Assembly: GCA_019744895.1 (NCBI GenBank)
Contig: JAIETV010000001.1
Span: 1 to 64,000, forward strand
DNA: 64,000 nt
Direction: 5' to 3'
From: Candidatus Babeliaceae bacterium
Lineage (GTDB): Bacteria; Babelota; Babeliae; Babelales; Babelaceae
A program made the translations under genes and the position numbers. Shown here in pieces: positions 1-64,000 of this stretch (the stretch's first letter is position 1; every line of letters starts with the position of its first letter). The notes beneath the pieces were generated by a model. That model was not told where the DNA came from and made no database searches. It saw only the letters and a program-made list of their open reading frames with translations.

Positions 1-38
1 AATTTTTATGATAAAATGCTATTAGTTATCAAACAATT

Positions 39-173
39 TTAACAATCTGCTGGGCAAGACCCTAACAATATAGAATATGACATAGATCCCTTAGGTTTTT
101 TATTCAGAGCATTCGTTGCATAGGTAGGCGCGACTAATAGTGCGAGCGTGCATAGAAATAGCTTTGGGGTCAT
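39..173 (-). CDS. small secreted peptide (44 aa), unknown
   Basis: A 44-codon frame starts at ATG 173 behind a well-placed AGGA ribosome site and ends at TAA 39-41. The first 19 residues look like a signal peptide (Thr-Pro-Lys, then a Leu/Ala-rich core ending Pro-Thr-Tyr-Ala), leaving a mature peptide of about 25 residues with two cysteines near its end. It follows the minus-strand gene starting at 1902 and the phosphodiester glycosidase gene, so it may be the last gene of that unit. No family is recognised. It is short, so chance coding is possible, but the ribosome site and signal-peptide pattern agree. Confidence 0.45.
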   Translation of the reverse strand: MTPKLFLCTLALLVAPTYATNALNKKPKGSMSYSILLGSCPADC

Positions 174-229
174 GTGATTTCCTGTTGTTAACCTATGAAA
201 CTAATTTAAATAGTAACCTTAAGATACGC

Positions 230-1363
230 TTAGTCAATACAAAAGCATAGTGCTTCTGACACAGGCCGTTCCTGGCCTGCAGACGGGCTGTTGATAAGTT
301 TGTTATCGATGCACAGCGTGGTGCAGCCACCGCCGCCGATATTAAGGGCATCGATACAGCCAAGTTGCTGCATAAACAGCGCAAGCTCTTTCAAGCTTAA
401 TCCTTCACTATGCTCTTGCCGGCCGTCTACTACCACTAAACAGATTTCGTTGTGCGTAGTGATGCCTATGGCTGTTCGCGGGTGACGGAGCTCAATAAGC
501 CACTCCTGCATTTCTTTGGTGATAAAATCAGCCGCTACTTCGTCACCGCAATGTACTATTGCAGTACCCTGGCTAAATTCTTTATACAAATTGTCGCTGA
601 GCAAAGAGCCGCCTTTGAGTAATAGGCCTGCTCCGCCTATGGCGAAATCATAGTCGTTATATGATGTCTGTGATTCTACTGAGCTAACGGTAAATGTGCA
701 TACGGCAGACATGCCGGGTTTGATGCTTGGCAGGGCTGCCGCGTCTACCTGATATACTAGATAGCCATCAGGAATGATCTTTGGAATTTCTGGACTTACG
801 CTCGTGACGATATGGTTACTATCAATAAGAATATTTTTACCCGGCGTATAGGCAAGAAGGGCGGTATCAGCTACGTCGGTATACAGTATCGCTTGTCCTG
901 CAACTCGCGGTTGGTTGATAGCCGTAACAGGTAGTGGTGTATCGTTGATACTAAATTGAGTGTCCAAAAATACGGTATCGATAATGGGAGTTTCATTTTC
1001 ACTTTTCCAGCAAAATGTTCCGCGCGTGAGTCCGAGGTCTGCGTAAACTTTGTTATTAAGATACAAGAGATTCACGCGATTGCCGTTATAGTTGCCGCCT
1101 CTTCTATAGTTACTGCCGTTTACCGCTACGAGGGCCCCGGCTCTTTTGGCTATAGCGCTCACCGCTTCACGTTGGCCAATTGCAGGTACAAGTGAAATGC
1201 TTACGGCATCTAAAGGCATCGTAATGACGTGCGCGCGAGCAGGGAAATCTGACGCTTCGTAGATGGCATGAGTGATATTGCCGTATGTCTGAGTATCTTG
1301 GAGGATCATGGTATTGGCAAAGGTACTAGAGCAGGTGAGTATAGTAAAAAGATAGCGGTTCAT
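230..1363 (-). CDS. secreted phosphodiester glycosidase (NAGPA-like domain)
   Basis: The product is 377 aa with an N-terminal signal segment (about residues 1-16). It carries the NAGPA/DUF2233 signatures: a VNG motif near residues 81-83, an RTAIG motif followed by VVVDGRQ near 294-315, and an NIGGGGCTT motif near 341-350, corresponding to the NxDGGGSTT motif of the family. Known members remove terminal sugars from phosphodiesters, as in lysosomal uncovering enzyme and exopolysaccharide-linked bacterial proteins. Its ATG overlaps the stop of the gene at 1360-1902 (ATGA), so the two are probably translated together. The substrate cannot be read from sequence. The usual Asp of the DGGG motif is replaced by Gly-rich sequence, so activity is not certain. 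Confidence 0.85.
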   Translation of the reverse strand: MNRYLFTILTCSSTFANTMILQDTQTYGNITHAIYEASDFPARAHVITMPLDAVSISLVPAIGQREAVSAIAKRAGALVAVNGSNYRRGGNYNGNRVNLLYLNNKVYADLGLTRGTFCWKSENETPIIDTVFLDTQFSINDTPLPVTAINQPRVAGQAILYTDVADTALLAYTPGKNILIDSNHIVTSVSPEIPKIIPDGYLVYQVDAAALPSIKPGMSAVCTFTVSSVESQTSYNDYDFAIGGAGLLLKGGSLLSDNLYKEFSQGTAIVHCGDEVAADFITKEMQEWLIELRHPRTAIGITTHNEICLVVVDGRQEHSEGLSLKELALFMQQLGCIDALNIGGGGCTTLCIDNKLINSPSAGQERPVSEALCFCID

Positions 1364-1902
1364 GAATCTTTTTTGTTGAATGCTCTATTAAATGTCTCTT
1401 GCGCAGCGGCATTCGTTTTTTCAGCATGTCTTATTATGAGTTCGCGCTGTTGCTGTAACCAATCTCTGACGAGCTTACATGCGTCGTCTGGGCAGTTCTT
1501 CTCATATGATCGGTCACCTATCAGTTCATTTATTTCTTTTAAAAGTTCTTGATCAGAGTAATTGCCTGAGTAGCCATCGTCGCCCGCACTTGACGACAGA
1601 AAATAAGCGCGAGAAAGCGTCATTTGGTCAAGAATGGTCCTCATTTCTTGGTTAGTAATAGACTTACAGTTTGTTAATAAAGCATATTCGACAGTCCCAA
1701 GGCTCAGTTTTTTATTATCATAATCACTGGTAGGCCGTACAAGACTTTTCAATACTTCGACAAACTTTTTTTTACGCTTCACTTCAGGTGTTGCATTGAG
1801 GTCTGAGGTCTTGAACTCTTTTACTAATTTATCGATTTTTTCCGATGGAATGTAGCACATTGTTGGCAGAGTTAACAGCAATAATATAAACTGCTTTTTC
1901 AT
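1360..1902 (-). CDS. secreted hypothetical protein
   Basis: The product is 180 aa. An N-terminal MKKQ plus a Leu-rich stretch ending in a Cys-Tyr region looks like a signal peptide. The rest is hydrophilic and predicted mostly helical, rich in Lys, Glu and Asn, with four cysteines in the second half (one Cys-x5-Cys pair near residue 136). No family is recognised. It is first in a two-gene unit with the phosphodiester glycosidase gene, overlapping it by 4 bases, which suggests co-expression and perhaps work on the same extracellular or host-compartment substrate (inference). Confidence 0.78.
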   Translation of the reverse strand: MKKQFILLLLTLPTMCYIPSEKIDKLVKEFKTSDLNATPEVKRKKKFVEVLKSLVRPTSDYDNKKLSLGTVEYALLTNCKSITNQEMRTILDQMTLSRAYFLSSSAGDDGYSGNYSDQELLKEINELIGDRSYEKNCPDDACKLVRDWLQQQRELIIRHAEKTNAAAQETFNRAFNKKDS

Positions 1903-1999
1903 AAAATACCCTTATTGTTCAAGATTTACGCACGTTTAATTGGGTGCTAGTTTATAGTATCTTAACGGTTATGCCAAAGAGTTTCGGTATGACTGCGGG

Positions 2000-2116
2000 G
2001 CATCATGAGGCGCCACTCTTCTTTGAGCTCAGCCCACTTAAATGTTCGTAATGTATCAAGTGTTTGCCGCCATCTTACGCCTTCCACGCCTTCAGGCTTG
2101 GCAAGCTACAGATGGC
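2000..2116 (-). repeat. decayed coding repeat, copy 1 (WRQ..TLRTF family)
   Basis: This lies in the 390-base gap 1903-2292, which has no convincing intact gene. The minus strand still reads WRQTLDTLRTFKW followed by AELKEEWRLMM and then a stop, with no start codon and a frameshift relative to the open frame upstream (2299 to 2075). Positions 2069-2116 form an imperfect 22-bp-arm palindrome (GCCATCT...AGATGGC). Related pieces occur at 3911-3964 and 52657-52750. Protein-level similarity between the copies suggests remnants of a multicopy gene; a palindromic non-coding repeat is the alternative. Confidence 0.5.
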
Positions 2117-2292
2117 AGGCGATCTTTCTTGAATGAAATAACAATTAAAATTAATTTGCATTGATAGCATTGGTCGTAGTAGGCAGCCGATGCATGATGA
2201 ATTTTTCAAAATTTTAAAATCTCTTAGGATCTCCGATAGATCATCATGCTTTTTTTTGTCACGGTGACAGGGTCGCGTCATGCGCACGTCTC

Positions 2293-3768
2293 TTAACATG
2301 CTTGTGTAACAGTCACACTTGCTGGAGCTGAAACAGAGCCTGAGCCATCTACGCAGACCACATAATAACTATATACGATATTCGGTTGTCGATTATGGTC
2401 AAAATACTGCAGCGGAGCGCTTGCAGAAACCGTAGCAACAAGATCAGTTAGTTCTACATTTCGATATATTTTGTAAGCTGCCGGAGCAGCGCCGCTTGCA
2501 GGTGCTTGCCACGTGAGTTTATTAATTAAATCACTTTGCGTTAAAAAGCGGTTTTGTGTTTTACAACCTTGTAGCGAGTTTGGTGGTAAGAGCCCCGGGG
2601 CTGAATAAAACGACGTATAGGCGTTTGAATCATTAGAATCAAACCATGTAGCTACAAATCCTTGAGCATTAGCGCTCAATCCAACCGGGCCTTCTATTGT
2701 TGTTGATAATGTAGGCAAAATAGAACATACTGGCGTCCAATTGAATCCGTTGTTATTTGATAGCGTCCACATGGGCGATCCGGGACTGTCTGCACTGCTG
2801 CCAACAATCCAAGCGGAGATAAAGCCAGTATAATTTGCAGCCACCCACGGACCCGCTTCAGTATCACTTGGGTTTGGTGCAACTACTGAAAATGTTGCCC
2901 AATTAGAAGGAGTAGTAGCTACTGAAAAATATGTTTGCCCTGCTGCGCCTGCATTAACTCGTGCGACTGCCATAAAATATCCATTCATCTGCGTTACAAT
3001 AGGAACACTTTCAGAAAAACCTACATTAACAATAGGATAATTGGTAACAGGGTTTGGTTCAAAAGGATTAATTGATTCAAAGTATGCTGAATATGTTACA
3101 TCTGAATTGTTAAGCCAGGTAAGCATGCAACTATTTCCATTTACGGCTACACTCACATATTGCCTCGTTATAAGTGAATTATTTACGGAATTATCAGTGG
3201 TAACTTGAACGGGGGAACTCCACGCAGCTGTTCCATCAGAAAAGCTTGCCCAAGCATTATTACTCGAATCTATTATTGCAGCAATAAAACCTGATGATCC
3301 TCCATTGACATATACATCAGAGCTTGGAGCCAATACTAAGGTAGGATTTATTTGAATTTTTGCACTCCAACTATTGCCATTATCAGTAGAAAAGCATGAC
3401 CAGGCATTGTTTGAATTATCCACCCACGTCACGATAAAGCCTGTGGCGTTACCGGCTATAAATACATTCGAACCGGAAGAAACATCTCCTTGAGCAGGGG
3501 TGATTAAACCAGTTTGCCAGGTAGATCCATCAGTTGAGAAATTATAATGAGCATTATTGGAAGAATCTGCCCATACCGCCATGAAGCCGGCAGCTGTTCC
3601 GGCAGAAAATATACCGCTTGTTACGATGCCAGAGTTGCTTAAATTAATCGGTGTAGCCCATGGTGTTGTTGCAGGACATGACATCGCATCTAATTTTGAT
3701 GAAATGAAAAATAGAACAACAAGGAAAATAGCGCTCTGCCTGAATAGGAGTCCACCGCGTATCATCAT
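2293..3768 (-). CDS. secreted beta-propeller-like repeat protein with C-terminal Fn3-like domain
   Basis: The product is 491 aa. An N-terminal hydrophobic segment (residues about 10-28) acts as signal. Residues about 35-390 hold six to seven repeats of roughly 50 residues with the pattern GF-x-A/V-W-x-D-S-N-N-A followed by an FS-DG/NG-x-x-W strand, resembling sialidase/BNR-type beta-propeller blades. Residues about 405-490 resemble a fibronectin type III domain (LTWQAP...YKIYRN...YSYYVVCVDGSGSVSAP). The protein ends in Cys. The sialidase catalytic Arg triad is not evident, so a binding or adhesion role is more likely than glycosidase activity (inference). Confidence 0.83.
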   Translation of the reverse strand: MMIRGGLLFRQSAIFLVVLFFISSKLDAMSCPATTPWATPINLSNSGIVTSGIFSAGTAAGFMAVWADSSNNAHYNFSTDGSTWQTGLITPAQGDVSSGSNVFIAGNATGFIVTWVDNSNNAWSCFSTDNGNSWSAKIQINPTLVLAPSSDVYVNGGSSGFIAAIIDSSNNAWASFSDGTAAWSSPVQVTTDNSVNNSLITRQYVSVAVNGNSCMLTWLNNSDVTYSAYFESINPFEPNPVTNYPIVNVGFSESVPIVTQMNGYFMAVARVNAGAAGQTYFSVATTPSNWATFSVVAPNPSDTEAGPWVAANYTGFISAWIVGSSADSPGSPMWTLSNNNGFNWTPVCSILPTLSTTIEGPVGLSANAQGFVATWFDSNDSNAYTSFYSAPGLLPPNSLQGCKTQNRFLTQSDLINKLTWQAPASGAAPAAYKIYRNVELTDLVATVSASAPLQYFDHNRQPNIVYSYYVVCVDGSGSVSAPASVTVTQAC

Positions 3769-3910
3769 AGATATCCTTCTTTATGTAGTGGATTATGTAA
3801 GTAAAAAAACATTACATTAATTGATATATCAAAGTTATATACTAGTGATCAATAAAATCAGGAGCGGTTAACGAAAAAGATGGTATGTAGAATCATCACA
3901 GATATTTTTT

Positions 3911-3987
3911 CATTGAGATTGTTCCATCGAAAAGTTCGAAGTGTGCACAATTTCTGCCGCCATTTTTTGCAAACACAAAAAATGCGT
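3911..3987 (-). repeat. decayed coding repeat, copy 2, with hairpin
   Basis: The 362-base gap 3769-4130 holds no convincing gene. On its minus strand a short open frame (4043 to 3858) contains WRQKLCTLRTFRW, matching WRQTLDTLRTFKW at 2000-2074. The 54-base cores align without gaps at about 34 of 54 positions (hand count). Next to it, CATTTTTTG and CAAAAAATG form a 9-bp hairpin at about 3961-3984. I read this as a gene remnant. The two overlapping ORFs on opposite strands here (3858-4043, 3880-4095) are not accepted as genes. Confidence 0.45.
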
Positions 3988-4130
3988 ACCATTTCGCTCA
4001 CTTTGAGCATGTATAACAAAATAAATTTAAGTGATTTTACCATCGACCATAAAATAAAATCTATAATCTTTTCATCCTCCTGTTTTGTACGCTAGAATAG
4101 AAACTAACGTATAAAAAAAGTAGGTGAGTA

Positions 4131-5486
4131 ATGAAAATAACTTTTTTGGGTGGCGTAGAGGAAGTAACAGGATCAAGAAGTCTTGTTGAAAGCGGTGATA
4201 TAAAAATATTAGTTGATTGTGGACTTTTTCAGGGAGAGAGGCAAGTTACTCAGCGTAATTGGGACCCGTTCCCTTTAGCAGCAGCTAGTATCGATGCCAT
4301 TGTTTTAACACATGCTCATATTGATCATACTGGTTATATACCATATCTGGTTAAAAATGGTTTTAAGGGGAAAATATACTGTTCAAAAGCTACATATGAA
4401 TTAACGGCTATTCTATTAATGGATTCGGGTAGCTTGCAGGAAGATGAGGCAAGGCATCGCAATAAAAAAGCAGATCCTGCACATCAACCCGTTCTGCCGT
4501 TATATACCAAAGCAGATGCTCTAAATTCTTTAAAATTTTTTCAGCCCGTAGATTATGATGCTGTTTTTTTTATAAAGTCTTTACAGGTAACACTCATAAG
4601 GTCGGGCCATATTCTTGGCTCATCGTTTGTTATTGTAACAGACGGCAAGCAAACATTAACATTTTCTGGTGATCTTGGTCGACAGGATCAACTTATTCAA
4701 AAATCTCCGCCCCATCTACAACAGACCGATTTTTTAGTTCTTGAGTCAACCTACGGCGATAGGCTCCATAAAGAAGGCGATATTCTAAAAGATTTAGGCG
4801 ACATAGTAAATGGTGGCATGAAAAGAGGCGGCGTTTTGGTAATACCTTGTTTTGTCGTTGAGCGTACGCAAACACTTCTCTATTATCTTTACCAATTAAA
4901 ACAAAAAAGATTAATTCCGGATATTCCTATTTATCTAGATAGTCCCATGGCTATAAAAGTTACTGATTTATTTTGTAAGTTCACCGATGAGCATAAGGTG
5001 CCGGCTTCTATTTGTAAAGATGTATTTAATATCGCCACGTACACGCCTACCGTGGAAGAATCGAAGCAACTTGACCAGCTCAATCGACCGGCAATTATTA
5101 TTGCCGGCAGCGGCATGGCTGATGGCGGTCGAGTAATGTACCATTTGCAGCATTATATCTCTGATGCTAAAAATACCATCGCATTTGTAGGGTTTCAAGC
5201 ACCAGGTACCAAAGGGCATCTTCTTGTTGAAGGTTTAAAAGAGATAAGAATTTATGGCACTTATTACCCAGTTAAAGCAGAAATAAAAACGATCGAGATG
5301 TTATCAGCACATGCAGACTATAATGAGATCTTGGATTGGCTAAGCTACTTTAAAAATCAGCCTAAAAAAATATTTCTTAACCATGGCGAGCTGGAAAGCG
5401 CCGGGTCTTTGAAAAAGAAAATAGAGGAGCGCTTTGGTTGGTCTGTAGTGATTCCAAAGTATTTAGAGTCATTTACTCTTGATTAA
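4131..5486 (+). CDS. beta-CASP metallo-beta-lactamase-fold ribonuclease
   Basis: The product is 451 aa, typical length for the family. The MBL motif HAHIDH lies at residues 61-66, the SGDLGR metal-ligand motif near 183, a beta-CASP middle region (CFVVERTQTLLYYL, SPMA, GSGMADGGR) at about 240-350, and the RMMBL part with SAHAD near 395 and NHGE near 420. Members such as CPSF73/Ysh1-like and bacterial YhcC/TTHA0252-type proteins cleave RNA using two zinc ions. The start has a clear AGGTGAG ribosome site. It stands alone, 130 bases from the Bax-inhibitor gene. The exact RNA target is unknown. Confidence 0.93.
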   Translation: MKITFLGGVEEVTGSRSLVESGDIKILVDCGLFQGERQVTQRNWDPFPLAAASIDAIVLTHAHIDHTGYIPYLVKNGFKGKIYCSKATYELTAILLMDSGSLQEDEARHRNKKADPAHQPVLPLYTKADALNSLKFFQPVDYDAVFFIKSLQVTLIRSGHILGSSFVIVTDGKQTLTFSGDLGRQDQLIQKSPPHLQQTDFLVLESTYGDRLHKEGDILKDLGDIVNGGMKRGGVLVIPCFVVERTQTLLYYLYQLKQKRLIPDIPIYLDSPMAIKVTDLFCKFTDEHKVPASICKDVFNIATYTPTVEESKQLDQLNRPAIIIAGSGMADGGRVMYHLQHYISDAKNTIAFVGFQAPGTKGHLLVEGLKEIRIYGTYYPVKAEIKTIEMLSAHADYNEILDWLSYFKNQPKKIFLNHGELESAGSLKKKIEERFGWSVVIPKYLESFTLD

Positions 5487-5537
5487 GCTTGGCTTGTTAA
5501 GTTTACCTTGCTGTGAGTATTCAAGTCCCAAAAATCA

Positions 5538-5546
5538 TGGTATAAT
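5538..5546 (+). promoter_or_regulatory. extended -10 promoter for the Bax-inhibitor gene
   Basis: TGG-TATAAT at 5538-5546 matches an extended -10 (TGn TATAAT). The -35 region 17 bases upstream (TATTCA) is poor, as is common with extended -10 sites. It lies about 70 bases before the start codon at 5616. Confidence 0.5.
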
Positions 5547-5615
5547 ATAGATTCAATCTTATAAAATGCTTTTTCAATAAGCTTTTTCATCTCTTTAAAA
5601 CAGAAAGGGAACCAC

Positions 5616-6320
5616 ATGTTCACAACACATGCAACTTTTACGCAATCAGTCGGCCGTTTTATGCATAAAGTTTATGCATGGATGTTTACGGGATTAGGCG
5701 TGACAGCAGTAACCTCATATTTTATGTTGTCATACCCAGCGTTATTAATGTATTTATTGTCGTCAAAAATTATTTTTTATACTCTTATTGGCGCGCAGCT
5801 TGGCTTGGTGATGTACTTAAGCGCATTCATCAATAGCATGAGTTACCGTGCAGCGACATTTGCATTTTTGGCATATTCATTATTAGTGGGCATTACGTTA
5901 TCACCAATTTTTTTGGTCTATACTATGTCGTCTATCACATTAACATGCGCATCCACTGCCTGTATGTTTGGCGCTATGGCTATTTATGGCTATTATACCG
6001 ATAGTGATTTGACCCGATTGGGTAATCTTTTATTCATGGGTTTATTGGGAATTATCATTGCGGGCTTTGCAAACTGGTTTTTTGCAAGCAGCGTACTTGA
6101 TTTTGCAATTTCGGTACTTGGCGTTCTTTTGTTTACAGCCCTTACGGCTTATGATGTGCAAAAAATTAAGTTACTTGCTTATCAGATCATGTATTCCGAT
6201 GAAGATAATCACGTTGAAATGAGTGATAAAATAGCACTTTTTGGAGCTTTGCAGCTCTACTTGGACTTCATTAATCTTTTTCTGCATTTACTCAGATTAA
6301 TGGGAAACAAGCGGAAATAG
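5616..6320 (+). CDS. Bax inhibitor-1/YccA family membrane protein
   Basis: The product is 234 aa with seven hydrophobic segments. The C-terminal part has the family pattern TAYDVQKIK (about 183-191) and ends ALQLYLDFINLFLHLLRLMG, the signature of the BI-1/YccA/YbhL family (TMBIM). These inner-membrane proteins act as pH-sensitive calcium leak channels in studied homologues or interact with membrane proteases. The ribosome site is AGGGAA. A terminator follows directly, so it is monocistronic. Confidence 0.93.
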   Translation: MFTTHATFTQSVGRFMHKVYAWMFTGLGVTAVTSYFMLSYPALLMYLLSSKIIFYTLIGAQLGLVMYLSAFINSMSYRAATFAFLAYSLLVGITLSPIFLVYTMSSITLTCASTACMFGAMAIYGYYTDSDLTRLGNLLFMGLLGIIIAGFANWFFASSVLDFAISVLGVLLFTALTAYDVQKIKLLAYQIMYSDEDNHVEMSDKIALFGALQLYLDFINLFLHLLRLMGNKRK

Positions 6321-6339
6321 TATTAATAACTGAAATGTT

Positions 6340-6372
6340 AAAAAAGCCTTGAATTTTCAGGGCTTTTTTTTA
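6340..6372 (+). terminator. rho-independent terminator
   Basis: AAAAAAGCC / GGGCTTTTTTTT with a short loop forms a stem followed by a U-run just after the Bax-inhibitor gene. It could act in both directions. Confidence 0.85.
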
Positions 6373-6541
6373 ATTTTTGCTACAGCAAGATTAAAAAACG
6401 ATGAGTTTTTTGAGTGAAGAACAACTACGCTCTTTAAACATAGTTCAATATTCAAATATTCAGCTACGATAAAAGATCCGATTTGCAAAGATCAGGCGGG
6501 ATATAGATTGATTTGTGGCAAGCAGACAAGTGAGACTTTAC

Positions 6542-6565
6542 AAGAATAACAGATAGGTTATTCTT
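6542..6565 (+). promoter_or_regulatory. hairpin in rpmE2 leader
   Basis: A perfect 9-bp inverted repeat (AAGAATAAC, loop AGATAG, GTTATTCTT) sits 50 bases before the L31 start, inside an otherwise gene-free stretch (6375-6614). No U-run follows, so a transcript leader structure, perhaps for ribosomal-protein autoregulation, is more likely than a terminator. This role is inference. Confidence 0.3.
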
Positions 6566-6614
6566 AAAAGAAACGTATCATAAGCAAAAAACTCGATTTA
6601 CAGGTATAAAAGTT

Positions 6615-6857
6615 ATGAAAAAAAATCTTCACCCAGAAGTAAGAAAAACGGTATTTAAAGATTCTACTACCGGCAAAACATTTATTTTAGATTCAGTTAT
6701 GAAAACTGATAATACTATCGTTCATGACGATGGTAACGTTTATCCACTTGTTATGTGTTCTTTAACCAGCGATTCGCATCCATTTTTTACCGGCTCACAA
6801 AAACATGTGGACACTGCTGGCCGTATCGAGAAATTCAATAAAAAATTTAAAATTTAA
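6615..6857 (+). CDS. rpmE2: 50S ribosomal protein L31 type B
   Basis: The product is 80 aa beginning MKKNLHPE and containing [18 protein letters not shown], the L31 signature. It lacks the four-Cys zinc motif of type A L31 and so belongs to the zinc-independent type B. It is part of the large-subunit central protuberance. Its stop TAA overlaps the ATG of prfA (TAATG), so translation of the two is coupled. Confidence 0.95.
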
Positions 6858-7954
6858 TGGATTCGATTTCAGCAAGCTTAGCCGCAGTTTCGTGGGACAA
6901 GCTTGAAGAGCGCTATAAAGTGCTTTCTGATGAGCTTTTAAGCCCATCTATAGACCAAAAAAAGCGCTCTGCTCTTCAAAAAGAGTTTTCCCATCTTTCA
7001 GAGCTTTTAGAGCTGTATAAAAAAATACAAGGGCTTGAAGCTGAGCTGGATGGTGTGCGTAAGCAAAAAGCCGAGTCAGTAGATTCTGAATACGCTGCGT
7101 TGCTCGATGAAGAAGAAGTTTCTCTTAAGCAACAGATTGCCGAAAGCGGATTTGAGCTTGAAAAGCTCTTATTTCCTCCAGATGAGCTTGATAACAGATC
7201 GGTCTTTTTAGAGATTCGTGCAGGCACCGGAGGCCAAGAGGCTGCATTATTTGCCGGTGATCTTGCCCGTATGTATACCTTGTATGCTCCTAAGAAGAAC
7301 TGGCGTATCTCTGTTGCAAGTGAAAGCCCAACAGATTTGGGGGGGTTTCGTGATATTGTCCTTCACATTGAAGGTAAAAACGTATATGGCCATCTTAAGC
7401 AAGAGGCTGGTGTGCATCGTGTCCAGCGTGTTCCAAGTACGGAAACACAAGGACGCATTCATACATCAACTGCTACGGTAGCAGTTTTTCCTGAAGCAGA
7501 CGAGGTAGAATTTACTATAAACCCAAGCGATCTGCGTATAGACGTGTATCGAGCAAGTGGTGCTGGGGGTCAACATGTAAATACCACAGACTCTGCTGTT
7601 CGCATTACCCATATTCCCACCGGCGTGGTTGTTGCCTGTCAGGATGAGCGGTCGCAGCATAAAAATAAAGCAAAAGCGCTTAAAGAGTTGCAGTCACGCT
7701 TATATAGCACACATAAAGAAAAGCAAGATGCTGAAATGGCAGCACAGCGTAAAGAACAAGTTGGCTCTGCTACCCGTTCAGAAAAAGCACGTACCTATAA
7801 TTATCCGCAAAACCGAGTAACCGACCATCAAGCTGAAATTACTCTTAATAAACTTGATATTATTATGGAGGGAAACCTGGACGATATTCTCGAGCCTCTT
7901 ATGAAAAAAGACCTTGAAGAACGTAGAAAAAAGGCTCTAAGTACGAATTTTTAA
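6857..7954 (+). CDS. prfA: peptide chain release factor 1
   Basis: The product is 365 aa, the usual RF1 length. The GGQ motif that triggers peptidyl-tRNA hydrolysis is at 237-239 (GAGGQHVNTTDSAVRITH). The stop-codon reading tripeptide is PST at 193-195, of the RF1 PxT type, so UAA/UAG recognition is expected. It is coupled to rpmE2 by the overlapping TAATG. The usual neighbour prmC (the methylase of the GGQ glutamine) does not follow in this window. Confidence 0.97.
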   Translation: MDSISASLAAVSWDKLEERYKVLSDELLSPSIDQKKRSALQKEFSHLSELLELYKKIQGLEAELDGVRKQKAESVDSEYAALLDEEEVSLKQQIAESGFELEKLLFPPDELDNRSVFLEIRAGTGGQEAALFAGDLARMYTLYAPKKNWRISVASESPTDLGGFRDIVLHIEGKNVYGHLKQEAGVHRVQRVPSTETQGRIHTSTATVAVFPEADEVEFTINPSDLRIDVYRASGAGGQHVNTTDSAVRITHIPTGVVVACQDERSQHKNKAKALKELQSRLYSTHKEKQDAEMAAQRKEQVGSATRSEKARTYNYPQNRVTDHQAEITLNKLDIIMEGNLDDILEPLMKKDLEERRKKALSTNF

Positions 7955-7995
7955 GCATATAGTCTCGTGTTGATTTACAAAAATGGGAGTTTAGT

Positions 7996-9231
7996 GTGGT
8001 CAATATCTTTTCAGTCTATCCAGCGCTGACGTCGTGTTTCGGCGCTTTTTTTACACTCTTATGTGCCTTGTTACTATCAAAAGAAATAAGAAACATTTCA
8101 TTTAAGACTGTTTTTATGGCGATTAGCTTGGAAATTGGTTTATTGTTTTGTTTATTAAAAACTTCTATAGGCGACTTTATATTATATGAGCTTGTAGCAT
8201 TTACTCACTCTATAAACGCTGCTGCGCAGCAGGGGATAATTTTTGTTTTTGGTGCATTAGCTACAAATACAGCTCCATGGGGATTTATATTTGCGTTACA
8301 TGTTTTGCCATTGATTATATTTTTTTCAGCTTTTATCTCCGGGTTATCCTTCTTAGGCATAACAGACTTTATTATTAGGGTATTTTCTTTGCCGCTCAGT
8401 TTTATAGTAAGGACATCACGCGCAGAAACAGCAGCTGCTATTGCTAAAAGTTTTTTAGGCCCCACAGAGGCCCAGCTTTTGATTCGCGATTATCTTCCAA
8501 CATTAAGCACTGCAGAACTTTTTGCTATCATGGTTAGTGGCATGAGCATGATAGCAGCTTCACTATTTGGAGTGTACATGGAGATGGGCGCTCCGGGTAC
8601 TCATCTTATTACGGCTAATCTTCTGGGAATTCCAGGATCATTACTTTTTGCAAAAATTATTATGCCAGATAAACATAAACAGAGTAAACACGAAGATGAT
8701 ATCGGATCTGTTGAAACGCCTAAGCCTTCAACATTTGTAGAAGCAATCATTAAGGGAAGTTTGGATGGATTACAGTTAGTATTAGCTATAGGAGCGTTAC
8801 TTATCTCTTTTTTAGCTCTTATAGAATTACTTAATAGCATATTCATGTACGCAGGTTCTTTGCTGGGTACTGATGAGTTGACCTTTCAAAGTTTTGTTGG
8901 CTACATATGCGCACCTTGGGGATTTTTAACAGGCTTGCCAACTCATGAAGCTTTTAAAGTTAGTGAGCTGATTGGCATAAAATTTCTGGCAAATGAAATG
9001 GTCGCATTCAGCAAACTTTCGGCAAGTAATCTTTCCCCAAGAGGGCTTATTATTGCCACTTATGCTCTGTGTGGTTTTGCTAATATCGCATGCATGGGGA
9101 TCGTGCTTGGAGGATTGGGAACCCTATTGCCCGATCGAAGTTCTGTATTAGCCCAGGTTTCTTGGCGCGCACTTGCAGCAGCAACTCTTTCTAACCTCTT
9201 TTCTGCGTATTTAGTAGGAATATTCATTTAG
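7996..9231 (+). CDS. concentrative nucleoside transporter (CNT/NupC family)
   Basis: The product is 411 aa of multipass membrane protein with a GTG start behind GGGAG. Family features are visible: a gate domain (FVFGALA), the TEAQLLIRDYLPTLSTAELFAIMVSGMSMIAASLF core near 156-190, and CGFANIACMGIVLGGLG near 365-380. CNT proteins import nucleosides with Na+ or H+. In a reduced, host-dependent genome this would salvage host nucleosides (inference). A dyad at 9268-9294 follows. Confidence 0.92.
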   Translation: MVNIFSVYPALTSCFGAFFTLLCALLLSKEIRNISFKTVFMAISLEIGLLFCLLKTSIGDFILYELVAFTHSINAAAQQGIIFVFGALATNTAPWGFIFALHVLPLIIFFSAFISGLSFLGITDFIIRVFSLPLSFIVRTSRAETAAAIAKSFLGPTEAQLLIRDYLPTLSTAELFAIMVSGMSMIAASLFGVYMEMGAPGTHLITANLLGIPGSLLFAKIIMPDKHKQSKHEDDIGSVETPKPSTFVEAIIKGSLDGLQLVLAIGALLISFLALIELLNSIFMYAGSLLGTDELTFQSFVGYICAPWGFLTGLPTHEAFKVSELIGIKFLANEMVAFSKLSASNLSPRGLIIATYALCGFANIACMGIVLGGLGTLLPDRSSVLAQVSWRALAAATLSNLFSAYLVGIFI

Positions 9232-9267
9232 TACTATTGCAATATTAGTTAATTTCTGACTATTCTC

Positions 9268-9294
9268 AATTTAAAATCAGTCAGATTTTAAATT
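9268..9294. promoter_or_regulatory. perfect 11-bp inverted repeat upstream of the repeat-protein gene
   Basis: AATTTAAAATC, loop AGTCA, GATTTTAAATT. It lies between the transporter stop (9231) and the GGGGA ribosome site of the gene at 9310. It is AT-rich with no trailing U-run; an operator or a weak terminator are both possible. Confidence 0.35.
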
Positions 9295-9309
9295 CGGGGA
9301 AGTTTAATT

Positions 9310-11124
9310 ATGAAGTTACTAAAGAATAATTATATTGTAATCATTTTAGGTTTAATGAATATTTTTATTGTAAATGGGATGCTCGATCTCATGACCGGTC
9401 AAATAGGCTCTAGAAACCCGATAGATTTATATAATGCCGGAATGCAAGCAGTAGAACGACAAGACAATAATGCAGCGATTGAGTTATTTCGAGAAGCTAA
9501 AAAAGCCACGGCGCAAACTAGTGAAGAATATAGCGCACAAATTAATTCTTTAGAGCAATTAATTAACATTCTAACTCAAAGAGGCAATAACGAATCTGCT
9601 GTAGCTAAATATTCGTCAGAGATAGGCCAATTACGAGCAAAAATGGCATCAGCTGCAGGAGGTCTTTATGAATTATATAAAACTGGTGAGAATGCTTTGC
9701 TCATGGGAAATAGAGACCAAGCTATTAAGATTTTTAGGGATGTTAAAAAAGCGCTTTCAAGGACAATGCAAGATTATAGTGCAAAAATTAAATCTCTGGA
9801 AGAGCTTATTGCACTATATGCTGCCATGCCTGCTGATGGCACGACCCGCGCGACCATCGAAAAGTATTCTACTGAGCTTGCTCAGGCGTATGATGAAGCA
9901 TTTAAACTTGCATTTACTACTCACGATCAGCAAGACAAAACTTATCTTAAGCCATTAGCTCGCGCATTAAAAGATATGTATCATAACAATGGTAACTATA
10001 AAGATCTTGATGGACGTGACCGCATGATTGTCCGCACGCCTGAAATCGCACACTATTTAGCCAGAGATATAGAGAACTATATGAGATATTCTGGTTCGTC
10101 TGGAATTGAACAACTAAAAAAAATGGAGCTCCAAGGTGCGTTAGATTCAGCAACCGATGCATTCACCTTATTTAACCAAGCTCAAAAATTAACTGGCTTT
10201 AGTTTGGAAGAACTTGAAGCTCGTGAAAAGCTTTATACTCGAGCGCGCGATCTTTTTTTACAGGCTATAAAAAGAGATCCTTCTATTTATAATATAAATT
10301 ATCATTTAGCTTTAATACTTTTTAAAGGTCTAGGGGGCCTTCAAGACGTCGAGCTTGCAAAGAATTATATTGAAAAAGCAGTTGAGGCTTCAAATATACC
10401 GGTTGATCAAAAAAAAGAAGCACAAGAACTAAAAAATGAAATTGATGCATTTCTTTTAAAAAAAGAAGCTTTCGAAAAATTGAAACGGGTTAAAGAGCTC
10501 AGAGTTGATGAAAAATTTAATAAGAAAAAGGATCAGCTTGAGCGTGACGCTTTTAAACTGTTATCTCAAGCTCATCTTTTATACCAAAGAGACTACCAGG
10601 TCGAGTTTGCACTTGCAAATATGTATCATAATGCTGAAGGAACAGAATATGAGCCCGGTCTAGCTTCAGGAAGTTTAAAATTGGCTCGTAACTTGACTCA
10701 GAATAATCCTTATATGATCAAAGAAGTCTCTAGTTTACAAGAAGAGATTGACGCTAGAAATAGGGCTATTGATCTTGCATTGAAAAAATTAAGAAGTGAT
10801 ACTGCTGTTCATGAAGGGGCTTTTGCAAAATTAGTTGGTGGCTATAGTCGTACAGATCTTGCAAAAAGAGCATATGCAGAGAAATTATCAAAAGAACCTG
10901 AAACCGATTGGATGACCAGACTTTTTGGCACGTCAAAAGTAGTTGCCAAAAATTTAGATAAAAGGGCAACACAAGTCTATTCAGCTGCTAATGATAGGCG
11001 TGGCTCTTTCGCTTCTAGCAGCAGCTCCCTAATAGATGACGAAGAATCCACAGCAAGCAGTGCATCGAGCGCTAGCGCTCAAGCGCCTAAAAAGAAAAAA
11101 TCGCCTTTTGGGTTTAGGTTCTAG
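9310..11124 (+). CDS. TPR-like secreted repeat protein
   Basis: The product is 604 aa with a hydrophobic N-terminus (residues about 8-24) that could be a signal peptide or anchor. Two homologous blocks are visible: about 37-90 (DLYNAGMQAVERQDNNAAIELFREAK) and about 118-172 (ELYKTGENALLMGNRDQAIKIFRDVK), each followed by a QDYSAKIKSLEELI-type helix, i.e. TPR-like helical pairs. More TPR-like helices occur at about 300-370. The tail is Ser/Ala-rich and ends in a Lys-rich stretch plus SPFGFRF. The ribosome site is GGGGA. It is followed 9 bases later by the MshEN-like gene, likely an operon. Function unknown; a scaffold role is inferred. Confidence 0.8.
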   Translation: MKLLKNNYIVIILGLMNIFIVNGMLDLMTGQIGSRNPIDLYNAGMQAVERQDNNAAIELFREAKKATAQTSEEYSAQINSLEQLINILTQRGNNESAVAKYSSEIGQLRAKMASAAGGLYELYKTGENALLMGNRDQAIKIFRDVKKALSRTMQDYSAKIKSLEELIALYAAMPADGTTRATIEKYSTELAQAYDEAFKLAFTTHDQQDKTYLKPLARALKDMYHNNGNYKDLDGRDRMIVRTPEIAHYLARDIENYMRYSGSSGIEQLKKMELQGALDSATDAFTLFNQAQKLTGFSLEELEAREKLYTRARDLFLQAIKRDPSIYNINYHLALILFKGLGGLQDVELAKNYIEKAVEASNIPVDQKKEAQELKNEIDAFLLKKEAFEKLKRVKELRVDEKFNKKKDQLERDAFKLLSQAHLLYQRDYQVEFALANMYHNAEGTEYEPGLASGSLKLARNLTQNNPYMIKEVSSLQEEIDARNRAIDLALKKLRSDTAVHEGAFAKLVGGYSRTDLAKRAYAEKLSKEPETDWMTRLFGTSKVVAKNLDKRATQVYSAANDRRGSFASSSSSLIDDEESTASSASSASAQAPKKKKSPFGFRF

Positions 11125-11133
11125 GAAAAAAAT

Positions 11134-11727
11134 ATGGCAATACAGTTAGCGTCAGAAAAAAGTTGTTCAACATTAGTTGATTGCTTATGCGACATTATGT
11201 TGAAACAGAATATCTTTAAAAAAGATGATATAGATGCTTTAAAAAAAGATTTTCATGAAAATTCGATTCCCTCATTTGAAGATTTTCTTCTTGAAGAAGG
11301 GCTTATAGAAAAAGAAGATCTTTTAAAAGTCTTATCAATTTTTTATAAAACCCAAGCAATTGATGCGCAAGGTTATTTTTTTGATCATCATTTAGTAAAA
11401 ATGTTTCCCAAAGATGAGATGCTTCGTAATATGTTTATTCCCTACCAGCATGATATGGAAAATGAAGATGTTTTGATAGTTTTAGCAGCTAATCCGCACA
11501 ATCCCGATTTACTATCAATCATAGGAAAATATGTTTCATATGATATTATCGTTTTTGTGAGCCTTGCGCGTGATATTGATGATGCTATTAAAGAGTATTT
11601 TGACAAGCCACTTTATGAAGTTGAGCCGGATAGTATTGACGCAGAAGATGCCCGAAGGGAAGAGCATCCGGTTGAAACCATGATCTATGATCTTATGGCT
11701 GACGAAGAGACAGAAGGCAATGATTAA
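11134..11727 (+). CDS. GspE/PilB N-terminal (MshEN-like) domain protein
   Basis: The product is 197 aa. Residues about 10-70 form an acidic helical bundle (FLLEEGLIEKEDLLKVLSIFY) followed by DVLIVLAANPHNPDLLSIIGKY and a DIDDAIKEYF helix. This is the layout of the N-terminal domain of type II secretion/type IV pilus ATPases, which binds the inner-membrane platform or cyclic-di-GMP. The ATPase domain itself is absent; the protein stops after an acidic tail. It may be a stand-alone regulator or adaptor; no pilus genes are visible nearby. Confidence 0.72.
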   Translation: MAIQLASEKSCSTLVDCLCDIMLKQNIFKKDDIDALKKDFHENSIPSFEDFLLEEGLIEKEDLLKVLSIFYKTQAIDAQGYFFDHHLVKMFPKDEMLRNMFIPYQHDMENEDVLIVLAANPHNPDLLSIIGKYVSYDIIVFVSLARDIDDAIKEYFDKPLYEVEPDSIDAEDARREEHPVETMIYDLMADEETEGND

Positions 11728-11800
11728 TTAATATATTTTTTTACACAATAAAGTTATAGTAAGTGCAGTTAACAAAAAGAACTTAAACCAAAAGTAATCT

Positions 11801-14134
11801 ATGCACTTTATTAAATTTTTTAATGAAATAACGCTTGAAGATAGTAATCTAGTAGGTGGGAAAAATGCTTCACTTGGGCAGATGATGCGCGATCTTTCAA
11901 GCAACGTCAGAATTCCACATGGTTTTGCTGTAACAGTAGATGCATACCATTACTTTATTCGGTCTTCAAACTTACAAAACACTCTTGATAGTTTTTCTGA
12001 TAATGGTTCATCTATTCGCGCTGCAATCATAGCAGCGCAATTTCCTCAAGATTTAAAAGAAGAAATTTCGCAAGCGTATTTACAGCTTTGTAAGGAATCT
12101 GCGCCTAACCTATCAGTTGCTGTGCGCTCATCAGCAACTTCAGAAGACTCTGCTGCAGCCTCTTTTGCTGGGCAACAAGAAAGTTTTTTACATATTTCAG
12201 GAATCGCCGCATTACTTGATGCTATAAAAAAATGTATGGCATCATTATTTACCGACCGGGCGATAGCCTATCGCAAAAACAAGGGTTTTGATATTAAAGA
12301 TATTGGTATTTCTGTAGGCGTACAAAAAATGGTTAATTCAGATGCTGCAACATCAGGTGTTATGTTTACGCTTGAAACTGAAAGTGGTCATCCTGACTTT
12401 ATTACGATTAATGCCTCGTACGGACTTGGTGAAGCTATTGTTGGCGGCACAGTAAATCCCGATGAGTTCATGGTTTATAAACAAAAGTTACGCGATGGTT
12501 ATAAACCTCTTGTTAAAAAGGTTTGTGGTGATAAACAGGTTGCTGCGCAGTATAATGCCCTTAAAAATTCTGTGGAGATTATCCCCGTTGATACTGACAA
12601 GCGACAGCTTTTTTGTTTATCTGACGAGCAAATTTTCGAACTTGCCGGCTATGGTCTTATTATAGAAGATTATTTTTCAGCGCGTACACATACATGGTCA
12701 CCAATGGATATTGAATGGGCTCAAGACAGTATCGATAAAAAATTATATATCGTTCAAGCACGTCCTGAAACGGTACATGCCCATCAAGATAGATCGCATG
12801 TGCACGTGTATGAACTTTTAGCTCAAGAAAAGCCACAGATTATTCTTACCGGGTTAAGTATCGGGCGCAAAATAGCAGCGGGAAAAGTGGTGAATATGCT
12901 CAGCCCTCAAGACACGGATATCTTTCAAGAGGGCGATATAGTAGTTACTCAGATGACTGATCCAGACTGGGTGCCCATTATGAAAAAAGCTGCTGCTATT
13001 ATTACCGACCGTGGTGGTAGAACCTGCCATGCAGCCATAGTTGCTCGTGAACTTGGTGTACCGGCTGTTGTTGGTACGCAAAACGCTACAAAAATCCTTA
13101 AAGATGGTGATCTGGTAACCGTGGATTGCAGTCAGGGCACGCAAGGGTTTGTTTATGCAGAAAAAATACTTTTCAAGACACAAGAATACGCGGTTAACGC
13201 AAAAAAATTACCTGTTGAGCTGCTTGTCACGCTGGCAGATCCAGACCGCGCGTGTGAAGTCTCATTATTACCCGTTCAGGGTGCTGGGTTAGTGCGTTTG
13301 GAATTTATCATTGCACAGCATATTGGCATACACCCTATGGCTATCTTATTTCCAGAAAAAGTAGATACCCCAGATTTTAAAAAACGTGCCCAAGAAATTG
13401 CGGTAACATATAGTTCATTAGAGAACTATTATATTCAAATGCTGTCGCAGGGAATAGGCTTAATTTCTGCTGCGTTTTATCCGCGCCCGGTGATTGTTCG
13501 TTTAACAGATTTTAAAACTAATGAATATCGTGATTTATTGGGTGGCTCTGTCTTTGAGCCGCATGAAGAAAACCCTATGCTTGGCTTTCGTGGGGCATCT
13601 CGCTATGGTGACTCCCGTTATGCACCTGCATTTGAATTGGAGTGTAAAGCTTTAAAGAAAGTGCTTGATACCATGGGCTTTCAGAATATGATTATTATGA
13701 TACCATTCGTGCGTACTGTTGCTGAAGCGCAGGCAACGTTGCAGACTCTTGCCAAAAATGGTCTTGAGCGCGGGAGAAATGGTTTGAAAATTTACTTGAT
13801 GGTAGAAATTCCAGCAAATGTTATTTTGTTTGAACAGTTTGAACACTATTTTGACGGCTTTTCAATTGGCTCAAATGACTTAACGCAACTTACACTTGGT
13901 GTTGACCGTGATTCTGGCGTATTGCATAACCTATTTAATGAAAATGACGCTGCTGTTAAAGCTCTTATAGCTCAAGCCATTTACAAAGCGCATGGCGCGG
14001 GCAAACATATCGGCATTTGTGGGCAAGCACCTTCAGATTATCCAGATTTTGCACAGTGGTTAATCGCAGAAAAAATCGATGCATTATCATTAAATAGTGA
14101 TGCGATATTACCCTTTATTTTGAATTATCGATAA
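11801..14134 (+). CDS. ppsA: phosphoenolpyruvate synthase
   Basis: The product is 777 aa, full length. The N-terminal ATP-binding domain starts with VGGKNASLGQM and has VRSSATSEDSAAASFAGQQ near 108. The swivelling phospho-His domain carries TDRGGRTCHAAIVAREL with the catalytic His near 410. The C-terminal PEP/pyruvate barrel has GSNDLTQLTLGVDRD and GICGQAPSD. It converts pyruvate, ATP and water to PEP, AMP and phosphate (gluconeogenic entry). It stands alone and ends in a strong terminator. Confidence 0.96.
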   Translation: MHFIKFFNEITLEDSNLVGGKNASLGQMMRDLSSNVRIPHGFAVTVDAYHYFIRSSNLQNTLDSFSDNGSSIRAAIIAAQFPQDLKEEISQAYLQLCKESAPNLSVAVRSSATSEDSAAASFAGQQESFLHISGIAALLDAIKKCMASLFTDRAIAYRKNKGFDIKDIGISVGVQKMVNSDAATSGVMFTLETESGHPDFITINASYGLGEAIVGGTVNPDEFMVYKQKLRDGYKPLVKKVCGDKQVAAQYNALKNSVEIIPVDTDKRQLFCLSDEQIFELAGYGLIIEDYFSARTHTWSPMDIEWAQDSIDKKLYIVQARPETVHAHQDRSHVHVYELLAQEKPQIILTGLSIGRKIAAGKVVNMLSPQDTDIFQEGDIVVTQMTDPDWVPIMKKAAAIITDRGGRTCHAAIVARELGVPAVVGTQNATKILKDGDLVTVDCSQGTQGFVYAEKILFKTQEYAVNAKKLPVELLVTLADPDRACEVSLLPVQGAGLVRLEFIIAQHIGIHPMAILFPEKVDTPDFKKRAQEIAVTYSSLENYYIQMLSQGIGLISAAFYPRPVIVRLTDFKTNEYRDLLGGSVFEPHEENPMLGFRGASRYGDSRYAPAFELECKALKKVLDTMGFQNMIIMIPFVRTVAEAQATLQTLAKNGLERGRNGLKIYLMVEIPANVILFEQFEHYFDGFSIGSNDLTQLTLGVDRDSGVLHNLFNENDAAVKALIAQAIYKAHGAGKHIGICGQAPSDYPDFAQWLIAEKIDALSLNSDAILPFILNYR

Positions 14135-14142
14135 ATAAGCAC

Positions 14143-14176
14143 AAAAAAAGGCGCTGTTTAAATGCGCCCTTTTTTT
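14143..14176. terminator. bidirectional terminator between ppsA and aquaporin gene
   Basis: AAAAAAAGGCGC and GCGCCCTTTTTTT flank a 9-base loop between two convergent genes. A/T runs on both sides fit action in both directions. Confidence 0.88.
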
Positions 14177-14190
14177 ATATTTTTTAAAGC

Positions 14191-14805
14191 TTATTTTTCT
14201 TCAAAGAAGAATGAAAATGCATATGCTGCCAGTACACCGCCGAGTAATGCGCCAAATACATACATGGCAAGGTTTTGCCAATCAAGCATGATACCTTGGG
14301 TAAGCCCAAAAAGACTTGCACCAAGCGCAATTGCAGGGTTGAAAAGTCCGCCGCTTGTTGTTGCGCCAAGTGCTGCTAGTGCTGGAATGGTAAAGCCGAT
14401 CGCAAATCCAAATACATGACTTGTTTTGAATTTTTCTGATGTCGCTACTACTAGAACAACAAATGCTAATACAAATGCGAGAAGCATTTCAATAACAAAA
14501 GCTTGTGGCAATGGAACTGCTGGCGTTGGCACCATTACTGCTGAACCTAAAAATGCTGCCGCGGCGAATGCTAAAAAGCCTCCCAAAATTTGTGCGCCCA
14601 TAAACCATGCAATATGGTGCGACCTTGAATGTGAGCGTAATGCAACTGCAAGCGTTACTGCTGGATTATAATGAGCGCCTGAAACATAAGCGCCGATATA
14701 TACCCATGCCATAAGCATTGCTGCTATTGCAAATGGGTTACCCGTCATAATTACCGTAAATACAAAAAAGAACGTGCCTAGAAGTTCCATTAATGATTTT
14801 TTCAT
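14191..14805 (-). CDS. MIP-family aquaporin/glycerol channel
   Basis: The product is 204 aa with six hydrophobic segments and both half-helix motifs: GAHYNPAV with NPA at 47-49 and GGLFNPAIALG with NPA at 156-158. It is a little shorter than AqpZ (about 230). It forms a channel for water or small neutral solutes. Whether it is an aquaporin or a glycerol facilitator cannot be decided without checking the selectivity-filter residues by alignment. Confidence 0.9.
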   Translation of the reverse strand: MKKSLMELLGTFFFVFTVIMTGNPFAIAAMLMAWVYIGAYVSGAHYNPAVTLAVALRSHSRSHHIAWFMGAQILGGFLAFAAAAFLGSAVMVPTPAVPLPQAFVIEMLLAFVLAFVVLVVATSEKFKTSHVFGFAIGFTIPALAALGATTSGGLFNPAIALGASLFGLTQGIMLDWQNLAMYVFGALLGGVLAAYAFSFFFEEK

Positions 14806-14846
14806 TACTGCTCCTGTATGAAAAAATAAAAAAAATTGATTACAAA

Positions 14847-14875
14847 AAAATACTGAGCATTATGCTCAGTATTTT
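14847..14875 (-). terminator. terminator of the minus-strand gene at 14947
   Basis: AAAATACTGAGCAT and ATGCTCAGTATTTT form a near-perfect 14-bp dyad. On the minus strand it is followed by a run of T, so it ends transcription from the gene finishing at 14947. Confidence 0.8.
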
Positions 14876-14946
14876 AAGTAGATATAATCTAAAATGTATA
14901 AGTTAACTAAGTCAATAATTTTATTGAGATAGTTTAATTTTTATAG

Positions 14947-15297
14947 TTATTTATTGTTTGTGAATTTTGCTCGCAAGGCCCATGGGTCTAGTGGTGGTTC
15001 TGGATGACGTGCCTTAAATAATTCGATTTTTTTACTAAACTCATCATCTGAATTAGAAAATGGATCTTTACTTTCTAGATCAGGGATTTTATCTTTAGAG
15101 TTTACATATTCTTTTACATCTTGCAGTACTTGCCTAACTGCTTTTGCACGATCGCTCTTGAGTGGAACAAATACTTTTGTTGTATTATGAAAATCAACAC
15201 TAGTTGTTTCTAAAAAACTAACCCTTTTTTTTTCGACGCAAAAGGTCATTAAGGGCATAATAATCGATAAAATAATTAAAAATCTAGAGCTCTTCAT
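14947..15297 (-). CDS. secreted hypothetical protein
   Basis: The product is 116 aa with a signal peptide (MKSSRFLIILSIIMPLMTFC). A Cys at the end of the hydrophobic core could mark a lipobox-like site, though the -3 to -1 residues are atypical. The mature part is charged, rich in Lys and Asp, and ends in a Pro-rich PEPPLDPW stretch. No family is recognised. A clear terminator lies downstream; it is probably monocistronic. Confidence 0.75.
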   Translation of the reverse strand: MKSSRFLIILSIIMPLMTFCVEKKRVSFLETTSVDFHNTTKVFVPLKSDRAKAVRQVLQDVKEYVNSKDKIPDLESKDPFSNSDDEFSKKIELFKARHPEPPLDPWALRAKFTNNK

Positions 15298-15388
15298 AAT
15301 TTTCTCAATAAAGATGGAATGGTATATTTATTACTATAACTATACCATATTTTTGAAAAAAATCTACAAATATTTCCTATTAAGATTT

Positions 15389-15691
15389 TTAAAAATATTT
15401 AGAAGGCCGCATTGAGCTAAAGATTGAGCTAGCCTGAGTTTCATAGAGAAAGCTTGTATCAAATGCCTCAGCATCGAGTTTTACATAATGGCGGCATTTA
15501 AAACATTTACCCTTACGGATTAAATGGCGTTGCTTCTGGCAAGGGCAAGAACACTCAACATAATGGAGTGTTTTATAATCATACCCGTCTTTGGTTTGGG
15601 CATGCTTGCTATTTTCCATACAACCCACAGACCCATAGAGGCTTTGTATAAAATATGCGCTTAAAATAAGAATTTTTTTTAAATTTTTCAT
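15389..15691 (-). CDS. secreted Cys-rich hypothetical protein
   Basis: The product is 100 aa starting at the ATG at 15691 (MKNLKK); the upstream in-frame ATG overlaps the GAGGAGA ribosome site, which decides the start. The signal peptide runs to about residue 24. The mature part has Cys pairs (CSCPC, then CFKC) spaced like a small zinc ribbon or disulfide-bonded domain: C-x-C-x-C ... C-x2-C. No family is recognised. Confidence 0.75.
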   Translation of the reverse strand: MKNLKKILILSAYFIQSLYGSVGCMENSKHAQTKDGYDYKTLHYVECSCPCQKQRHLIRKGKCFKCRHYVKLDAEAFDTSFLYETQASSIFSSMRPSKYF

Positions 15692-15826
15692 AATTCTCCT
15701 CAATTTTCTCTATTTTTCTTATTTTAAGTATAACGAATCAAAGTTATATATTTCAAATATAAAATAAATATTGCGGGTAGTTGTTATAACTATAAGAAAA
15801 AGGGCTGAAAATCTAGAGAGATCTTT

Positions 15827-16741
15827 TTAAATCGAGAGCTTTTTGTGCCCCGACGTTTCAGGGAGAAAAAAGTGATTGCTATGTTGTTGGACAAGCTGCA
15901 AGATATCTTCTTTGTGCAAAGGGTCTTGTAAGCCAAGGTCGACTACTGTTTTAAGCCAGCCACGGGGTGTACCGACATCATAACGGGTACCTTCAATTTT
16001 ATAGGCAAAAACTTTTTCATTGTGTTGTAGCATATGGCAAAGGGCATCAGTTAATTGTAATTCTTGTGTAGCGTACCCGCTTATTTCTTCAAGAGATGCG
16101 AATATTTTGTGCGAAACAACATAGCGGCCAACAATAGCAAGATTAGAAGGTGCATCTTTAATTGAAGGTTTTTCAACTAGGGATTCAACGTGAAATAAGT
16201 TGGGTGTGATCTGCTTTTTTACGCGGATAATACCATAATTAGTTACGTGATCATGGGGGACTTCTTGTACAGCAATAACGGTAGCTCTTTCTTGGCGCGC
16301 TATTCGAATAAGTTGATCTAGTGAAGGGCGTTTGTTAATAATAATATCATCGGGCAATGCGATGCCAAAATATTCTTTTCCTACAAAAGGTTTTGCCATG
16401 AGTATTGCATGTCCAAGACCAAGTGGCTCAGATTGGCGAATATACGAGAAATGGGTTTCTTTAATGAGCCGGTTAATTCCTTTAACATCGGCAAGCTTAT
16501 TTTTATCCTGCAAAAAAAAATCCAGTTCTGTGTTGGAATCAAAATAATTGCTTATAAGTGCTTTACTGCGATTTGTAATGAATAAAACATGCTCTATGCC
16601 GGAGTTTACCGCTTCCTCGACGCTATAATGAATAGCAGGCTTGCCAAGTATAGGGAGCATTTCTTTGGGTACCGTTTTTGTATAGGGTAAAAAGCGTGTG
16701 CCTAAGCCTGCTGCTGGAATTACTACCTTGGTGATCTCCAT
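15827..16741 (-). CDS. galU: UTP-glucose-1-phosphate uridylyltransferase
   Basis: The product is 304 aa. The nucleotidyltransferase signature GLGTRFLPYTKTVPKEMLPI is at 12-31, with PDDI near 135 and the sugar-binding VEKP motif near 192. It makes UDP-glucose from UTP and glucose-1-phosphate for envelope glycans. It stands 64 bases downstream of pheS on the same strand; co-transcription is possible. No other nucleotide-sugar genes are visible. Confidence 0.96.
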   Translation of the reverse strand: MEITKVVIPAAGLGTRFLPYTKTVPKEMLPILGKPAIHYSVEEAVNSGIEHVLFITNRSKALISNYFDSNTELDFFLQDKNKLADVKGINRLIKETHFSYIRQSEPLGLGHAILMAKPFVGKEYFGIALPDDIIINKRPSLDQLIRIARQERATVIAVQEVPHDHVTNYGIIRVKKQITPNLFHVESLVEKPSIKDAPSNLAIVGRYVVSHKIFASLEEISGYATQELQLTDALCHMLQHNEKVFAYKIEGTRYDVGTPRGWLKTVVDLGLQDPLHKEDILQLVQQHSNHFFLPETSGHKKLSI

Positions 16742-16804
16742 ATACCTGCCCTTTTTGGTGAAAAATTTATGAAATTAAAGAGGTACTGATAAATGTAAGT
16801 ACTC

Positions 16805-17848
16805 TTAAAACTGTTTTAAAAATTCAATTTTACCACTATGAAAAAGCCGAATATCATTAATGCCATACAATAGCATCGCAAGTCTTTCAATGCCAATTCC
16901 CCAAGCACAACCGGAATACACAGCCGGATCTATTCCGCATGCTTTCAGTGTTGCCGGGTGCACTAACCCTGAACCACCCATTTCAATCCATTGAGTCTTT
17001 TTACATAAGGCGCAACCAGTCTTGCAGAAAATACACGAAATATCAACCTCTAACCCAGGTTCAACAAAGGGGAAGTAGCTGGGTCTAAGACGAATTGAAA
17101 GATCATTTTTTTCAAATAACCCACGCATAAAAACTTTAAGTAACGAGCATAAATGCGTTAACGATATATTTTTATCAATTAGAAGGCCTTCGCATTGCAT
17201 AAACATAAAATCATGCGTTGCATCAGTAGCTTCATGTCTAAAAACGCGTCCTGGAGTAAAAACCGCAAGGGGAGGCTGCTGATTTTTCATAGTATGTATC
17301 TGTACAGAAGAGGTATGTGTTCTGAGCAGCAGTCCAGGTGTTGTCAGCCAAAACGTGTCTTGCATATCGCGTGCAGGGTGATCTGCAGGAATATTAAGTG
17401 CTTCAAAGTTATACCACTCTGTTTCAACTTCGGGGCCTTTTGCATAGGCAAAACCCATTGAGGTAAAGATATCCTCAATACGTTCAATAAGATGCGTATA
17501 CGGGTGTAATGATCCGCTTGGTTTATCCAAAGCGCTTGGCACATGCGCAGTGACATCAAAATCTTTTTGTTTATTAAGTTCTTGGTTGAATGCTTGCGTT
17601 ATAAACGTTTGCTGTAAAGCTTGCAACTCCTGCGTAATAATCTGCTGAAGCTCCTGTATTTGTGGTCCGAATGCACGCTTTTCTTCTAACGGCATGGTTT
17701 TAAGCTGAGCCATAAGTTCATTAATGCGCCCATTTCGACCTAAATAAGTAATGCGCAAGGCTTCTAGTTGCTGGTCTGTGTTTGCCTGAACAAGCTCATT
17801 ACGCCATGTCTCAAGCAATTGTAAAAGTGATTGATCTATAATTTTCAT
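16805..17848 (-). CDS. pheS: phenylalanyl-tRNA synthetase alpha subunit
   Basis: The product is 347 aa from ATG 17848 (MKIIDQS); the open frame continues upstream, but that extension is unlike PheS. An N-terminal coiled coil (tRNA binding, about 1-90) precedes the class II core: motif 2 (FTPGRVFRHEATDATHDFMFMQCEGLLID) and motif 3 (AWGIGIERLAMLLYGINDIRLF). A Cys-x2-Cys-x3-Cys-x2-Cys insert is present before MGGSGLVHP, as usual. The beta subunit gene pheT is not next to it, which is unusual. tRNA-Phe lies divergently just upstream. Confidence 0.97.
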   Translation of the reverse strand: MKIIDQSLLQLLETWRNELVQANTDQQLEALRITYLGRNGRINELMAQLKTMPLEEKRAFGPQIQELQQIITQELQALQQTFITQAFNQELNKQKDFDVTAHVPSALDKPSGSLHPYTHLIERIEDIFTSMGFAYAKGPEVETEWYNFEALNIPADHPARDMQDTFWLTTPGLLLRTHTSSVQIHTMKNQQPPLAVFTPGRVFRHEATDATHDFMFMQCEGLLIDKNISLTHLCSLLKVFMRGLFEKNDLSIRLRPSYFPFVEPGLEVDISCIFCKTGCALCKKTQWIEMGGSGLVHPATLKACGIDPAVYSGCAWGIGIERLAMLLYGINDIRLFHSGKIEFLKQF

Positions 17849-17982
17849 ATAAGCAGCATTTGTATATTTGTTGATATAAACTTTATTTTGTAGCTTAGCA
17901 GACAAAAAAAACCGTATCAAACTTAGTTTGTTATTCTTGATATATACCTATTGGAAAATTAATGAGAAAATTTTATAAATAT

Positions 17983-18010
17983 TTGACAAAACCGTCCAAA
18001 AAGTTACTAT
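17983..18010 (+). promoter_or_regulatory. promoter of tRNA-Phe
   Basis: A perfect -35 TTGACA (17983-17988) is followed after 16 bases by TACTAT (18005-18010), and the tRNA begins 30 bases later. Confidence 0.55.
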
Positions 18011-18040
18011 TAATCTAACTTTCTTTCAAAATATTCTTAT

Positions 18041-18115
18041 GCCGGGGTAGCTCAGTGGTAGAGCGAGAGCCTGAAGAGCTCTGCGTCGATGGTTCAATTC
18101 CGTCTCCCGGCACCA
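18041..18115 (+). tRNA. tRNA-Phe (GAA)
   Basis: The 75-nt cloverleaf has acceptor GCCGGGG/TCCCGGC (one G-U), D arm GCTC/GAGC, anticodon arm AGAGC-CTGAAGA-GCTCT with GAA anticodon, T arm GATGG-TTCAATT-CCGTC, and an encoded CCA. It is divergent from pheS, 190 bases away. Confidence 0.97.
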
Positions 18116-18270
18116 CGTTTTTCCTTCTATCTTCAAGCCTATCAATAACTATTAAGCGTTTCTTGAGCTTTTGCCATATTATTTTCTAAAACACTTTCAA
18201 TTCTTGCTGCGCTATAGTATGGTTGAAAGCAATGAGTAGTGATAATGCCGATGGAGAAAAGGTTTGAGTA

Positions 18271-18996
18271 ATGAAAATAGCCGTTGCAGAAAAAGTTTTT
18301 TTAGCCAAAAGTCCAGCGGAAAAAAATGCTTTGGACAAAAATCCTGGCGAAAAGTTTAATGTCGCCTGGTTTAAGCTTGCAGAATTTGTTGGGCGCAAAG
18401 AAAAAGAACGTGCATTGGGCGTTTATAGGCTTTTGTCACACTCATTGCCGGATGATGCTTTTGCCGCACAAATAGAAGGCGACCTTTTAATGGCTTTTGG
18501 CGATGAAAAAGCTGTCGATGCGTATCAAAAAGCTGCGTGGCTTTACGAAAAAAGTAATCAATTCGATCATGCGGCTCTTTTATATGAGCAGATGCTTATG
18601 CTCAAGCCTGAAAATAGAGATTTTCTAGTTCAGGCCTTGAAGTTATATCAGCTGGTAAAAAATGATGTTAAAATTGTGCGATGCGCCAGTCAATTAGCAA
18701 GGCTTCTTATAAAGCATGGCGCAGTTGATGAACTTAATGATCTCATGGCCGCATGCGCCTATCAACTTGACTACCAACTTTATATACAAGAATCTATTAT
18801 TCTTGCATTATTAGAATTTCAGCCAGCCCAAGAACAGTCGATCCAAGATTATCTTACGTATGTGGTATCAGCCCTTGAAAGGCCAGAATACAAAAATCGC
18901 TTAACACTATTTTTTGCCAAACTTTCTGCCTTAAGCCCTTTGTGGTATGACAGAGCTTGTGCACTTTTAAGACAAGATAAACAGATTACAGCTTAA
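18271..18996 (+). CDS. TPR-like helical protein
   Basis: The product is 241 aa without a signal peptide. TPR-like helix pairs span about 35-150 (DAFAAQIEGDLLMAFGDEKAVDAYQKAAWLYEKS, then FDHAALLYEQMLMLKPEN). It is probably a cytosolic adaptor of unknown partner. Its 3' end overlaps the 3' end of yidD by 30 bases on the opposite strand, a convergent overlap with no room for a terminator. Confidence 0.75.
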   Translation: MKIAVAEKVFLAKSPAEKNALDKNPGEKFNVAWFKLAEFVGRKEKERALGVYRLLSHSLPDDAFAAQIEGDLLMAFGDEKAVDAYQKAAWLYEKSNQFDHAALLYEQMLMLKPENRDFLVQALKLYQLVKNDVKIVRCASQLARLLIKHGAVDELNDLMAACAYQLDYQLYIQESIILALLEFQPAQEQSIQDYLTYVVSALERPEYKNRLTLFFAKLSALSPLWYDRACALLRQDKQITA

Positions 18997-19164
18997 AATG
19001 CGTTTAAAAATAAGCCACAAAGCCCAATAAAGTGGAAAATTTTTAAGTGTATATCGCGCATACGCTGAACACGTGACGGTGTACCTGCAGGTACCAGCAA
19101 TACCAAAGAGCGGCCGAATAACTCGAGTAAATGCACGTAATACTTCAGTGGTCATATTACCCAT
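18967..19164 (-). CDS. yidD: membrane protein insertion efficiency factor YidD
   Basis: The product is 65 aa with the YidD core: RPLFG, CRYTVTCSAYARYTL and WLIFKRILSCN. It is a small amphipathic membrane-associated protein that helps YidC-dependent insertion. It overlaps the 3' end of rnpA by 8 bases, the conserved rpmH-rnpA-yidD order. The typical C-terminal HPGGYDPVP tail is missing; the protein stops right after the CN motif. yidC is not adjacent. Confidence 0.86.
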   Translation of the reverse strand: MGNMTTEVLRAFTRVIRPLFGIAGTCRYTVTCSAYARYTLKNFPLYWALWLIFKRILSCNLFILS

Positions 19165-19492
19165 GTTTCTTGAATAAATCCAATAAGGTGTTGTGTAATT
19201 TTGTATAATCGAGAAGCGATTGAGACGGGCGAAAATAAATTACCCAGTCGTTGATAGACCCAAACATTTTTTCCTGGTAGAAAATAGAGCGTGCTCTTCT
19301 TTTAAGGAGATTTCGATAGGGTGCCGAGCCGGTTTTTTTAGGACTTATGACAATAATTCGAGCTATATTGTCTTGTTTTGGTAAAATCCGAACATCAAAA
19401 GCATGACTGCGTAAAATGGGGCGTGCTTGAGTGAGCGTTCTGAGCCGCTCATCTTTTTTCCATAATGAAATTTTACGCCCCAGGCTAACCAT
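19157..19492 (-). CDS. rnpA: ribonuclease P protein component
   Basis: The product is 111 aa. The basic RNR-like motif RNLLKRRARSIF near residues 81-92 binds RNase P RNA, and IIVISPKKTGSAPYRN matches the family's conserved VSKKVGxAVxRN segment. It starts 3 bases after rpmH and overlaps yidD. It works with the RNase P RNA (not found in the window) to mature tRNA 5' ends. Confidence 0.92.
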   Translation of the reverse strand: MVSLGRKISLWKKDERLRTLTQARPILRSHAFDVRILPKQDNIARIIVISPKKTGSAPYRNLLKRRARSIFYQEKMFGSINDWVIYFRPSQSLLDYTKLHNTLLDLFKKHG

Positions 19493-19495
19493 GTA

Positions 19496-19636
19496 CTAGT
19501 CGCTAACTGTTAAGCGTTTTTTGCCTTTAGAGCGGCGGCGATTAACAATTTTACGACCATCGTGAGTTGCCATACGTTTTAAAAAACCATGTTTTCTTAA
19601 GCGTTTTTTTCTTTTTGGCTTATAAGTAACTGACAT
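19496..19636 (-). CDS. rpmH: 50S ribosomal protein L34
   Basis: The product is 46 aa: [22 protein letters not shown], then the diagnostic [19 protein letters not shown]. The start at ATG 19636 fits the family length. It is the first gene of rpmH-rnpA-yidD. In many bacteria this cluster adjoins dnaA and the origin; here dnaA is about 44 kb away. Confidence 0.95.
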
Positions 19637-19750
19637 AACAGAACCTTTGGTGATACAAACATAAACGTTATTTTTTCTAGATTTGGGTGAGTTATACCCA
19701 CTATGTATAGTAGTTTATAGCCAAAACAGTTTTTTTTCAAATGAATATAA

Positions 19751-20698
19751 TTACAAACAACTTAAATATCGTTCGGCATCAAGCGCTGCCATGCACCCGG
19801 AACCGGAGGAAGTAATTGCTTGACGGTAGCGGCTGTCAACCACATCCCCTGCGGCAAAAATGCCAGGAATCGAAGTTTGAGTATTCTGCTTTTGAACAAT
19901 ATGGCCATAGGGCGTAAGTTCAAGTTGATTTTTAAATAATGATGTATTGGGGGTAAGACCAATAGCTAAAAAAGCAGCATCTGCAGGAATTTCTATCCTT
20001 TTTGCTGAGCGCTTATCTTCGTAAGCAATATGGGTTAAATGGGTGCCATTACCTAAAAATTCTTTAACTGCAGCTGAATAGATAATAGTTACTTTAGGAT
20101 TTTCGAGCACTTTTTTTTGCATAGCGGCTGATGCGCTTAATTTTTCTGAAATCTGAATAATGGTTACCTTGTCCGTGAAGTGGGTCATGAATGAGGCGTC
20201 TTCCATAGCAGTATCCCCGCCACCAATGATTACTATTTTTTTATCTTTATAGAGCGCACCATCACATACTGCGCATGTTGAAACACCTTTTGCCCAATAT
20301 TCCTGTTCTCCAGCACAGTTAAGCCTTTTTGGGTTAGCGCCTGTAGAAACAATTACCGTATCAGCCGTGAGCTGTTTATTTTTTGACGTAAGGATTTTAA
20401 AAGGCCTTTGTGAAAAGTCAACAGCAGTTACCATTTCCAGCATAAATGAACTTCCCATGTGTTGTGCATGTTTGCGCATATTCATCATAAGCTGTGGACC
20501 CATAATCGAAAGCTCGCCCGGCCAATTTTCTACAGCAGTCGTGCTCATCAGCTGACCGCCTGGATTATCGCCCTCAATAACAAGAGGATTAAGCTGAGCT
20601 CTACCCAAATAAATTGCTGCGGTAAGTGCTGCTGGGCCAGAGCCGACAACAATAACTTTATGGTGTGCTGAAATAGTGGTATTTTTGGTAGTGTTCAT
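19751..20698 (-). CDS. trxB: thioredoxin-disulfide reductase
   Basis: The product is 315 aa. The FAD-binding GSGPAALTAAIYLGRA is near 19-34, the redox-active CAVC at about 142-145, the NADPH-binding GGGDTAMEDA near 160-170, and the C-terminal FAD motif GIFAAGDVVDSRYRQ near 280. It reduces thioredoxin with NADPH. The gene lies 10 bases after the trigger factor gene and is probably co-transcribed with it. Confidence 0.96.
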   Translation of the reverse strand: MNTTKNTTISAHHKVIVVGSGPAALTAAIYLGRAQLNPLVIEGDNPGGQLMSTTAVENWPGELSIMGPQLMMNMRKHAQHMGSSFMLEMVTAVDFSQRPFKILTSKNKQLTADTVIVSTGANPKRLNCAGEQEYWAKGVSTCAVCDGALYKDKKIVIIGGGDTAMEDASFMTHFTDKVTIIQISEKLSASAAMQKKVLENPKVTIIYSAAVKEFLGNGTHLTHIAYEDKRSAKRIEIPADAAFLAIGLTPNTSLFKNQLELTPYGHIVQKQNTQTSIPGIFAAGDVVDSRYRQAITSSGSGCMAALDAERYLSCL

Positions 20699-20708
20699 AA
20701 TTTTTTGT

Positions 20709-22049
20709 TTAGGATTTTTTTGTTAAATAATATAACACATAATTAAGTGTTTTTTCGCGTTGACAGGAGCGTCTGATTTCTTCATGGCATAAACTTATCT
20801 CTTGATCATTGAGGCGGCTGTGCGGAATATCAAAGTAAACAAATTCTTTGGTTCGGGGACGCTTAAAAAGATGCAGATAATTTATCATATCTTCATCTGT
20901 CGCCTGAATATTCTCCTGGTAGGCTATGCTATCAATAAAAAGTATCTCTTTAATTTGTTTTTCTGCAAGTAATGAGACTTTTTCTTTAAAATCATGCTGA
21001 TTTTTATACACATGATAATCAGGGTTTTCTTGAACCCGAGCGAGCACCACTTTTTCTTGTTGTTGAATAATATCAGAATCTATCTGTAGGGGATAGTGAT
21101 GGAAAAGAAGTTTAAAAAGCTTTTCAACTGTTTCTCTGCGTTGTGAGATGTCATGACGAAATGAAAAAACTTCAATAAGCTTTTGATGCGTTTCTTTTGC
21201 CGTTTTAAGTCTAAAATATGTCTTGAATCTGTCGATATCAAAAAAATGTGAAGGAATATGAAATAAAATAGTAACTTCAAAAAGATAATGGGTAGAAAAA
21301 TCATCACTGACAGCATCTTGGAAAAAATCGTTATTGGTGATAAAAGAATCACCTACCTTTTTTCCTAAAAAAAGCTCTTGGGACTGTAAGTCAGCCTCTT
21401 CTTCACCAATTTTTACCCAGACGCGCTGCTCAAGCTGATTTAAAAGATACTTCTTTTCTTGATTAACCAGCCTTATACTCAAGCATATCCAATCATGAAA
21501 CGCTATAGTTTCAGCAGCAAATGGTTCGCCTGTTTGAGCAGTTTTTTTGCTCTCTTTTTGTTTACGTTCCTCTTCTTTTAAAAAAAAATCGACTTGTCGA
21601 TCCAAATCTTTATAATTTTTTCTACCAGGAGCTTTAAAATGGAGCTTTTTCCATTCATTTTTTATTGGATTAGGGCTTGTACTAACAAAAAAAGTAAATT
21701 GAGCCGGTTTTTCTGGGTCAATAAGTGCTTGACGCGGTTGGGGCGCACAAAGGGTGATAATTTTATGCTCAGCGATTCCCTTTTGAAGCATGGCATTTAC
21801 GCAATGTCTGAAAAAAAATTGTTTCAAATGTTCTATTAAAAGAGGCTTGTACGTGGTTGCGATATAACTTTCTGGAGTTGCGCCTTTTACAAAACCATGG
21901 GTGTGAATGTCTCGTTTGATACTACTGAGCGCCTGATGGTACATTATCGTGACAGGCTCGCTGGGGATTTGTATATGCAATAGGAGCTGATGCGGTGATT
22001 CTGGTTGCTGACTCAAGCTAAAATATACACTTGTTTCCTGACTGACCAT
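20709..22049 (-). CDS. tig: trigger factor (ribosome-bound chaperone), divergent
   Basis: The product is 446 aa, the usual length. The N-terminal ribosome-binding signature GFRxGKxP appears in altered form as GFVKGATPESYI (about 53-64). The middle PPIase-like region includes FLGKKVGDS, and the C-terminal helical arms include QEKVVLARVQENPDY and IDSIAYQENIQATDEDMINYL. A strong ribosome site (AAGGAGA) sets the start. Sequence drift is marked: the conserved Arg-Lys of the ribosome-binding loop is partly changed, so binding strength may differ. It is upstream of trxB. Confidence 0.85.
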   Translation of the reverse strand: MVSQETSVYFSLSQQPESPHQLLLHIQIPSEPVTIMYHQALSSIKRDIHTHGFVKGATPESYIATTYKPLLIEHLKQFFFRHCVNAMLQKGIAEHKIITLCAPQPRQALIDPEKPAQFTFFVSTSPNPIKNEWKKLHFKAPGRKNYKDLDRQVDFFLKEEERKQKESKKTAQTGEPFAAETIAFHDWICLSIRLVNQEKKYLLNQLEQRVWVKIGEEEADLQSQELFLGKKVGDSFITNNDFFQDAVSDDFSTHYLFEVTILFHIPSHFFDIDRFKTYFRLKTAKETHQKLIEVFSFRHDISQRRETVEKLFKLLFHHYPLQIDSDIIQQQEKVVLARVQENPDYHVYKNQHDFKEKVSLLAEKQIKEILFIDSIAYQENIQATDEDMINYLHLFKRPRTKEFVYFDIPHSRLNDQEISLCHEEIRRSCQREKTLNYVLYYLTKKS

Positions 22050-22089
22050 CTGTTATCTCCTTTTAAGTAACTGATTTGTAAACCAAGGC

Positions 22090-22174
22090 TGGTGCAAGAG
22101 AAGGGACTCGAACCCCCACCTCTTTCGAGACTGGATCCTAAGTCCAGCGCGTCTGCCAATTTCGCCACTCTTGC
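22090..22174 (-). tRNA. tRNA-Leu (UAG)
   Basis: The 85-nt class II tRNA has acceptor GCAAGAG/CTCTTGC, anticodon arm CTGGA-CTTAGGA-TCCAG with anticodon TAG, a long variable arm, T loop TTCGAGT and an encoded CCA. It lies just upstream of tig on the same strand. Confidence 0.96.
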
Positions 22175-22247
22175 ACGTTGTAAGAAATTACTTTAGCACA
22201 AAAATAGTGTAATTTAAAGTTCCCTCAGCGATATTTTCATATTATTC

Positions 22248-22835
22248 TTAGAGCGCTTTAATTTCAGCTTCTTTTTTAGATGACAGTGTTTCAGCCTGAG
22301 CTGTTACTTTATCGGTAATTTTTTGCAATAAATCTTGAAGACGTTTGCTATAATCTTCAGAGATTTTCTTATCTTTTTCAGTATCACGGATTGCAGTATG
22401 TACATCTTTGCGAACATTTCGTAAAGCAATTTTGCATTCTTCAAGCCGCTTACCAAGAACTTTTGAAAGCTCATCCCGTCTGCTACTGCTCATTTTAGGA
22501 AGCACTATACGGATAATAGGCCCGTCAGTTTGGGGTGTAACTCCTAAATCTGAAGTCATAATAGCTTTTTCAATCTCAGAAATAACTGTTTTATCCCAAG
22601 GTTGAATAACTAAAAGTTGCGCATCTGGAGCTGAAATGGCTGCAACTTCTTTAAGTGGCATTATGGTTCCATAGGCACTTACCTTTACGTCTTCAATCAT
22701 AGAAGGATGTGCTCTACCTGTACGTATCTTTTGAAGCTCTTTTTCAAAGTGCTGAATATGTTTGAGCATATCAGCTTCAACTACTTGCTCAAACGGTTTA
22801 GTGCTTGCACCTTCAGTAAACGTATAATTTGCCAT
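22248..22835 (-). CDS. frr: ribosome recycling factor
   Basis: The product is 195 aa. The RRF signature is visible: LQKIRTGRAHPSMIEDVKVSAYG near 35-57, LVIQPWDKTVISEIEKAI near 79, and RRDELSKVLGKRLEECKIALRNVRKD near 125. It splits post-termination ribosomes with EF-G. It sits 17 bases after tsf on the same strand. The usual pyrH between them is absent. Confidence 0.97.
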   Translation of the reverse strand: MANYTFTEGASTKPFEQVVEADMLKHIQHFEKELQKIRTGRAHPSMIEDVKVSAYGTIMPLKEVAAISAPDAQLLVIQPWDKTVISEIEKAIMTSDLGVTPQTDGPIIRIVLPKMSSSRRDELSKVLGKRLEECKIALRNVRKDVHTAIRDTEKDKKISEDYSKRLQDLLQKITDKVTAQAETLSSKKEAEIKAL

Positions 22836-22852
22836 ATTTTATCCTAATAGCG

Positions 22853-23449
22853 TTATGCACCGATTTCAAAGCGAGCAAAACGAGTTATTTTTATACTTTC
22901 ACCCATTTTTGCAATTAAGTCTTTTAAAAGATCGCCAACGGTTATCTGATCATTTTTAACGAATTTTTGATCCACTAAACAAATATCGGCATATAACTTC
23001 TGGATTTTGCCATCAACGATCTGATCAACCATTTTTTCTGGTTTACCCTGTTCCAGAAGCTGTTCTTTAAAGAATTTACGCTCTTTTTCAAGGTAAACCG
23101 CGTCCACTTGGGCTGCAGAAACGTATAGTGGCTTTAAGGCAGCAATATGCATACAGATATCCTGGGCAAATTGCTTAATATCTGCAGTGCGTGCAACAAA
23201 ATCTGTTTCACAATTGATTTCAAGCATAACGCCAATCTGTGCGCCTGGGTGGATATACGCGTGGACGAGTCCCTCGGCTGTTGCATTGCCGGAGCGTTTT
23301 TCAGCGACAGCAGCACCCTTTTTGCGCAGAAGTTCAATTGCCTTATCCATGTCGCCATCGGCTTCAATAAGTGCCTTTTTGCAATCCATCATGCCGACAC
23401 CGCTGATATCACGTAATTTTTGAATTAAATCTAAACTAACTTTTGTCAT
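22853..23449 (-). CDS. tsf: elongation factor Ts
   Basis: The product is 198 aa, the short form also seen in several reduced or thermophilic lineages. The N-terminal UBA domain (LIQKLRDISGVGMMDCKKALIEADGDMDKAIELLRKKG) is followed by the core with the diagnostic CETDFVAR near 80. It exchanges GDP for GTP on EF-Tu. The usual upstream partner rpsB is missing from this locus. Confidence 0.96.
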   Translation of the reverse strand: MTKVSLDLIQKLRDISGVGMMDCKKALIEADGDMDKAIELLRKKGAAVAEKRSGNATAEGLVHAYIHPGAQIGVMLEINCETDFVARTADIKQFAQDICMHIAALKPLYVSAAQVDAVYLEKERKFFKEQLLEQGKPEKMVDQIVDGKIQKLYADICLVDQKFVKNDQITVGDLLKDLIAKMGESIKITRFARFEIGA

Positions 23450-23639
23450 AGAGTTATCCTAATATAATGGGTTATAAAGATAGTGTGCCAAAAAATAGCC
23501 TTTTGATCTAGACAGAATTTTTATTTTTGGTAGATTTAATACTGTTAATAACGCTCATATTTGAGTTATTTAAGCTAGCACCATGAGCAATAAGTACACT
23601 ACGTGCAGCATTAAAGTTTATTTAAAAGGCACTTTATTT

Positions 23640-23969
23640 ATGAAACAAGAAACAGTTTTTAGCCGTTATGCGATTTTTCAAACCGGCGGTAAGCAGTATC
23701 AAGCACTTGAAGGCAAAACCATTGCTATCGAGAAATTAGATCAAAAAGCTGGTGAAACAGTCCAATTTGATGACGTTTTATTGGTCAAAAAGGCTGAAGG
23801 CGATGTAAAAATCGGCCAACCATTTTTGAGTACCCCGGTAAAAGCGACTATTGTTAAGCACATGAAAGGGCCAAAATTGGTTGTTTTCAAGTTTAAACGT
23901 CGTAAAAAATCACGCGTTAAGCGTGGCCACCGCCAACCGATGACTATTGTTCGAATTGAGTCTTTTTAA
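23640..23969 (+). CDS. rplU: 50S ribosomal protein L21
   Basis: The product is 109 aa from ATG 23640. An in-frame ATG exists 57 bases upstream, but the family start and an AAAAGG site favour 23640. The signature YAIFQTGGKQYQ is near 10-21 and FKFKRRKKSRVKRGHRQPMT near the end. It binds 23S rRNA domain V. The usual rpmA (L27) does not follow; a strong terminator ends the unit. Confidence 0.95.
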   Translation: MKQETVFSRYAIFQTGGKQYQALEGKTIAIEKLDQKAGETVQFDDVLLVKKAEGDVKIGQPFLSTPVKATIVKHMKGPKLVVFKFKRRKKSRVKRGHRQPMTIVRIESF

Positions 23970-23994
23970 GAGCGTTAAAACTTATTAATAATCT

Positions 23995-24047
23995 CATAGC
24001 TAAAAAGCCGAGTTTTAAAAATCGGCTTTTTAGCTATGATTTTTTTT
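23995..24047. terminator. strong bidirectional terminator after rplU
   Basis: CATAGCTAAAAAGCCGA and its exact reverse complement form a 17-bp stem with a 10-base loop, followed by T8. It lies between convergent rplU and the WD40-like gene. Confidence 0.92.
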
Positions 24048-24070
24048 AAACACTTTTTAAAATTATTTTT

Positions 24071-25390
24071 TTACAAACTTATCTCGTCGAACTCACGTTT
24101 GTTAGAGTTTTCATCTGGCAACGCATAATAAGATTTTAAAGCCGCAACAATGTTTGCAGGCATGCTATTAAACAGTATCCCAAAGCTAGGTAGCAGTGAT
24201 GGGTTAACAATAGGATGACCATCATTAAAGGAAACTGCAGAATTATTAAGTACTACGAATGCGGCTTGTTGTTCTAAAGGTAACAGCTTATTGCTAAAAT
24301 AATTCCCAATAACTCTAGGTATAATTGCATATACCAGTATGTTACCATCTGAACAGCAAGCAATAATTTTTTGGCCATCTGGTGAAAACTTTGCATCATA
24401 AAAATTAACTTCTGTATTTGTATATATGAAAGATGCAACATTTTGGTATGTGAGCTCATTAGAAGCTGGCAATGTATGAGGTTGAATAAAAGTAAGATCA
24501 TGGTTTCTTGCGCTTATAACGGCATATTCCCCATCAGGTGAGCAACTTAAACTAGAAAGATTCAATGCTCGTGGGAACTGCACAACTGAAGCTGGTTCTT
24601 CTCGATTACGTGTATCAAGAACTAAAAATTTATTATCGATAATACCAAATATAGATAATCCATCGCGTGAAAAATTAATATTGGTTAAATCATGATATTC
24701 TGATTCGAAAAGTATTTCTTCTTCATTTATTAAATTAAAATTATTTACAATGTGTACATTAAGAGCATCCGCTGTAGCAAGTTTAGTTTGATCATGCGAA
24801 AAAGCTAAAGCAAAACCACCGGGTAGGTCTTGATTTTCTAGCATTCCATTTTCAGTATTATAGAGATAAGTAGATCCATATTCAGTGTTGCCGTCGAACA
24901 GTCCTACAGCTAAAATTCTGCCATCTGGTGAAAATTTTACTACATTTATATTGTCTTCATCACCAGGTTCTTCCCCAAAAGGATTAATTCTCAAGATTAT
25001 TTCTCCTGTTTGTATGTCTATTATATGAGCTGTGTTATTATTAAAAGCAATAACAATTTTAGAGCCATCAGGTGAGATATCAACATCATGAAAAGGCTCC
25101 TCAGTATTAATAGTTTTTACTGTGTTTCCTTGCGTGATATTAATAATTTTAACCTCATGAGCAGGAAATCTTAAATATACAGCAACAAGATCGCTATTGT
25201 TAGGAAAAAAAACAGCTCTTAATTTCCCTAGATGACCGTTTGGAAAAGGTTTAATGCTATTCTGAAGGGCAATATCACTCGCTTTCAAAGGAGCAGTAAG
25301 GAGTCTTTGGGCTATAGCAGGTGCTGAAGCTTTAAAATTGACGGATATACTACCTAAAAACATAAACATACATATAAATTTTTTATTCAT
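24071..25390 (-). CDS. secreted WD40-like beta-propeller protein
   Basis: The product is 439 aa with a signal peptide (residues about 1-22). The body has repeated WD40/propeller elements: DVDISPDGSKIVIAF, VVKFSPDGRILAVG, LAFSHDQTKLAT, NINFSRDGLSIFG, LSCSPDGEYAVIS and AKFSPDGQKIIACCSDG, giving six or seven blades. A C-terminal helical region (about 360-430) follows. Exported or periplasmic propellers usually serve protein-protein contacts. It stands alone, with a 368-base empty region upstream. Confidence 0.85.
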   Translation of the reverse strand: MNKKFICMFMFLGSISVNFKASAPAIAQRLLTAPLKASDIALQNSIKPFPNGHLGKLRAVFFPNNSDLVAVYLRFPAHEVKIINITQGNTVKTINTEEPFHDVDISPDGSKIVIAFNNNTAHIIDIQTGEIILRINPFGEEPGDEDNINVVKFSPDGRILAVGLFDGNTEYGSTYLYNTENGMLENQDLPGGFALAFSHDQTKLATADALNVHIVNNFNLINEEEILFESEYHDLTNINFSRDGLSIFGIIDNKFLVLDTRNREEPASVVQFPRALNLSSLSCSPDGEYAVISARNHDLTFIQPHTLPASNELTYQNVASFIYTNTEVNFYDAKFSPDGQKIIACCSDGNILVYAIIPRVIGNYFSNKLLPLEQQAAFVVLNNSAVSFNDGHPIVNPSLLPSFGILFNSMPANIVAALKSYYALPDENSNKREFDEISL

Positions 25391-25758
25391 AAAACTACCT
25401 TTTTTTATAAACCTTATACTACTTTTACAGTATATACCATCTTGCTTAATTATTTCAAATATAAAATTTTAATATTAAGGGCGGCGTGAAAATGGCAGGG
25501 TAATTTTCAAAAATTAGCTCTCTGAATTGGCCGTTTCCACAAAAAAGTTTGATTTTTTAATTCAGCGGTTTTGTATCAATCTACTGATAGTGCTCATGCT
25601 TAGATCAGGCTTTACACAAAAAAAGCTGTTTTAGAGGCTCTGTTGACGCGTTGACTTTAAATGTTTTGGCTGAAATTCAACAGAAATATTGAAAATTAGG
25701 AATATTTTGTGATATTGTTGAATTAGATAGTTAAAATAAAATATAAAAGGTATTGAAA
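25391..25758. other. gene-free region
   Basis: No credible ORF or RNA gene was found. The stretch 25480-25640 has slightly higher GC (GGGCGGCGTGAAAATGGCAGG) and looks unlike the flanks, perhaps a worn mobile-element end, but no terminal repeats or transposase piece support this. The last 100 bases are AT-rich and likely hold the promoter of the next gene. Confidence 0.3.
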
Positions 25759-26178
25759 ATGAAGAAAAAAGTATTGTTTTTAGCTTTTATAATTCTCACT
25801 TCAAGTTTTACACAAGTTTTGCAATGCGTCACGTACACGGTTACGAATTTAAGCAAGTATCCTGTATGGGTATCTTGGAGACAGCCAACAGCATTCAATG
25901 ACTGGGAAACTAAACTACTAGAGCCTCAGCCAAAAAACAATACTGGAATAGGATATATGCAAATCAATACAAATCTATTAAATTGTATTGATTCGATAAA
26001 AGTTAGGGCATTAGATCCAAAAACTAATAAAATTATATCCCCGTTTCCTTATGAACAAAATGCTGTATGCGCTGGATCAAATACTCTGTGCATAGTAAAT
26101 GGGCGTAATCCTAACCCTGTTGAAATTTACACTGCTTGGTCGGGCTCAACACCAGAACAATGCGCCGCAGGAAGGTGA
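25759..26178 (+). CDS. secreted hypothetical protein
   Basis: The product is 139 aa from ATG 25759, 8 bases after AAAGG (an in-frame TTG at 25753 is too close to that site). The signal peptide is about 22 residues, ending near Cys-Val. The mature domain is beta-rich, opening with YTVTNLSKYPVWVSWRQP, and has cysteines spread as for disulfides. Its opening resembles small secreted beta-sandwich proteins; the protein at 62955-63302 has a similar size and layout, but no confident homology is claimed. Confidence 0.75.
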   Translation: MKKKVLFLAFIILTSSFTQVLQCVTYTVTNLSKYPVWVSWRQPTAFNDWETKLLEPQPKNNTGIGYMQINTNLLNCIDSIKVRALDPKTNKIISPFPYEQNAVCAGSNTLCIVNGRNPNPVEIYTAWSGSTPEQCAAGR

Positions 26179-26229
26179 TATTTGGTTTAGTATTTTATCT
26201 AAATATTGTTTGATAACCATCTATAATAA

Positions 26230-26871
26230 CTAAAGTTTAGAAATTTTATCTAAATCTTTATTACTACCCGATAAGAGTAAAATATCAGCTTCTTTAATCA
26301 CATATTTCGGTTCAATAGGCATAAATTCGCCGTCAGATTCTTTGCCAATGCAAACCACATGAAATTGGTCGTGAATTGCAGCTAAAGCTTTGCCTACAAA
26401 TTTTTTTGGCGCTTCGACTTTGCTGATAGAAAACTGTGGGGTAATAATGGCTAGTGATTCAAAGCGTAAGCTTAAGTTATCGGCAAGTAAGGTTCCGATT
26501 TCTTGTTCAGGTAGTATTATTTGGTCAGCGCCAATAAGTTTTAATATTTTTTTATGCATATCACTGATCGACCGAACAATCACGCGAGGGAATTTTAAGT
26601 TTTGTTTTAACAGTGCTGTAATTAAGATCGATTGGTCAAAGTGTTCTCCCACAGCCACGATAATTGCAGTCATGTCATCAAGCCCTAAAGAAACAAGCGA
26701 TTCTTCATTAGTTATTTCCATGCATATAGCATGTGAAACAAGATCTTTGATACTTTCAATAATCTGCTCATCGCTATCAACGGCCAGCACCTCCATGCCG
26801 CGATTGGCAAGCGTAGTAGCAACGGCGTAACCGAATCGACCAACGCCAATAACACAAAACTTCATAGCCAT
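26230..26871 (-). CDS. ktrA: potassium uptake regulatory subunit (KtrA/TrkA, RCK domain)
   Basis: The product is 213 aa. The N-terminal Rossmann RCK_N domain begins FCVIGVGRFGYAVATTLANRG with Asp at the end of strand 2 (AVDSDE); the C-terminal RCK_C half spans about 135-210. The size matches single-RCK KtrA. It gates the membrane subunit encoded immediately upstream, whose stop is 2 bases from this start, by binding ATP/ADP or NAD(H). Confidence 0.92.
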   Translation of the reverse strand: MAMKFCVIGVGRFGYAVATTLANRGMEVLAVDSDEQIIESIKDLVSHAICMEITNEESLVSLGLDDMTAIIVAVGEHFDQSILITALLKQNLKFPRVIVRSISDMHKKILKLIGADQIILPEQEIGTLLADNLSLRFESLAIITPQFSISKVEAPKKFVGKALAAIHDQFHVVCIGKESDGEFMPIEPKYVIKEADILLLSGSNKDLDKISKL

Positions 26872-26873
26872 GT

Positions 26874-28220
26874 TTATCCTATGATAACCCGTTCTTCAGG
26901 GTACTGTAATTCTTTCTTATCTTTTTGTTTTCTAAATGCAAGTAGCAAGGTTAATGAACCGATACGCCCAATAAACATGGTGACTATAATAGTATATTTG
27001 CCTAGGGTTGAAAGATAGGGTGTTATTCCCGTAGACAGTCCGAGATTTGAAAATGCTGAAAAAGCTTCAAAACTAATATCAATAAATCGCCATCCTTGCT
27101 CTGTTATCAATAAACAGAATACTGTGAGAGCTATCCATGCCAAACTTAGTGATAATACCGCCATAGCTTTAAATATTTGTTCATTGGCAATGGTTCGTCC
27201 CTTGAGTTCAACCATAGAGCGACGCGTTATCGTAGCACGAATCGCTGCAAGAAAGAGCGCAAAAGTTGTTGTTTTAATCCCGCTGCCGGTAGACCCTGGC
27301 GATGAACCAATAAACGCAATAATCATGATCAAAAAGACGGTAGCAAAATGTAAAGTAGGGACATTAAACGTGGTAAAGCCCGCGCTGCGTGATGTTATAG
27401 CATTAAATATTGAATTTAAAAGTGCATAAATTAAGCTGCTGCCTGTGTTGCCTCGAATGTATTCTAAATAAAAAAACATGCAACTGGCAAAACTTATAAT
27501 GAGTATTGTTGTGCTAAGAACCAGTTTGGCATGTAAAGACCAATGAAAATGTTTTTCTTCTTTAAGTGACTGAAGATAAAAAATAAATTCTTGCCAAACA
27601 ATGAAACCAAGACCACCCATAAAAACTAATGCTGCTGTAATAGCAAGTAATGGAATGTTATAAGGTAGAATTTTCTGACTATTTTCAAAGAAACTTAAAC
27701 CAGTATTGGTAAAAGCTGAAACTGCATGAAAAAATGAATAAAAAAGTCCTGTGAAAAAAGGGTACTGGTCTTTAACAATAAAAAAAATAATCCCAGTTCC
27801 CGTTGCTTCAACAATAAGCGTCATACTCACGATAAAAAGTAACAGATTATGAGACGCATTCCAGCTTTCAAGCTCAAGCATTTCTCCTGTTAAATTGCGT
27901 GTAGTTAGCCTTAATTCAAAAAAAAGTGATATAAGAAAAATGGTAAGGGTAACTAGACCCAAACCGCCAATTTGCATAAGAAAAAGCAATATGCACTGTC
28001 CTGTAAAGGTAAACGATTGCAAGGGCACGGTTAAAAGGCCTGTAACAGTCGTTAATGAAGTCGCCGTAAAAAGAGCATTAACAAAACTGAGTTCACCATG
28101 ATGACTAAAAGGCATCCATAACAATAATGCTCCAAGTACCGTAATGGCCATGAGAGCACAAATAATAATACGCCCCGGTGAATAAAAAATGCTTTTTTTT
28201 TCTAAAAAATAATTACGCAT
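26874..28220 (-). CDS. ktrB: potassium transporter membrane subunit (KtrB/TrkH family)
   Basis: The product is 448 aa of multipass membrane protein. The four pore loops are recognisable: ATSLTTVTGL near 53, SAFTNTGLSFF near 168, TSRSAGFTTFN near 280 and SAFSNLGLSTG near 392, each with the selectivity-filter Gly or Thr-Val-Thr-Gly pattern. GSSPGSTGSGIKTTTF is the loop that binds the regulatory subunit. It forms an operon with ktrA for K+ uptake. Confidence 0.94.
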   Translation of the reverse strand: MRNYFLEKKSIFYSPGRIIICALMAITVLGALLLWMPFSHHGELSFVNALFTATSLTTVTGLLTVPLQSFTFTGQCILLFLMQIGGLGLVTLTIFLISLFFELRLTTRNLTGEMLELESWNASHNLLLFIVSMTLIVEATGTGIIFFIVKDQYPFFTGLFYSFFHAVSAFTNTGLSFFENSQKILPYNIPLLAITAALVFMGGLGFIVWQEFIFYLQSLKEEKHFHWSLHAKLVLSTTILIISFASCMFFYLEYIRGNTGSSLIYALLNSIFNAITSRSAGFTTFNVPTLHFATVFLIMIIAFIGSSPGSTGSGIKTTTFALFLAAIRATITRRSMVELKGRTIANEQIFKAMAVLSLSLAWIALTVFCLLITEQGWRFIDISFEAFSAFSNLGLSTGITPYLSTLGKYTIIVTMFIGRIGSLTLLLAFRKQKDKKELQYPEERVIIG

Positions 28221-28285
28221 ATCTAAAAGTCTACTCTGCAGGATCCTACAAGGTCAATTATTATATTCAAATAAGTTTACTTGTA

Positions 28286-29632
28286 TTAGCTAAAAGATAC
28301 GCTAAGAGCAGCATCTATCGTCTTTTGAATATCGTCAATTTTAATGCGCTCCTGTTTCATTGAATCACGGTGACGTATGGTAACTGAATCATCAGTTTCA
28401 GAATCAAAATCAAATGTGATGCAGAATGGCGTGCCGATCTCGTCTTGGCGGCGGTAGCGTTTGCCGATCGATCCAGAAAGATCATACTCAACAGAATAGT
28501 GAGCAAACTTAAGCTTTTTATAAAGTATGTGAGCTTTGTCATGCTGCTTTTTTGTTAACGGCAGTATCGCCGCTGTAATAGGCGCTACTGCAGGATGCAA
28601 GCGTAGAACAGTTCTTGTTTCGCCCTCAACCTCATCTTCATAATAAGCATCAAAAAGTAAGGTTAAAAAGAGCCTATCAAGACCAACTGAGCACTCAACC
28701 ACATGCGGTGTATATGATTCTTTTGCTTCTTCATCATAAACTTTTAAATCTTTTCCAGAATGCTGCATATGTTGCGTTAAATCAAAATCTCCACGGTGTG
28801 CTATTCCCTCAAGCTCTTTCCAGCCAAAAACAAAATGATATTCGATATCACTTGTGCCGCGTGAATAGTGCGAAAGCTCATCTGGGGAATGTTCGCGCAT
28901 ACGTAAACGTTCGGGGGTTATGCCTATATGGTACATAAAATCCATGCGTTTTTTGCGCCAAAAATCATAAAAATATGCACTTTCTGTTGGCTTACAGAAC
29001 CATTCAAGTTCCATCTGCTCAAATTCACGCATTCTAAATAAAAACTGTTTTGGAGTGATTTCATTACGAAATGCTTTGCCTTGCTGCGCAATACCAAACG
29101 GAATTTTAACGCGCGCGGTAGAAAAAACATTTTTAAAATTTACAAAAATAGCTTGTGCTGTTTCTGGGCGCAGATATGCAGTTGTTGACTGGCCGGTGTT
29201 TGCGCCAACTTGCGTAGTAAACATCAGGTTAAAGTTACGCACTTCTGTCCATTGCTTATTACCACAATGTGTACATGGTCTTGTAAGATCGATATCGTCA
29301 GCACGAAACCGATGTTTACAAACAAGGCAATCGACCATAGGGTCATGAAAATTTGAAATATGACCCGACGCTTTCCACATCGCCTCTGGCCCTATCAAAG
29401 AACCATCCAGTAAGACTACTTCCTGTTCAAGCTGTTGCAACGCTTGACCCCAAAGCTTTCTGATATGTTGTTTCATTAAGGTGCCTAATGGACCGCTATC
29501 ATAGAGACCATTTACGCCGCCATATATTTCTGCCGATTGAAAGATAAATCCGCGCCGTTTACACAGAGATACCAATTTTTCAAGTGATACGTACTTGTTT
29601 GGTTCAAAACTATTGGGTGATTGAGCGTCCAT
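28286..29632 (-). CDS. glyS: glycyl-tRNA synthetase, one-subunit (eukaryotic/archaeal type)
   Basis: The product is 448 aa from ATG 29632 (MDAQSPN), 8 bases after AAGGA. It is a class II synthetase: CKRRGFIFQSAEIYGGVNGLYDSGPLG near 25, a Cys-x2-Cys/Cys-x2-Cys zinc module (CLVCKH ... CTHCG), LRPETAQAIFVNFKN (family-specific), motif 2 FRNEITPKQFLFRMREFEQMELEWF, and motif 3 VECSVGLDRLFLTLL. It is the homodimeric alpha2 form, not the bacterial GlyQ/GlyS heterotetramer. Confidence 0.96.
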   Translation of the reverse strand: MDAQSPNSFEPNKYVSLEKLVSLCKRRGFIFQSAEIYGGVNGLYDSGPLGTLMKQHIRKLWGQALQQLEQEVVLLDGSLIGPEAMWKASGHISNFHDPMVDCLVCKHRFRADDIDLTRPCTHCGNKQWTEVRNFNLMFTTQVGANTGQSTTAYLRPETAQAIFVNFKNVFSTARVKIPFGIAQQGKAFRNEITPKQFLFRMREFEQMELEWFCKPTESAYFYDFWRKKRMDFMYHIGITPERLRMREHSPDELSHYSRGTSDIEYHFVFGWKELEGIAHRGDFDLTQHMQHSGKDLKVYDEEAKESYTPHVVECSVGLDRLFLTLLFDAYYEDEVEGETRTVLRLHPAVAPITAAILPLTKKQHDKAHILYKKLKFAHYSVEYDLSGSIGKRYRRQDEIGTPFCITFDFDSETDDSVTIRHRDSMKQERIKIDDIQKTIDAALSVSFS

Positions 29633-29739
29633 AAAGAAGATCCTTACTAGCAACAGAATTTATTCAGAGTTTATTTATTTTATCATATTTTATTTTTGCG
29701 GTACACTTTTAGGATCAGATAATACAAAAAAGGATAAAA

Positions 29740-31407
29740 ATGAAAAAATTATATCTTGCTGTTACCGTTATTGCCGCATGCCTTGCATCAGGATTTGTAT
29801 GTATGCTCTATCGATATGAAAAAGAGCGCATGTATCATTCAGAGATTTTTGAAAAACTCAAATCTCATGTAATCGCTTCACGTGAGGAAAGGGATTTGAA
29901 AAACGGTATCTTGGCAAGTAGCGGCACGGGGGATGTAACCAAACGCTGGTCAGATATTCAGCCAAAAGTCAAAGACACCGTCGTGCAAGTTTGGGTCCAG
30001 AAGATAGATTTTAATTGGCTTGAGCCCTATAAAACTCCCCAGCAGGGACTTTCAACAGGAAGCGGCTTTTTTATAGATGAAAAAGGCTCTTTTATCACTA
30101 ATTTTCATGTCGTCAATGGTTCTGTTGCTGTTGAAGTGCAGATACCTAGTATGGGCAAACAGCGCCTTCTTTCAAAAGTTATTGCCCTTAACCCTGACCG
30201 TGATCTTGCACTTGTGCGTTTAACGCAAGAATCGCTTGAGCGCGTTAAAGATACGCTTGGTTTTATTCCTTATCTTAGATTTGGTAATTCAGACACGGTG
30301 CGCAGATCAGATGAGATTATGACTCTTGGCTATCCATTGGGTCAACAATCTCTTAAAAGCACAACTGGAGTAGTAAGTGGTCGTGAGCATATTGATGGCC
30401 ATTATATGATTCAAATAAGTGCGCCTATTAATCCGGGAAACTCAGGGGGACCATCAGTTGACCAAGATGCACAAGTTGTTGGCGTTAATACAGCAGGTTT
30501 TGCAGCTGCTCATGCACAAAATGTTAACTATATTATACCAAGTAACGAGGTCACTCAGTTTTTAAAACATGCTGAGCAGGTGCATTGTGAAGATAATAAG
30601 GATATAACGTTTTTACGTAAGCCATTTTTAGGCGTCCATTTTAACCCTGCAAGCGAAAGTTTGACAACCTTTTTGAAAAATCCACTTCCTGGTGGGTTAT
30701 ACGTTGTTGAAACGTATAAAAATAGTCCTTTACAAAAAGCTGGGGTTATAGCTGGAGATATGATTTATGATATCGATGGCCATAGATTAGATATTTATGG
30801 GGAAATGAATGTGCCGTGGTGCGAAGACAAAGTTTCTATTGTCGATTATGTTTCTCGCCTGATGCTTGGTGATAAAATCCATATTACCGTGTATCGCAAT
30901 GGAAAACCTTTGAGACTATCATTTGTTTTTGACCAATGTGAGCTTCCTGCTGTCCGTCAACGGTTCCCGCCCTATGAAAAGATAGATTATGAACTATTTG
31001 GTGGCATGGTTTTCATGGACCTTGCTTTAGATCACATAAGTCATCTTATTCAGTCTGCACCGCACCTTTCAAAATATATGGACTTTAAAAATCAATTAGA
31101 ACCAGCAGTAGTTCTTGCGCATGTGCTGCCAGATTCTGTTGCGCTTCGTTCACATGTCTTAATGCGTGGTCAAATAATTAAAGAGATTAATGGCGTTGAG
31201 GTTAAAAATTTAGTTGATGTGCGCAATGCATTACGAAAAAGTATTGGATCGGATCATGTTACTTTAAAAACAGCTGAAAAAATGTTTGTTGCATTGCCCT
31301 TTAAAAAGATGCTTGAAGATGAAGATAAACTTTCACGCATGCTGTTTTATACGATAACGCCATTTACTCAAGAGCTTATGAAAGCTGATCGTGCAGCGCA
31401 TACATAA
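29740..31407 (+). CDS. Deg/HtrA-family serine protease with PDZ domains
   Basis: The product is 555 aa with an N-terminal membrane segment (residues about 5-25) that targets it to the periplasmic side. The trypsin-like domain has the triad in NFHVVNG (His about 122), NPDRDLALVRL (Asp about 155) and NPGNSGGPS (Ser about 234). A PDZ domain at about 305-410 (AGVIAGDMIYDIDGH) and a second C-terminal PDZ-like region (RGQIIKEINGVEVKNLVDVRNAL, about 480-510) follow. The layout is nearer plant/bacterial Deg9-like proteases than DegP. It overlaps tlyA by 17 bases. Confidence 0.93.
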   Translation: MKKLYLAVTVIAACLASGFVCMLYRYEKERMYHSEIFEKLKSHVIASREERDLKNGILASSGTGDVTKRWSDIQPKVKDTVVQVWVQKIDFNWLEPYKTPQQGLSTGSGFFIDEKGSFITNFHVVNGSVAVEVQIPSMGKQRLLSKVIALNPDRDLALVRLTQESLERVKDTLGFIPYLRFGNSDTVRRSDEIMTLGYPLGQQSLKSTTGVVSGREHIDGHYMIQISAPINPGNSGGPSVDQDAQVVGVNTAGFAAAHAQNVNYIIPSNEVTQFLKHAEQVHCEDNKDITFLRKPFLGVHFNPASESLTTFLKNPLPGGLYVVETYKNSPLQKAGVIAGDMIYDIDGHRLDIYGEMNVPWCEDKVSIVDYVSRLMLGDKIHITVYRNGKPLRLSFVFDQCELPAVRQRFPPYEKIDYELFGGMVFMDLALDHISHLIQSAPHLSKYMDFKNQLEPAVVLAHVLPDSVALRSHVLMRGQIIKEINGVEVKNLVDVRNALRKSIGSDHVTLKTAEKMFVALPFKKMLEDEDKLSRMLFYTITPFTQELMKADRAAHT

Positions 31408-32131
31408 AATTCGTTTAGACAAACTTATTGCAGAGCGCAATCCGATGCTCTCTCGGTCAAAAATACAAGAACTTATCATTCATGGTGCCGTTACCGTAAA
31501 CGGCACCGTTATTACCTCTTCAAGTTATTTTACGGATATCACTGCTCTTATTGAACTCGATGTTTCTCTTCTAAGATACGTTTCTCGGGCAGGTTTAAAG
31601 CTTGACCATGCATTACGGCTGTTTAAAATATCTGTTGCCAATAGAGTCTGTCTTGATGCGGGTTTGTCAACGGGTGGTTTTACCGATTGTTTATTGCAAC
31701 ATGGTGCCCGCAAAGTATATGGTGTTGATATTGGTACCGCGCAAGTTAACCAAAAAATAGCCAACGATTCACGCGTTATTGTTTTAGAAAACACTGATAT
31801 TCGTTCAGTTCTGTTGCATGAGTTAATGGATATTATAACACTGGATCTTTCATTTATTTCGATAATAAAAGTTTTAGAGTATGTAGCAAAATTATTAAAG
31901 CCTGGTGGCATATTAATTACGCTCATTAAGCCGCAGTTCGAAGTAGGTTTTGAAGCAGCCCGTGCTTCAGCTGGCGTAATTAAAGATGAAAAGCTTCAAA
32001 AAGTTGCTGTTGCTGAAGTTATCAAAACAATTTCTGCTGCAGGCCTTGAATACAAAAATATGGCAGAATCGCCTCTTCTTGGTGGCTCCGGGAATAAAGA
32101 ATTTTTAGCATCTTTTGAAAAAAAATTATGA
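31391..32131 (+). CDS. tlyA: TlyA-family rRNA 2'-O-methyltransferase
   Basis: The product is 246 aa. An N-terminal S4 RNA-binding domain (IRLDKLIAERNPMLSRSKIQELIIHGAVTVNG) precedes an FtsJ-like SAM methyltransferase domain with CLDAGLSTGGFTDCLLQHGARKVYGVDIG near 90-118 and LIKPQFEVG near 178. In studied bacteria TlyA methylates cytidines in 16S and 23S rRNA. It overlaps the Deg protease gene, so the two are likely co-translated. Confidence 0.93.
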   Translation: MQRIHKIRLDKLIAERNPMLSRSKIQELIIHGAVTVNGTVITSSSYFTDITALIELDVSLLRYVSRAGLKLDHALRLFKISVANRVCLDAGLSTGGFTDCLLQHGARKVYGVDIGTAQVNQKIANDSRVIVLENTDIRSVLLHELMDIITLDLSFISIIKVLEYVAKLLKPGGILITLIKPQFEVGFEAARASAGVIKDEKLQKVAVAEVIKTISAAGLEYKNMAESPLLGGSGNKEFLASFEKKL

Positions 32132-32303
32132 AGCGTCGTGATTATATAGTTAATATAATTACTTTTTAACCGGGCTTGGCTGTCTATATGCTATGGTGTT
32201 GTTAAGGAAATGGATAATTGGCAAGCGAGAAAAAATACATATTCCAGCGAATAATCGATACAGTTAGGCATTATTAAATAAAATTGATACACTTTATCTT
32301 AAT

Positions 32304-32380
32304 GCGCCTGTAGCTCAATTGGATAGAGTGCCGGACTTCGAATCCGTAGGTTGCAGGTTCGAGCCCTGCCAGGCGCACCA
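32304..32380 (+). tRNA. tRNA-Arg (UCG); integration site
   Basis: The 77-nt cloverleaf has acceptor GCGCCTG/CAGGCGC, anticodon loop CTTCGAA with TCG, T arm GCAGG-TTCGAGC-CCTGC and an encoded CCA. The anticodon stem has one mismatch at its first pair. The serine recombinase frame runs antisense into it, marking it as the left boundary of an integrated element. Confidence 0.96.
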
Positions 32381-33832
32381 GTTTCTAGTTTGACTAGATT
32401 CCATGATCATGCTGAATAGTGGCTTAAGTTCTACCTGCAGGTTTCCATCTTTATAAACGCAGTTCCCTGTCAGCAAATTTACGATTCTTCGTTTTTTCTC
32501 AATATTTCCTGCTCTGAACATCTGGATCGCGCTTTTCGCGAGTTCTAGGACAAGGTACGCATTCTCTAAATATTGGGAATCTGACTGCTGCGCTGATACC
32601 AGTTTCATACTGAGTTGTTGTTTTTCTTCCAGCCATTCTTGGTTCTTTGTTTGCCAGAAATTATCCGTTATTTTGCCATCGAGCTTATCAATATATGCCT
32701 GATCGATCCTATTCTGTAACCGCTTAATCTGTTCCATGAGCTGGTCGACCATAGCATTATGGTAGGCGATTTTGTCCTTGATACTATCACGCAGAGTCTG
32801 TAAGATGATTTCTCTCGCCTCATCACTAACATGTATTTTGTTTAATAATTGTTCAAACTGGTCATCGATTGTTTCTTGGCGTAGGTAATCTTGTGGACAT
32901 TTGCCTTTAGAGCCAGTGCAATGATAGTAGATATACTTGCCCTTTTTAAGCTCTGCGGTGAACTTGCATCCACAAAGACCACAGGTAATAAAGTTAGTGT
33001 ACGAGAACAACCCTTTTCTTGATTTGCTTTTACTGGGGCCGATACGGACATCTTGAACACGTTGAAAAAGTTCTTTACTAATAAGTGGCTCATGAGTTGC
33101 ATTATCGTACTTTTTACCTTTCCAGAAAAATACTCCCGCATAGAACTCATTTTTAAGAATATTTTCTACTGCACTTCGGTAGAAATTTTTACCATTTCGG
33201 TAAACCATACCTTCAGCGAGCATTTTTTGCTTGAGAGTAAGAAAAGAATAACTGCCGGTTGCGTATAATTCAAACATTTTCTTTATGTAAGGGGCTGTTT
33301 GGGGATCTACCGTGATAACACTTTTGCCATTAATATGCGTATTATTATAGCCATAGGGTGCGTGTGATGGGTATAGCCCTTGTTCAGCTTTTTCGGTCAT
33401 ACCTTTTTTTACTTCTTCAGATAGATTGTCGGAATAGTTTTTTGCCATGAGTGTTCTGAAGCCTGCAAAGAGTTTTTCACTTGAGCGTGAATCTCTGCTC
33501 AGTATAGAGTTTTCTTTAACAAGATGAACTTTTACATTAAGAAACTCAGTGAGCCCTTCAATGGTCGCATGATCAGCAAAGTTTCTCAGTAATCTGTCTG
33601 TTTTCTCTACCAAGATATACGAAATATTATTTTGTTTGATGAACTCTAACATTTTATTGAATCCCTTACGCCCCGCTTTTTTTGCGGTATCAACGTCAGT
33701 GAATTCTTGTGCAACAATAAAGTTTTTTTTGGCAGCATATTCATTTAAAGCTTTGAGTTGTGCTGGTATAGAAAAGCCCTCAACTTCTTGCTCTTTTGAT
33801 GATACACGTGCATAGATAACGGCTTTGTTCAT
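32315..33832 (-). CDS. large serine recombinase (site-specific integrase)
   Basis: The product is 505 aa. The resolvase catalytic domain begins AVIYARVSSKEQ (catalytic Ser near 11) with the usual Arg residues in EKTDRLLRN. The recombinase domain (PYGYNNTHINGKSVITVDP) and a zinc ribbon (CGLCGCKF ... YYHCTGSKGKC) are followed by a coiled coil (about 375-440). It integrates and excises DNA at att sites. The last 20 or so residues (CAWQGSNLQPTDSKSGTLSN) are the antisense translation of tRNA-Arg, so this tail is a by-product of the integration site and the true C-terminus may differ in the free circle. Confidence 0.93.
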   Translation of the reverse strand: MNKAVIYARVSSKEQEVEGFSIPAQLKALNEYAAKKNFIVAQEFTDVDTAKKAGRKGFNKMLEFIKQNNISYILVEKTDRLLRNFADHATIEGLTEFLNVKVHLVKENSILSRDSRSSEKLFAGFRTLMAKNYSDNLSEEVKKGMTEKAEQGLYPSHAPYGYNNTHINGKSVITVDPQTAPYIKKMFELYATGSYSFLTLKQKMLAEGMVYRNGKNFYRSAVENILKNEFYAGVFFWKGKKYDNATHEPLISKELFQRVQDVRIGPSKSKSRKGLFSYTNFITCGLCGCKFTAELKKGKYIYYHCTGSKGKCPQDYLRQETIDDQFEQLLNKIHVSDEAREIILQTLRDSIKDKIAYHNAMVDQLMEQIKRLQNRIDQAYIDKLDGKITDNFWQTKNQEWLEEKQQLSMKLVSAQQSDSQYLENAYLVLELAKSAIQMFRAGNIEKKRRIVNLLTGNCVYKDGNLQVELKPLFSMIMESSQTRNWCAWQGSNLQPTDSKSGTLSN

Positions 33833-33872
33833 AGTGAATATCCACAGTTGTTAAGTAGTGATTGCTTAAATA

Positions 33873-34187
33873 TTATAGGTTCCGTTTGTAAATTTCCGGG
33901 TTATATATCCCTTTATCGATAATTTCGAGTAATCGTAATGCCGCATGACTTGGGACTCTTACGCCAGATTCCCATGATTGCACTGTTTTGATACTCACGT
34001 TTAAAACTATAGCAAAGACACCTTGAGAATACTTATTACGCTCACGTATTCTTTTTATCTCTCTTGGTTTGTAAACTACGGGTGGTTCTGGTAGTACTAT
34101 GGTCTCAGATCGAAGATTAAGCTTGCCTTGCTTATGTGCAATGGCATCTTCAAGGCCAGCTTTTAATTTTTTAAATAGTTCGCTCAT
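33873..34187 (-). CDS. HigA-like XRE antitoxin
   Basis: The product is 104 aa with a Cro/CI-type helix-turn-helix at about 52-95 (IRERNKYSQGVFAIVLNVSIKTVQSWESGVRVPSHAALRLLEII). It lies 2 bases after the RelE-like toxin gene, the toxin-first order of HigBA systems. It is expected to neutralise the toxin and repress the pair. The ribosome site is GGGAAAG. Confidence 0.85.
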   Translation of the reverse strand: MSELFKKLKAGLEDAIAHKQGKLNLRSETIVLPEPPVVYKPREIKRIRERNKYSQGVFAIVLNVSIKTVQSWESGVRVPSHAALRLLEIIDKGIYNPEIYKRNL

Positions 34188-34189
34188 AA

Positions 34190-34534
34190 TTATTCTTTCC
34201 CTTTAAGAAGAGTAACTAATGATTTCAGAATACCCTTTTCCTCTGCGGTTAGATTGGCTTGTTCATTTTTAGAATATATCCATAACAAATAAATGTGCTC
34301 TTTAAGAGTAAGGTAGTAATAGCAGACTCTAAAGCCACCACTTTTTCCACGAGTAGCTGATTTAAGCCGCACCTTACGTACGCCACCGCTTCCCATGATG
34401 AGATCACCCATTTTGGGATTTTCGGCTATTTGCTTATTTAAATCATTGAAATCTTCAATAAGAAGGCTTCTTTTTTTAAGAAGAGCATCTAGTTCTTTAG
34501 AGAATTCTCTGGTTTGTATAAAATATTTATTCAT
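34190..34534 (-). CDS. HigB/RelE-like toxin
   Basis: The product is 114 aa. The C-terminal half RKVRLKSATRGKSGGFRVCYYYL ... IYLLWIYSKNEQANLTAEEKGILKSLV is the pattern of the RelE-like HigB toxins (GKSGG-R and Y-KN-E-LT). These cleave mRNA on the ribosome. The first 45 residues are longer than usual. It forms a two-gene module with the XRE gene and probably stabilises the element. Confidence 0.85.
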   Translation of the reverse strand: MNKYFIQTREFSKELDALLKKRSLLIEDFNDLNKQIAENPKMGDLIMGSGGVRKVRLKSATRGKSGGFRVCYYYLTLKEHIYLLWIYSKNEQANLTAEEKGILKSLVTLLKGKE

Positions 34535-34591
34535 ATTTAAAGTATACTACAAGGTAGGGGTTTGTTTCAATAAAAACTTAAAAAAATATTA

Positions 34592-35029
34592 TCATTCGGT
34601 AATTTTTCTTTCAGGGACCTCATCGGTACTTGCAAATGCTGGCATATGAACAACAATGACTTTGGTTTCACCTTTATTTTCAGTCTTATCTCTTAAGGCC
34701 ATTAACCACTTCCGATAATTGATGTCATAGAGTGGCATTGTCTGAAGAAAAATTTGCTTATCTATAATACCCTCTTGCGCTAGTCGTTCCCGTCGTGAAC
34801 CTATTGTATGTAATGCTATGTCATAGGCTTGTGAAAAGTATTCCGAATCGACTGCTAATTTGTGGAAGATTTGCGGTGACATCGTGATACTCAGCGGAAA
34901 GTTATTTATAATGAGAGAGTCTGGAAGATGTGCCCATTGAACAAGCTCATCTGCGAGCTTGCGATATTCTTCTTCACTAGTAGGCTTTGCTCTGAATTTT
35001 GGAAGCTTGTTTTTTTTAACAACTGACAT
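34592..35029 (-). CDS. phage-like hypothetical protein
   Basis: The product is 145 aa from ATG 35029 (MSVVKKNKLPKF), set by the AAAGGGGA ribosome site that lies inside the end of the upstream gene. It is helical; its central SPQIFHKLAVDSEYFSQAYDIALHTIGSRRERLA and DINYRKWLMALRDKTE resemble the general layout of small-terminase or DNA-packaging adaptor proteins, but no large terminase is present. Function is left open. Confidence 0.65.
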   Translation of the reverse strand: MSVVKKNKLPKFRAKPTSEEEYRKLADELVQWAHLPDSLIINNFPLSITMSPQIFHKLAVDSEYFSQAYDIALHTIGSRRERLAQEGIIDKQIFLQTMPLYDINYRKWLMALRDKTENKGETKVIVVHMPAFASTDEVPERKITE

Positions 35030-35282
35030 GCTTGTCCCCTTTATCATCGATTAAATATTTCAATGCTGAATGGCTTTTTCTTATCTCGCTGATTAACCTG
35101 CGGCTTTGAGCGCGTTCTGCTTTTGCTTGCTTGGTATTACGTCCATGTTTTATGGGTATAGCTCCACCATGGTAATAGCATCTGCCGTTTTTCATTGCTG
35201 CTTGACGACACGGTTTGCCGAAATTACTTCTTGCTTTAGCCCCACATCTTGGAAGCTTTTTAAAATCCATCTTGAAGCGCAT
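35016..35282 (-). CDS. phage-type CGAKxR-HGG small protein
   Basis: The product is 88 aa. The core PRCGAKARSNFGKPCRQAAMKNGRCYYHGGAIPIKHGR is the Cys/His motif (C-x9-C-x9-C-x3-HGG) found in many prophage and island small proteins of unknown role; the Cys and His could bind a metal. The ribosome site GGAGA lies in the stop region of the upstream gene. Its 3' end overlaps the next gene by 14 bases. Confidence 0.75.
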   Translation of the reverse strand: MRFKMDFKKLPRCGAKARSNFGKPCRQAAMKNGRCYYHGGAIPIKHGRNTKQAKAERAQSRRLISEIRKSHSALKYLIDDKGDKHVSC

Positions 35283-35285
35283 GGG

Positions 35286-35837
35286 TTATTCTCCATTTTT
35301 TAATGTACCCCCGGTTTGTACTAACGTATTAAGCACAGCGTTGCCCTCAGAATGCACGTTGTAGTTAACATTAATAGTTTGACTCTTGCCACGATACTGT
35401 TGAAGTGTATTAAGAGCCTGGTGGCTAAGTCTTATCATCATCATTCCCTGCCCTATAATGTTGTAATTATCTTCTTCAATAATGGACATGGCCTTTAAGT
35501 GAAGCGCGACATATTGTGCAGCAAGTATAGACTCAACAGTATCTTTGGGATTAATACCTCGTATTAAAGCAATAACCGCATCAACATCCTTTGCCGAAGG
35601 ATCATATATAGACGGGCCATAGATCATGAGCATTGCGCGACTTACAAGCAACCTTGCCGCATCTTGATTATCGCAGTTTATAGCTTCAACAAGGAGTGAA
35701 ATTTGGCTTGGGACGGATATGTTTTTGTTTGTTTTCATTAGTTTATCCATATGAGTTGAAAAAAAATTGCGAAATTGTGACGAGTTGAATTTCGTAGTCA
35801 ACTTAATTGAAGCGCTCTGGTTCGTCATTTTCACCAT
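35286..35837 (-). CDS. hypothetical element protein
   Basis: The product is 183 aa, helical, without a signal peptide. No motif is recognised beyond an alternation of Leu-rich helices (LLVEAINCDNQDAARLLVSRAML, ILAAQYVALHLKAMSIIEED). Similar helical proteins precede the HGG-type gene in phage-like islands. Two GAGTTGAA half-sites of the cluster described at 35753-36011 fall inside its first codons. Confidence 0.7.
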   Translation of the reverse strand: MVKMTNQSASIKLTTKFNSSQFRNFFSTHMDKLMKTNKNISVPSQISLLVEAINCDNQDAARLLVSRAMLMIYGPSIYDPSAKDVDAVIALIRGINPKDTVESILAAQYVALHLKAMSIIEEDNYNIIGQGMMMIRLSHQALNTLQQYRGKSQTINVNYNVHSEGNAVLNTLVQTGGTLKNGE

Positions 35838-36011
35838 TATTGGTTATAAGGTTGAGTAAGTTGAATATAGTCCGTCTGTATTGATTGATCCGTGTTTGTC
35901 TTTATGGCGTATATGTTTTTACTCAACTTATTCAACTCTATATCCATGGCGCTGAAACATTTAGCATTAATCGGGGCATTTTGGGTTGAGACGGTTTTCA
36001 ACTCAACCCAA
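35753..36011. repeat. cluster of GTTGA half-sites (iteron- or operator-like)
   Basis: At least nine copies of GTTGA(G/A), in both orientations, occur within 259 bases: 35753, 35782, 35798 (reverse), 35851, 35860, 35921 (reverse), 35931 (reverse), 35981 and 36002 (reverse). The blocks 35851-35870 and 35920-35942 are inverted copies of each other, and TTGGGTTGAG/CTCAACCCAA at 35981-36011 form a perfect 10-bp dyad. The cluster spans the 179-base gap next to the replication-protein genes; another copy lies at about 38413, upstream of the Toprim gene. An origin or an autoregulatory operator are both plausible. Confidence 0.5.
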
Positions 36012-36016
36012 TTCTT

Positions 36017-37264
36017 TCAATCTTTGACAGGCCAGTATCGATCGTCCTTTCTTTTTCTGGTTTGAGAGGGCGCATGTTCTATCTTGCCAGTTTCGATTAG
36101 AGTTTTGATTATGTACTCATAATCTTTAGTGCCGCCACCGAGTACTCTTGAAGCACTTAATTGTCCCCATGTTATATGCTCTCCTGCAGTCTCTACTTTT
36201 TTACATATCCAGTTAAAAACAAGTCGACATTTGCGTTGATGATCAGATTCACCTAGCTCTCCCTCAAATAATTGGATGGTAGAATTGATGGCGGGAAGTA
36301 GCACCCAATAGGCTTGAATAATCGCCTGTTCACTTATTTCATGTGCATTTGGATCTTCAAAAACTTGCATTATCATAGCTAACTTAAGAAGATATGGGCT
36401 CCAACGTTTTACGTAAGGGTCTAGAATCTCCTTGCTATGTTCACCATACTGACCAGGCATTTCTATAATTTTGTTATGTAAATTGCTGAATAATTCGCTT
36501 GCTTTCTCTGATATCGTATAACTTTTTGTTCCTATGGCTTCTAATCGATCCTTTATTGCTTGTTCTTGATGTGAATTAGTAATAGGTGATTTAGATGGTA
36601 ACGCCTGCGGCTTTGCATCTTTATGTGATGGTGTGAATATTAAAAAACGTGCAAAAAATCCGCTAGCAACATCGTTTGGTTTTATATTCTCCTTTATCCA
36701 CGAAAGGGTTGAGACGCCACATACAGAAATGCACGGTTTTATAATTGAATAATTACCTTGTGTTTTGGTTTTGTATTGAAATAGATCAGGAACATCATAG
36801 AGTTCCGTCATAATCCCCTTAAGGTCATTATTGTGAGTCTTTTCCATATTTTGTAACCAAGGGCCAAACTCGCTTAAAAATATCGCACCATTATACCCTT
36901 GGGCTAGATGTTCGAGTAAGCCTTCTGTGGTGATCTTGCTTGGCAGTAAAACATTCTTGATTTTAATGGAAGCTACTTCTGCTGCGATCTCTTTTTTGTG
37001 ATCATCCGGGGCATCTTTGAGTTGTGCCTGGAGCTCTTGGACTGCTTTTGTTACATCTTTATATCTTTTAAGAGCTAATGCATATCCCTTACGCAAAGCG
37101 GTTGTTTTGAATTGGCCGCTATCCGCGATAACTATCGACCATATATTTGGATAAAGCGTTTGATAATATTCACCCTCCAATATAAAAACCTGTTTTTCTA
37201 GAAATGCAGCAACTGTTGTTAATACCGACAGCGTAACTATAAGTTGTATCGCAAATTGAATCAA
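36017..37264 (-). CDS. DUF3987-type helicase-like part of replication protein (frameshifted)
   Basis: The product is 415 aa. A phosphate-binding loop-like ADSGQFKTTALRKG lies at about 47-60, followed by the DUF3987 pattern (FLSEFGPWLQNMEKTHN, CISVCGVSTLSWIKENIKPNDVASGFFARFLIF). Such proteins are fused to Toprim primases in phages and islands. The frame begins inside the 3' end of the Toprim gene in another frame (95-base overlap), and its first residues continue that protein's fold, so the two frames most likely derive from a single gene broken by a frameshift, or joined by programmed frameshifting. Confidence 0.85.
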   Translation of the reverse strand: MIQFAIQLIVTLSVLTTVAAFLEKQVFILEGEYYQTLYPNIWSIVIADSGQFKTTALRKGYALALKRYKDVTKAVQELQAQLKDAPDDHKKEIAAEVASIKIKNVLLPSKITTEGLLEHLAQGYNGAIFLSEFGPWLQNMEKTHNNDLKGIMTELYDVPDLFQYKTKTQGNYSIIKPCISVCGVSTLSWIKENIKPNDVASGFFARFLIFTPSHKDAKPQALPSKSPITNSHQEQAIKDRLEAIGTKSYTISEKASELFSNLHNKIIEMPGQYGEHSKEILDPYVKRWSPYLLKLAMIMQVFEDPNAHEISEQAIIQAYWVLLPAINSTIQLFEGELGESDHQRKCRLVFNWICKKVETAGEHITWGQLSASRVLGGGTKDYEYIIKTLIETGKIEHAPSQTRKRKDDRYWPVKD

Positions 37265-38378
37265 TATAGTCTCCTAATATTTTTGGTAGCATACCAGGTG
37301 AGAATTTAGCGCAAGGATCTTCTTTTTCTAATGATTTCTGGGCGGTAATTTTAAGAGATTCTTTTGTGGATGGTGCTGACGCTATTCTAGTAATTTGTAT
37401 ATGAACTTCTTCTAAGCTACATACTTGGTGGAGATCATTGAAATCTGTATATGCATTTCCATCAAAATCAGTTCTTTTATCAACTGGGAATTCGGGAAAA
37501 ACAGCTTTGCCGCCAAAGGCATCAGCTGCCGCAATTGCCCTTTTTCTGCCAACTTCGTCGCTATCTCCAGCAATTATAAGTTCACTTTTGGGAAATGCGC
37601 CTTTTACGTTCTCAATTACTGGCATCAGGTTTCCGGCATCGTATGCAATGATTACTGGACTTAATCCTGCAGTATAAACACTTACACCAGTTGCCCAACC
37701 TTCGACAAAATATATAACATTATCATCTTTAAGATCACCCAGCGTATGGAAATTGCCTTTTTTTTCTCCATCAGTAAGAAAGCGTTTTTGTGTTTTACCG
37801 TTTTCGTCAATGTAAATAGATTGTAAGGAGCGAATTTTTCCATCTATGCCTCTTAAGGGAAGTATTATTCTGAGAGTGTCTTTAAAAGAGGTAAACTTGG
37901 CTCCTATAGGTTGAATATTTTTTAAGGATGGGTAAGTTAGATAGTCTTGCGAAGGGGGAGTGTCTACTGCCAGGGCCCATAATCTTTCAGCAGTTATTGC
38001 AGCTTTATCATGTAATTCTTTGATTATTTGATCGGCTGCCAATTTCTTTTTTTCCGATTCCGCATTAAGTTGCTGACGCTCTTGTTCAGAGATATTTAAC
38101 TTGTCATATGATTTGAAGACATATTTAGATCCTGTGCTCCAGGATCCATAGGCGCAGACCAGATATTCATTTTGTTTGAAAATTCCTGTGTGTGCAATGT
38201 ACCATTCATCAGGTTTATTCCTTTGTGAATCTGCTGAATATCTGCGGATTTTTTCATCAGCGATAATTTGATCGGGGCATGGTAACCCATTTTCCATCAT
38301 GTGTTGCCAGCACTCTGTTTGTAAACTGTGCTGTACTATGTTATAATTCATATACAATCCATTCATTTTGTAGGCCAT
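37170..38378 (-). CDS. Toprim primase-like part of replication protein (frameshifted)
   Basis: The product is 402 aa. The N-terminal part (about 1-190) resembles phage primase accessory regions, with RIILPLRGIDGKIRSLQSIY. The Toprim motif is EGWATGVSVYTAG (Glu near 233), then IIAGDSDEVGRKRA (Asp-x-Asp near 279) and TDFNDLH. The final 30 residues after the DYIDSICDTTYSYA region look out of frame, where the expected DUF3987 continuation appears in the +1 frame. Start may be internal (MNYNIV, 38351). It is preceded by an ACTCAACTT half-site. Confidence 0.85.
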   Translation of the reverse strand: MAYKMNGLYMNYNIVQHSLQTECWQHMMENGLPCPDQIIADEKIRRYSADSQRNKPDEWYIAHTGIFKQNEYLVCAYGSWSTGSKYVFKSYDKLNISEQERQQLNAESEKKKLAADQIIKELHDKAAITAERLWALAVDTPPSQDYLTYPSLKNIQPIGAKFTSFKDTLRIILPLRGIDGKIRSLQSIYIDENGKTQKRFLTDGEKKGNFHTLGDLKDDNVIYFVEGWATGVSVYTAGLSPVIIAYDAGNLMPVIENVKGAFPKSELIIAGDSDEVGRKRAIAAADAFGGKAVFPEFPVDKRTDFDGNAYTDFNDLHQVCSLEEVHIQITRIASAPSTKESLKITAQKSLEKEDPCAKFSPGMLPKILGDYIDSICDTTYSYAVGINNSCCISRKTGFYIGG

Positions 38379-38414
38379 CGTGGTAAAAACTGATGGCTTA
38401 TTTTTTATATATAC

Positions 38415-38684
38415 TCAACTTTTATTGATGATTTCTTCAAATTTTGAAATCACTTCTTGTTCTATTTGTTCAGCTATTTCTTTTCTGATTGGATGATAGA
38501 TATTAAGCCCTCCGGATAATTTAGCCCGCGTCGGGTACGTTAATCGAAATCCGCCCTGTGGACGAGTAAAGATCCCTATCGCGCTCATATAGAAACAGTC
38601 ATTAAAGATGAAGCTAGCGAAACCTACTAGGCCGTTTTGTGGTTTAATGGGTGTTATCTGAATGTCGCTTATATAGTTCTGCAT
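38415..38684 (-). CDS. SpoVG-family DNA/RNA-binding protein
   Basis: The product is 89 aa with the SpoVG layout: ISDIQITPIKP, then LVGFASFIFNDCFYMSAIGIFTRPQGGFRLTYPTR, then IYHPIRKEIAEQIEQEVISKFEE. SpoVG proteins are site-specific nucleic-acid binders; element-borne copies are common. It overlaps the upstream small gene by 41 bases. Confidence 0.78.
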   Translation of the reverse strand: MQNYISDIQITPIKPQNGLVGFASFIFNDCFYMSAIGIFTRPQGGFRLTYPTRAKLSGGLNIYHPIRKEIAEQIEQEVISKFEEIINKS

Positions 38685-38838
38685 ACATATTTCCCTTCGT
38701 TACATTTTTATCTTCATGAAGATCCGCTAAAGCCAAAAAGAATTCAGTGAGCTGCTTACGTTCATCGACCGTCAGCGGTTGTGTCGTATCTCGTGGCGGA
38801 ATATGAATTGTAAAACTTATGGATTTCTTGATCTTCAT
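38644..38838 (-). CDS. small hypothetical element protein
   Basis: The product is 64 aa from ATG 38838 (MKIKKSISF). It contains IHIPPRDTTQPLTVDERKQLTEFFLALADLHEDKN. No family is recognised. The start codon sits inside one arm of a 9-bp inverted repeat (38834-38842 with 38859-38867), so it may be masked in mRNA. An open frame continues upstream to 38877 without a ribosome site. Confidence 0.55.
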   Translation of the reverse strand: MKIKKSISFTIHIPPRDTTQPLTVDERKQLTEFFLALADLHEDKNVTKGNMYAELYKRHSDNTH

Positions 38839-38912
38839 ACAATTTCTTAAAATTGACCTTGTATGAAAATTTATCACGTTGTGTGGGGGCCCCCGGTGAC
38901 CGCCGCGTAGCG
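38834..38912. promoter_or_regulatory. inverted repeat plus GC-rich block with GGGGGCCCCC palindrome
   Basis: TTCATACAA (38834-38842) pairs with TTGTATGAA (38859-38867). Just beyond, 38883-38912 is about 83% G+C with the palindrome GGGGGCCCCC at 38885-38894, in a strongly AT-rich genome. It lies at the head of the SpoVG operon. It could be an operator, leader hairpin, or origin/transfer site; no relaxase is present. Confidence 0.4.
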
Positions 38913-39027
38913 TGTTAATGTAGCAACTGGATCGTGCGATTGATGTTGTTTGTAAAAGAAATAATTGGCGGTGTTAGTGATAATTCTAACGAAAGATCGA
39001 GAATCTTCTTCTATATTTATCGAGCAT

Positions 39028-40212
39028 TTATTCTTTTAGATGAATGCAGGATTTATATGACCAACTAATATCAAGAATACCGTTTTTAGAGGTTACGACT
39101 TGTTTTTTAAAGTGAAATGCTTTCATTAAGTTGGTATTTATAGTTCTTCTAGCATTCTTTATCTGATCTTTTTTTGAGGTATTTGAGTTCTCTTCGGCGA
39201 CACCTTTAATTGCATCGTAATGAATGGGTTGTTTTCTTTTTATTAAAAAGAAAAGCAATGCTGCTGAGGTTCCAGTAAGATCTGAATCAATATTCCCCTT
39301 TGTGACCGTTCCGCTTCTGAAACCACTTTTATCTGTATATGTATAGATATACTCTGTTGCATTGCTTTGAGCTTCTGAACTTTGTTTATTATTACTTACT
39401 TCAGTAGTAGACGATGGGCTCTCGGCAAGCAGTAATGGTTTTATGAACTCCCATACGTGATGCAGGTGGATTCTGCATTCTTCAATATCAAAACCTAGTA
39501 AAAGAGCTTTTTGAACATCATGCTGCTCCAGAGCTTCATCAAAATTTTTCACCTCAAGATCAAAGCAGTAAAGGGCAAAGTGTTGATTATCTTGTAATAA
39601 GGCGTGTCGTTTTTTTAAACGTTTCTCAATATCATTTAACTCATGAAAATGTATGAGGTAATGCATGCTATACCAAAGTGCAGTTTTTTTATCTCGTTCA
39701 ATGAGGGCAATATAATATTGCCATTCAGCTAGGCTTTGTGAAAAAATATATCCAACAACCTGACCGTTTTCACCGAACTTAATAAGCTTTTTTATGATGA
39801 CGCTATGATCCGTTGATCTATCATTCCTAATAAGCAGTGATGCTTTTCGCAACACATAATCCAACGCATATGCCTGTTCCCAACTCATTGGTCGGCTTGT
39901 TTTTTCAGTATCTTCATATTCTTGGAGATAAAAAGAAAGTGCTGGAATGGTGTCTTTATATTGTAACAATAAATTTTTTGCGGCATTCAGTTCATCAAAG
40001 GCTTTTGTTTTAAGCTCAAAACTACGTGCAAAGTATGGCTTGCCAGTTTCTGCAACAGTTTGTTTTATGTTGTCAAAAAGATGGTTGCGAGCAAGCTCCT
40101 TTCCAAATTCACATGCTATAGGCAAACGATTTTTAGGGCTTTGTGCTATTTTTTCACGATCAAATAGCGATTGTAATTTGTCATGAAGAGTTTTATTTTC
40201 TGTAGCTACCAT
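39028..40212 (-). CDS. hypothetical element protein
   Basis: The product is 394 aa from ATG 40212 (MVATENK) behind AAAGG. It is helical and charged up to about 285, then has a Ser/Thr/Asn/Gln-rich linker (about 265-300), then a C-terminal domain of about 90 residues (FLIKRKQPIHYDAIKGVAEENSNTSKKDQIKNARRTINTNL) that could be a winged-helix-like module. No family is recognised. Position at the element's far end suggests regulation or replication, but that is a guess. Confidence 0.72.
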   Translation of the reverse strand: MVATENKTLHDKLQSLFDREKIAQSPKNRLPIACEFGKELARNHLFDNIKQTVAETGKPYFARSFELKTKAFDELNAAKNLLLQYKDTIPALSFYLQEYEDTEKTSRPMSWEQAYALDYVLRKASLLIRNDRSTDHSVIIKKLIKFGENGQVVGYIFSQSLAEWQYYIALIERDKKTALWYSMHYLIHFHELNDIEKRLKKRHALLQDNQHFALYCFDLEVKNFDEALEQHDVQKALLLGFDIEECRIHLHHVWEFIKPLLLAESPSSTTEVSNNKQSSEAQSNATEYIYTYTDKSGFRSGTVTKGNIDSDLTGTSAALLFFLIKRKQPIHYDAIKGVAEENSNTSKKDQIKNARRTINTNLMKAFHFKKQVVTSKNGILDISWSYKSCIHLKE

Positions 40213-40293
40213 TTTATTACCTTTTTTTAACAATACGTTATTAGTATTAGTATAAGATTTTTAGGCAACAATGTGATCACCAAGATGAAGACT

Positions 40294-40485
40294 TTATCGT
40301 CCTCCAGCGCTTTTTGTATGGATCACTACCGCGAGCGTTTTGAGGATGCTTATGATCGCATCTTGGCGCGCTTTTTTGGCCCTGTTTCTCCGATCGATTT
40401 TTATAAGGAGTTCAACGTAATCACATAGTCTTTTTAACTCTTCAGGTGTTAACTTTATGTCGTTTTTGGTTGGTTGCTTTTTCAT
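40294..40485 (-). CDS. small basic hypothetical protein
   Basis: The product is 63 aa from ATG 40485 (MKKQPTKNDIKLTPEELKRL), followed by a very basic helix (KIDRRNRAKKARQDAIISILKTL). The frame is open further upstream, but that part overlaps the divergent Nudix gene start and has poor coding character. It resembles small element-borne accessory proteins. Last minus-strand gene before the strand switch. Confidence 0.5.
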   Translation of the reverse strand: MKKQPTKNDIKLTPEELKRLCDYVELLIKIDRRNRAKKARQDAIISILKTLAVVIHTKSAGGR

Positions 40486-40553
40486 GGTCTTGAGATTTGT
40501 TTTTGTGGTTATAGAGCGTTTACTCTGTAGGATGGATATGATATTATACGTAT

Positions 40554-40997
40554 ATGAACGGTATAATATTTCCCAATTTTGCATTACTCTTTTTGATAAA
40601 TCCACAACAAGAGATTCTTTTGTTGCGAAGAATAAATACACCTTTTAGTAATCACAGTTATTCGCTGCCTGGTGGAGAAATTAAATTGGGTGAGTCTGCA
40701 ACGCAAGCAGCCATCCGTGAGGCGGGTATAAGTCTTGATATTCATATAAAACCTGAAAATCTGCACTTTGTGCATCTTATGTCACGCAAGTGTAATGACC
40801 CAGAATTTTTTGCCTGTGTATTTCGGGTAGATTCTTATGATGGCACTTTGTGTAATAATCAACCAGCACGGCATGATGATCTGCGGTGGTTTGCCTTTGA
40901 TAAACTTCCTGAGAATATAGTCGCTGCACATCGGCAAGCAATTGAAATGATCGAAAAACATATTTCTTATTCAGAACATGGGTGGGGACCAAAATGA
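40554..40997 (+). CDS. Nudix-fold protein with incomplete Nudix box
   Basis: The product is 147 aa. Residues about 40-62 read GGEIKLGESATQAAIREAGISLDI. The family box is G-x5-E-x7-REU-x-EE-x-GU; here REA is followed directly by GISLDI, so the catalytic Glu-Glu pair is absent, as if 12 bases were lost in frame. The rest of the fold is well kept. Catalytic loss is expected unless another acidic residue substitutes. Its TGA overlaps the next ATG (ATGA), coupling it to the MazG-like gene. Confidence 0.85.
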   Translation: MNGIIFPNFALLFLINPQQEILLLRRINTPFSNHSYSLPGGEIKLGESATQAAIREAGISLDIHIKPENLHFVHLMSRKCNDPEFFACVFRVDSYDGTLCNNQPARHDDLRWFAFDKLPENIVAAHRQAIEMIEKHISYSEHGWGPK

Positions 40998-41395
40998 CGA
41001 AAATGCGTGTCTTTAAGCAAGAAAAATTGTGGCGCGACAAGATGATAGCCAAAGCAGAATCACAGGGCTCTGTGCTTCACTGGCGGAGGCTTGATGATAC
41101 TGAATATGACCAGCAATTACGCATAAAGCTACTTGAAGAAGCGGATGAGGTTCGCGCTGCTCAATCACGTGAAGAGCTTATGAATGAGATTGGCGACGTT
41201 TATGAGGTTATTAATTCACTTTGCGCTTTACACAATCTTTCAAAAAGTGAAATTATAGACATTCAAGATAAAAAACGGGCTGAACGTGGGGGCTTTGCTG
41301 AACGCAAGTTTGTAGACACCGCAGAGCATCCAGAGGGGAGCTATCTTGCTAATTATTGTCTTGCTGAGCCGCAAAAATATCCAGAAATAAAGTAA
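40994..41395 (+). CDS. MazG-like nucleoside triphosphate pyrophosphohydrolase
   Basis: The product is 133 aa from ATG 40994, chosen for the ATGA overlap and GGGGA ribosome site. The all-alpha NTP pyrophosphatase pattern is present: LWRDKM, then KLLEEADEVRAAQSREELMNEIGDVYEVINSL with the E-x2-E and E-x2-D metal ligands. These enzymes hydrolyse non-canonical or excess NTPs to NMPs. With the Nudix partner this would be a nucleotide-pool cleaning pair, of which the Nudix half may be inactive. Confidence 0.82.
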   Translation: MTKMRVFKQEKLWRDKMIAKAESQGSVLHWRRLDDTEYDQQLRIKLLEEADEVRAAQSREELMNEIGDVYEVINSLCALHNLSKSEIIDIQDKKRAERGGFAERKFVDTAEHPEGSYLANYCLAEPQKYPEIK

Positions 41396-41397
41396 CG

Positions 41398-41928
41398 TTA
41401 TTCAACCTCTACTATAGGATCAAAATTACCCAACGGCTTTATAAATAACTTTCCACCAGCAAGGGTACTGCCTTGAAGTGCCAAGAGTTCTTCTTGTAGT
41501 CGGGTATCTTTAACTGATACATGCCAGCGGGGGATTTCAAATTTTTCTGTTTGAGATGGTTCATTCACGCCAAGTTGTTGATGCATTTGAATGAGCAATT
41601 CTTCGATACGAGCGTCCTCAATGATTAAGTGCATTACGGGAATTGGTCTTTCTTGAGTTCCAAATATATCCGATTTTCCTACATTTACTCGTATGGGGCG
41701 TAATGTATTGATTGTTGCCAATATAGCCTCCGCTTTTTCCAATTTACCCTCGTCAGCTTCACCAAGATATGTAATGGTCATATGTACTGGATTAACTTGT
41801 TTACCTTCATAAGTAGCATTTGGAATCCGCATCCCGACGGTATATTTTAACAGCTGACTCTTCTCCATCGCAAAAACAGATGCGACTACTACACTGCATG
41901 ATACAATAATTATTTTTTTTAACATCAT
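41398..41928 (-). CDS. secreted 2H phosphoesterase-like protein
   Basis: The product is 176 aa from ATG 41928, set by AAAGGAACA just upstream. A signal peptide (about 1-20) is followed by a domain with two His-x-Thr/Ser motifs: HMT at 49-51 in PVHMTITYLGE and HVS at 136-138 in RWHVSV, spaced as in 2H phosphoesterases (2'-5' RNA ligase-like, cyclic phosphodiesterases, Usb1, viral 2-5A hydrolases). Such enzymes act on 2'-5' or cyclic nucleotide bonds. Export of one from a host-associated bacterium is unusual. Substrate not determinable here. Confidence 0.8.
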   Translation of the reverse strand: MMLKKIIIVSCSVVVASVFAMEKSQLLKYTVGMRIPNATYEGKQVNPVHMTITYLGEADEGKLEKAEAILATINTLRPIRVNVGKSDIFGTQERPIPVMHLIIEDARIEELLIQMHQQLGVNEPSQTEKFEIPRWHVSVKDTRLQEELLALQGSTLAGGKLFIKPLGNFDPIVEVE

Positions 41929-41935
41929 TGTTCCT

Positions 41936-42025
41936 TTAGTTTTGTTCTTGATTGCCGGGCTGTGGCGCGTTATTTTTAATATGCAAATGGAGCTCAAAGA
42001 TATCGGTATTATACATATCCAAGGT
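41936..42025 (-). pseudogene. C-terminal remnant of a paralogue of the gene at 42818
   Basis: Thirty codons read LDMYNTDIFELHLHIK...NQEQN and a stop, matching the end of the gene at 42818-43453 (MNMYNTDVFELHLQIKTQEQN). The following CAAGAACAAAACTAAAGGAACA is shared with the start region of the gene at 42807. The rest of this paralogue is gone, so a local duplication was followed by deletion. Confidence 0.7.
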
Positions 42026-42088
42026 AAACGTTATCAGGCAATAGGAATAATTAAAGACTGGATTGAAGAGCATGGAGAAACTAAATAA
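41981..42088 (+). pseudogene. short plus-strand frame, possible gene remnant
   Basis: A 35-aa frame ends GKRYQAIGIIKDWIEEHGETK, which reads like a genuine C-terminus, and a terminator follows at 42129-42154. Its first half overlaps, antisense, the remnant at 41936-42025, so it is probably the tail of a lost plus-strand gene joined at that point. Confidence 0.35.
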
Positions 42089-42128
42089 GTAGCTTTACAT
42101 ACTATAAGCATTGATCAATTTTAAAAGA

Positions 42129-42154
42129 AGCCTTTAAAAAGGCTCCTTTTCGTT
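42129..42154 (+). terminator. rho-independent terminator
   Basis: GAAGCCTTT/AAAGGCTCCTTTT hairpin with a T-rich tail on the plus strand, with no intact plus-strand gene before it; it fits the remnant frame ending at 42088. Confidence 0.55.
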
Positions 42155-42195
42155 AGCTTCTCTTTCTTGGCGAAAAGACATTTCTTTATCGCGTA

Positions 42196-42807
42196 TCAGC
42201 CATTGTGTGGTTGCTTTGATTCGTTAAGTTTCTTTATGAATTCATCAAACTTGAGAGTTGTTTTACAGTTGCTGGTGAGTTTTTGCTCTAATCTACCGTT
42301 ATTTTCATTAAATGAAACATTCACCGTATGGACGCATCGGGTATCCGCATCTGAAAGAGTGGTTTCTTTACCGTGTTGAGATTGTATTTCTTTTTTAAAA
42401 TCATCCGTTAATTCTGACATATCGAATGTTGTTACTTCGCTATCAGTGATAGAAGAAGTAATATTTATATAGTCAACTATATGGCTCATGCTAAAACTGC
42501 CAGAAGCGTATTGCCCATCGGCCACAAAACGAGCGCCTGGTATGTTATGGATTATATGATACATTCTTGCAGCGACTCCGCCAAGGAGTTGTAAATTCGT
42601 GCTATTGTGTATTCGAGCAAAAACAGTTCTAACTTCACTAAAGTCGCGCTTTATATCCTTTTTCCAACTGTCAGATCCTGTAAATACCGTAGTGCTGTCT
42701 TTTAGAAATTGCATGACATAATCGGTCTCAGAGACACAATCAGGGCCGTACGAAAATATCATTGGTGTTATAATACCAGCAGATAGAAATAATAATTTTT
42801 TAAACAT
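42196..42807 (-). CDS. secreted hypothetical protein
   Basis: The product is 203 aa from ATG 42807 (MFKKLLFLS), 5 bases after AAAGGAACA. The signal peptide is about 19 residues. The mature part is mixed alpha/beta with three cysteines and no recognised motif; a GARFVADGQYASGSFSMSHIVDYI stretch and a Lys-rich C-terminus are present. It starts 10 bases after the gene at 42818, so the two form an operon. Confidence 0.72.
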   Translation of the reverse strand: MFKKLLFLSAGIITPMIFSYGPDCVSETDYVMQFLKDSTTVFTGSDSWKKDIKRDFSEVRTVFARIHNSTNLQLLGGVAARMYHIIHNIPGARFVADGQYASGSFSMSHIVDYINITSSITDSEVTTFDMSELTDDFKKEIQSQHGKETTLSDADTRCVHTVNVSFNENNGRLEQKLTSNCKTTLKFDEFIKKLNESKQPHNG

Positions 42808-42817
42808 AATTGTTCCT

Positions 42818-43453
42818 TTAGTTTTGTTCTTGCGTTTTAATTTGTAAATGGAGCTCAAATACATCGGTATTATACATATTCATGGCGAATTTGATCATTG
42901 TATCATTATGTAAAGCAGCAGCCTTTCTTTCAAGATACCCTAACGTCCACCAGATTGGCATCACCGGGTTGATTGATTGTTGCTGAACCAACATGCCCTG
43001 GTCTTCTTGTAAATAATCTTTGATGTCTAATATGGTAGTAATATCCTGAATCTTAACGAGATATGTCTCTTTGGGCGCTCTTATTTTAATGGTCTTTGCA
43101 GCTCTTACCCATGGCTTAAGAGATACTGCAGAAATCGCATCTGTATCCCACAATTGCCAACGGCTAGTAAGGCCCCCGCCAAGGCGATCGTCCCCAAGCT
43201 CCCATGCAGCACCATTGGCAATGGCAACTCCACCCAAAGTTTTTTGACCAAAGGCTCTATTGCCAAATTCCTCAATGCACCAGGCGATATCATTGGCCTT
43301 TTGCTTATCTCCTGCTTCAATGGCTGTTCGTCTCAGTTCTTGTAGCTTTTCAATATGAGCATCAATTTTCTGAATACTTTCTTCTGGCAATTCCAACCCA
43401 AAAGCTGAGGCAGTTATTAAACTGCACGATAAGATTAATAATTTTTTAAACAT
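42818..43453 (-). CDS. secreted hypothetical protein
   Basis: The product is 211 aa from ATG 43453 (MFKKLLILSCSLITASAFG signal peptide); an upstream in-frame GTG lacks support. The mature part begins with a coiled-coil helix (ESIQKIDAHIEKLQELRRTAIEAGDKQKAND), followed by a Trp-rich central part (AAWELGDDRLGGGLTSRWQLWDTD). No family is recognised. Its C-terminal 20 codons are duplicated at 41936-42025. Confidence 0.72.
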   Translation of the reverse strand: MFKKLLILSCSLITASAFGLELPEESIQKIDAHIEKLQELRRTAIEAGDKQKANDIAWCIEEFGNRAFGQKTLGGVAIANGAAWELGDDRLGGGLTSRWQLWDTDAISAVSLKPWVRAAKTIKIRAPKETYLVKIQDITTILDIKDYLQEDQGMLVQQQSINPVMPIWWTLGYLERKAAALHNDTMIKFAMNMYNTDVFELHLQIKTQEQN

Positions 43454-43518
43454 AGGATTCACTCGAATTAATAAGAAAATGGTGAATAATTATCTTTACA
43501 AAGTATATGCAGAAAACA

Positions 43519-44238
43519 TTATTTTTCTATAGCCTTATGCGATGCGCCCGCAACAAGAAGCAGTTCACCGCAGGTAAGAGAAATGATTGCGATAAGTGGA
43601 AGTTCTTGGCCGAATATGAGAAATGGCACCGTATAGCGCAATAAATTTGAAAGCATATGCACGATAATGGGAATTTCGATTCTTTGTGTTTTATAGGCAA
43701 TTATGCCTAGCAGAAAGCTAAATTGAAAGTGGCCGCGTGAAAATAGCTCAATTAAAGATGGCATAATCGGTTCATAGCCTGTATGCATGAGCGTGAAGGC
43801 GCATGCGCTGAGGATATTGAAAAAGATAAACTCAAGCGGCTTCATGCGGTATTTTATGAACACCATGCGCGAAAGAAGCTCTTCCAGGCAAGAAGAACCA
43901 AAGACACCCAGAACAAGTGAATCAAAAACTGGGTATGTTCCCCATGTGAAAAAGAGCCTATAAAGTAGCAATAAGCCGATGGTGACTCCAACAAGCAATT
44001 CCCATCCTGGCGTGCGTATGGGATAATTAAAAATTAGAGCAGTTGTGTGCAAGCGCGAGTGTTCTAACGACTTGTAAAAATAGTAAGATACCAAAAAGAT
44101 GGCTATAAGTAGCCTGACGCTGTAGCTTATATTCAACTGCATGCCGGCGCCATAGGCTAAAAAATAGGTTATTAATCCCCACCATAGCGGCGCTAGTGCC
44201 CAGAAAAATTTACCTGAATACTCTTGATATTTGATCAT
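43519..44238 (-). CDS. CPBP-family intramembrane metalloprotease
   Basis: The product is 239 aa with about eight hydrophobic segments. The Abi/CAAX-protease motifs are present: EELLSR (E-E-x3-R) near 118-123, FTLMHTG near 147 and IIVHMLSNLL (H-x3-N) near 192. The family includes type II CAAX prenyl proteases and bacteriocin-immunity proteases. Isolated, divergent from the small secreted protein cluster at 44398. Confidence 0.9.
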   Translation of the reverse strand: MIKYQEYSGKFFWALAPLWWGLITYFLAYGAGMQLNISYSVRLLIAIFLVSYYFYKSLEHSRLHTTALIFNYPIRTPGWELLVGVTIGLLLLYRLFFTWGTYPVFDSLVLGVFGSSCLEELLSRMVFIKYRMKPLEFIFFNILSACAFTLMHTGYEPIMPSLIELFSRGHFQFSFLLGIIAYKTQRIEIPIIVHMLSNLLRYTVPFLIFGQELPLIAIISLTCGELLLVAGASHKAIEK

Positions 44239-44397
44239 AACAACCCCACGATCCTTTTGATGTGTGCTTCTGTGGTCAGTATAACAAAACTACTATTGTA
44301 TAGAGCAAGACCGAGATAGACTGAGATTGTGATTTTGGCAAATTCGCTTTTATTAGCTAAAATTAAAAAGAAAATCTTATTTTTCTAGGAATTATTT

Positions 44398-44802
44398 ATG
44401 AAACTACACTATCTTTCACTATTAATTGCAGCTTTTCCTTATTGTTATGCTATGCAACAGGAAGCTACTGATCCTGAAGTTCGGATAAAAATCGCTGCTG
44501 CAAAGAATGCCAGCGATAGAGTGCATGCAGAAATGATGCAAGCTAGAGCGATTTTAGCGGATCAAGAAGACCACAATCATGTGGCAGATGCTCGGTTACG
44601 GATGTATAATGAGGACCAGCGCAAACTTTATAAAAGAGTTGAAGAGGTCTGTCGCCATATTACTACAAATACCCATCCTGACAGCCGTAGGCGTTCTGAG
44701 TGCAATAGGCATATAAGAGAGTTTTATGAATGGTTAGATCGTAAGCAGGATGTCTTGGGTGCGTCTGGCTTTGATTATCCTTCGCTCAATTACAGAGGAT
44801 AA
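44398..44802 (+). CDS. secreted helical hypothetical protein
   Basis: The product is 134 aa with a signal peptide ending near Ala-18 (CYAMQQ). The mature part is strongly helical and charged (long Lys/Arg/Glu/Ala heptad-like stretch at 25-90) with two cysteines near 86 and 102. No family is recognised. It is first of a run of three small secreted protein genes; its stop lies 3 bases from the next start. Confidence 0.76.
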   Translation: MKLHYLSLLIAAFPYCYAMQQEATDPEVRIKIAAAKNASDRVHAEMMQARAILADQEDHNHVADARLRMYNEDQRKLYKRVEEVCRHITTNTHPDSRRRSECNRHIREFYEWLDRKQDVLGASGFDYPSLNYRG

Positions 44803-44805
44803 AAT

Positions 44806-45303
44806 ATGAAAATATATACGATGATCTCGTTTTTATTAATTGCATGCGGCCTCAACTTGGGGCAGATATCAGCTTCTGAGCAGCCAGAAAAAAGTTACAC
44901 CGATGCAGAATTCGCCTTGTTAGAAGAGATTCGATTCGAAAGTAAAAAGAAAGCTTCGCAACTCAAACACAATTTTACTGATGGTTGCCGTGCGCATGTG
45001 TCAGTCGCTAATCAGGATCAGTGGCTTTTAGATTTCAATGCTCCTTGTGCTCAAATGGTCGCTTTTTTAAAATTAATGAAAGAGCATCCATCGCTTCATA
45101 CTGGAAATGCACGGATTATACTTACCGTAGAAAGTGATACTTCAACGCAATTGTTAACACCTAGAGTCAATTCTTCGACAGGAACCTCCATAGGTAAATA
45201 TCGCTTTCATTCTATAGATGATGCAATACAAAGCATTGTTTATTTTGGCACATCGGGTGCTGAGGGACACAGAGACCATATGGACAAACAATCAAAGAAA
45301 TAA
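44806..45303 (+). CDS. secreted hypothetical protein
   Basis: The product is 165 aa with a signal peptide (about 1-23, ending ISAS). The mature part has an acidic helical start, two cysteines (near 64 and 84) and a beta-rich middle (ARIILTVESDTSTQLLTPRV). The ribosome site AGAGGA lies in the end of the previous gene. No family is recognised. Confidence 0.75.
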   Translation: MKIYTMISFLLIACGLNLGQISASEQPEKSYTDAEFALLEEIRFESKKKASQLKHNFTDGCRAHVSVANQDQWLLDFNAPCAQMVAFLKLMKEHPSLHTGNARIILTVESDTSTQLLTPRVNSSTGTSIGKYRFHSIDDAIQSIVYFGTSGAEGHRDHMDKQSKK

Positions 45304-45317
45304 GAAGCTAAAAGACC

Positions 45318-45683
45318 ATGAAAAAAAATATAATTTCTTTGCTGATTTTATGTTGTCCCATCTTTATATCCGCTATGGAACAAGATCTTATGGGGTTTTT
45401 ATTGCAACAAGATCAAGAATTGCGTAAGTGGCATACTCATGCTTCTTCAGAAGATATCAGAGCATTTGAAGCACTTTGTAGTGAGTATATAAAAAATATT
45501 AATACTATTTGTTGCGCAAGCGCTAGTGCACATAAATTATCCTCTTACATACTTCAAGATCCTGTCCGTGCTGAATGGTATAAAGATGCCTCTGATAAAG
45601 AAGCCAAAGCATTCTTAAAAGATTGTGATCTTCGTGCCCAATGTGCCCTTGAATTGCAAAAAAAGATGCGCGATCGAAAATAG
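45318..45683 (+). CDS. secreted hypothetical protein
   Basis: The product is 121 aa with a signal peptide (about 1-18). The body contains two similar segments: LLQQDQELRKWHTHASSEDIRAFEALCSEY near 26-55 and YILQDPVRAEWYKDASDKEAKAFLKDCDLR near 77-106, i.e. an internal duplication of about 30 residues with a conserved W-x2-A/D-S-D/E and Cys. Third gene of the cluster. No family is recognised. Confidence 0.75.
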   Translation: MKKNIISLLILCCPIFISAMEQDLMGFLLQQDQELRKWHTHASSEDIRAFEALCSEYIKNINTICCASASAHKLSSYILQDPVRAEWYKDASDKEAKAFLKDCDLRAQCALELQKKMRDRK

Positions 45684-45782
45684 TTGATGTCTCTTATTAA
45701 AACTACTTAGCTCCTGTATCTTTAATAATCGACATAATTCTTTATAATATTGCATTAGGTAAAAAAGCAATAAAGGAATTTT

Positions 45783-46943
45783 ATGAAAAACCACTCTCAA
45801 ATCAAATTTTTGTTAAGCTTGTTGCTAGCCGCTACATGCGTGATCTATGCTGAGCAAATAGAAATACGTTCAATAAAGCCTCCTAAATTAGATGCTGCAC
45901 ATCTTGGTAAAGAAATTCGCTGTTACCGCCCGATGCGACGTGGTAGTCCCGATATGACCGTACGAAGAGTTGCGAATAGGGTTGTAGCGACAAATGCAGG
46001 TCATGGTGGAAGTGGATGGACACTGGGACCTGGCTGTGCTGCATATGTTAATTCTCTGTTGATCAATTCACCCTATGCGCAAGATTTAACCCTAGATACT
46101 CCCATAACTGTTATTGGCGCAGGCGCTTTGGGCCTGTTTAGTGCATATGATTTAGTTCAACGTGGTTATACGAATATCACTATTGTTGCAGAAAAAATGG
46201 ATGATCTTACATCTCATAATGCCGGTGGTTTATTGGCACCCGTATCTATGGATAATGATCCAGAAATGCAAAAAATTATCGATGAAATCGGTATTGAAGC
46301 ATATAACTTTTATGCTAAAATAGCCCACAATAGCATAGCATATTTTGATGGAGGTGCAGTTATTGTGCCAACTTATTTTCGTGATCGTAACGATTCTGGG
46401 CTTGAGCCATATGTTGGGGTTGTTATGGAACCAGCAAAGGATGTAATTCTCGATTTTGGTAATGGCACTACACAAAAAATGGTTGTATATGACGATGGTA
46501 TTTTTATCGATACAGCAAAAATGATGCGGGCGCTACATGCTTATTTATCATCAAAAGTAACTTTTATTAGTCAAAAAATAACTGATTTTGAACAAATTGC
46601 CGATACATACATTATTAACTGTACCGGCCTTGGCTCAAAAGAATTAAACAACGATTCCGAATTCATTTCGGTGCAAGGTCATTTGATTATGCTCAAAGAT
46701 CAAAATCCTTCCGATTTAAACTATATGATCCTTGTTTATTTTGGTGAAAGCATAAATCAAAATGGTCAACATATAAAACGATCTTTTTATATGTTCCCTA
46801 AACATCTACCCAACAGTGGTGTTACCGATGTTGGTGTTGTTGGCGGAACCTTTATTGAAGGCGCGACTGAAGACACTCCAAATAATGAAGAGTTTGGTAT
46901 TTTAATTAAAGGCGCTCAAGAATTTTATGGGATACAACTCTGA
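45783..46943 (+). CDS. secreted D-amino-acid oxidase-like flavoprotein, circularly permuted
   Basis: The product is 386 aa with a signal peptide (about 1-23). The Rossmann FAD motif VIGAGALGLFSAYDLVQRG lies at 110-128, then HNAGGLLAP, INCTGLGSKEL and the oxidase core YMFPK ... VVGGTFIEGATEDTPN, where the protein stops. The family's usual C-terminal part (substrate Arg in RPxR, and GHGGxGxT...GCA) is instead at the N-terminus: CYRPMRRG at 47-54 and GHGGSGWTLGPGCA at 73-86. All family parts are present, in permuted order. Expected reaction: oxidative deamination of D-amino acids with H2O2 release, outside the cytoplasm. It follows three small secreted protein genes. Confidence 0.87.
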   Translation: MKNHSQIKFLLSLLLAATCVIYAEQIEIRSIKPPKLDAAHLGKEIRCYRPMRRGSPDMTVRRVANRVVATNAGHGGSGWTLGPGCAAYVNSLLINSPYAQDLTLDTPITVIGAGALGLFSAYDLVQRGYTNITIVAEKMDDLTSHNAGGLLAPVSMDNDPEMQKIIDEIGIEAYNFYAKIAHNSIAYFDGGAVIVPTYFRDRNDSGLEPYVGVVMEPAKDVILDFGNGTTQKMVVYDDGIFIDTAKMMRALHAYLSSKVTFISQKITDFEQIADTYIINCTGLGSKELNNDSEFISVQGHLIMLKDQNPSDLNYMILVYFGESINQNGQHIKRSFYMFPKHLPNSGVTDVGVVGGTFIEGATEDTPNNEEFGILIKGAQEFYGIQL

Positions 46944-47032
46944 TAAGCTAATTTGCTGCATGAGAAATTTTCTTCCAAAATTATTCCCTATAGTATTTCA
47001 CTAGGTGAAAAGCAATAAACTGAGATTCTGAC

Positions 47033-48241
47033 ATGAATAAAAATAATTTTTTAAAATTAATTGCAATAATGCTTGCAGGCGCGCAAACAAATCTCTTCGC
47101 GCCAAAGGGAGGCGGCGGAGTAAGCCGAGGCTGCCATATGGAATGTGAATACAGAGGCGGTTCTATAGGTAACTGTTCTGATTTAACCTGCAGCTATGGA
47201 GATTCCGGTCAGCGGGAATCGAACTCACATGGCGGTAACTATGGCAATTCTTCAGGTAACGGCAGCAGCGGATCTAGTTATGATGGTACAGTAGCTGCTC
47301 CAGCAATAAGTAGCGCTGCAGCAATTGAGACGGCCGGCAGAGAGTTGTTGGATCAGTGCTATGTAGTGTACTCTAATCGCCAGGCGGTGAAAACATGCAG
47401 CAAACAGGAAGTTCTCACGGCAGTTAAATCAGTTTCAACGCTGTATGCAGGAGTCGCTGCTGGAGAATTAACAGATAATGAAGCGCATAAAATGGTTATG
47501 GGCTTGATAAGCCTTGGCTTGCCTTTGGATTGTGCTGCTGCGCGCCAAGCACCTGTTGAATTATGTCAAAAGTCTGATCACTTCAGTACTATGCATCAAA
47601 TTATGAAGGATTATGAAGAACAAAAAATGGCAGCAGCGCAACATCAGTCACAAAGAATAGTAAGCAAGGGAGTGGCGTCTGATGGGATGCGGCGCGTTTT
47701 CCCCGACATTAATCTAGAAGCACTACTCAGTGAATGCTACAATGATGTTAGTGCGGGAAAGAAAACCGAGGCAGATGCAAAAAAATCTTTAACTGAACTA
47801 AGAAGCAAAGGGCTTTCATTAGAGGCAGTAAGAGAAGTTGTCATTGCAACTGCTCAAAAAGTTAAAAGCGAGATAGAGCATGAGGTCGCTGAGTATAAGG
47901 AATTGTTATTACGGCCTAAACGGTTCAATCAAGCTCAATTAGCTGCGGCAATGAATTGCAATGGTGGTATGTACAATCTGCCACCAGCAGAGATTGCAGA
48001 CCTTACGCATCAATTTGGCGGTGAACGTTGGCTAATACGGGCTTTTGAGTTGACGACAAGAAGATGTGCTGCGCCTCAGAAAATGCGTCATCTGTGCTAT
48101 TCATACGCTGTTGGTGGTGGAGTTATTGCAGGGCATCCAGCAGTAGCTGCCTTTGATGCCATGTCAGACGCACAGGTAGCGGCTAGATTCGATGAAGCTG
48201 ACAGACAGTTGGCACGATTAAAAGCTCAGGGTTTGGCATGA
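47033..48241 (+). CDS. secreted hypothetical protein with Gly/Ser-rich linker
   Basis: The product is 402 aa with a signal peptide (about 1-23). Residues about 26-85 are Gly/Ser/Asn-rich with four cysteines (CHMECEYRGG ... CSDLTC); the rest is helical with scattered cysteines and two similar segments (LLDQCYVVYSNR..., LLSECYNDVSAGKK...) each followed by an AKKSLTELRSKGLSLEAV-type helix. No family is recognised. Its TGA overlaps the next ATG, coupling it to the HAD gene. Confidence 0.76.
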   Translation: MNKNNFLKLIAIMLAGAQTNLFAPKGGGGVSRGCHMECEYRGGSIGNCSDLTCSYGDSGQRESNSHGGNYGNSSGNGSSGSSYDGTVAAPAISSAAAIETAGRELLDQCYVVYSNRQAVKTCSKQEVLTAVKSVSTLYAGVAAGELTDNEAHKMVMGLISLGLPLDCAAARQAPVELCQKSDHFSTMHQIMKDYEEQKMAAAQHQSQRIVSKGVASDGMRRVFPDINLEALLSECYNDVSAGKKTEADAKKSLTELRSKGLSLEAVREVVIATAQKVKSEIEHEVAEYKELLLRPKRFNQAQLAAAMNCNGGMYNLPPAEIADLTHQFGGERWLIRAFELTTRRCAAPQKMRHLCYSYAVGGGVIAGHPAVAAFDAMSDAQVAARFDEADRQLARLKAQGLA

Positions 48242-48789
48242 AAAATAAAGAGATTATTATTTGGGATAATGATGGAACGATCATGGGTTCCAAGAATCCT
48301 CATGATACCACCGACAAAGCCAAAGTAATTTTACCCAATGTTCAGCAGGTGATGACAACAAGTAATGCAGTGCATGTTATTTGTTCTGGTTGCAAAACGC
48401 CAGAAAGTGAACTGCAAGACTTTGATCCAGAAAATATTATTAAGCGCTTTACTTCGCTCATGGAGCAACTACCAGTACAAGTAGCTGTATTTTCTCCCGC
48501 CATTGGTGGTACTGAGTGTTACGTGATTATCAAAAAAACGGGCAGCGACGAAGTAATAATCCGCAAAGCGCATGAAGATATTCGCTATCAACATTTAATT
48601 GGCCATTTTAAAAAGCCAGGCATTGGGATGCTTGAAGTGATCAAAGATATCCTCTATTTAGAATTTGGTGTTAAAATGTATGCAGAAAATGCGGTTATGA
48701 TTGGTGACACCTGGCACGATGAGCATGCGGCGGTTGCATTAGGCATACCATTTGTCGATGCAACATTTATTCACAGCATGAAAGTTTAA
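48238..48789 (+). CDS. HAD-superfamily hydrolase
   Basis: The product is 183 aa, no signal peptide. HAD motif I is IIWDNDGTIMG (nucleophile Asp-10, then Asp-12), motif II ICSG near 48, and motif IV MIGDTWHDEHAA near 155-166. It is a small C-type phosphatase-like protein; the substrate is unknown. Coupled by ATGA to the secreted protein upstream. Confidence 0.86.
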   Translation: MKNKEIIIWDNDGTIMGSKNPHDTTDKAKVILPNVQQVMTTSNAVHVICSGCKTPESELQDFDPENIIKRFTSLMEQLPVQVAVFSPAIGGTECYVIIKKTGSDEVIIRKAHEDIRYQHLIGHFKKPGIGMLEVIKDILYLEFGVKMYAENAVMIGDTWHDEHAAVALGIPFVDATFIHSMKV

Positions 48790-48817
48790 ACCTGATATCC
48801 GCAAGAATTATATCAAC

Positions 48818-48856
48818 AAAAAAGCCATGACTTTTTACGATCATGGCTTTTTTAAT
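48818..48856. terminator. bidirectional terminator
   Basis: AAAAAAGCCATGA and TCATGGCTTTTTT form a perfect 13-bp stem with a 10-base loop between the convergent HAD gene and the gene ending at 48871. Confidence 0.9.
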
Positions 48857-48870
48857 TATTTCGGGATATT

Positions 48871-49257
48871 TTAATCTTCTTCTGCAAATGTCTCTTTTGC
48901 CGCCCTTTCAATATTTTTATTAAAGAATTGAGTTGTCATAGAGGGAGCTGCATCTGATTTTGTTATAAAAAAAGACTCTATACCTTCCTCTGATCCCAGA
49001 TTATAATGCGCCATGGGAAAAGTTGTTGCGTAGTAACCGCCCTTCATCATCTGATTTTTTTGAATAAAGAAATTGAGAAGCGCGCCTTTAAAATAAGGGT
49101 CACACACATCTCCGTAGGGCAAGAGGCGGCACCATCTTACTTGTGTATTATTTTCAAGCGTGGTGAAAATAAATGCAGTAATAGGTGCTTTTTGAGGTGC
49201 ATCGTGAGAGGATAGCGATATGGTGGCCAAAATTGCTAAAAAGATTGATTTTTTCAT
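48871..49257 (-). CDS. secreted hypothetical protein, tandem paralogue A
   Basis: The product is 128 aa from ATG 49257, set by GAGGAAG; longer in-frame extension overlaps the upstream gene and is not credible. The signal peptide MKKSIFLAILATISLSSHD and the following APQKAPITAFIFTTLENNTQVRWCRLLP match paralogue B (49268-49864: MKKTLFLSILATASL, APKKTPVTDFIFQRLENNEKTQWCRSFP). DPYFKGALL also aligns with HPYFKRAIL. Its C-terminus is shorter. Unknown family; likely recent duplication then divergence. Confidence 0.78.
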   Translation of the reverse strand: MKKSIFLAILATISLSSHDAPQKAPITAFIFTTLENNTQVRWCRLLPYGDVCDPYFKGALLNFFIQKNQMMKGGYYATTFPMAHYNLGSEEGIESFFITKSDAAPSMTTQFFNKNIERAAKETFAEED

Positions 49258-49267
49258 GCTCGCTTCC

Positions 49268-49864
49268 TCATTTGGTATAATCTTCCAATGCATAAGTTGA
49301 ACCAGTTGCTTTTTTGTAAGCCTGAATGAATTCGTTATGGTTCTCGAAAGTGCTTTTACACGTATACATTTTTGTGGGCACCACAGCATTAGAATGAAAA
49401 AAATAACTTCTGCACTCACTATATTTATCTTCTAAATTAACTTTTGCTTCAAAGTCTTGAATAGCCTTCTCCCCATCTACCCAAATATCAGTTTTAACAT
49501 GAGGGGATGAATCTTTCGATTCAGTTGAAAAGTAAAGCCGCAATCCCGACAAAGGATAAACATTATCCGATTCATCCATAATTTCTGCATGATATGTCCC
49601 TTCCATCCCTAATTCACGCTGAATATCGGCTTGAAGAATAGCTCTTTTAAAATAGGGGTGAGTGAAAGTTGCAGCAAAGAATAAAAGGGTAAAAAGCGGG
49701 GAGAAGATATCTTTTCCAAAGCCAGGAAAACTGCGACACCATTGAGTTTTTTCATTATTTTCAAGTCTTTGAAAGATGAAATCTGTGACGGGTGTTTTTT
49801 TAGGCGCTTCCTGCGCGCATAGCGATGCAGTAGCCAAAATTGATAAAAATAATGTTTTTTTCAT
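49268..49864 (-). CDS. secreted hypothetical protein, tandem paralogue B
   Basis: The product is 198 aa with a signal peptide ending near Ala-17 (SLCAQE). It has five cysteines, a short hydrophobic insert (LFTLLFFAATF, about 57-67) absent from paralogue A, and a beta-rich C-terminal half. The gene starts behind GAGGATCC and its stop is 10 bases from paralogue A. No family is recognised. Confidence 0.8.
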   Translation of the reverse strand: MKKTLFLSILATASLCAQEAPKKTPVTDFIFQRLENNEKTQWCRSFPGFGKDIFSPLFTLLFFAATFTHPYFKRAILQADIQRELGMEGTYHAEIMDESDNVYPLSGLRLYFSTESKDSSPHVKTDIWVDGEKAIQDFEAKVNLEDKYSECRSYFFHSNAVVPTKMYTCKSTFENHNEFIQAYKKATGSTYALEDYTK

Positions 49865-49881
49865 ACTGGATCCTCATAATG

Positions 49882-50328
49882 TTATTTCTTGAATTTTGTA
49901 TTTTTGAGATCTTCAGGGCTCACTAACATTTTATTACCGGGGCTAATGTTGACGAGTTTATAACGCTGCTGTATAGCAGGTTGTCTTGTTTGTAAAAGTA
50001 AGATTGCTTGCTTTACTCTATTTTCACCGAGTTTTTCTGCCTCTATGAGTTTGATTAGCACTTCAAAAGCTTTTTCAACTACAACTAAATCAGTAAAAAC
50101 GCTGTCAGATGCTATTATACATTCAAGAGCTCTGGCATACTCTTCAGCTGGAGCATCTGGATGAATTGCTTGAATAAGCTCATGGGCTTGCTGTAATTGT
50201 TCGATACGCTCTTGTTTGCCAGCTAATGTAAAAAGCTCGAGGACGATACTGCGTGAGCTTTCTTTAAGAGCAAAAGCTGAGTTGACGATTGCAAGTAAAG
50301 AGATAATTAAGTGTCTATAAAGTTTCAT
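49882..50328 (-). CDS. secreted hypothetical protein (KESS family)
   Basis: The product is 148 aa from ATG 50328, 4 bases after AAGGA. The signal peptide ends near ALKESS. The body is helical (LQQAHELIQAIHPDAPAEEYARALECI). The junction FALKESSRSIVL resembles AIKESSKLVL of the protein at 56493, and both have a paired long helix (RVKQAILLLQTRQPAIQQRYK; KLEKARMLKEKYTRLAEKLK), suggesting distant paralogues. It overlaps the 3' region of the gene at 50342 only in its ribosome site. Confidence 0.75.
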   Translation of the reverse strand: MKLYRHLIISLLAIVNSAFALKESSRSIVLELFTLAGKQERIEQLQQAHELIQAIHPDAPAEEYARALECIIASDSVFTDLVVVEKAFEVLIKLIEAEKLGENRVKQAILLLQTRQPAIQQRYKLVNISPGNKMLVSPEDLKNTKFKK

Positions 50329-50341
50329 ATAATCCTTAAAA

Positions 50342-50725
50342 TTAATCATTGGGATGTTTTTTAGGAAAAAATTCTTTGTAGGTAGCTTTTAGAACATGGA
50401 AACACCCTAAAAGGATTAATGCCGTTGTTCCTACCGTATATATCTCATCGTAGAGCGCCCATTGAGGAGGTGTGTTTGCTATTATATGTACTCCATGGGG
50501 GATATGAGCTGGGAATTCTGTCATATTCCACAAGCGAGCATTGGTAGCGGAATCTACTATGCACTTACCTACAGCCAAGGTGGCAACGCCGATACTGCCC
50601 GCACTTGCGGTTAGAAGGGTTGCTTTGCCGATGGTTTTGGCGATAGTGTTTGGATGGTTGTTTTCTGCAGAAAAGAGGGTCGGGATGCTGAGAACCAGGG
50701 CTATATAAGCGATAATTTTTTTCAT
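50342..50725 (-). CDS. secreted/membrane hypothetical protein
   Basis: The product is 127 aa. A signal peptide (1-19, ending LFSAE) is followed by a Gly/Ala-rich hydrophobic helix (about 34-52) and a second one near 97-112 (TVGTTALILLGCFHVL), so it is probably a small membrane protein with two or three segments. No family is recognised. First in an apparent operon with the genes at 49882, 49268 and 48871. Confidence 0.75.
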   Translation of the reverse strand: MKKIIAYIALVLSIPTLFSAENNHPNTIAKTIGKATLLTASAGSIGVATLAVGKCIVDSATNARLWNMTEFPAHIPHGVHIIANTPPQWALYDEIYTVGTTALILLGCFHVLKATYKEFFPKKHPND

Positions 50726-50785
50726 ACCTAAATCCTTAAATTACAGGGTTATTATAGATATAGTATAATCGAATCATTCTATTTG

Positions 50786-51046
50786 TCAAATTTTTCTGCT
50801 GTATTTAAACCCGGGACGCGGAGAAAATAGTGTAGTACTTTTATGATCAGGTAAATATAAATAAGGGAGTCTATTGACAGTTCCAGACGGGCTGTTTAGT
50901 ATTAATAGTATAATTTTATCCTCTTTATCTCTATGGAGCAGGCCATCATGAACATCTAAACGCATTATTTTCTTGTAGACGCACTGTTTTTTGGGCGTTG
51001 TGCATGAATTGTGTTGAGGTATTCTTTGGTTATACGCATATCCCAT
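50786..51046 (-). CDS. hypothetical protein (doubtful)
   Basis: The product is 86 aa from ATG 51046 (MGYAYNQRIPQH), preceded by AGGAAGAAA at suitable distance. It is basic, with no recognised motif, signal peptide or membrane segment. It fills an otherwise empty gap between secreted genes and the ABC transporter. Accepted only on length and ribosome site. Confidence 0.38.
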   Translation of the reverse strand: MGYAYNQRIPQHNSCTTPKKQCVYKKIMRLDVHDGLLHRDKEDKIILLILNSPSGTVNRLPYLYLPDHKSTTLFSPRPGFKYSRKI

Positions 51047-51116
51047 TTTCTTCCTATATTTCACTGATTTTTGTCGCACTGCGTCCTAGTTTAATATTAC
51101 TAAGGTACTTACTTAT

Positions 51117-51863
51117 ATGTTACTTTCTATAAAAAAAGTGAGCAAAAAATACCCATTAAAGGGTGGCTCACATGTTGCCTTGAACGAGGTTTCTCTTGAT
51201 GTTCACGCTGGCGAGGTATTAAGCCTGCTCGGTGTTAACGGTGCGGGTAAGACCACACTGTCTTCTATTGTGGCGACGCTCCATCCGCCGACAACGGGCG
51301 ATATCACCTATCGCGGAGAATCGATTTATGCCAATATCCCTGAGTTTAGGCGTAAGTTAGGCTACTGTCCGCAGAAGCCGAATCTTAATGCTATGCTCAC
51401 TCTTAAAGAGAATCTGGTCTTTGCAGGGCGTTATTATGGCCTAACAGAGGCTGAGATTGCCGCTCGTGTGAAAGAGTTGGTTGAGCAGTTTGGCTTGAGT
51501 AAGTATCTAGGCGAGAAAGCTTCGGTGCTTTCTCGTGGGTATAAGCAGCGGTTTATGATCGCACGTAGCTTAATCCACAAGCCCGAGATTATTATCCTCG
51601 ATGAGCCTACTGTGGGCCTTGACCCGCATATCAGGCGGCAACTGTGGGACGTTATTCGTGATCTCAAGAAAGCCGGTATCACGGTGTTGCTCACGACGCA
51701 CTACCTTGATGAGGCTGAAAAGCTTTCTGACCGCGTGTGTATTCTCGATAAAGGGCAGGTCGTGCTCATTGATACACCCGACAAACTCATGGCAGATTTC
51801 AAAGAAAAAAATCTTGAAGATATGTTTATTAAATTCCTTGATAGCGCAAAAGAGGCTCTATGA
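51117..51863 (+). CDS. ABC transporter ATP-binding protein
   Basis: The product is 248 aa. Walker A GVNGAGKTT near 39-47, Q-loop CPQKPNLN near 84, signature LSRGYKQR near 140, Walker B IIILDEPTVGLDP near 159-171 and H-loop TTHYLDEAEK near 193. It is of the ABCA/NodI-DrrA class that pairs with ABC-2 permeases. Its stop overlaps the permease start (ATGA). Confidence 0.95.
   Translation: MLLSIKKVSKKYPLKGGSHVALNEVSLDVHAGEVLSLLGVNGAGKTTLSSIVATLHPPTTGDITYRGESIYANIPEFRRKLGYCPQKPNLNAMLTLKENLVFAGRYYGLTEAEIAARVKELVEQFGLSKYLGEKASVLSRGYKQRFMIARSLIHKPEIIILDEPTVGLDPHIRRQLWDVIRDLKKAGITVLLTTHYLDEAEKLSDRVCILDKGQVVLIDTPDKLMADFKEKNLEDMFIKFLDSAKEAL

Positions 51864-64000: not shown

Follow-up and report, generated by a model that had tools for sequence, protein, structure and literature searches.

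D-amino-acid oxidase (DAAO) is among the most studied flavoenzymes, with a place in biosensors, antibiotic synthesis and neurobiology. DAAO and D-aspartate oxidase (DASPO), classified as EC 1.4.3.3 and 1.4.3.1, belong to the Pfam family DAO (PF01266) and are represented in the PDB by entries 1kif, 2du8, 6rkf and 7ct4. The canonical order of their chains, with the FAD strand first and the RPxR...GHGG segment last, is shared by the superfamily at large, glycine oxidase and sarcosine oxidase included. Monomeric sarcosine oxidase (MSOX), the N-methyltryptophan oxidase SolA and FsqB are cytoplasmic proteins of canonical order that carry 8-alpha-S-cysteinyl FAD, and in E. coli SolA it is Cys308 that holds the cofactor covalently. 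In human DAAO the substrate carboxylate is held by R283 and Y228 (PMC8260693). Covalent FAD in MTOX and MSOX is cited in PMC6222107, according to which a lysine (K348 in MSOX, K448 in FsqB) is required for flavinylation.

The gene described here lies in a window of 64,000 nucleotides, the whole stretch of DNA that was analysed, from a Candidatus Babeliaceae bacterium, and is a real member of an undescribed, permuted branch of this known enzyme family. Like DAAO and DASPO, its product has the fold of the family, the FAD motif, the counterparts of R283 and Tyr228, GHGGxG and the full set of segments; unlike them, it belongs to a group with permuted order, in which most members are exported and most have Cys where DAAO has Gly281, and Tyr224 and Gln53 are not retained. 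The match to ThiO (TIGR02352) and to the D-amino-acid dehydrogenases (PRK00711, PRK12409), which unlike the window protein have the canonical order, is weak and confined to the region of the FAD motif, and for ThiO glycine oxidase it amounts to 38.4 bits against an NCBIfam cut-off of 250.8. The fold and the chemistry are thus known, and the order of the chain and, for most members, the cellular location are new. Searches of the open-access full-text literature for a permuted DAO, DAAO or FAD-dependent oxidoreductase, and for twin-arginine or Dependentiae in combination with amino acid oxidase, returned nothing relevant, in agreement with the preliminary description of this DNA, whose author knew of no permuted member. 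Current annotation labels such proteins merely 'FAD-dependent oxidoreductase'.

Segment order of the window protein

The full-length protein matches PF01266 with an E value of 3e-22 and 80.1 bits (gathering cut-off 27.9), which places it in the DAO family at the level of the fold, and does so in two stretches whose order is swapped relative to DAAO and DASPO: residues 108-382 correspond to profile positions 2-297 and residues 41-89 to positions 303-350. When the two parts were searched separately, as the preliminary description had proposed, residues 1-105 again found positions 303-350 (E 3.5e-4) and residues 91-386 found positions 2-297 (E 5e-17). The halves cover the profile once, no part being missing or doubled, and the cut falls between 297 and 303; this bears out the original claim that all parts of the family are present in changed order. 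The claim that the moved segment stands in front was also correct, but the bounds given for it, residues 47-86, were not; alignment to human DAAO places its start, PPKLDAAHLG, at about residue 33 and its end at about residue 100-103. Within the window protein, PPKLDAAHLGKEIRCYRPMR aligns to the counterpart segment of human DAAO. The features are collected in Table 1.

Table 1. Features of the permuted gene and its product, in window coordinates
Feature	Position	Strand	Basis or remark
Gene for permuted DAO-family flavoprotein	45783..46943 (stop included)	+	386 aa from ATG, free of internal stops
Sec-type signal peptide, residues 1-24	45783..45854	+	Positively charged start, core FLLSLLLAATCVI, cleavage-like site between IYA and EQ, by eye
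Moved segment, C-terminal in canonical DAAO (human 267-339), residues 33 to ~103	45879..46091	+	Profile matches, alignment to human DAAO
Cys47, two residues before substrate arginine	45921..45923	+	Alignment, motif scan
RPMR, residues 49-52	45927..45938	+	R49 = human R283, R52 = human R286
GHGGSGWT, residues 73-80	45999..46022	+	DAAO GHGGxGxT, human 310-317
Rejoined point: linker from former C-terminal helix to former N-terminal strand, residues ~97-106	46071..46100	+	Model and alignment
N-terminal four fifths of canonical DAAO (human 2 to ~263), residues 107-386	46101..46940	+	Pfam and alignment
GAGALG, residues 112-117	46116..46133	+	Dinucleotide-binding motif, FAD Rossmann fold
Tyr336, equivalent of human DAAO Tyr228	46788..46790	+	Alignment; putative carboxylate binding

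A profile of canonical DAAO tails scored 32.5 bits against residues 25-105, where the best of 2000 shuffles reached 8.9 bits; together with the Pfam and PDB searches this identifies the N-terminal segment as a DAO tail only and disposes of the earlier concern that it might come from another family. In a PDB search with a profile of the permuted family, every DAAO or DASPO chain shown matched as two swapped stretches, and therefore only the canonical order is seen among these solved chains. A second concern had been a canonical copy of the C-terminal segment downstream. A six-frame scan of the window for RPxR...GHG returned one instance, which is the gene itself, and the source genome contains a single copy of the permuted gene; a downstream canonical tail is therefore absent.

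AlphaFold2 models built from shallow alignments reached at best pLDDT 76 and pTM 0.80 for the precursor and pLDDT 75 and pTM 0.81 for the mature form, with one of five models confident in each case. In both, a long RPxR strand is predicted to lead into the helix after GHGG, which is the former C-terminal helix, and from there into the Rossmann strand, so that the modelled elements follow one another as in DAAO with the RPxR strand as the starting point. The 33 best Foldseek matches in the PDB are all DAAO or DASPO; since this aligner depends on sequence order, the search reads mainly residues 105-386.

Distribution of the permuted family

Nine contigs from MAGs named as Rickettsiaceae, Holosporales, Finniella and others share this order, with 57-65% identity. 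Of 101 genomes from the phylum to which the window belongs, 27 gave at least one match, and in each of them the best one spans the junction; its two congeners, G001 and G002, are without the permuted gene. Actinobacterial and rhizobial records also carry the permuted order, and plasmid records with the gene come from Bradyrhizobium, Rhizobium, Mesorhizobium (frameshifted), Nonomuraea, Kozakia and Niveispirillum. The preliminary description had advised a search for orthologues of the same order in related genomes; they exist there and in other phyla, and beyond what it foresaw, the window protein proves to be one member of a large permuted family of single origin. A chimeric assembly, or tandem genes fused by error, might be suspected in a draft genome of 23 contigs; the identical order in dozens of independent genomes from several phyla, complete plasmids included, excludes a join of this kind and leaves such an artefact a negligible chance.

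A profile search of Alphaproteobacteria gave full-length permuted matches in 16 of 385 genomes, with E values below 1e-50. The corresponding counts were 3 of 327 genomes in a Bacteroidota-like phylum, where about 19 canonical matches were found, and 5 of 324 in a Planctomycetota-like phylum, with four canonical. Automatic classification of 84 loci assigned 59 to the permuted order, 25 to the canonical order and none to both. Scans of viral contigs with the window protein found no relative, phage records yielded a single 49-residue match to the tail segment, and a PHROGs search returned nothing.

Several observations concern individual genomes. In Alphaproteobacteria, the 16 genomes with a permuted DAO compare with a single genome in which a canonical DAAO was recognisable at the sensitivity of the profile. 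In G007, a second permuted copy (L016/L017, G007:C114:23304-24361) is broken by a stop or frameshift at the junction of the former ends, and an intact permuted copy (L014) is present elsewhere in the genome. The Finniella MAG G105 (L006) has four matches, of which at least two are full-length and permuted (61% and 59% identity), a local expansion. The split permuted gene of Mesorhizobium was considered as a natural split and rejected, as it is a simple frameshift inside GAGVMG/LTAAT.

A single origin of the permutation

For phylogenetic analysis, permuted sequences were restored to the canonical order, and 57 of them were combined with 26 canonical DAAO/DASPO-type sequences. In a quick tree one branch with 98% SH-aLRT support split the permuted from the canonical sequences. 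In a careful tree, restricted to columns with at least 75% occupancy, the same branch received 100/100, and one change of order was counted in 200 of 200 bootstrap trees. Since permuted and canonical sequences fall on either side of one branch, a single permutation event suffices, and since the rest of the superfamily has the canonical order, it is the permuted order that is derived. All 57 permuted sequences lie outside the canonical clade, and the group is therefore placed as a sister branch and not as canonical DAAO. The window protein groups with Rickettsiales- and Holosporales-type MAG sequences in an eight-member clade (99/91); this grouping and the scattered occurrence of the gene within the window's phylum suggest horizontal transfer.

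The event itself would have cut the canonical chain at about human residue 264, past the helix that follows the GGTF strand and ahead of the strand with the substrate arginine, and a short linker would have connected the former C-terminal helix to the FAD strand that was once N-terminal. It probably proceeded by tandem duplication of a canonical gene, after which new start and stop points arose. A natural branch of this kind indicates that the DAAO fold can accommodate termini in the substrate domain in place of the FAD strand, and it offers engineers alternative fusion points ready-made. As a natural permutation that is clean and arose once, it can also be compared with its canonical sisters.

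Export signals

Export signals of the Sec, lipoprotein or twin-arginine (TAT) type, as judged by eye and by hydropathy, are present in about 36 of the 57 permuted sequences and in none of 25 canonical ones, a difference for which Fisher's test gives p 1e-8 if rows are independent, which they are not. Sec signals are found in the window protein, L003 and L004, lipoprotein signals in L002, L005 and L007, and twin-arginine signals in L008, L051, L062-L066 and others. The signal peptide that the preliminary description saw added to the chain is present and is typical of the permuted branch, although part of the permuted members, which that description had not anticipated, are not exported. Canonical chains begin at the FAD strand. 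The N-terminus of permuted chains lies in the substrate domain, off the buried FAD strand, and this is a possible reason for the association with export.

The window protein is probably exported by the Sec route, as its signal peptide indicates. No TatC was found in the source genome by a search that was positive in 11 of 14 control genomes, and because of this a Sec route and uptake of FAD outside the cytoplasm would be expected.

Conserved residues and Cys47

Residues were mapped by alignment of the window protein to human DAAO, and conservation was counted over the 57 permuted sequences. The substrate arginine R49 is present in 56 of 57 and R52 in all, as are G73, G76 and G78 of the GHGG segment; the GxGxxG glycines, G112, G114 and G117 in the window protein, are found in 57, 57 and 56. 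The window protein has the R283 and Y228 equivalents as well as GHGGxGxT and GxGxxG. The Tyr228 equivalent is present in the window's group and missing in the alphaproteobacterial TAT group, which makes one substrate common to the whole branch unlikely. Tyr224 and Gln53 of human DAAO are absent from the window protein and likewise from bacterial canonical enzymes. A non-catalytic protein of permuted DAO fold, with a binding or structural role at the surface of endosymbionts, would be compatible with export, a diverged substrate loop, the lack of partner genes and a reduced genome of 0.88 Mb, and one relative (L002) has R49 replaced by His; it is nonetheless improbable, as the arginines and the glycines of both motifs have been kept almost without exception despite deep divergence.

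At the position of canonical Gly281, Gly is found in all 26 canonical sequences, and the permuted sequences have Cys (46/57) or Gly (11/57). In each of 48 Cys-bearing loci scanned, the distance from this Cys to the first Gly of GxxGxG is 26 residues, identical to that of Cys308 in SolA. The equal spacing is what suggests covalent FAD, and attachment of the cofactor through Cys47 is put forward as a tentative possibility. The comparison with SolA is one of motif spacing alone, since MAFFT misplaced SolA and pairwise and profile alignments of permuted proteins to SolA stopped short of Cys308; in a gapless alignment the two segments share 4 of 57 residues. Where MSOX and FsqB have the flavinylation lysine, the corresponding position is Thr80 in the window protein and Thr, Ser or Ile in all permuted rows; this, like the low identity and the profile alignment that stopped short of Cys308, counts against covalent attachment. 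That Cys47 tracks export was considered and rejected, since Cys also occurs in unsignalled members from the window's phylum, and Gly in several TAT members.

Proposed function and gene neighbourhoods

The window protein is best read, with a probability of roughly 0.6, as an exported flavoenzyme of a permuted DAAO/DASPO branch, with a D-amino acid or a close analogue as the substrate of oxidation. It would fold as the usual two-domain flavoprotein and bind FAD at GAGALG, with R49 and Y336 holding the alpha-carboxylate of the substrate. The D-amino acid or analogue would be converted to the imino acid, and the electrons would pass to O2, yielding H2O2, or to a respiratory carrier. Counted against such a reading are the need of a Sec-exported flavoprotein to take up FAD outside the cytoplasm, the absence of Tyr224 and Gln53, the lack of a conserved partner gene and the single confident AlphaFold model out of five. 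If it is correct, exported D-amino-acid oxidation is predicted in endosymbionts and free-living bacteria.

The window copy has no conserved partner gene, and no cytochrome or dehydrogenase partner was found nearby; around it lie exported proteins specific to its lineage and a CAAX-protease-like protein. Directly upstream on the same strand (44398-45683) are three short consecutive exported proteins with no Pfam match. Two exported ORFs at 48871-49419 and 49268-49864 (minus strand), also with no Pfam match, have alike starts (KKSIFLAILATISLSSHDAPQKAPITAFIFTTLENN and KKTLFLSILATASLCAQEAPKKTPVTDFIFQRLENN) and are tandem paralogues.

Elsewhere, the neighbours of exported members hint at peptide and amino-acid breakdown. 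Serine hydrolases of PF00144, a common family, adjoin L136 and L140, occur in a Kozakia operon, and lie within 5 kb in L003 and L008; an S9 peptidase adjoins the permuted gene in L124, L126 and Kozakia, and an exported RidA protein (imine deaminase family) adjoins L135. The apparent operon on plasmid pKB14400_3 of Kozakia baliensis (L120:5760-13661) surrounds a TAT-exported permuted DAO in the order PF00144, DAO oxidoreductase, PF00144, S9 peptidase, permuted DAO and cytochrome c, and looks like a periplasmic unit for the breakdown of peptides or D-amino acids.

The position of the cytochrome c gene directly after the permuted gene in Kozakia also bears on a different reaction, in which the permuted fold would serve a dehydrogenase of amines, N-methyl amino acids or imino acids with a c-type cytochrome or quinone, in place of O2, as electron acceptor. 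The diverged substrate loop, the loss of the Tyr228 equivalent in the alphaproteobacterial TAT group, and a rhizobial and actinobacterial setting with a thiamine diphosphate (TPP) enzyme (and, in rhizobia, a flavin oxidoreductase) that is unlike amino-acid breakdown all lean the same way. For the window copy, which retains both carboxylate-binding equivalents and has neither a cytochrome nor a dehydrogenase as neighbour, such a reaction is not very likely. An exported oxidase of D-amino acids or close analogues remains the preferred reading. A more far-reaching scenario would have one ancient permutation shift the N-terminus from the buried FAD strand to a surface loop, free it for signal peptides and so take the enzyme to the periplasm and cell surface, where part of the branch, with FAD held covalently by Cys47, would act in cell-wall or peptide salvage as a D-amino-acid dehydrogenase linked to the respiratory chain and spread horizontally between intracellular bacteria of different phyla; taken as a whole it is speculative and unlikely.

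Functions inside the branch probably differ, since the members from rhizobia and actinobacteria lack a signal and accompany a TPP enzyme, joined in rhizobia by a flavin oxidoreductase. Unsignalled permuted genes stand beside a TPP-dependent enzyme at L041:2920-3972, L050:5998-7059 and L040:2956-4050. The arrangement possibly reflects an uncharacterised pathway common to rhizobia and Nonomuraea, and on two rhizobial plasmids a second FAD oxidoreductase also lies beside the permuted gene.
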